A stretch of DNA of 21,608 nucleotides, from the IMG/VR virus record IMGVR_UViG_3300013127_000039, positions 1 to 21,608 of that record; one strand, given 5' to 3'. This DNA is from a virus. A model generated the notes under the pieces. That model saw nothing but the letters and a program-made list of their open reading frames with translations, made no database searches and was not told where the DNA came from. Every line of letters begins with the position of its first letter. Positions within the stretch are counted from its first letter, which is position 1. The position numbers and the translations under genes were made by a program. Shown piece after piece: positions 1 to 21,608 of the stretch.

Positions 1-147
1 CGGGAGGCCCCTGCGGGGGCATCGGCGCAGGAGCGTAGGCGGGAGGCCCCTGCGGGGGCATCGGCGCAGGAGCGTAGGCGGGAGGCCCCTGCGGGGGCAT
101 CTGTGCAGGAGCGTAGGCGGGAGGCCCCTGCGGGGGCATCTGTGCAG
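1..147 (-). repeat. 39-bp tandem repeat coding a 13-residue Pro-rich unit
   Basis: Four successive units start at 1, 40, 79 and 118; the last is incomplete at its outer end. The first two are identical, and the others differ only around GGC/TGT. In the minus frame each unit encodes a 13-residue segment around QMPPQGPPAYAPA. The array continues past the window edge, so the copy number is unknown. It is an in-frame expansion in the C-terminal tail of the ssDNA-binding protein. Confidence 0.95.
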
Positions 148-1276
148 CGGGTTGGTACGGACTGCCCCACGGGGCAGCTGCCGCAGCGGGAACGCCACCC
201 GAATTGAACTGCATGCCCGCCGCATCAGGGTAGGACTCGGCCATCTCGCGAGCCATCTGATCCACAGGGGTCAGTTCGTTCAGCAGAGACAGATCGTGCA
301 CTTGGATCGCCTCGAACCCAGCTGGCAACGGGCCAGGGCCGCCCGAATCGATCACGTCGTACCGCACATCGCGATCCTCGGATCCGTTCCGCGTGCACAT
401 GACCTTCAGCCACGTACCCTGCGTCCGGGAAAAGATCTGACCGCGTGACGCCACAAGGGTCGTGATCTTGGAAAACAGCGTCTTCGAGACGCCCCACACC
501 ATCGCCTTGCAGGTCGGTTGCCCAGTGGTGCTGTCCGTCCCGAAATGCTTCTGCATGTTCTGGCCGTCCAACACGTTCAGAAAATACCGCAGCTGCGGAT
601 TCAGCTGCTTGGCGAGATCCTTGTCGCCAGCAGCATCGGCGCGATCACGTCGATCACACACGGGGCATGGTCCAGGCACAGCGGGTGCCACCGCGTTTTC
701 CTTTGGGCACACGCGGGGCAGCTTCACCATGCCCTTTTCCGTGCGCACGTTGTAGAAGTGCCGATGTTGCTTCTGCCAGTACGGCAACCGCTCGTCCTGC
801 CCGTTCGGCAGAATCCGGATAAACGTGTCAGCCGTTGCGCCCACGCGTGTCGGCCTGTTTGGCTCCAGCCAGACGATATCGCTGGCCGGGAACCGACTGC
901 TACCACCAGGCGCAGCAGCATCTTGCTCCAACGCTGCGCGCATCTCAGGAGGCAGCTGATCAAACCCAGCGTTGGCCGATCCCCACGGGGGTGCCCCACC
1001 GGCAGCAGGTGCCGCTGGCGAAGTCGAGGCACGCGTGATCACGGGGTTGGGCACCCACTGCCCGTTCTCCATGCGCCACTGCCCGTCAGGGGAAATCTGC
1101 GCAGCGGGTGGTGCTGCTACGGCCACGGGAGCGTTGGGCACCCACTGCCCGTTCTCCATACGCCACTGCCCGTCAGGGGAAATCTGCGAAACAGGTGCGA
1201 CAGGGGCACCGGCAGATGCACTGCCGTGGACACCCACTGCTCCAGGTGCGGGGTACGAATCGAATGGCGTGGTCAT
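1..1276 (-). CDS. gp32-like single-stranded DNA-binding protein (3' end outside window)
   Basis: Likely the replication/recombination ssDNA-binding protein that coats single strands in the infected cell. It starts at ATG 1276 after AGGAG, in an ATGA overlap with the gene before it, and is still open at base 1 (about 425 codons seen). Residues 1-128 are a low-complexity arm with two near-identical tryptophan-rich copies (about 31-48 and 60-77). The core starts near residue 129: a beta-strand leading to FIRILPNGQ, then PYWQKQHRHFYN, then C190 and a CPVC pair at C204/C207. H171 or H173 plus these three cysteines fits the zinc site of T4 gp32-type proteins. The C-terminus turns into a Pro/Gln/Ala-rich tandem repeat instead of the acidic tail usual in SSBs, although the true end is not visible. 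Family assignment rests on motif order and on replication neighbours, not on an alignment. Confidence 0.72.
   Translation of the reverse strand, partial: MTTPFDSYPAPGAVGVHGSASAGAPVAPVSQISPDGQWRMENGQWVPNAPVAVAAPPAAQISPDGQWRMENGQWVPNPVITRASTSPAAPAAGGAPPWGSANAGFDQLPPEMRAALEQDAAAPGGSSRFPASDIVWLEPNRPTRVGATADTFIRILPNGQDERLPYWQKQHRHFYNVRTEKGMVKLPRVCPKENAVAPAVPGPCPVCDRRDRADAAGDKDLAKQLNPQLRYFLNVLDGQNMQKHFGTDSTTGQPTCKAMVWGVSKTLFSKITTLVASRGQIFSRTQGTWLKVMCTRNGSEDRDVRYDVIDSGGPGPLPAGFEAIQVHDLSLLNELTPVDQMAREMAESYPDAAGMQFNSGGVPAAAAAPWGSPYQPAAQMPPQGPPAYAPAQMPPQGPPAYAPAPMPPQGPPAYAPAPMPPQGPP
1046..1188 (-). repeat. 56-bp direct repeat (two copies) in the ssDNA-binding protein gene
   Basis: Copies at 1046-1101 and 1133-1188 are offset by 87 bp (29 codons) and differ at one base, a synonymous Arg CGC/CGT change. 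Both encode ISPDGQWRMENGQWVPN. Near-identity at DNA level points to a recent duplication or gene conversion. Confidence 0.93.
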
Positions 1277-1845
1277 ATTTCTCCTGCTTGGTTTGATTGC
1301 ATCATGGGTTGGCGGGGCACTTCGCGCTGTTCATCCTCGACGACGACGTACGGCCCACCGGCCTCGTCGTGCAACAGGTCAGCCTCGACCTTGAGGAGGA
1401 ACTGCTTCACTCGCAGGGCCTCGTACACGCCCTCGGCGTTCTCGGCAGCCTCCTGCGCGTCAGTCTGACGACGCTTCCACTCGCTGTAGGCGGGCAGCAT
1501 TCGGTACACAGCTTCAGCTTGACGATCCGTCGGAAACTTATCGGTGGACGCAACCGGCGTGGCCTTCGCTTCCATGAAGCTGCGCTCGCGCCACACTTTG
1601 TATTGATGGTCCACGTCGGCCTTGATCCGACGGGCACGTGCGGCCTCGCGCCCCCAGTACAGCACCAGCGCGGGCGTGTACGCAGCCTCCTCCACCGCGT
1701 CTTTCACGTTGATCGTCAGAAGACGGATCAGGTAGTCAGCCGTGTACAACCGGCCACCAATCGAAAACGAATCAAAGTGTGCGATGCGAGACAGAATGTC
1801 CTCGTACGCAGTGACAGTGACGGGTACGCGTGTACGGTCGTCCAT
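1273..1845 (-). CDS. Coiled-coil phage protein upstream of the ssDNA-binding protein (unknown function)
   Basis: A 190-residue protein that I cannot assign to a named family. ATG 1845 is preferred over an in-frame TTG at 1866 because GGAGG lies between them, 12 bases before the ATG, and the previous gene ends 4 bases upstream at 1850. The protein is highly charged and helical. Its middle (YKVWRERSFMEAK, then PTDRQAEAVYRMLPAYSEW) and C-terminal half (EAAENAEGVYEALRVKQFLLK) look like an amphipathic or coiled-coil rod, followed by AGGPYVVVEDEQREVPRQP. Its TGA overlaps the ATG of the ssDNA-binding protein as ATGA, so the two are probably coupled. Position and helical character would suit a recombination mediator such as T4 UvsY, but that is inference from context only. 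Confidence 0.8.
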   Translation of the reverse strand: MDDRTRVPVTVTAYEDILSRIAHFDSFSIGGRLYTADYLIRLLTINVKDAVEEAAYTPALVLYWGREAARARRIKADVDHQYKVWRERSFMEAKATPVASTDKFPTDRQAEAVYRMLPAYSEWKRRQTDAQEAAENAEGVYEALRVKQFLLKVEADLLHDEAGGPYVVVEDEQREVPRQPMMQSNQAGEI

Positions 1846-1849
1846 AGGT

Positions 1850-2764
1850 TCAGCAAGCCTCCACAACGTACATCGTGTTACGATACAGCTTCGTCAGCCG
1901 ATCCCCAGGCTTCGGGTTGGCACTGGCCTCACCGAAAAACTTTTTAGGCGACCAGGACCGCGTGCCGGTGATGCGTGTTACCACAGTCGTCAAGCTCGGA
2001 GCCTCAAAGCCGCGGCAGTCCGGGGTGCCTTCCACGATCCGGAAAAACGTGACCTTGCCCTTCTTCTTCGCGGGAATCTGCGCAACCTGCGCAACGCGGG
2101 GTACCTGAGCGGGAGGCGCGGCCTTCTTCGCAGCGGGCTTCGCAGCGGGCTTCTCAGCGGGCTTCACTGTCTTGACGCGCACTTTGGGAGGAGGAGGAGG
2201 AGCACTCTCGGCAGGGGTAGGCTCGGTAGGGGTAGGCTCGGTAGGGGTAGGCTCGGTAGGGGTAGGCTCGGCAGGAGCAACAGGCGGCTTCACCACCTTC
2301 AATTTCACGACTGTCTTTTTCACTTCGGGATCCTCCGCAGGTTGAAAGCCAATATCACGAACGGCAGTAGCGCCGTGCGTTTCCCATCCGTACTGGACGG
2401 ACACCGTACCCGGACATCCGGGCGTCGAGCACCCGTAATCACGCAGCTCGCGTGTCTCAAGATCCAACAGCTCCACCTCCAGCAGCCCAGACGCACAGAT
2501 CTCACAGGGCACGGGCGACAACTTGGCCGTGGTGACTTCCACACGGGGCTTCCGATCCGCATCGGCGCACGGATTGCGAAGCGAGCAAATGCGACAGCGC
2601 CGATCCGTGCCGTCGAACGACAGCCCGTAGCAGGGAACCGGATGCTCGCGGCCTTTGTTTGCTCGGGCCAGATCCAGCAGGGCACGCAGCTCCAGGGTGT
2701 CCGTGCCCGTGTAATGGAGGCCCATCGCGTGAGCCTCCGCAAGCAATTTTTGATGATCTTCCAT
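1850..2764 (-). CDS. Cys-rich metal-binding protein with (EPTPT)n linker
   Basis: A 304-residue protein of unknown function with two regions separated by a low-complexity linker. Start ATG 2764 follows GAGGGA; a longer frame to 2809 would run into the sigma-like gene. The N-terminal part holds C-x11-C-x2-C-x5-C (CRICSLRNPC), then a second cluster, CEIC ... YGCSTPGC, suggesting one or two bound metals or Fe-S clusters. The linker has a five-residue EPTPT repeat, a proline run and Lys/Ala-rich stretches. The last 75 residues (from about KKKGKVTFFRIVEG) look folded and basic, with SWSPKKFF. It lies between the sigma-like gene (14-base gap) and the coiled-coil gene, so it may belong to transcription or replication control. 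No named family recognised. Confidence 0.82.
   Translation of the reverse strand: MEDHQKLLAEAHAMGLHYTGTDTLELRALLDLARANKGREHPVPCYGLSFDGTDRRCRICSLRNPCADADRKPRVEVTTAKLSPVPCEICASGLLEVELLDLETRELRDYGCSTPGCPGTVSVQYGWETHGATAVRDIGFQPAEDPEVKKTVVKLKVVKPPVAPAEPTPTEPTPTEPTPTEPTPAESAPPPPPKVRVKTVKPAEKPAAKPAAKKAAPPAQVPRVAQVAQIPAKKKGKVTFFRIVEGTPDCRGFEAPSLTTVVTRITGTRSWSPKKFFGEASANPKPGDRLTKLYRNTMYVVEAC
2206..2279 (-). repeat. 15-bp tandem repeat coding EPTPT
   Basis: About five 15-bp units, three of them exact (from 2221, 2236 and 2251), with degenerate edge units. They encode the EPTPT linker of the Cys-rich protein. Pro-Thr linkers of this type separate domains; the number of units could vary between relatives. 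Confidence 0.93.
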
Positions 2765-2778
2765 CGTGGTCCCTCGCA

Positions 2779-3264
2779 CTATACCGGCCCACCCAGGATC
2801 GTGAGGCAACGCCCACGGGCATACGTCAGCCGCGAACGAATGGCCGCGTTTGACGTGCCAAACTGGCGTGCAATGTCGTCCACGTCAGCGCCTTCCGCGT
2901 GCCGCAGCCACAGGGCAGCCCACATAGGTTCGGGCAGCGAAGCGCGCAATACTTGGAGCGCAGACCGCGCGAGTAGGCGGGCGTCAGCCTCCTCCGCAGG
3001 GCCATGCGAATACTCGTCGTCCAGCTCGGACGTGACCCGGTAGCCGAGTGCACGCAGGTGCTTGCTCACTTCGCAGCTCACCATGTAGTGCACCCAGCTA
3101 GGCTCACTGCGACCGTGCTCGGGAGCCCAGGTGCGCTCGGCAGTCAGCGCGGCAATCCGCCCCACCTGCAACAGGTCGTCCATATCGGCCCCCAGGTAGG
3201 CAGCACGTCGCCGACAACCGTTCACGATGCTGTGAATAATTCGATCCCATTTGTACGTGTCCAT
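2779..3264 (-). CDS. Sigma-70-like RNA polymerase sigma factor (phage-encoded)
   Basis: A 161-residue protein, ATG 3264 preceded by GGAG at 5-base spacing. Residues about 28-60 (DMDDLLQVGRIAALTAERTW, then a basic stretch) match the sigma region 2 pattern of core binding and -10 recognition: an acidic DDLLQ-G helix followed by an aromatic-rich helix. Residues about 110-155 (LPEPMWAALWLRHAEGADVD, then DIARQFGTSNAAIRSRL) read as a region 4 helix-turn-helix for -35 contact. The size fits ECF-type or phage late sigma factors. It probably redirects host RNA polymerase to phage promoters, as T4 gp55 does, but which promoters cannot be told from here. It sits between the primase (36-base gap) and the Cys-rich protein. 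Confidence 0.72.
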   Translation of the reverse strand: MDTYKWDRIIHSIVNGCRRRAAYLGADMDDLLQVGRIAALTAERTWAPEHGRSEPSWVHYMVSCEVSKHLRALGYRVTSELDDEYSHGPAEEADARLLARSALQVLRASLPEPMWAALWLRHAEGADVDDIARQFGTSNAAIRSRLTYARGRCLTILGGPV

Positions 3265-3300
3265 GTCCGCTCCGTTCCCCTGCCGCGAAGGCAGCGTAAG

Positions 3301-4320
3301 TCATACCGTTGATTGCAAAGTCCTCAAGCGATCCCCACTCCCCCACACCACTGCTTGATCGCGACACTGCGCAATCTGCTCGGGGGTCAGCACACCCGGA
3401 TCCGTCCCCGCGGGCCACCGCACAATGCGCACGGTGAACAGGTCCGCCAGCAGCGGGGCGATACGCGCCATTTCCGATGCCGCGTCGAGATCCAAACCAA
3501 GATCCAGCTCGCGAATACCCGCGCGCATCAGCAGCTCCAGTTGACGGGCACTCAGTCGTTTCCCGAATAGCGCGACACCGTGGGGGTACGCGTGCGCACA
3601 ATCAACGGGCCCTTCGACCACGAGCACGCGTTGCAGGTTGCACCGTTTCACGATCTGCAAATTGAGTAAGCAATCGCCAGATCCGGCGTCGTGCTCAGTC
3701 GCCCGCGCGCGACCCAGCGTCTTCACGTATCGCTCACCAGGGCGCGGATCCCACATGGCTCGCCCTTGGTAAAACAGCAACCGATCAGCGTGATCCAGCG
3801 CCGGGAACACTAACCTGCCCGCCTGTTTTCCCGCAGTGCACACGCCCAGGGACATATCAGCTGCCACTGACAGGGAAATTCCACGCCGATAGCAGTAGGC
3901 CGCACCGGCACGAGCCGCAGGAGTCTCGAACCCCACGCGCGCAAACGTCTCGGGCCACGGAACAGCAGGAGGCACCCACGACGACGTGCGCACTGGACCC
4001 GACTTGTCCCCAAGCTCCAGGGACAGCCTGTCAATGCGCCCTATCGCAGTGTGATTGCCCGTGAGCAAGCGTTCCATCGCATCCTTCCACATCAACGAAT
4101 CCGCCTTCGCGATCAGCGACAGCGCATCCCGCCCACCTTGTCCGCACGTGAAGCACTGCCACGTGCGTTTACGCACGTTCACGGCCAGCTTGTTCTTGTC
4201 GCAATCGGGACAGTGCAACACAAACTCGTCCGAGCGACCCTGCACGGCGAGCACGCCTCCGTGCGCGCGCACGTAGTCCAGCAGATCGAACCGCAAGTCA
4301 GCCTGCCAAACGGTACTCAT
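3301..4320 (-). CDS. DnaG-like DNA primase
   Basis: A 339-residue primase that would make RNA primers for lagging-strand synthesis. The N-terminal zinc ribbon is C37-x2-C40 ... C56-x2-C59 (HCPDCDK and WQCFTCGQGGRDAL), the CHC2-type zinc-binding domain. A middle domain (about 120-225) is followed by a TOPRIM fold: VLVVEGPVD with E236 and D240, then GVALFGKRLS, then the second acidic pair in LGLDLDAAS (D277, D279), which would bind Mg2+. It lacks the C-terminal helicase-binding domain of bacterial DnaG, as is usual for compact phage primases. ATG 4320 overlaps the helicase TGA as ATGA, so primase and helicase are probably made in step. Confidence 0.88.
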   Translation of the reverse strand: MSTVWQADLRFDLLDYVRAHGGVLAVQGRSDEFVLHCPDCDKNKLAVNVRKRTWQCFTCGQGGRDALSLIAKADSLMWKDAMERLLTGNHTAIGRIDRLSLELGDKSGPVRTSSWVPPAVPWPETFARVGFETPAARAGAAYCYRRGISLSVAADMSLGVCTAGKQAGRLVFPALDHADRLLFYQGRAMWDPRPGERYVKTLGRARATEHDAGSGDCLLNLQIVKRCNLQRVLVVEGPVDCAHAYPHGVALFGKRLSARQLELLMRAGIRELDLGLDLDAASEMARIAPLLADLFTVRIVRWPAGTDPGVLTPEQIAQCRDQAVVWGSGDRLRTLQSTV

Positions 4321-5825
4321 GGCAGCAGATCCAACTTTTCGGGTTCCAAGGCGGCCTTCTCCGGAACCGCTTGTTTTGATTTTTTATCCATCTCGTCCAG
4401 CACAGCCGACGCACGATCAGGGCGATTCAGCGGGTCCATCAGATCGACGAAACGCATACGGTTCAGATCCTGCTTGACCTTGACCACCGTGTCCGCGGCG
4501 TTGTCTCGATAAATGTCCAGGTACAGGCGAGCCTCGTGGCGCGTCTTATCCTCGGCGTCCTGATTGATCGAACCCAGGAAATCCACGCGGCGAACTTTGT
4601 TATACGAATCGCTCATGGATCCACGACTCAGCACAGGCTTACCGCCGCGCCACACCTCGCCACCCTCCCCGTTGCCATTGTCGTCCTTCGCGTCCTTCGC
4701 CGACTTTCCCAGCCCGCGCGGCCTGCGCGCCTGACTCACCGTCCACACGGCGTAGCCCGCGTCGCGTTTGCACAGCACTTGGAGATCTCCAAACGCATCA
4801 CGCTGATGCTGCTCCTCCGACAGGTTCTTCCCCGTTTGAGATCGCAGCAAGTCTCCGTAATCCACGACTAGCATGGCAGGACGCCAGCCGGAGTTACCCG
4901 CCAACTCAGTCAACTCGGTCTGTATGTCCGCAGCCGAATAGCTCCAGGAATCCGTCATTTGGCGAATGACCAGGCGGTCAGACGCGCTTCGGTACTCGTC
5001 CTGCAACCGTGCAAACGCCTCGTACGAAAACGTGCCGCGCTTCACCTCGTTGTACAGCTCAGCCGCATGCCACGCGTCCATACGCGATGCAGTTTGCAGG
5101 TAGCTGCCTTCCAGGAGTACCAGTAGCACCTTCCGCATCAGTGCGCGTGCCGCGTAGCACGCTAGGTGGACCAGCATGATGCTCTTGCCCGCTTTCGCGT
5201 CCCCCATCCAGCAACCCAGCTCGCCGATAGAAAGTCCGCCGTCGAGCACTTCATCTACGCCGACGATCCCGGTCGGGAACGTGTAATCGTACTCACGGCG
5301 GGCGCGCTCCTTGCGTTGGCGCTGGCGATCCTCCAGCTCTGCGTAGAACCAGTACCGGGCAGGAGACGCAAACGAGATCCGTGCGGCGCGATCTGCCTCG
5401 CGCTTCATCACGTCAATGGCGTCGTTTACGCGCCCCATGTTGTACAGCTTCTGCGAATCCTGATAGGCGGCCACGAACACGTTGCGCGCGACGAACTCAG
5501 CGAGCGAATACCGCACGTAGTGTTCTTCGCGCAGCTGATCTTGTTCAATCGCTTGCAGCATCGCTGCGTAACGAGGCTGGACCACGGGCTCCACGTGTCG
5601 CAATTTATCGCGGAGCACTAGGGCAGTCGGCGTGCGCTGTGCCTCACGCTCGCGCATGATGTTTTGCCAGCACCAGCGGAGCGCATCGCTCTCGAACATC
5701 TCAGGACGCACGTGCTGAATTGCTGCGGTACAGAACCCGTCGTCCAGCAAAGCCAGCTTGATCACCTTGCGCTGAAACTCAGCGTCGAACCCGAATTTGA
5801 TTGAATTAGCGTTTTCTGATTGCAC
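4317..5825 (-). CDS. DnaB-like replicative DNA helicase
   Basis: A hexameric-type helicase of 502 residues that would unwind the phage replication fork. Start GTG 5825 is chosen because GGAG lies 7 bases upstream; an earlier in-frame GTG at 5843 lacks this. The N-terminal domain (about 10-110, with a MFESDALRWCWQNI helix) matches the DnaB N-domain that contacts primase. The RecA-like domain has Walker A GDAKAGKS (about 208-215), a following Glu in LLEGSYLQTASRMDAW, Walker B AMLVVDYGDLL (about 317-327), and SQARRP (about 364) as the H4/arginine-finger region. A Gly/Asp-rich insertion follows (about 370-395). The N-terminus overlaps the preceding 159-aa gene by 20 bases. Confidence 0.9.
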   Translation of the reverse strand: MQSENANSIKFGFDAEFQRKVIKLALLDDGFCTAAIQHVRPEMFESDALRWCWQNIMREREAQRTPTALVLRDKLRHVEPVVQPRYAAMLQAIEQDQLREEHYVRYSLAEFVARNVFVAAYQDSQKLYNMGRVNDAIDVMKREADRAARISFASPARYWFYAELEDRQRQRKERARREYDYTFPTGIVGVDEVLDGGLSIGELGCWMGDAKAGKSIMLVHLACYAARALMRKVLLVLLEGSYLQTASRMDAWHAAELYNEVKRGTFSYEAFARLQDEYRSASDRLVIRQMTDSWSYSAADIQTELTELAGNSGWRPAMLVVDYGDLLRSQTGKNLSEEQHQRDAFGDLQVLCKRDAGYAVWTVSQARRPRGLGKSAKDAKDDNGNGEGGEVWRGGKPVLSRGSMSDSYNKVRRVDFLGSINQDAEDKTRHEARLYLDIYRDNAADTVVKVKQDLNRMRFVDLMDPLNRPDRASAVLDEMDKKSKQAVPEKAALEPEKLDLLP

Positions 5826-6285
5826 GACACTTCTCCGACACACTACAGCCTTGGCACAATGGGCTTTGAGCGTTGTACCCAGCAGTGAGATCTTGCCGGG
5901 ACAAACAGCTGTCAGCTCCAGCTGCGAGCAAACGCAGCTTCACGATCTCCAGCCCCTTCGGCACCGCAATCCGCTGCTCGCTCGCTTCATCGCGAGCCAA
6001 CGTGCGCCACGTGTTAGACGCTTCGACGCTCGAATCCCGGTAGTAACGCAAGTTGCTCTCACTCGACAAGTCCCCAAACTTAGGCCAGCGCATCCACCCA
6101 TACCGACCGAAACACGCCGACAGGTACGGGCCTGCCTGCAAACCGTGCAGATCCAGAAACGTTTGCAGCTCAGTAGCAGCCGATCTGTTCTTCGCGTTAA
6201 ACCCAATGAACCCGCGCTTCGGCGCAGTCACACGAGCCATCAACTCGTTGTACAACCGGATCAAGTGCTCCTCGGCGTTGTTCAT
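5806..6285 (-). CDS. Unknown 159-aa protein with C-terminal C-x2-C-x5-C motif
   Basis: ATG 6285 overlaps the stop of the Hfq-like gene as ATGA, with AGGTGA 10 bases upstream. Residues 20-80 contain KRGFIGFNAKNRSAATELQT and LQAGPYLSACFGRYGWMRWP, a helical segment followed by an aromatic one. The C-terminus is C-x16-C-x2-C-x5-C (LCQGCSVSEKC) followed by a basic tail RAIRKR, a pattern that could bind a zinc ion or a [4Fe-4S] cluster as in WhiB-type proteins. It lies directly before the DnaB-like helicase, where many phages carry a helicase loader, so loader is one possibility, supported by position only. Confidence 0.8.
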   Translation of the reverse strand: MNNAEEHLIRLYNELMARVTAPKRGFIGFNAKNRSAATELQTFLDLHGLQAGPYLSACFGRYGWMRWPKFGDLSSESNLRYYRDSSVEASNTWRTLARDEASEQRIAVPKGLEIVKLRLLAAGADSCLSRQDLTAGYNAQSPLCQGCSVSEKCRAIRKR

Positions 6286-6557
6286 TCGGCAAGATCACCT
6301 GACGCGATCTCGACGCTCACACCGGGGCCTTTGAAGATCAGCACGTGCAGGTGGTCCCCATCCCGCGCGATCAGCATCGAATACGCGTCGAATGCCAACA
6401 ACGTCCCCTCGTGGCACCCGCCCTCGGAACGGACAGTGACGTGCTTGGCGCGGCACATGGATAGAAACTGATTCGCGACACCGTTGGGCGTGCTGCCCAG
6501 GTGCAGCTTGTGCGCGGCGTTGTCGAGTAACTGCCTGTCTCCCGGTCGTGCACTCAT
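6282..6557 (-). CDS. Hfq/Sm-like RNA-binding protein
   Basis: A 91-residue protein whose last two thirds read as an Sm fold. QFLSMCRAKHVTV aligns with the Hfq start (FLNALRRERVPV). EGTLLAFDAYSMLIARDGDH fits the Sm1 strand pattern G-x-L-x-x-FD-x-Y/F-x-x-L. HVLIFKGPGVSVEI fits Sm2, with FKG in place of the Hfq YKH. A helical N-terminal segment of about 28 residues precedes the fold. Hfq forms hexameric rings that bind U- and A-rich RNA and pair small RNAs with mRNAs; this protein may act on phage or host RNA. ATG 6557 has AGGAG at 5 bases and overlaps the previous stop as ATGA. One residue is missing between the first two strands relative to E. coli Hfq. Assigned by eye, without a profile search. 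Confidence 0.65.
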   Translation of the reverse strand: MSARPGDRQLLDNAAHKLHLGSTPNGVANQFLSMCRAKHVTVRSEGGCHEGTLLAFDAYSMLIARDGDHLHVLIFKGPGVSVEIASGDLAE

Positions 6558-7012
6558 TCCAGCTCCTGTTCTGCAAACGCGGTTTCTTCAGCGGACAATT
6601 CGAGCCACGTGTGCGTGACGCCAGTGCCGTCGCACTCGTGGCACCCCACACGTTGACGGCCTGCGCACGTGCGGCATGGATCGGACCGCATGGGCTCCCC
6701 CTTGTGATACCGAACGGTTCGGTACTCGGCCAACGCAGCCTGCAACCGTTCCAGGAAATCCAGGTCCGCTCGCGCGAGCAAACGATCCCACGGGACAATG
6801 CAATACCCGTCGGGGTTCGCCAGTCGCAACAAAAACTGCTTGTGAGTCTCACCCGGCGTGCGGCCCGCTGAAGGGAACACCACGGACAGCAGGTAATCCA
6901 AGTCGGCCACGCGCATCTCAAGCATGTCCACCGCGCGCAGCACGAGATTGCGGTAGCCCTTCGCACGGAAAAACTCTCGCAGCTTTTCCGGACTGTCCAA
7001 CCCGCGAATCAC
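6554..7012 (-). CDS. Protein with DnaJ-type zinc finger (unknown function)
   Basis: A 152-residue protein. Start GTG 7012 is preferred because it overlaps the stop of a 48-aa ORF as GTGA and follows GGGGTG; an in-frame TTG at 7069 would overlap that ORF and has no ribosome site. Residues about 3-95 are helical (IRGLDSPEKLREFFRAKGYR, then RAVDMLEMRVADLDYLLSVV). Near residues 113-132 lies CRTCAGRQRVGCHECDGTG, a C-x2-C-x-G ... C-x2-C-x-G-x-G zinc finger as in DnaJ/HSP40, here one repeat pair. No J-domain is present, so it is not a DnaJ chaperone; such fingers also occur in small phage proteins. Function unknown. Confidence 0.78.
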   Translation of the reverse strand: MIRGLDSPEKLREFFRAKGYRNLVLRAVDMLEMRVADLDYLLSVVFPSAGRTPGETHKQFLLRLANPDGYCIVPWDRLLARADLDFLERLQAALAEYRTVRYHKGEPMRSDPCRTCAGRQRVGCHECDGTGVTHTWLELSAEETAFAEQELE

Positions 7013-7155
7013 GACGGGCACCCCGCTTGTAAGTTGCACAGTCTGCAACTTACCGAAAAACAAGGGCAACCAAAGCGCGGTGAGCGAACCAGCTGGCGAT
7101 CTCTTGCGAGATCCGCTGAAACAGAACCGTGATTTGAGCCCGAAAATTTGTGCAT
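7009..7155 (-). CDS. Small Cys-rich protein, 48 aa
   Basis: ATG 7155 is preceded by GAGGAG at 5-base spacing, one of the strongest ribosome sites in the window, and the frame stops at TGA 7009 in a GTGA overlap with the next gene. The first 25 residues are polar. The end is FGCPCFSVSCRLCNLQAGCP with five cysteines, including C-x2-C-x5-C. This is the same spacing as in the 159-aa and 304-aa proteins of this operon, suggesting a small zinc or Fe-S protein. It is easily missed because a longer frame from 7368 runs through it. Function unknown. Confidence 0.7.
   Translation of the reverse strand: MHKFSGSNHGSVSADLARDRQLVRSPRFGCPCFSVSCRLCNLQAGCPS
7029..7053 (-). other. 10-bp perfect inverted repeat, 5-base loop
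   Basis: GTAAGTTGCA at 7029-7038 pairs with TGCAACTTAC at 7044-7053 around loop 7039-7043. It sits inside the 48-aa ORF and ends 16 bases before the GTG of the DnaJ-finger gene, so it could tune coupled translation or be a protein-binding operator. No U-tract follows, so it is not a terminator. Confidence 0.8.
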
Positions 7156-7204
7156 GTTCGCTCCTCGTGCCGAAAGCCTCTGAAGCTCTCGGGACAGCAC
7201 AGGT

Positions 7205-8680
7205 CTACACAAGTTCGACCAGGCCGTCAAGTGTGGGCAATTCGGGCAGCACTGTGCAGGGCAAACCCATCGCCAAGTAATTCTGCGCGCGGGCGACAGC
7301 GTGGTCCTCCAGGTGGGCGTTGTGCCTGTCCGCAAAATCCAGAATGATCGCGTCTTGCTTGCGCCCATCGGCGGTCAGCACGCGGAACATATCCTGCGTG
7401 TGCGTGACGCGGGCCTTGTACCCCTTGGCGTAGATCAGCGCGTCTGCCGACGGGCAGTCCAACCCCTCGCCCACCACGGGCGACCCAATCAACACGCGCA
7501 GATCCCCAGCGTCCAAACGTTTCACAGCAGCGCGCACTTCATCGCCGTCCACGCCTTTGACGAACTGCGAACCCGCGATAGCATCGCGCAACAGCTCGCC
7601 GTGATTGATCTGATTCACGAGAATCAGCACGCGCCTGCCCTCCTCCCGGTATTTCTGCGCGGCGTACACAATCGCAGCGTTGCGGATCTTGTCATTCACA
7701 ATCCCGTGGGTGTAGGCATCGCGGAACGCAATCGTGCGCATGCGAGGCCGGTAAATCGGCCAGAACTCGACTCGGGCAGGGACCAGCACACCACGATCAC
7801 GCATCTCCTGGACCGAGTACTGCACCAGCGTGCGTCCTAGTGGCGCTTCGAGTGCGACGTGCTCACCCTCGGAACTGCGAAAGTTGGTGCCGGTGAAACC
7901 GAACCTGTAATACGCATTGACGGCCAAGTCATTCAGCTTGCGATGCGTGCGACTCGCTTGGTGGTGCCTCTCGTCCGAGATCCACACGCGAATGCGCTCC
8001 CACCACGACGGGTCCATCGACACGGCAGTGCCATCCGTGGCGACGTACACCAGAGCACGCTGGCACGCACGCCTATCGGCGTTGGACTTCGGAAGGCCAC
8101 CAGTCAGCAGGAAAAAATCCTCGGAGCAATCCTTGCGGCCACCTCCCCACTCGTTCTCGCGGAAAAGCTCCACCAGCTTGTCGTACGTTTGTGAGGCTAT
8201 CGCCTCCGTGGGGGCAGTGATCACCGTGGGCAGACTCAGCTGGCGAACAAGCTCGGCAATGATCACCGTCTTCCCGCTGCGCGGAGGAGAATCGATCACC
8301 CCTCGACCAGGCCCGAGCACTGTGCGCACGGCGCGGTCTTGGTAATCGCGCAGCCGGAACCCTGCGGGCAAACACCAGCGCGGCATCTCCTCGTCGGGAC
8401 GTATGCGGAGATCCCGCAGCTGCACGGGGTACCCCCACTTGTGCAGGAGCCGCAAAGCACGGGGCACAAGCCCTGCGGGCATCAAACCCGTTGGACTCAG
8501 CAGCTGCGTCCAGCCATCCCAGTGCCGCGCGTGCATCGTGCCATCCTTGGCGGTGGTCACTCGGGTACCTGCCTCGCCGACGAGATAGGACAGCTCGAAA
8601 CGCAGCAACCGTAGGGCGTGATCTGGCAAGCCTGTGATGCGGGCCTTGCTATTCGAGATCTCAAGCGTACCGACCACCAT
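7205..8680 (-). CDS. UvsW-like SF2 DNA helicase
   Basis: A 491-residue superfamily 2 helicase, probably for branch migration and recombination-dependent replication as with T4 UvsW. ATG 8680 follows GGAGG at 8 bases; the stop of the preceding frame overlaps it as TAATG. An N-terminal region of about 100 residues is followed by FRLRDYQDRAV (Q-motif-like), Walker A DSPPRSGKT (130-138), motif Ia TAPTEA, DExH box SDERHH (235-240), motif III GFTGTNFR (261-268), motif V VVGEGLDCPSADALIY (about 403-418) and a motif VI region QDMFRVLTADGRKQDAIILDF. Motif VI departs from QRxGRxxR but matches the looser phage and UvsW style. The neighbours are replication genes. Confidence 0.85.
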   Translation of the reverse strand: MVVGTLEISNSKARITGLPDHALRLLRFELSYLVGEAGTRVTTAKDGTMHARHWDGWTQLLSPTGLMPAGLVPRALRLLHKWGYPVQLRDLRIRPDEEMPRWCLPAGFRLRDYQDRAVRTVLGPGRGVIDSPPRSGKTVIIAELVRQLSLPTVITAPTEAIASQTYDKLVELFRENEWGGGRKDCSEDFFLLTGGLPKSNADRRACQRALVYVATDGTAVSMDPSWWERIRVWISDERHHQASRTHRKLNDLAVNAYYRFGFTGTNFRSSEGEHVALEAPLGRTLVQYSVQEMRDRGVLVPARVEFWPIYRPRMRTIAFRDAYTHGIVNDKIRNAAIVYAAQKYREEGRRVLILVNQINHGELLRDAIAGSQFVKGVDGDEVRAAVKRLDAGDLRVLIGSPVVGEGLDCPSADALIYAKGYKARVTHTQDMFRVLTADGRKQDAIILDFADRHNAHLEDHAVARAQNYLAMGLPCTVLPELPTLDGLVELV

Positions 8681-9015
8681 TACGCAGCCCTCCCCATCCG
8701 ATTACGCAAAATGAAAAGGGGGCCTACGAGCGTAAGCGAGTAGTGCCCCGCAGCTGCGAAGCGAAGCGAAGCAGCTGATGCGACCCTCTTGATTTCGATT
8801 CTGAAGTACTTCGTACCTTTTCGAACACACAAGATCACTAGGTCTAACCCTGTTATAACAACACTAGACCTTCCAGAGTTTCCTACGGGGGAAACTTTGG
8901 AGTTTCCTACGGGGGAAACTATTACTTTCGCCCCATTTTTTACGCAAAGTAATGCGATTTCGGGGTCCAGCGTAACAGTTTTCGTTACGCTTTTATTACT
9001 CTCGCGATTACTCAC
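8680..9015 (-). CDS. Doubtful 111-aa ORF over a dyad-rich region
   Basis: A frame runs from GTG 9015 (8-base overlap with the previous gene) to TAA 8680. It packs well between neighbours, but its base composition is lower in GC than the rest of the window and its residues match nothing I recognise. The frame contains an 8-residue repeat VSPVGNSK from a 24-bp duplication, and its C-terminal codons form a terminator-like hairpin. It may be a true small protein, a diverged gene, or a chance open frame across a non-coding control region; the last is at least as likely. Confidence 0.3.
   Translation of the reverse strand: MSNRESNKSVTKTVTLDPEIALLCVKNGAKVIVSPVGNSKVSPVGNSGRSSVVITGLDLVILCVRKGTKYFRIEIKRVASAASLRFAAAGHYSLTLVGPLFILRNRMGRAA
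8709..8749 (-). terminator. Intrinsic terminator-like hairpin (minus strand)
   Basis: On the minus strand GGGGC-A-CTAC (8749-8740) pairs with GTAG-GCCCC (8727-8719) with one bulged base, and is followed by CTTTTCATTTT (8718-8708). It lies 29 bases before the ATG of the UvsW-like helicase. It could end transcription from the small-gene block, or act as an attenuator before the replication operon. Confidence 0.6.
8803..8991. promoter_or_regulatory. Cluster of dyads and short repeats (candidate origin or control region)
   Basis: Several palindromic elements sit within about 190 bp of AT-richer DNA: GAAGTACTTC (8803-8812); a bipartite dyad GGTCTA...TGTTATAACA...TAGACC (8841-8870); a duplicated AGTTTCC/GGAAACT hairpin (8876-8923); ATTACTTT/AAAGTAAT (8921-8928 and 8946-8953); and AGCGTAAC/GTTACGCT (8969-8976 and 8984-8991). 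A further CAGCTGC/GCAGCTG pair around GAAGC repeats lies just outside, at 8751-8777. A winged-helix gene ends right beside it and the helicase/primase operon follows. No convincing -35/-10 pair was found. Origin function is inference. Confidence 0.4.
8876..8923. repeat. 24-bp tandem duplication, each copy a 7-bp-stem palindrome
   Basis: Copies at 8876-8899 and 8900-8923 share their first 21 bases. Each contains AGTTTCC, a 6-base spacer and GGAAACT. Tandem copies of a dyad suggest iteron-like or operator-like binding sites. Confidence 0.85.
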
Positions 9016-9667
9016 GGCGCTCGCCTTTCCAGGGTTTTCGGGTTGGGCGGGACAGCTCGCGGAGTGCGCGTAATTCGGATATCCGCCAGTACTCCAGGAT
9101 CGGTTGAATCACTAGGTGGGGCACCCGTGCGGAACCCACGTTGACGATCAAATTGGCTTTCACCAAGCGCGCCACAGCTTCGGATGCGTGACGTTTACTC
9201 GCGAGACTCAACCCTTGCTGCACCTGCGTGATGCTCAGGGGTGTCCGCTGCGCAGAGCACGCGTCCAAGTACACGAGCACCATCACCTCGATCTTGCTGA
9301 AATCCTTTTGGCAGTGGGCGATCAGCTTGCGCACGTGCACAGAATCGTAGTTGCGCGCCCAGGTGCTGCGCGACAGGACAGGGATCGGATTGCGCTTGCC
9401 GTATTTCGCGCGCGCAGCCTTCGCGGCAAGCCTTCCCTTTTCCCGGAAATCTTGGAGCGATACCAGATCTGAAATGGTAGTGTTTTGCGGTTCCCAGGGC
9501 TTTCTATCGTTTGTCACAGGACGATTCTTTCTCCTTGCGGGACTTGGGGGAATATCACACTCGTGCGCTGAACTGCCCGTCCGGCGCACGAGTGCCCCGA
9601 CTTTCAGCAGGTACTTGGCGACTCGGCCTTTGGTTTTGACTGCGAGCACCTGCCAGTACACGGTCAC
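9008..9667 (-). CDS. Winged-helix DNA-binding protein, possible replication initiator or regulator
   Basis: A frame of 219 codons from GTG 9667, which overlaps the previous stop as GTGA; an internal GTG at 9517 with AAGGAG 13 bases upstream is an alternative, giving 169 residues. The first 50 residues are basic and not clearly conserved-looking. Residues about 120-195 read as a winged helix: DFSKIEVMVLVYLDAC, then SITQVQQGLSLASKRHASEA as helix-turn-helix, then VARLVKANLIV and a beta wing GSARVPHLVI. This resembles the DNA-binding domain of phage O-type initiators and of MarR-like regulators. Its place next to the dyad cluster and before the replication operon favours an initiator or operon regulator; the family is not established. 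Confidence 0.7.
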   Translation of the reverse strand: MTVYWQVLAVKTKGRVAKYLLKVGALVRRTGSSAHECDIPPSPARRKNRPVTNDRKPWEPQNTTISDLVSLQDFREKGRLAAKAARAKYGKRNPIPVLSRSTWARNYDSVHVRKLIAHCQKDFSKIEVMVLVYLDACSAQRTPLSITQVQQGLSLASKRHASEAVARLVKANLIVNVGSARVPHLVIQPILEYWRISELRALRELSRPTRKPWKGERRE

Positions 9668-10005
9668 GTCTCGCGCCGCGCGAGCACCTTCACGTGGTCC
9701 TGCCAGTCGTCCGGCAGCACGTCCATCATGTCACCGTCGTCGCTCTCTCGACGGCCTGCCAGCACGAATGGGCCCAGGATGTCCAAAGCGGACCCACCGG
9801 GCACGTTGTGCGCCACCACGCCGTTGTGGCGTAAGCCTTGGAGCCTCCCTTCTTCGTTGCACCACAGGTCCACGGACCCGAACCGCACCACCTCAACGTA
9901 TCCGCCGACACGCGCTTGCAGTTCGCTTATGTCGTGCGGATCCAGCTCGATCCATTCAGGCGCTTTGCCCACCGGGAAAAACAGCACTCGGATTTTCGTT
10001 TCCAT
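9664..10005 (-). CDS. DUF3846 family protein
   Basis: A 113-residue protein of a family common in phages and without a firm function. ATG 10005 is preceded by AGGAGG at 10 bases; the GTG at 10014 lies almost on that site and is rejected. Typical DUF3846 features are IRVLFFPVGKAPEWIEL at the start, then LQARVGGYVEVVRF, then WCNEEGRLQGLRHNGVVAHN, and ILGPFVLAGR. The tail is acidic (SDDGDMMDVLPDDW). It starts 3 bases after the stop of the 63-aa gene, so the two form a tight pair. Confidence 0.78.
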   Translation of the reverse strand: METKIRVLFFPVGKAPEWIELDPHDISELQARVGGYVEVVRFGSVDLWCNEEGRLQGLRHNGVVAHNVPGGSALDILGPFVLAGRRESDDGDMMDVLPDDWQDHVKVLARRET

Positions 10006-10007
10006 TT

Positions 10008-10199
10008 TTAGCACCCCTCCTTTTCAGCGCGATCAGGCCAATGCCCACACACAGCACACGTGCCGTCGTGGGCACCTCGGCGTACCTCCCCGAGCACAGG
10101 CAGCGTTTTGGCCAATCCCAGGCACGGGACGCACACCTCAATTTCAGCGTCTTCAGCTGCCACGTAGAACGTCGCAACACGTTTCGATTTCAGCATCAT
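10008..10199 (-). CDS. Small zinc-knuckle protein, 63 aa
   Basis: Starts at ATG 10199 (or the adjacent ATG 10196) with GGAGGG at 6 bases. It carries two CxxC pairs, VCVPCLG near residue 23 and CAVCGHW near residue 48, separated by about 21 residues, as in a small zinc ribbon or rubredoxin-like knuckle. The first half is a beta-rich VATFYVAAEDAEIEV. Function unknown. The stop TAA lies 3 bases before the DUF3846 start. Confidence 0.78.
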   Translation of the reverse strand: MMLKSKRVATFYVAAEDAEIEVCVPCLGLAKTLPVLGEVRRGAHDGTCAVCGHWPDRAEKEGC

Positions 10200-10217
10200 T
10201 TTGTTCCCTCCGTATTC

Positions 10218-10232
10218 CGAGCGTTACGCTCG
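10218..10232 (-). other. Small hairpin in the leader of the 63-aa gene
   Basis: CGAGCG (10218-10223) and CGCTCG (10227-10232) pair around a 3-base loop. It lies a few bases upstream of the GGAGGG ribosome site, where it could stabilise the 5' end of an mRNA or mark a processing point. The rest of the gap 10200-10318 holds no gene. Confidence 0.45.
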
Positions 10233-10267
10233 ACTTGTTTGTTGTGTATCACGCGATCACAGGGTTT

Positions 10268-10309
10268 GACGTTGGACCCCGTGCGCTCGCCGGTCTGGGA
10301 GCGCACGGG
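10268..10309 (-). other. Intercistronic stem-loop with CCAACGTCAAA motif (copy A)
   Basis: An 11-bp perfect stem (10278-10288 with 10299-10309, 10-base loop) begins 9 bases after the stop of the 194-aa gene. On the transcript it is followed by GGTCCAACGTCAAA. There is no U-tract. The same order, stem-loop then CCAACG, occurs after two other small genes (10984-11024 and 11411-11438). Confidence 0.65.
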
Positions 10310-10318
10310 TGGGGCGTG

Positions 10319-10903
10319 CTACTTGAGCAGCGCGGTCACGGCTGCGATTTTCGCCGCCCGTTCAATGCTTGCGGCGGTCCGCTTGGTTTTGTTGCCGTCG
10401 GCCTGGTTTTGCAGCGCCGCGCCGATTGCTCGGATTGCGTCGTGAATCTGCTCGCTCGACAGTTTTTCGAGCGGCACGACCTCTTGCGTAGAAGTCCACC
10501 CGCTCGTCTCGCCCTGCCATTGGGACCAACTGCCGTTGTATTCCAATTCCAGGATCGAACCGTCCACAAGCAGGAAACGGTCGGATCCAACGTACGACCC
10601 ACGATTCTGATCTCCTCGTCGCTCGCGACCCGGACCAACCAGGTCATCTGGATCGAGATACAACCCGCGCTGCGCGTAGTGCTCGTCCTTTTCCCAGGGA
10701 TACACGCCGTTGCCCGTGCTGCCCCAGCGGTTCTCCGTTTTGATCCGGCTCGTGATCGCCTTCAGCGCGGGCCTAACAGTCTCGATCACGACCCTCAATA
10801 GCTCCACCTCGGCTGCGGGCTCAGCGGTGAGTGCTGCGGCGTACTCCTCGTGCTCAGCGGCAACCTTGGGAGCGAGCGTAGCGATCTGGGTTACGATTTC
10901 CAT
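10319..10903 (-). CDS. Unknown 194-aa protein
   Basis: ATG 10903 is chosen because GAGGAG lies 7 bases upstream; a frame extending to 11020 would cross non-coding DNA. Residues 1-60 are helical and alanine/glutamate-rich (IATLAPKVAAEHEEYAAAL). Residues 60-140 are aromatic and glycine-rich (NRWGSTGNGVYPWEKDEHYA, DRFLLVDGSILELEYNGSWS), probably a beta domain. The end is a basic helix (NKTKRTAASIERAAKIAAVT). No family recognised and no transmembrane segment. It sits in the early small-gene block and is separated from its neighbours by gaps of about 120-130 bases, unlike the tightly packed replication genes. Confidence 0.78.
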   Translation of the reverse strand: MEIVTQIATLAPKVAAEHEEYAAALTAEPAAEVELLRVVIETVRPALKAITSRIKTENRWGSTGNGVYPWEKDEHYAQRGLYLDPDDLVGPGRERRGDQNRGSYVGSDRFLLVDGSILELEYNGSWSQWQGETSGWTSTQEVVPLEKLSSEQIHDAIRAIGAALQNQADGNKTKRTAASIERAAKIAAVTALLK

Positions 10904-10983
10904 TTGTGTTCTCCTCGTCGGATTTTCACGGTGGGCTCGTCGCCTCCGTGGTTCAGCGCCGCATGGTCCCCATGACCACAAAG

Positions 10984-11024
10984 CGTTGGGCCCCTTGCGT
11001 CGATCTGTGAGCGCACGCACGGGG
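10984..11024 (-). other. Intercistronic stem-loop with CCCAACG motif (copy B)
   Basis: CCCC-T-TGCGT (10991-11000) pairs with ACGCA-C-GGGG (11015-11024) with one mismatch, starting 8 bases after the stop of the 114-aa gene. On the transcript it is followed by GGGGCCCAACG (10994-10984). It is the second copy of the element seen at 10268-10309. The rest of the 129-base gap to 10904 carries only a short CATGG/CCATG dyad near 10962-10974 and no gene. Confidence 0.6.
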
Positions 11025-11032
11025 TGGGACGG

Positions 11033-11377
11033 TCACTCGGTCACGTACAGGCCGGCATCGTCGGTTTCCGCGCGCCATGGGCCCGGGAGGAGTCGGCGCA
11101 CCTGCGCGACCACATCCGCTCCGTGCTCGTCCATCTCGTCCAAGGTCATGAGACGCATGCCAGTGCGAAGCGGGACGGTCAATTCCACTTCCTCGCGTTC
11201 CTCGCTCGCCCAGCGGGGAGAGAGATCCCAGTACTCGCAATCGGGATACTTGTCCACGTACCGGTACGCCGCGTCCGCGAGGCAATCGTCTGCATCCGGA
11301 TCAGCGAACACGATCACGGTCCGCGCGGCGGCCAGGATGTCGCGGGCCGTGGCGCTGGAGTCTGTCGCGGTGTTCAT
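11033..11377 (-). CDS. Unknown 114-aa acidic protein
   Basis: ATG 11377 follows AAAGGA at 9 bases. The protein is acidic: TVIVFADPDADDCLADAAYR near residue 20 reads as a beta strand followed by an Asp-rich helix, then YPDCEYWDLSPRW, and near the end MRLMTLDEMDEHGADVVAQV. Acidic small proteins in the early region of phages often target host proteins, such as DNA mimics or enzyme inhibitors, but nothing specific can be read here. It lies 51 bases downstream of the 87-aa gene. Confidence 0.72.
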   Translation of the reverse strand: MNTATDSSATARDILAAARTVIVFADPDADDCLADAAYRYVDKYPDCEYWDLSPRWASEEREEVELTVPLRTGMRLMTLDEMDEHGADVVAQVRRLLPGPWRAETDDAGLYVTE

Positions 11378-11410
11378 GGTCGTTTTTCCTTTCGTTGGTG
11401 CGTTATGATT

Positions 11411-11438
11411 TGACGTTGGGTTGCGCGGTTACGCACAA
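11411..11438 (-). other. Intercistronic stem-loop with CCCAACGTCAAA motif (copy C)
   Basis: On the transcript TTGTGCG and CGCGCAA (11438-11432 with 11427-11421, one G-U pair) enclose a loop of TAAC, which includes the stop codon of the 87-aa gene. CCCAACGTCAAA follows directly. It shares the stem-loop-then-CCAACG order with the two elements downstream. Confidence 0.55.
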
Positions 11439-11692
11439 TCCGGATCTTGATATCCGCCACCGACGAACGATTCCCAGCACGCCCCCAGCAGGTCGCTCGC
11501 GTCGTCCTCCGGAATACCGTCCACGTAAATCGCATTTCGCGATCCAAACGTGGCCTTCACCTCACACGGGCCATCGGCCCTGTAGTGCTCATGGAGCCAT
11601 TCGCCCGCATACTCATCGAACGATGCCGCTTCTGGAAAGTCGTCTCCGTCGTAGGGAGTGACGGTAACGTGGATGGTTCGCTTCGTGGCCAT
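11429..11692 (-). CDS. Unknown 87-aa acidic protein, first gene after the late terminator
   Basis: ATG 11692 has only a weak ribosome site (GCGAG). The protein begins with a beta-like RTIHVTVTPYDGDDFPEAAS and is acidic throughout, ending in GACWESFVGGGYQDPDCA. It is the first gene behind a promoter-like sequence and the late terminator, which is typical of an early phage gene. Family not recognised. Confidence 0.7.
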   Translation of the reverse strand: MATKRTIHVTVTPYDGDDFPEAASFDEYAGEWLHEHYRADGPCEVKATFGSRNAIYVDGIPEDDASDLLGACWESFVGGGYQDPDCA

Positions 11693-11731
11693 GTTTCGCT
11701 CGCTTTCTGTGAACCGAAGCTCACAATTCAG

Positions 11732-11760
11732 ACACTACGGGATTAAAACGCAGCCGTCAA
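11732..11760 (-). promoter_or_regulatory. Sigma-70-like promoter candidate for the early block
   Basis: On the minus strand TTGACG (11760-11755, five of six consensus bases) and TAGTGT (11737-11732, weaker, with the key T1, A2 and T6) are separated by 17 bases. The site follows the terminator directly and lies about 40 bases before ATG 11692. Predicted from consensus only. Confidence 0.5.
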
Positions 11761-11780
11761 ATAAAAAAGAGCAGCAGCCG

Positions 11781-11815
11781 AAAAAAGTAACGGGCAGGGA
11801 TGCCAGCCCTGCCCG
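11781..11815 (-). terminator. Rho-independent terminator of the late (tail and lysis) block
   Basis: A perfect 9-bp stem CGGGCAGGG/CCCTGCCCG (11791-11799 and 11807-11815) with a 7-base loop is followed on the minus strand by TTACTTTTTT (11790-11781). It begins 7 bases after the stop of the o-spanin candidate. Confidence 0.9.
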
Positions 11816-11822
11816 CCTACCC

Positions 11823-12218
11823 CTAGCGGGCAGTGCCTGCCCCGACCCCATTTGTCGGCGGCACCACCCCACAGCGAGCGCGCGTCTCTCGTATCCAGTC
11901 CTTCAGGGCAGCTTCCCGCTGCGCCAGCAGCGCAGCGTTGGGCACGTCAAAGCACGCGACCAGGCCCGACCCTGCCCCACAGTCAGATCTCGTCACCGCG
12001 GGCAACGTGATAGGTGGCGGCAGCTCGCACGCCTTCTCGACCGTCACCACCTTCGCAGGTGGGCACGACGGACAAGGTTGAGGCTTGGGGCAATCCGGCT
12101 TGGATCCCCAACTCAACAGCGTGCACCCGGACGTGAGGATGATGAACCCGACGACCATGACGGCTACGCCAAGGGCATCCACCCTCCATTTGTAAATTGC
12201 AGAACCTGCAACTTTCAA
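11823..12218 (-). CDS. Outer-membrane spanin lipoprotein (Rz1-like) candidate
   Basis: A 131-residue protein starting at TTG 12218, which overlaps the preceding stop as TTGA behind a strong AAGGAGG. Residues about 13-30 are a hydrophobic signal (ALGVAVMVVGFIILTSGC) ending in a lipobox-like TSGC, so the mature protein would start at a lipid-modified Cys. The mature part is rich in Pro and Cys (PKPQPCPSCPPAK, then ACELPPPITLP), as in Rz1 o-spanins, and is longer than lambda Rz1. Spanins fuse inner and outer membranes at the end of infection. The upstream membrane-anchored helical protein is the likely partner. The lipobox is imperfect, with T at -3 where L is usual. Confidence 0.62.
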   Translation of the reverse strand: MKVAGSAIYKWRVDALGVAVMVVGFIILTSGCTLLSWGSKPDCPKPQPCPSCPPAKVVTVEKACELPPPITLPAVTRSDCGAGSGLVACFDVPNAALLAQREAALKDWIRETRARCGVVPPTNGVGAGTAR

Positions 12219-12535
12219 AGCGTCTCCTCCTTCAACTCGGCGTCCAACACTTGCTGGATCGCTCCTGGATCCTTGCACAGCAGCAGGGAGTCCCGAGCTG
12301 CCTTCAGGCGCACGCGTAACTCGTCTGCCGCTGCCATCGCGCGCTTGGCAGCCGCCTCGGCAGCCGTTGCCGCGTTGGCGTTCAACAACGCCACGTCTGC
12401 CGCCTTTTCCAAGCTGGCCTGCGTCTCTGCCAGCTTCACCTGCGTCTCTGCCAGCCTGCCCCGCAGCCTCACAGCCCAGATCAGCAGGATCAGCCCAATC
12501 AACAATCCGAGTCCACCAACGATTGCGTAACCCAT
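12215..12535 (-). CDS. Inner-membrane spanin (Rz-like) candidate
   Basis: A 106-residue protein starting at ATG 12535; the ribosome site is weak (CGGGCA), and longer starts up to 12589 are possible. An N-terminal membrane segment (YAIVGGLGLLIGLILLIWAV) is followed by a long alanine/glutamate-rich coiled coil containing LAETQVKLAETQASLEKAAD, ending in KEETL. This is the i-spanin layout: one membrane anchor and a periplasmic coiled-coil rod. It overlaps the o-spanin candidate by 4 bases, as in many spanin pairs. Sequence similarity to known Rz is not evident, so the call rests on topology and neighbourhood. Confidence 0.6.
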   Translation of the reverse strand: MGYAIVGGLGLLIGLILLIWAVRLRGRLAETQVKLAETQASLEKAADVALLNANAATAAEAAAKRAMAAADELRVRLKAARDSLLLCKDPGAIQQVLDAELKEETL

Positions 12536-12643
12536 TGCCCGATCATTACGGCAAACAGGAGATCCAGGCAACAGCAGTCCCCTGAGCAATCAGGGTCCAA
12601 CGCCCGGATCCCCTTCACACGGGGTAACAGCCCGCGTGCTTGC
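12536..12643 (-). other. Intergenic gap with small hairpins
   Basis: About 108 bases with no convincing gene. It holds CCCTGA/TCAGGG around a 4-base loop (near 12580-12595) and CCCC/GGGG around 7 bases (near 12612-12626). Neither is followed by a U-tract. GTTGGACCC, part of the element at 10268-10309, occurs here on the opposite strand relative to it (12592-12600). Confidence 0.5.
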
Positions 12644-13147
12644 CTAAACTGGACCCGACGGTGGCGGGGGCACCGCAGCACCCGGCGTGGCACCCGGCAT
12701 GGCACCCGGCGTGTGCGGCGTGCCGAATACTGCGGGCAGCACCTTCTTGCCGACCATCTGCCAGAGGAACATGCTCTCGGCGGACAGGATCAAGCTCTCG
12801 ATCACGAACGTTCCCCAGGCGAATTTTTGGTCAGTCAATCCCACGGGCAGCATCGCGAGAAACGCAATGATCGCAGACGCCAACCCGGTCTGCCATGCGT
12901 TCAGTCTGCCCACCAGCAGCTTGCTCGCGAAACGACGCCAGAGAAACAGCAACAGCGTGATCGCACCTGCCATTGCCTCACGCAGGTTCCCGTCGCGAAA
13001 CTTCGCGAAGGCATCGCGCCCCTGCTTCGTGGCCTCCAGCACGCTATCCCCGACGGACACCGTGTCGGCGAGGCCCGCATCGGCGTACGCGAACCCGCAC
13101 AGGGGCACCACCAGGCAGCACACAACTAACCCTAGAAATTTGAACAT
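12644..13147 (-). CDS. Holin-like membrane protein
   Basis: A 167-residue protein, ATG 13147 after AAGGAG at 8 bases. It begins with a signal-like segment (MFKFLGLVVCCLVVPLCGFA with cleavage likely near AYADA), then about 30 polar residues, then membrane helices: REAMAGAITLLLFLWRRFAS, LASAIIAFLAMLPVGL, and FVIESLILSAESMFLWQMV. The C-terminus is Pro/Gly-rich (TPGAMPGATPGAAVPPPPSG). It lies directly before the spanin pair, which supports a lysis role, and the helices resemble those of holins or antiholins that control the timing of lysis. No cytoplasmic enzyme domain is present. Confidence 0.5.
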   Translation of the reverse strand: MFKFLGLVVCCLVVPLCGFAYADAGLADTVSVGDSVLEATKQGRDAFAKFRDGNLREAMAGAITLLLFLWRRFASKLLVGRLNAWQTGLASAIIAFLAMLPVGLTDQKFAWGTFVIESLILSAESMFLWQMVGKKVLPAVFGTPHTPGAMPGATPGAAVPPPPSGPV

Positions 13148-13176
13148 CGATCCTTCTCCTTGTTTGGTTTCTCGAC

Positions 13177-15666
13177 TTACACGTTGTGATCCAACAGCAC
13201 AGCAGGACGCTGCGTGCCGGACGCGAGTACCGTATAACCACCGTCCGTGATGTTTCCGTAAAGCGTGGCATCGACGCACACCACCGCGATATCCGCACCT
13301 GGAATGGCACCGCGCACCGTGTTCCCGGCAAGGGATACGGCATCGTGCCCGGCACCCGTGATAGACAGCTGCGGTACCGCAGATTGCTGCGAGGCCGCCA
13401 AACCCAAGCACTTGTTGCCCACCACGTTGAGTGCTGTGCCTGGACCGGGCCCGCCGAATGCGCGAATTGAGTACAAGTACCCAATGCCTGACCCGCCCAA
13501 GGCGGAATCGGCATCAATGATGTTGTGCTCGATCCCACCAGCCGCATCCTCGAATTGCAACAAGCTGTACCAGTGTCCCGCGATGATCTTGTTGTTGCGC
13601 GCAATCGCGTTTTTGAAATTCGACAGCAGCAGCACGGTATTGCGAGACGCCAACGAATTATACGCGTGGCCGCTCACGTCGAAAATGCAGCTCGCGACTT
13701 CCACCGTCGCGTCGGCATTCACGACAACGGCGGGTGAATTACCCAGGCAGCCGTGGAACATATCATTGACGCCAGTGTTTGTGATACGAGTGAACAAACA
13801 CCGCTCAAGGTATTGATGCGCACCTGTGTCTTGTGGGGCAGTCGTGACCAGCATGAAACGGTTCACGGACGATCCGCTGATCGACGAGTCTGGCAATTCC
13901 CAGTCAGTCACGTGCATATCTCGACAGCTCAAGCTGCGGATATTGAACAGCACCAGCGTGCGGTTTGCCGTGGGCATCGTGTGTCGCGTGCCATTGCCGT
14001 TGATGTACAGCCCGTCGATCACACAGCGATCAGTCTTTGCCGTGCTGCCCGAAACGCGCAGCACTGGATCCGTCGTATCGTTGCCACCCGGCGCAACCGT
14101 GATCGACATACCTTTCAGGTAGTTCGCGCCACCGCTCAGGGCAACAGTGCCACTCGGATTCTGCGACCCATCAATCAGCAAAATATCGACGCCAAGGTGC
14201 AGATCCAAGAACGTCCCAGTGGCCGACGTTCGGATGAAGTGCTGATTGCCGCCCAGTAACGAGGCCGAACAGGCGTTGAACGCGACGTGCGCACGTTTTG
14301 CCGACGTTAAGGCGGTAATGGAAGTCAGCAAGATCCCTTCGGTGCGGACCCCCAGCAAGTCAAATTGGCACGTTTGGAAACACAGCGTCGGCGAACCCGA
14401 GATCAGAACCAGCTGCGGGCTGTACGCGTTGGTCGCTGCTTCAGCAACCGTACTTTGCGTAACCTGGACTTGGGAATCGCCTGTGATGGTCAACTCGCCC
14501 TGGATCACGCATCCCTCGATCAGCACACCGGAAAAGCGACAGTCGTTCACTCGCACAGCGTGTTCGGATGAAAGGAGTGCATCGCTTACAATCCGAAGGC
14601 CACGCAGCTCGGACCCGCGTGTCGAGAAGGCCGAAAAATTGAACACCCACTTGTCGTCGGCATTCAGCTGATTGTTGATAACCACGTTTTCTTCGACAGC
14701 CCACACGCGGATCGGCTTAACCAGCACCGTCTCGGCAGTGACGTGGTACGTCCCCTCTCGCAGCAGAATCGTCCCGCCGTCTGCCGCATTCAGCGCGACT
14801 AGGGCAGCCGTCAACGTGGGGTAGTCGCCTTCCGCGACAGGCCCCCCAGGCACCGCCACGGTAACGTAACGGGCAGTCTTGTCCTTCAGCTGCTCCAGAG
14901 ACTTCGGCGGCGCTTCGTACCAGCCCGTTTTGCCGATTATGTCTTTCATTTGACGGCGAACGGCCTGCACCCACAGGTGCTGATCTCCAATGCCGTAGGT
15001 GCCGCGCGCAGCATTGCGATCATTCGCCCCGCTGCCCCACTCCGTCGCGAATGCGCCCTGCGCATCCCCCTCAAAGTACAGGTGCCGATAATCCGCGTAC
15101 GCAGAGATCTTGACGGCACCGTTGATCGTCACCTCCGCGATCTTGATCCACTCGCCGTTCCCAGGCGGGGCAGGTGCAGCAGCATCCTGAAACGTGACCT
15201 CCCACCCGGCAACAAGCCTCGTGGACACACTGTCTACGAACTCAGCTGCGACAGACGGATTCCAAAACACGCGGTTCTCGAACTCCGCGTAGGTTCCCGT
15301 TGCACGGATCCACAGGGCTTGCACGCTCGACGCAGGTGCCGTGGAAAAATCCACCTCCAGCGTCGATTCGCCTTCGCCACCGAACAGCAAACCAAACTCG
15401 ATCTCGCTTGTGTCCGTCAGGTACGGCAAGAATCCCGCGCCACGGTGAAGCACCAGCGAGTCGTCCACGCCAAACGCAATCGTGCTAGGCGTGAACCCGT
15501 TCAGGATTCGAGCCTGCGTGCCCGTCGTGCCCGTCGCGCGCCCCGCTGGCAGGAAGAACGTGCGCCCGCGGCGCAGTAGATCCCGCTCGACCAGGCGACC
15601 GCCCGCTCCGTCCTCGAAATCGTCCAGGCCAACACGCTCGTTCGGCAGAATGTTCACGCGATCCAT
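13177..15666 (-). CDS. Tailspike or tail fibre with right-handed beta-helix
   Basis: An 829-residue virion protein; ATG 15666 follows AAGGAG at 10 bases. Residues 1-200 look like a beta-rich virion-attachment or structural part, with VQAVRRQMKDIIGKTGWYEA near residue 230 as a linker seen in phage tail fibres. From about residue 275 (DYPTLTAALVALNAADGGTI, then LLREGTYHV) the sequence has the start of a pectate-lyase-like parallel beta-helix, with many rungs of short strands (LRGLRIVSDALL, SGVLIEGCVIQGELTITGD, SVAQSTV-like patterns) up to the C-terminus. Such spikes bind or cut host surface polysaccharide; no catalytic pair can be named. It is the last gene of the tail module, after the 889-aa protein. 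Confidence 0.72.
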   Translation of the reverse strand: MDRVNILPNERVGLDDFEDGAGGRLVERDLLRRGRTFFLPAGRATGTTGTQARILNGFTPSTIAFGVDDSLVLHRGAGFLPYLTDTSEIEFGLLFGGEGESTLEVDFSTAPASSVQALWIRATGTYAEFENRVFWNPSVAAEFVDSVSTRLVAGWEVTFQDAAAPAPPGNGEWIKIAEVTINGAVKISAYADYRHLYFEGDAQGAFATEWGSGANDRNAARGTYGIGDQHLWVQAVRRQMKDIIGKTGWYEAPPKSLEQLKDKTARYVTVAVPGGPVAEGDYPTLTAALVALNAADGGTILLREGTYHVTAETVLVKPIRVWAVEENVVINNQLNADDKWVFNFSAFSTRGSELRGLRIVSDALLSSEHAVRVNDCRFSGVLIEGCVIQGELTITGDSQVQVTQSTVAEAATNAYSPQLVLISGSPTLCFQTCQFDLLGVRTEGILLTSITALTSAKRAHVAFNACSASLLGGNQHFIRTSATGTFLDLHLGVDILLIDGSQNPSGTVALSGGANYLKGMSITVAPGGNDTTDPVLRVSGSTAKTDRCVIDGLYINGNGTRHTMPTANRTLVLFNIRSLSCRDMHVTDWELPDSSISGSSVNRFMLVTTAPQDTGAHQYLERCLFTRITNTGVNDMFHGCLGNSPAVVVNADATVEVASCIFDVSGHAYNSLASRNTVLLLSNFKNAIARNNKIIAGHWYSLLQFEDAAGGIEHNIIDADSALGGSGIGYLYSIRAFGGPGPGTALNVVGNKCLGLAASQQSAVPQLSITGAGHDAVSLAGNTVRGAIPGADIAVVCVDATLYGNITDGGYTVLASGTQRPAVLLDHNV

Positions 15667-15681
15667 TGTTCAGTTTCTCCT

Positions 15682-18351
15682 TCAGAATTTCCGTTTGTAC
15701 GCTGGCAGGACACCGGCAATCGTAATGCTATTCACTAGCTCCCGCGTAGCGCGATCAACGTCGAATACGTAAAACGGGTAGTACTCGTCAGGCGGACCCG
15801 CCGCTGCCCCATCATTCTGCACAAATTCGTCGCGCAAGATCTGAGCACTTGGGATCGTCGTGTACTGCACGTCCACGTTGCCCGATGCGATAGGAAACGG
15901 ATCCCGTGGCGTGACCGTCGTACCGGACACAGTACCTGCATCCACCAATTCCCAGTCCACGCCGGACTGGATCGGGAAGGCCCCGCTCGTCACCCCATCG
16001 TACGGGTGAAATTGCCAATCGACAGACTGCTCGTTGACAAAGACAGCACCCGAGACGCGCACCCGTCTCGGATTCACGAAGGCCAAGATCGTGCGCGTGC
16101 CGTTGTTGCCCAGCACGCTGCCCGACAACACAATCTGCTTGCCCACGTCACCGACCCGGAAGGACACGTCCAGCGTGTCCACGTAGTGCAGCCCAGCTAC
16201 CGTTTCCAGCGTCGCCGCATCAGCCTGCACAATCCCGGCCAAAGACAAGATCGTCCCGCTCACGTACGTCACGCCCCACTCACCCTGCGCGCGCGTGTCC
16301 CCGCTCCGAATCCGGATCCGACGGCCAGTGTCCCCCGACAGGAACAATCCCGCCACGCTCGACATTTGCGGGCCTCCACCGGCAAACGCTCCGTCAGCTC
16401 GGCGCAGATTGAAATGGTTGCGCTCCGAAGACACCTGCACGCGGACCCGATCCCAGTACACCGTCCAGTCCTGCGCGGGTGACGACCCCGAGTACCCGAA
16501 GCTGATCGTGGACCCGCCAGACGCCACGAACCCGGCCACGTTGGCACGGGCCTCCTCTTTGCCGTCTCGGTACAGCACCACCTCGTGCATCCCGTTCGGA
16601 CGTGTCTCCCTCAGCACTTCGATGCGAGTCCAGCGACCGATCACCAAGGGCCCGTTGCTCCAGGTGCCCGTGATCGCGCCAGGGTCTGCCAGCGTCCCGC
16701 CCAGCTGCCAGCCCGTGTCGTTCCAGAACGCTCCGTATTTGCGCCCCACCACCGAATCGTCCACCTCCACCGACCAGGCGTAGCCCGTGGCCGCGCCAAT
16801 CGCGACAGGCTTCCACCAACACCCAAAGGACACGCGCGAGCCCGGCACCCAGTCCTGCCGGTCCAGGGCACGCGAATACCGGCCACCGTTGGCCGTCGGC
16901 GACGCTGCATCAGGCGTGCACTCCAAAGCGGTCTGCCCAGGCCCTGTAGCGACGATAGCGAAGCTACCTACCTCGGCACCACCCGCCACGGAAACGTACG
17001 TCCAGACGGGTGCCGCTGCGCTTGGCAGCACTCCCATTTCTAGGGTTTGCTGGTACGGCTCGACCAGCAGGTCCACAACCTTCGTCGGCGTGTGCGCCAA
17101 GGCCGTCAGGGCCGACACCCCCGTGATCACCTTGCGCTCGCGATGCCCGCGTCCCTGCGCGGTTCCGCCCAGGGCAGGATCCACCGACGGCGTAACGTCG
17201 GCTCCCGTCGGGACCATCCAGGTTTTACCCTCGCTGATATTCGTGGTCCCCGTTACGGACTCTAGGAGCACAAACACCTGATTCGGAAACGACTCCAAGT
17301 CCTCGTAAATCTCCCAACCCCCACCGGGATACAAACACTCCAGCAACAGCTCCAGGCCGTACACCGTCCCCCGCGGCAAGTACGGCAGCACCTGCAACAA
17401 GCACCTGTAAATCTCGTCGCCCAACGCGGGCAATCGCTGGATCCCATACCGGCGTCCGATCCGGTCCAGCTCGTCCCCCTCGGCGTACGCTGTGAGCATC
17501 GCTCGGCGTAACTTGTCGAGCGCACTGTACGACTGCGAAGCGTCTACCACTTCCGACAGCGCCGGAATGGGGGCGCGCACCTTCGGACGACGGGGCACGC
17601 GCCCACTCAGGTGCCCTCGATCCGTGTCGTACTGCTTGATCGCAATCCGCCCGTCAGTCGATTCCGTGGCAGCAAACGCAGATCCACTCACCGTGCAGCT
17701 CTTGCCGTTGCCTGCCACCGTCAGGATCAAGCGCGGGCCTTCGTTGCCGTTCAGTGTCGCGCGCGGGTACACCCACAGCGCGCGTCCAACGTCAGCCGCG
17801 GAAAAGATCGCACCGTCTGCGCTGATCGTGTTCCCTGCCGCGAGGATCGTGACGAACAGCATGCGCTGCGGACCCAACCCGCGGAACTCTTGCAGCGAAG
17901 GTGTCAGCACCGTCTGCGCGTACGGAATCGCCACGGGTTCTTCGCCGATCCACAACGCCTGCGCGCGATCATTGCGCGGGAATCCCAGCGTGCTCTCCAC
18001 GCGTAACGTTGTGAAACGCCAGCGCACCGGGTTTTGTGCTGAAAAGGCAGCTGCGGTTCCGTCGATCTTGTGCAGCGTAACCAACGTCGGATTGACGTAG
18101 GACGCGATCACGTAACTGCCCTCGTTCCCTGTGAAAGCACCCGCAACAGGTTGGATGATATCCAGCCCCATGCCCACCATTCCCGCGTCGAACACGGCCA
18201 CCAGGCTCGTAAGGCTGGACCCACTGACCTCAGCGTCGTTCTGCCCGAAGATGTGCGCACGTTCGCGCGTGCGCGTAATGAGTGTGCCTCCGATCTCGTT
18301 GTCGGATTCAGCAATCGCATCTAGCGTGGCTTGTAACTCGTTGACTGGCAT
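15682..18351 (-). CDS. Multidomain tail/baseplate protein (gpI-like segment, LamG-like domain)
   Basis: An 889-residue protein whose ATG 18351 overlaps the previous stop as TAATG. Residues about 1-250 hold two copies of a small beta module (GNEGSYVIASYVNPTLVTL; ADVGRALWVYP). Residues about 275-350 (LDKLRRAMLTAYAEGDELDR, GRRYGIQR, DEIYRCLL, PRGTVYGLELLLECLYP) match the pattern of P2 gpI-type baseplate proteins. Residues about 490-640 look like a LamG or concanavalin-like sugar-binding domain (SRALDRQDWVPGSRVSFGCW, then LYRDGKEEA). Residues 668-785 hold two more beta modules (GDTGRRIRIRSG; GDVGKQIVLSGSVLGNNGTR). Together this suggests a tail-tip or baseplate component that also binds the cell surface. 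Confidence 0.65.
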   Translation of the reverse strand: MPVNELQATLDAIAESDNEIGGTLITRTRERAHIFGQNDAEVSGSSLTSLVAVFDAGMVGMGLDIIQPVAGAFTGNEGSYVIASYVNPTLVTLHKIDGTAAAFSAQNPVRWRFTTLRVESTLGFPRNDRAQALWIGEEPVAIPYAQTVLTPSLQEFRGLGPQRMLFVTILAAGNTISADGAIFSAADVGRALWVYPRATLNGNEGPRLILTVAGNGKSCTVSGSAFAATESTDGRIAIKQYDTDRGHLSGRVPRRPKVRAPIPALSEVVDASQSYSALDKLRRAMLTAYAEGDELDRIGRRYGIQRLPALGDEIYRCLLQVLPYLPRGTVYGLELLLECLYPGGGWEIYEDLESFPNQVFVLLESVTGTTNISEGKTWMVPTGADVTPSVDPALGGTAQGRGHRERKVITGVSALTALAHTPTKVVDLLVEPYQQTLEMGVLPSAAAPVWTYVSVAGGAEVGSFAIVATGPGQTALECTPDAASPTANGGRYSRALDRQDWVPGSRVSFGCWWKPVAIGAATGYAWSVEVDDSVVGRKYGAFWNDTGWQLGGTLADPGAITGTWSNGPLVIGRWTRIEVLRETRPNGMHEVVLYRDGKEEARANVAGFVASGGSTISFGYSGSSPAQDWTVYWDRVRVQVSSERNHFNLRRADGAFAGGGPQMSSVAGLFLSGDTGRRIRIRSGDTRAQGEWGVTYVSGTILSLAGIVQADAATLETVAGLHYVDTLDVSFRVGDVGKQIVLSGSVLGNNGTRTILAFVNPRRVRVSGAVFVNEQSVDWQFHPYDGVTSGAFPIQSGVDWELVDAGTVSGTTVTPRDPFPIASGNVDVQYTTIPSAQILRDEFVQNDGAAAGPPDEYYPFYVFDVDRATRELVNSITIAGVLPAYKRKF

Positions 18352-18926
18352 TACGACACCAATGGGGGCTCGGCGTCCAAGCGACGAGGGCCCGTCTCTG
18401 CTTGTGGAGGAAAGCTACTGCGCATGACGTGCACTTTTCCGTACCACGCACGTTCTACAAACGTACCCGCCTGCACGATCAATTCCACGGACGGGGGCAC
18501 TACCACTCGAATCGCAAAGTCCCCGACAAAGGGAACAGGGGGCAGCACGACGGGCAGCGATACCCCGTCTGCCGAACGGGGTGCATACCCATATCCAGAT
18601 CCACCGTACGCAGGGTACAAGTAGGGGCCACCCACGGGCCCGATTGACACGGCCACGGGTACCCCTATCGGAAACGTCCCCGTCAAGCGAAGGATATCCC
18701 CGCCGTGGTTGCCGAAGATCTTTCGCTGGCTCAGCGGGATGAACGAGACGGGAGGCGAACAGTTTCCCAGCTCCAGCAGTTCTGCCGCATGCGCGCCCGC
18801 GGAAGCGTCGTTGCCGTACGCGTCCGTGATCCCGGCAAGATATTCCGCGGCAACAGCGCCCGATGGAGCGTCGTTGCCGTACGCTTCCGTGGTCCCGCCA
18901 AGATATTCCCCGTCGAAATCAGCCAT
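18351..18926 (-). CDS. Virion-associated protein with repeated EYL-GT modules
   Basis: A 191-residue protein, ATG 18926 with GGAG 5 bases upstream. The first 45 residues are two 21-residue copies (EYLGGTTEAYGNDAPSGAVA and EYLAGITDAYGNDASAGAHA) and start with MADFDGEYL, shared with the 50-aa gene just before it. After LELGNC the sequence becomes beta-rich, with GGSGYGYAPRSADGVSLPVV and PPVPFVGDFAIRVVVPPSVE. Position in the tail module suggests a structural or tail assembly role; no family recognised. Confidence 0.72.
   Translation of the reverse strand: MADFDGEYLGGTTEAYGNDAPSGAVAAEYLAGITDAYGNDASAGAHAAELLELGNCSPPVSFIPLSQRKIFGNHGGDILRLTGTFPIGVPVAVSIGPVGGPYLYPAYGGSGYGYAPRSADGVSLPVVLPPVPFVGDFAIRVVVPPSVELIVQAGTFVERAWYGKVHVMRSSFPPQAETGPRRLDAEPPLVS
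18805..18909 (-). repeat. 63-bp duplication coding the 21-residue module
   Basis: GCGTCGTTGCCGTACGC occurs at 18805 and again at 18868, 63 bases apart, and the similarity extends through AAGATATTCC. The two copies encode EYLAGITDAYGNDAS and EYLGGTTEAYGNDAP. Confidence 0.88.
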
Positions 18927-19071
18927 CGGACTCCAACCCAGAAATCACCGGGTAATCAGGATCGATAGGCGGACACGGATCGCGGTACTCGGCATCGCCC
19001 GCACCGGACGTGTCATCCTCCAACAACTCGGCAGTGGTACCCGCCAGATATTCCCCGTCGAAATCAGCCAT
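18901..19071 (-). repeat. Duplicated gene-start segment
   Basis: The last 25 bases before and including each ATG-side coding start (18902-18926 and 19047-19071) are identical and encode MADFDGEY. Copies lie 145 bp apart, so they are in different frames relative to each other, meaning two genes and not one frame. Confidence 0.9.
18919..19071 (-). CDS. Small protein, 50 aa, sharing its N-terminus with the next gene
   Basis: ATG 19071 starts 3 bases after the previous stop (TAACCTATG); TGA ends at 18919, 8 bases inside the following gene. It begins MADFDGEYLAGTTAELLEDD and continues with an acidic, Pro-rich tail (EYRDPCPPIDPDYPVIS). No ribosome site is obvious, so it may be translated by reinitiation. 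The first 13 residues match those of the 191-aa protein at 12 positions. It may be a partial duplicate of the downstream gene or an independent peptide; the tight spacing supports translation. Confidence 0.62.
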   Translation of the reverse strand: MADFDGEYLAGTTAELLEDDTSGAGDAEYRDPCPPIDPDYPVISGLESDG

Positions 19072-19074
19072 AGG

Positions 19075-20262
19075 TTACGCAGTCTGCATGACCGTGGTGT
19101 TCCAGGGGTGGACGAAGCTGCCCAGGTGCACAAAGTTTCGCGTACCGGCCAACGGGTACGAGTCACCTTCCGCAGGGCCGCCTAGTTCCGCACTGACGCC
19201 GTGGAACAAGTCAGTGGCAATCCCCGCACGCCCGTAGTACCCCGCCGTAACATTGACGTAGCCCAGCGGCAAAATCGGCGACAACCCGTTCAACAAAGAG
19301 ATCGAATTCAACTGACAGAGTGACTGTGTGCTCTGCCCCCACGGGTTCTCTGACGAGAATTGCAGCAAGGTGCGCTCAACCTGTGTCGCGTTGCCGTTTT
19401 GTGCCATGAACGACGAGGCAGTCCTGCTAGCAAGCCATCGGTCAAAGCGCAGAATACGGGTGGTGTCTGCATCGTGGGAAGTGCCCCTGTGAAACGCGAC
19501 GATAGGTTGGTCCAGGCCGTTCCAGATGCGGTCAGGCGCACCAGGAATCACAACAGGGCTCTGCGGTTCTTCGATGTTGAGAAACATACAGGCACGCCCG
19601 CTGCGGAACGCGACGATACGCCAGACTTTGCCGTCAGACGACGCCATGACGTGCAATCTGTGAGCGACGGCCCCACCAGCCGTGCCTCCCCAGACCGTAG
19701 GACCGTAGGAGTCAACCCCCACAGTATCGCCAGCGTTGAACTGCGCGTGATTGTTCACGCTGCTCGTCAGTGGGGGTACCGTCAGCGAGCCATTGGTGCC
19801 TCCGTTTGAAGTGCCGTACCCAGTGAACGACATATTGAAGCCCGACTGCTCACCGAAATTGGCAGCGTCTCCGACAAAATGCGACCCAGACGAACCGTTA
19901 CTCCCGAACCGGAGCCTGATATGGAGGCCCAGCGCCGAATTGAACAGGTGGGACCATGTGCCTCCCGTGAAAACACCGTAAACGACATCGGCAAAAGTAT
20001 TAATACGCTTAACGTCGTCGTTGTTTCCGAACGCCACCGTATTGCCCTCGGATTTTGGCACCCACAGCGCAGCAGGTGCCGCCGCTGCCGCGTTCGCGGA
20101 ATCCGTCCACGCCAGAGGCCCCGAATTGTCAGGCAGCCGTCCGCACAGGGCGTTGTACATAGCCCACCACAGGTAGCGATTCGTTTCGTTGGTATCGATG
20201 CCAGCGGGCACCGAAAGGTTTGCGGCGAATCGCCAAGTTTTGACCAGCGTGGGTAGTGGCAT
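19075..20262 (-). CDS. Predicted virion (tail) protein, 395 aa
   Basis: ATG 20262 after AAGGGAGAA at about 11 bases. The first third has a helix-rich part (NRYLWWAMYNALCGRLPDNS, then LAWTDSANAAAAAPAALWVP), and the rest is beta-rich with many Gly/Ser/Asn turns (SFTGYGTSNGGTNGSLTVPP), consistent with a virion surface or tail-tip protein. It lies between the baseplate J-like gene (17-base gap) and the small repeat genes, which places it in the tail module. I do not recognise the family. Confidence 0.72.
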   Translation of the reverse strand: MPLPTLVKTWRFAANLSVPAGIDTNETNRYLWWAMYNALCGRLPDNSGPLAWTDSANAAAAAPAALWVPKSEGNTVAFGNNDDVKRINTFADVVYGVFTGGTWSHLFNSALGLHIRLRFGSNGSSGSHFVGDAANFGEQSGFNMSFTGYGTSNGGTNGSLTVPPLTSSVNNHAQFNAGDTVGVDSYGPTVWGGTAGGAVAHRLHVMASSDGKVWRIVAFRSGRACMFLNIEEPQSPVVIPGAPDRIWNGLDQPIVAFHRGTSHDADTTRILRFDRWLASRTASSFMAQNGNATQVERTLLQFSSENPWGQSTQSLCQLNSISLLNGLSPILPLGYVNVTAGYYGRAGIATDLFHGVSAELGGPAEGDSYPLAGTRNFVHLGSFVHPWNTTVMQTA

Positions 20263-20279
20263 TTTGTTCGGTTCTCCCT

Positions 20280-21608
20280 TTACGAAACTGTGATGTTCGA
20301 CGCGATCAACCGCGCCAATTGATTGTCTTGCACGATACGATTTTCTACAGGCAGGAAAAACGAAACGTCGTACATGCCAGGAATGGCCATCGCACGTTCT
20401 TTCATTTCGTTGAGAATCACATCGTCACTGATCCCCAACCCGTTGACGTACTCGCTGATCGCAGACTTCACGTCCGCGGCGACAGCGGCTTGGTTGAATC
20501 CCGCCAGCACCGTGATGTTCGCACGAACAACGATCTGCACAATCGCGGGTGTCAACACGCGCACTCGAACACCAGCACCACGGTACCCAGGGAAGTTGGA
20601 TCGGTCCCCTGGATCGCCGTCGATCACCTTTTGCGTGAGTGCAATCAACCCCGTGAAGTACGTGTACGACGCGTCGATCAAATCCCCTGCGGTCAACCCC
20701 GTGGGGAACGTACCCGGCAACAAGTTGATCTGACCGCTGGCAGGGTTCAGCGTGTAGTCCACACCGAACACCAGGGCAACCGTGTTCCGTCGGAGCGTGA
20801 ACGTATTCTCGATCTTGATCGGCTTGTCGGGCAGGTTCAGCTTAGTCTCGCCGCCCAAGGCGACGGCAAGCACCACCTCCTCGACCTTGACCGCCGTGGT
20901 CTCTGCCGTTCCAGATCCGTCGTCGATGTAGATCGTGACGCGACCCAGGTTGATCGGATCTTCCACCACGTTCGCGAACAGCACACGCTTGCCGGTATTA
21001 GTGTCCTCCACCGACAACGCAGCAGGTTCTAACCCTGCCGCGTGACAACGTGCCAGCCCCGCAACTTGATCGACGATGCGCTTCAGGAACGCGTCATCTT
21101 GTTCGCGATCTCGCCCGTTTGTGAACGCAGCAGGGTTAGTCACTCCAGTCACGCCAGACGGTTTGGAAACAAAGCCCTTGATCACGCCCACAGCTGCATT
21201 GCCGCTCGCGCCTGCGTCTGCCGCTTCCACCGTCACCGCGTTCGATACCGTGTTCCCGCCCAGAATCGTCCCCAACGTGGTCGTGGTGAAGACAACTTCA
21301 GGCTGTGCACCGTCCGCAGGGATTGTCACCTGCGTCCCTATGGCTATCGTGACAGATCCGATGGTCCCCGTGCGCGAAAACGTGACAGTCCCCGTGGCTT
21401 TGCGCGCGTCCAACCGCTTGACCAGGCTCGGGTTGTATTCCTTCGCGCGCTCGTCCAGATCGTTGCCGCGGCACTTGAACAGATCGAACAGGTCCAGCAG
21501 GTTGATCATCTGCACGTACGTGTCGTCGTCCTCACGTGCAGCTGCGGCCAGCACCTGCTTCAGGTCCGACAGGTTGTTCAGATCGTTGAGCGAAGATCGG
21601 GCAACGAC
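20280..21608 (-). CDS. Baseplate J/gp6-like protein (5' end outside window)
   Basis: The frame is open through base 21608 with no stop, so the start lies outside; about 442 codons are visible. The order matches the baseplate J-like (P2 gpJ/T4 gp6) family: an N-terminal DLFDLFKCRGNDLDERAKEY segment, then VTFSRTGTIGSVTIAIGTQV, which fits the family's G-x-x-I-P-x-G-T entry, then NAVTVEAADAGASGNAAVG, NGRDREQDDAFLKRIVD (the E-D-x-x-L-x-x-R signature), and a C-terminal domain with VKSAISEYVNGLGISDDVIL. It forms the wedge of the baseplate. An inserted beta segment (FTLRRNTVALVFGVDYTLNP) suggests an embedded extra domain. Confidence 0.8.
   Translation of the reverse strand, partial: VVARSSLNDLNNLSDLKQVLAAAAREDDDTYVQMINLLDLFDLFKCRGNDLDERAKEYNPSLVKRLDARKATGTVTFSRTGTIGSVTIAIGTQVTIPADGAQPEVVFTTTTLGTILGGNTVSNAVTVEAADAGASGNAAVGVIKGFVSKPSGVTGVTNPAAFTNGRDREQDDAFLKRIVDQVAGLARCHAAGLEPAALSVEDTNTGKRVLFANVVEDPINLGRVTIYIDDGSGTAETTAVKVEEVVLAVALGGETKLNLPDKPIKIENTFTLRRNTVALVFGVDYTLNPASGQINLLPGTFPTGLTAGDLIDASYTYFTGLIALTQKVIDGDPGDRSNFPGYRGAGVRVRVLTPAIVQIVVRANITVLAGFNQAAVAADVKSAISEYVNGLGISDDVILNEMKERAMAIPGMYDVSFFLPVENRIVQDNQLARLIASNITVS

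Follow-up and report, generated by a model that had tools for sequence, protein, structure and literature searches.

A stop-associated hairpin repeat between the small early genes of an uncultured tailed phage, with a proposed role in RNA

The window analysed here is IMGVR_UViG_3300013127_000039, a 21.6-kb fragment from an uncultured tailed phage. All genes of its early region are on the minus strand. Along this strand, baseplate, tail and probable lysis genes are followed by a U-tract terminator and a set of small early genes, and these in turn by genes for an SF2 helicase, a DnaB helicase, a primase, an ECF-like sigma factor and a single-strand binding protein. The terminator, which separates the structural/lysis genes from the early genes, is a canonical intrinsic one (11789..11817, minus strand; an 11-pair stem followed by ACTTTTTTCG). 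Just ahead of it lies a possible spanin pair (12589-11823), consisting of a 124-aa membrane protein and an overlapping lipoprotein-like protein (LTSGC). A probable early promoter region with a -35-like TTTGACG falls within 11707..11761 (minus strand), ahead of an 87-aa gene, and the same stretch holds a 5'-UTR hairpin with a UUCG loop. We infer that the small genes are early because of where they lie and because a terminator and a promoter-like region precede them.

Between 11692 and 10199, gaps of 51, 129 and 119 nt set the small genes apart. The three genes upstream of these gaps encode proteins of 87 aa (11429..11692), 114 aa (11033..11377) and 194 aa counted from its ATG (10319..10903), all on the minus strand, and no family was found for any of them. 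The last gap also contains a second small hairpin, CGAGCG-TAA-CGCTCG (10218..10232, minus strand), just ahead of the Shine-Dalgarno sequence of a 63-aa gene.

A few features elsewhere in the window were recorded. The ECF-like sigma factor is phage-encoded and lies in the replication operon (2779-3264; Pfam Sigma70_r2 and r4_2). The C-terminal part of the single-strand binding protein (1-195), at the assembly end, is built of a 39-nt tandem repeat with PPQGPPAYAPA-type units. A small ORF of about 48 aa (7153-7009) with a good Shine-Dalgarno sequence (GAGGAGCGAACATG) overlaps, in another frame, the putative TTG start of a 171-aa gene. A perfect, operator-like palindrome, GTAAGTTGC-N7-GCAACTTAC, is repeated at 7029-7053 of the window and at 14677-14701 of an overlapping contig (G002/L147; 10-bp arms in G002), with a degenerate copy at 12192-12216 of the window. 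These sites lie in or beside gene borders of the same phage, and the palindrome was absent from all examined loci of other phages.

A preliminary description of this DNA had reported a stem-loop followed by CCAACG behind three consecutive early genes. We confirmed this arrangement at the stops at 11429, 11033 and 10319 (minus strand), where a hairpin is followed, 1-2 nt further on, by CCAACG, so that the order noted earlier is kept in all three gaps. Copy A (11409..11438, minus strand) has the hairpin TTGTGCG-TAAC-CGCGCAA (11438-11421), a stem of 7 pairs with the TAA stop (11431-11429) in its loop, and then CCCAACGTCAAA (motif 11419-11409), its tail being C followed by CCAACGTCAAA. Copy B (10984..11031, minus strand) has the hairpin CCCCGTGCGT...ACGCAAGGGG (11024-10991), whose stem CCCC.TGCGT...ACGCA.GGGG makes 9 pairs with one mismatch, and then CCCAACG (10989-10984), the tail being C followed by CCAACGCTTTG. 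Copy C (10265..10316, minus strand) has the hairpin CCCGTGCGCTC-N10-GAGCGCACGGG (10309-10278), with 11 pairs the strongest perfect stem anywhere in the window, followed by GT and CCAACGTCAAA (10275-10265). The three copies have a common orientation, the hairpin starts at most about 11 nt from the stop codon in each, and the spacers differ in length (4, 10 and ~14 nt).

Other details of the earlier account were borne out to different degrees. The exact tail in two copies was indeed found, CCAACGTCAAA being identical in A and C. The consensus (G/C)CCAACG fits A and B, which have C before CCAACG, and fails for C, which reads GTCCAACG. The statement that the stem sequences differ holds for A alone, because the B and C stems have a common sequence, CGTGCGCTC.CAGA.CG...CGCA.GGGG.

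The relation between B and C is the firmest part of the family. Their affine local alignment extends over about 48 nt with a score of 45, which was reached in none of 3000 shuffles (null maximum 40) and matched by only 7 of 14,706 pairs of window fragments. The two are therefore homologous, being descended from a single ~48-nt repeat. They differ by a 5-nt and a 4-nt indel; in B the indels weaken the hairpin, and B is without the TCAAA tail and the A/C-rich stretch. Copy A is joined to B/C via its tail, its position and its GTGCG/CGC core; overall similarity does not join it. A covariance model of the copies was set aside, as its alignment misplaced the 3' arm of copy A.

We considered whether three gaps of a GC-rich phage might each hold a hairpin with a common hexamer behind it by accident. 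CCAACG is commoner in the window than in the relatives and mildly over-represented there (28 bare occurrences against 18.7 expected), some stem precedes about 10-12% of CCAACG sites elsewhere in the window and in the relatives, and A versus C is non-significant without stem anchoring (119 of 500 shuffles). The number of hairpins in the window (9, against 4-12) is also not in excess. However, the longest flank common to stems of different gaps, directly behind the stems, is 11 nt, and a flank of at least that length appeared in 2-3 of 5000 shuffles, although the shuffle figures carry no correction for the freedom with which the motif was picked post hoc. With the B/C homology in addition, chance is disfavoured for B/C, and as an account of the three gaps together we regard it as improbable.

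Common descent of B and C could also mean that the copies were left by duplication or cassette exchange where the early region changes fast, with a boundary sequence of ~48 nt copied behind two genes. Such copies would have no present signalling role, or would serve just as short homology for recombination, a role that has been argued for the PeSLs of T4-like phages. The indels between B and C and the weaker hairpin of B are in keeping with this account, as are neighbouring genes without recognisable relatives, which is the situation in gene-exchange zones. It does not readily explain why the tail of copy A is letter-perfect beside a different stem, or why all copies are similarly placed past stops in the same orientation. 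We therefore hold duplication alone to be somewhat unlikely.

The repeat appears to be peculiar to this phage. No further copy was found in the window. A candidate fourth copy at 12597, an inverted CCAACG beside a hairpin, was rejected as shuffled versions of the region fold just as well (z -0.16), and a second CCAACG in the gap of copy A (11398-11393) is without a hairpin. The overlapping contig L004/G002 comes from the same phage (100% identity over window positions 14882-21608) and adds about 15 kb of upstream genes; CCAACGTCAAA, allowing at most one mismatch, is absent from its 22 kb. Relatives were found via a profile of the baseplate protein and their genes were called with a crude script. 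Several have retained a succession of tail genes, small genes set apart by gaps, and genes for SF2 helicase, DnaB and primase, and none of the early gaps of these syntenic relatives contains CCAACGTCAAA. Of the other relatives searched, one only has the sequence in exact form (G017); this occurrence lies inside an HNH-endonuclease-like gene and was not accepted as an intercistronic copy. The closest relatives have baseplate identities of 65% and 53%; their contigs stop near the baseplate gene and gave no helicase match.

Broader searches gave a similar picture. An IMG/VR scan for a C-type hairpin followed by CCAACGTCAAA, with a spacer of 8-28 nt that excludes copy A, returned 14 stretches, none resembling an intercistronic copy. 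The Rfam 15 covariance models gave no match in the window at gathering score, and BLAST of copy C against cultured phages gave one weak match only (E 0.5), in an integrase gene. Single-query searches with the 194-aa protein, the SF2 helicase (viral contigs) and DnaB returned nothing or just a fragment of the same phage, and the baseplate protein had no match in cultured phages. The sole bacterial-genome match, a Gammaproteobacteria MAG contig, is weak evidence as a host hint. That the repeat is phage-specific, as proposed in the preliminary description, is thus supported, as is its confinement to the early gaps, though the window has almost no other intergenic gaps that could hold the repeat. 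The processing, attenuation or regulatory role proposed there is a candidate one.

Among known systems, the repeat would work most like other phage-specific intergenic repeats. Start-associated sequences (SAS, GGGATAGGAGCCC; ESAS in the extended form) of cluster K mycobacteriophages number 11-19 per genome, lie 3-7 nt ahead of start codons and include the Shine-Dalgarno core, and about half of them have an inverted repeat with a variable spacer just upstream (PMC3203893). Like SAS/ESAS, the window repeat is short, asymmetric, phage-specific and in one orientation between non-structural genes (PMC3203893); unlike them, it sits behind stops and is 31-81 nt ahead of the next start, with a tail that has no Shine-Dalgarno sequence and leaves 31 nt (A) or 65 nt (C) to the start. 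Three copies are seen across the window and the 22 kb of the overlapping contig. The stoperators that cluster A mycobacteriophages carry are likewise short asymmetric sites in short intergenic spaces with an orientation tied to transcription, but occur as more than twenty copies of a 13-mer read by a known repressor, without a hairpin (PMC9283540). The window has two exact, full 11-mers, its promoter region has just 7 nt in common with them, and no repressor gene was recognised in it. T4-like phages have PeSLs (promoter early stem loops, named in PMC4503421). These combine a stem-loop with an early promoter, and they resemble the window repeat in that a conserved block comes after the stem-loop, in the gaps between early genes where the region is variable. 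Behind the window stems no consistent promoter follows: no sigma-70-like promoter, the types covered by the search, was found on the minus strand at the three sites. As at least one defining feature is lacking in each comparison, we filed the repeat in none of these classes.

A promoter role was itself dropped, since neither the search nor reading by eye gave a consistent -10/-35. A link to the ECF-like sigma factor was rejected as well, no GGAAC/CGTC pair at proper spacing being seen by eye.

The likeness to stoperators and to SAS/ESAS inverted repeats raises the reading that the copies are DNA sites for a phage protein, the hairpin being the inverted repeat of the protein site. It fits an asymmetric 11-mer kept in one orientation in short intergenic spaces, and the reverse complement TTTGACG is also present at the probable early promoter. 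On the other hand, TTTGACG occurs 7 times against 3.3 expected, and as often in 8 of 100 shuffles, so that its over-representation is not clear. The full copies are just two, the spacers of 4, 10 and ~14 nt and the different stems of A and C are unlike a protein site, and neither a repressor nor an integrase was seen in the window, which is a genome fragment. We judge this reading unlikely, also with an operator-like repeated family in the early gaps of a relative in its favour.

That family belongs to the syntenic relative G018 (IMGVR_UViG_3300032397_000006) and is independent of the window's own. Its unit is an inverted repeat, GTTATCGC-N5-GCGATAAC, followed by TAGATCGAAGGGAAGGTGT, a tail that contains the Shine-Dalgarno sequence. 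Seven good copies (contig positions 94710, 94183, 93865, 93567, 64596, 64212 and 63722, minus strand) and some degenerate ones lie in gaps ahead of small genes; positions in locus L109 are 6344, 6700 and 10591. The called start is 11-13 nt downstream in five of the seven; for the other two the next start given by the crude caller is further off, yet a start codon is close by. G018 reaches a repeat degree of 6, where its null sequences never exceed 2, and this family is far better supported than the window's own repeat. A pattern search of IMG/VR found it in no other contig. Between copies the right arm of the unit stays almost the same, and changes in the left arm are not compensated. Such a pattern favours a protein site, an argument made for ESAS in PMC3203893. 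The G018 family is closely SAS/ESAS-like, and the window's family is not. The two might together suggest a lineage that keeps evolving sequence-unrelated intercistronic hairpin-plus-tail families among its early genes (a stop-associated one in the window phage, a start-associated one in G018), each read by a phage-specific factor co-regulating early genes; we consider this quite doubtful.

The position of the window repeat bears on its function. The ~48-nt B/C repeat starts 4-5 nt past the stop codons of two unrelated genes, which indicates that its position is kept relative to the stop and not to the next start. This steady stop distance, set against the variable start distance, is the placing of a 3'-end element and not of a start-associated one. 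The lack of a U-tract behind A, B and C, which the preliminary description had stated correctly, is meaningful given the canonical U-tract terminator just upstream, at 11817-11789; ordinary intrinsic termination is unlikely.

Attenuation by pause-type or Rho-dependent stops between the early genes, setting an expression gradient, would suit hairpins placed directly past stop codons. It would also suit the RNA past A and C, which is open, A-rich and holds more C than G (within the top 2.5% and 3.3% of stretches of the window). However, besides the missing U-tract, copy B is not C-rich and no second motif of a known kind was found, and we think attenuation hardly likely.

Our preferred reading, to which we give a probability of roughly 0.38, is that of a phage-specific, stop-associated intercistronic hairpin acting on RNA, either to protect 3' ends or to uncouple genes. 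In the transcript, the stem-loop would form directly behind the stop codon and CCAACGUCAAA would stay single-stranded; the tail is unpaired in centroid folds of the gaps of A and C. Cleavage might occur in the open A- and C-rich stretch, after which the upstream message would have its 3' end shielded by the hairpin. The hairpin might also allow genes with 51-129 nt between them, each with its own ribosome-binding site, to be expressed separately, and a phage or host RNA-binding protein could recognise CCAACGUCAAA. Consistent with an RNA hairpin, the order and spacing of hairpin and tail are the same in three consecutive gaps, and folding is better than in shuffles for both A and C (z -2.8 each). 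Around the same GTGCG/CGCRC core, both partners of the two outer pairs are changed from A to C (TT/AA versus CC/GG), which favours RNA pairing, three sequences being insufficient as proof.

Against the RNA reading, just three copies are seen, two of them one family by descent, and B folds less well (z -1.3). The RNase III processing sites of T7 are longer irregular hairpins between early genes. The window resembles T7 in that several early intercistronic gaps in a row each hold a hairpin; with 7-12 pairs, its stems fall short of the usual length of RNase III sites. A rule that the early gaps of relatives hold strong hairpins was rejected, no enrichment being found in the syntenic relatives (p = 0.83).

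Taken at the level of the sequence, the repeat is real and peculiar to the phage studied; it is small, its kind is already known in other phages, and a role in RNA is proposed for it. Phage-specific early-gene repeats such as SAS, stoperators and PeSLs are points at which many small genes are coordinated or shuffled, and several such families have no known mechanism. The case in the window, together with the much stronger start-associated family of G018, shows that such families are also present in uncultured phages far from the cultured ones.
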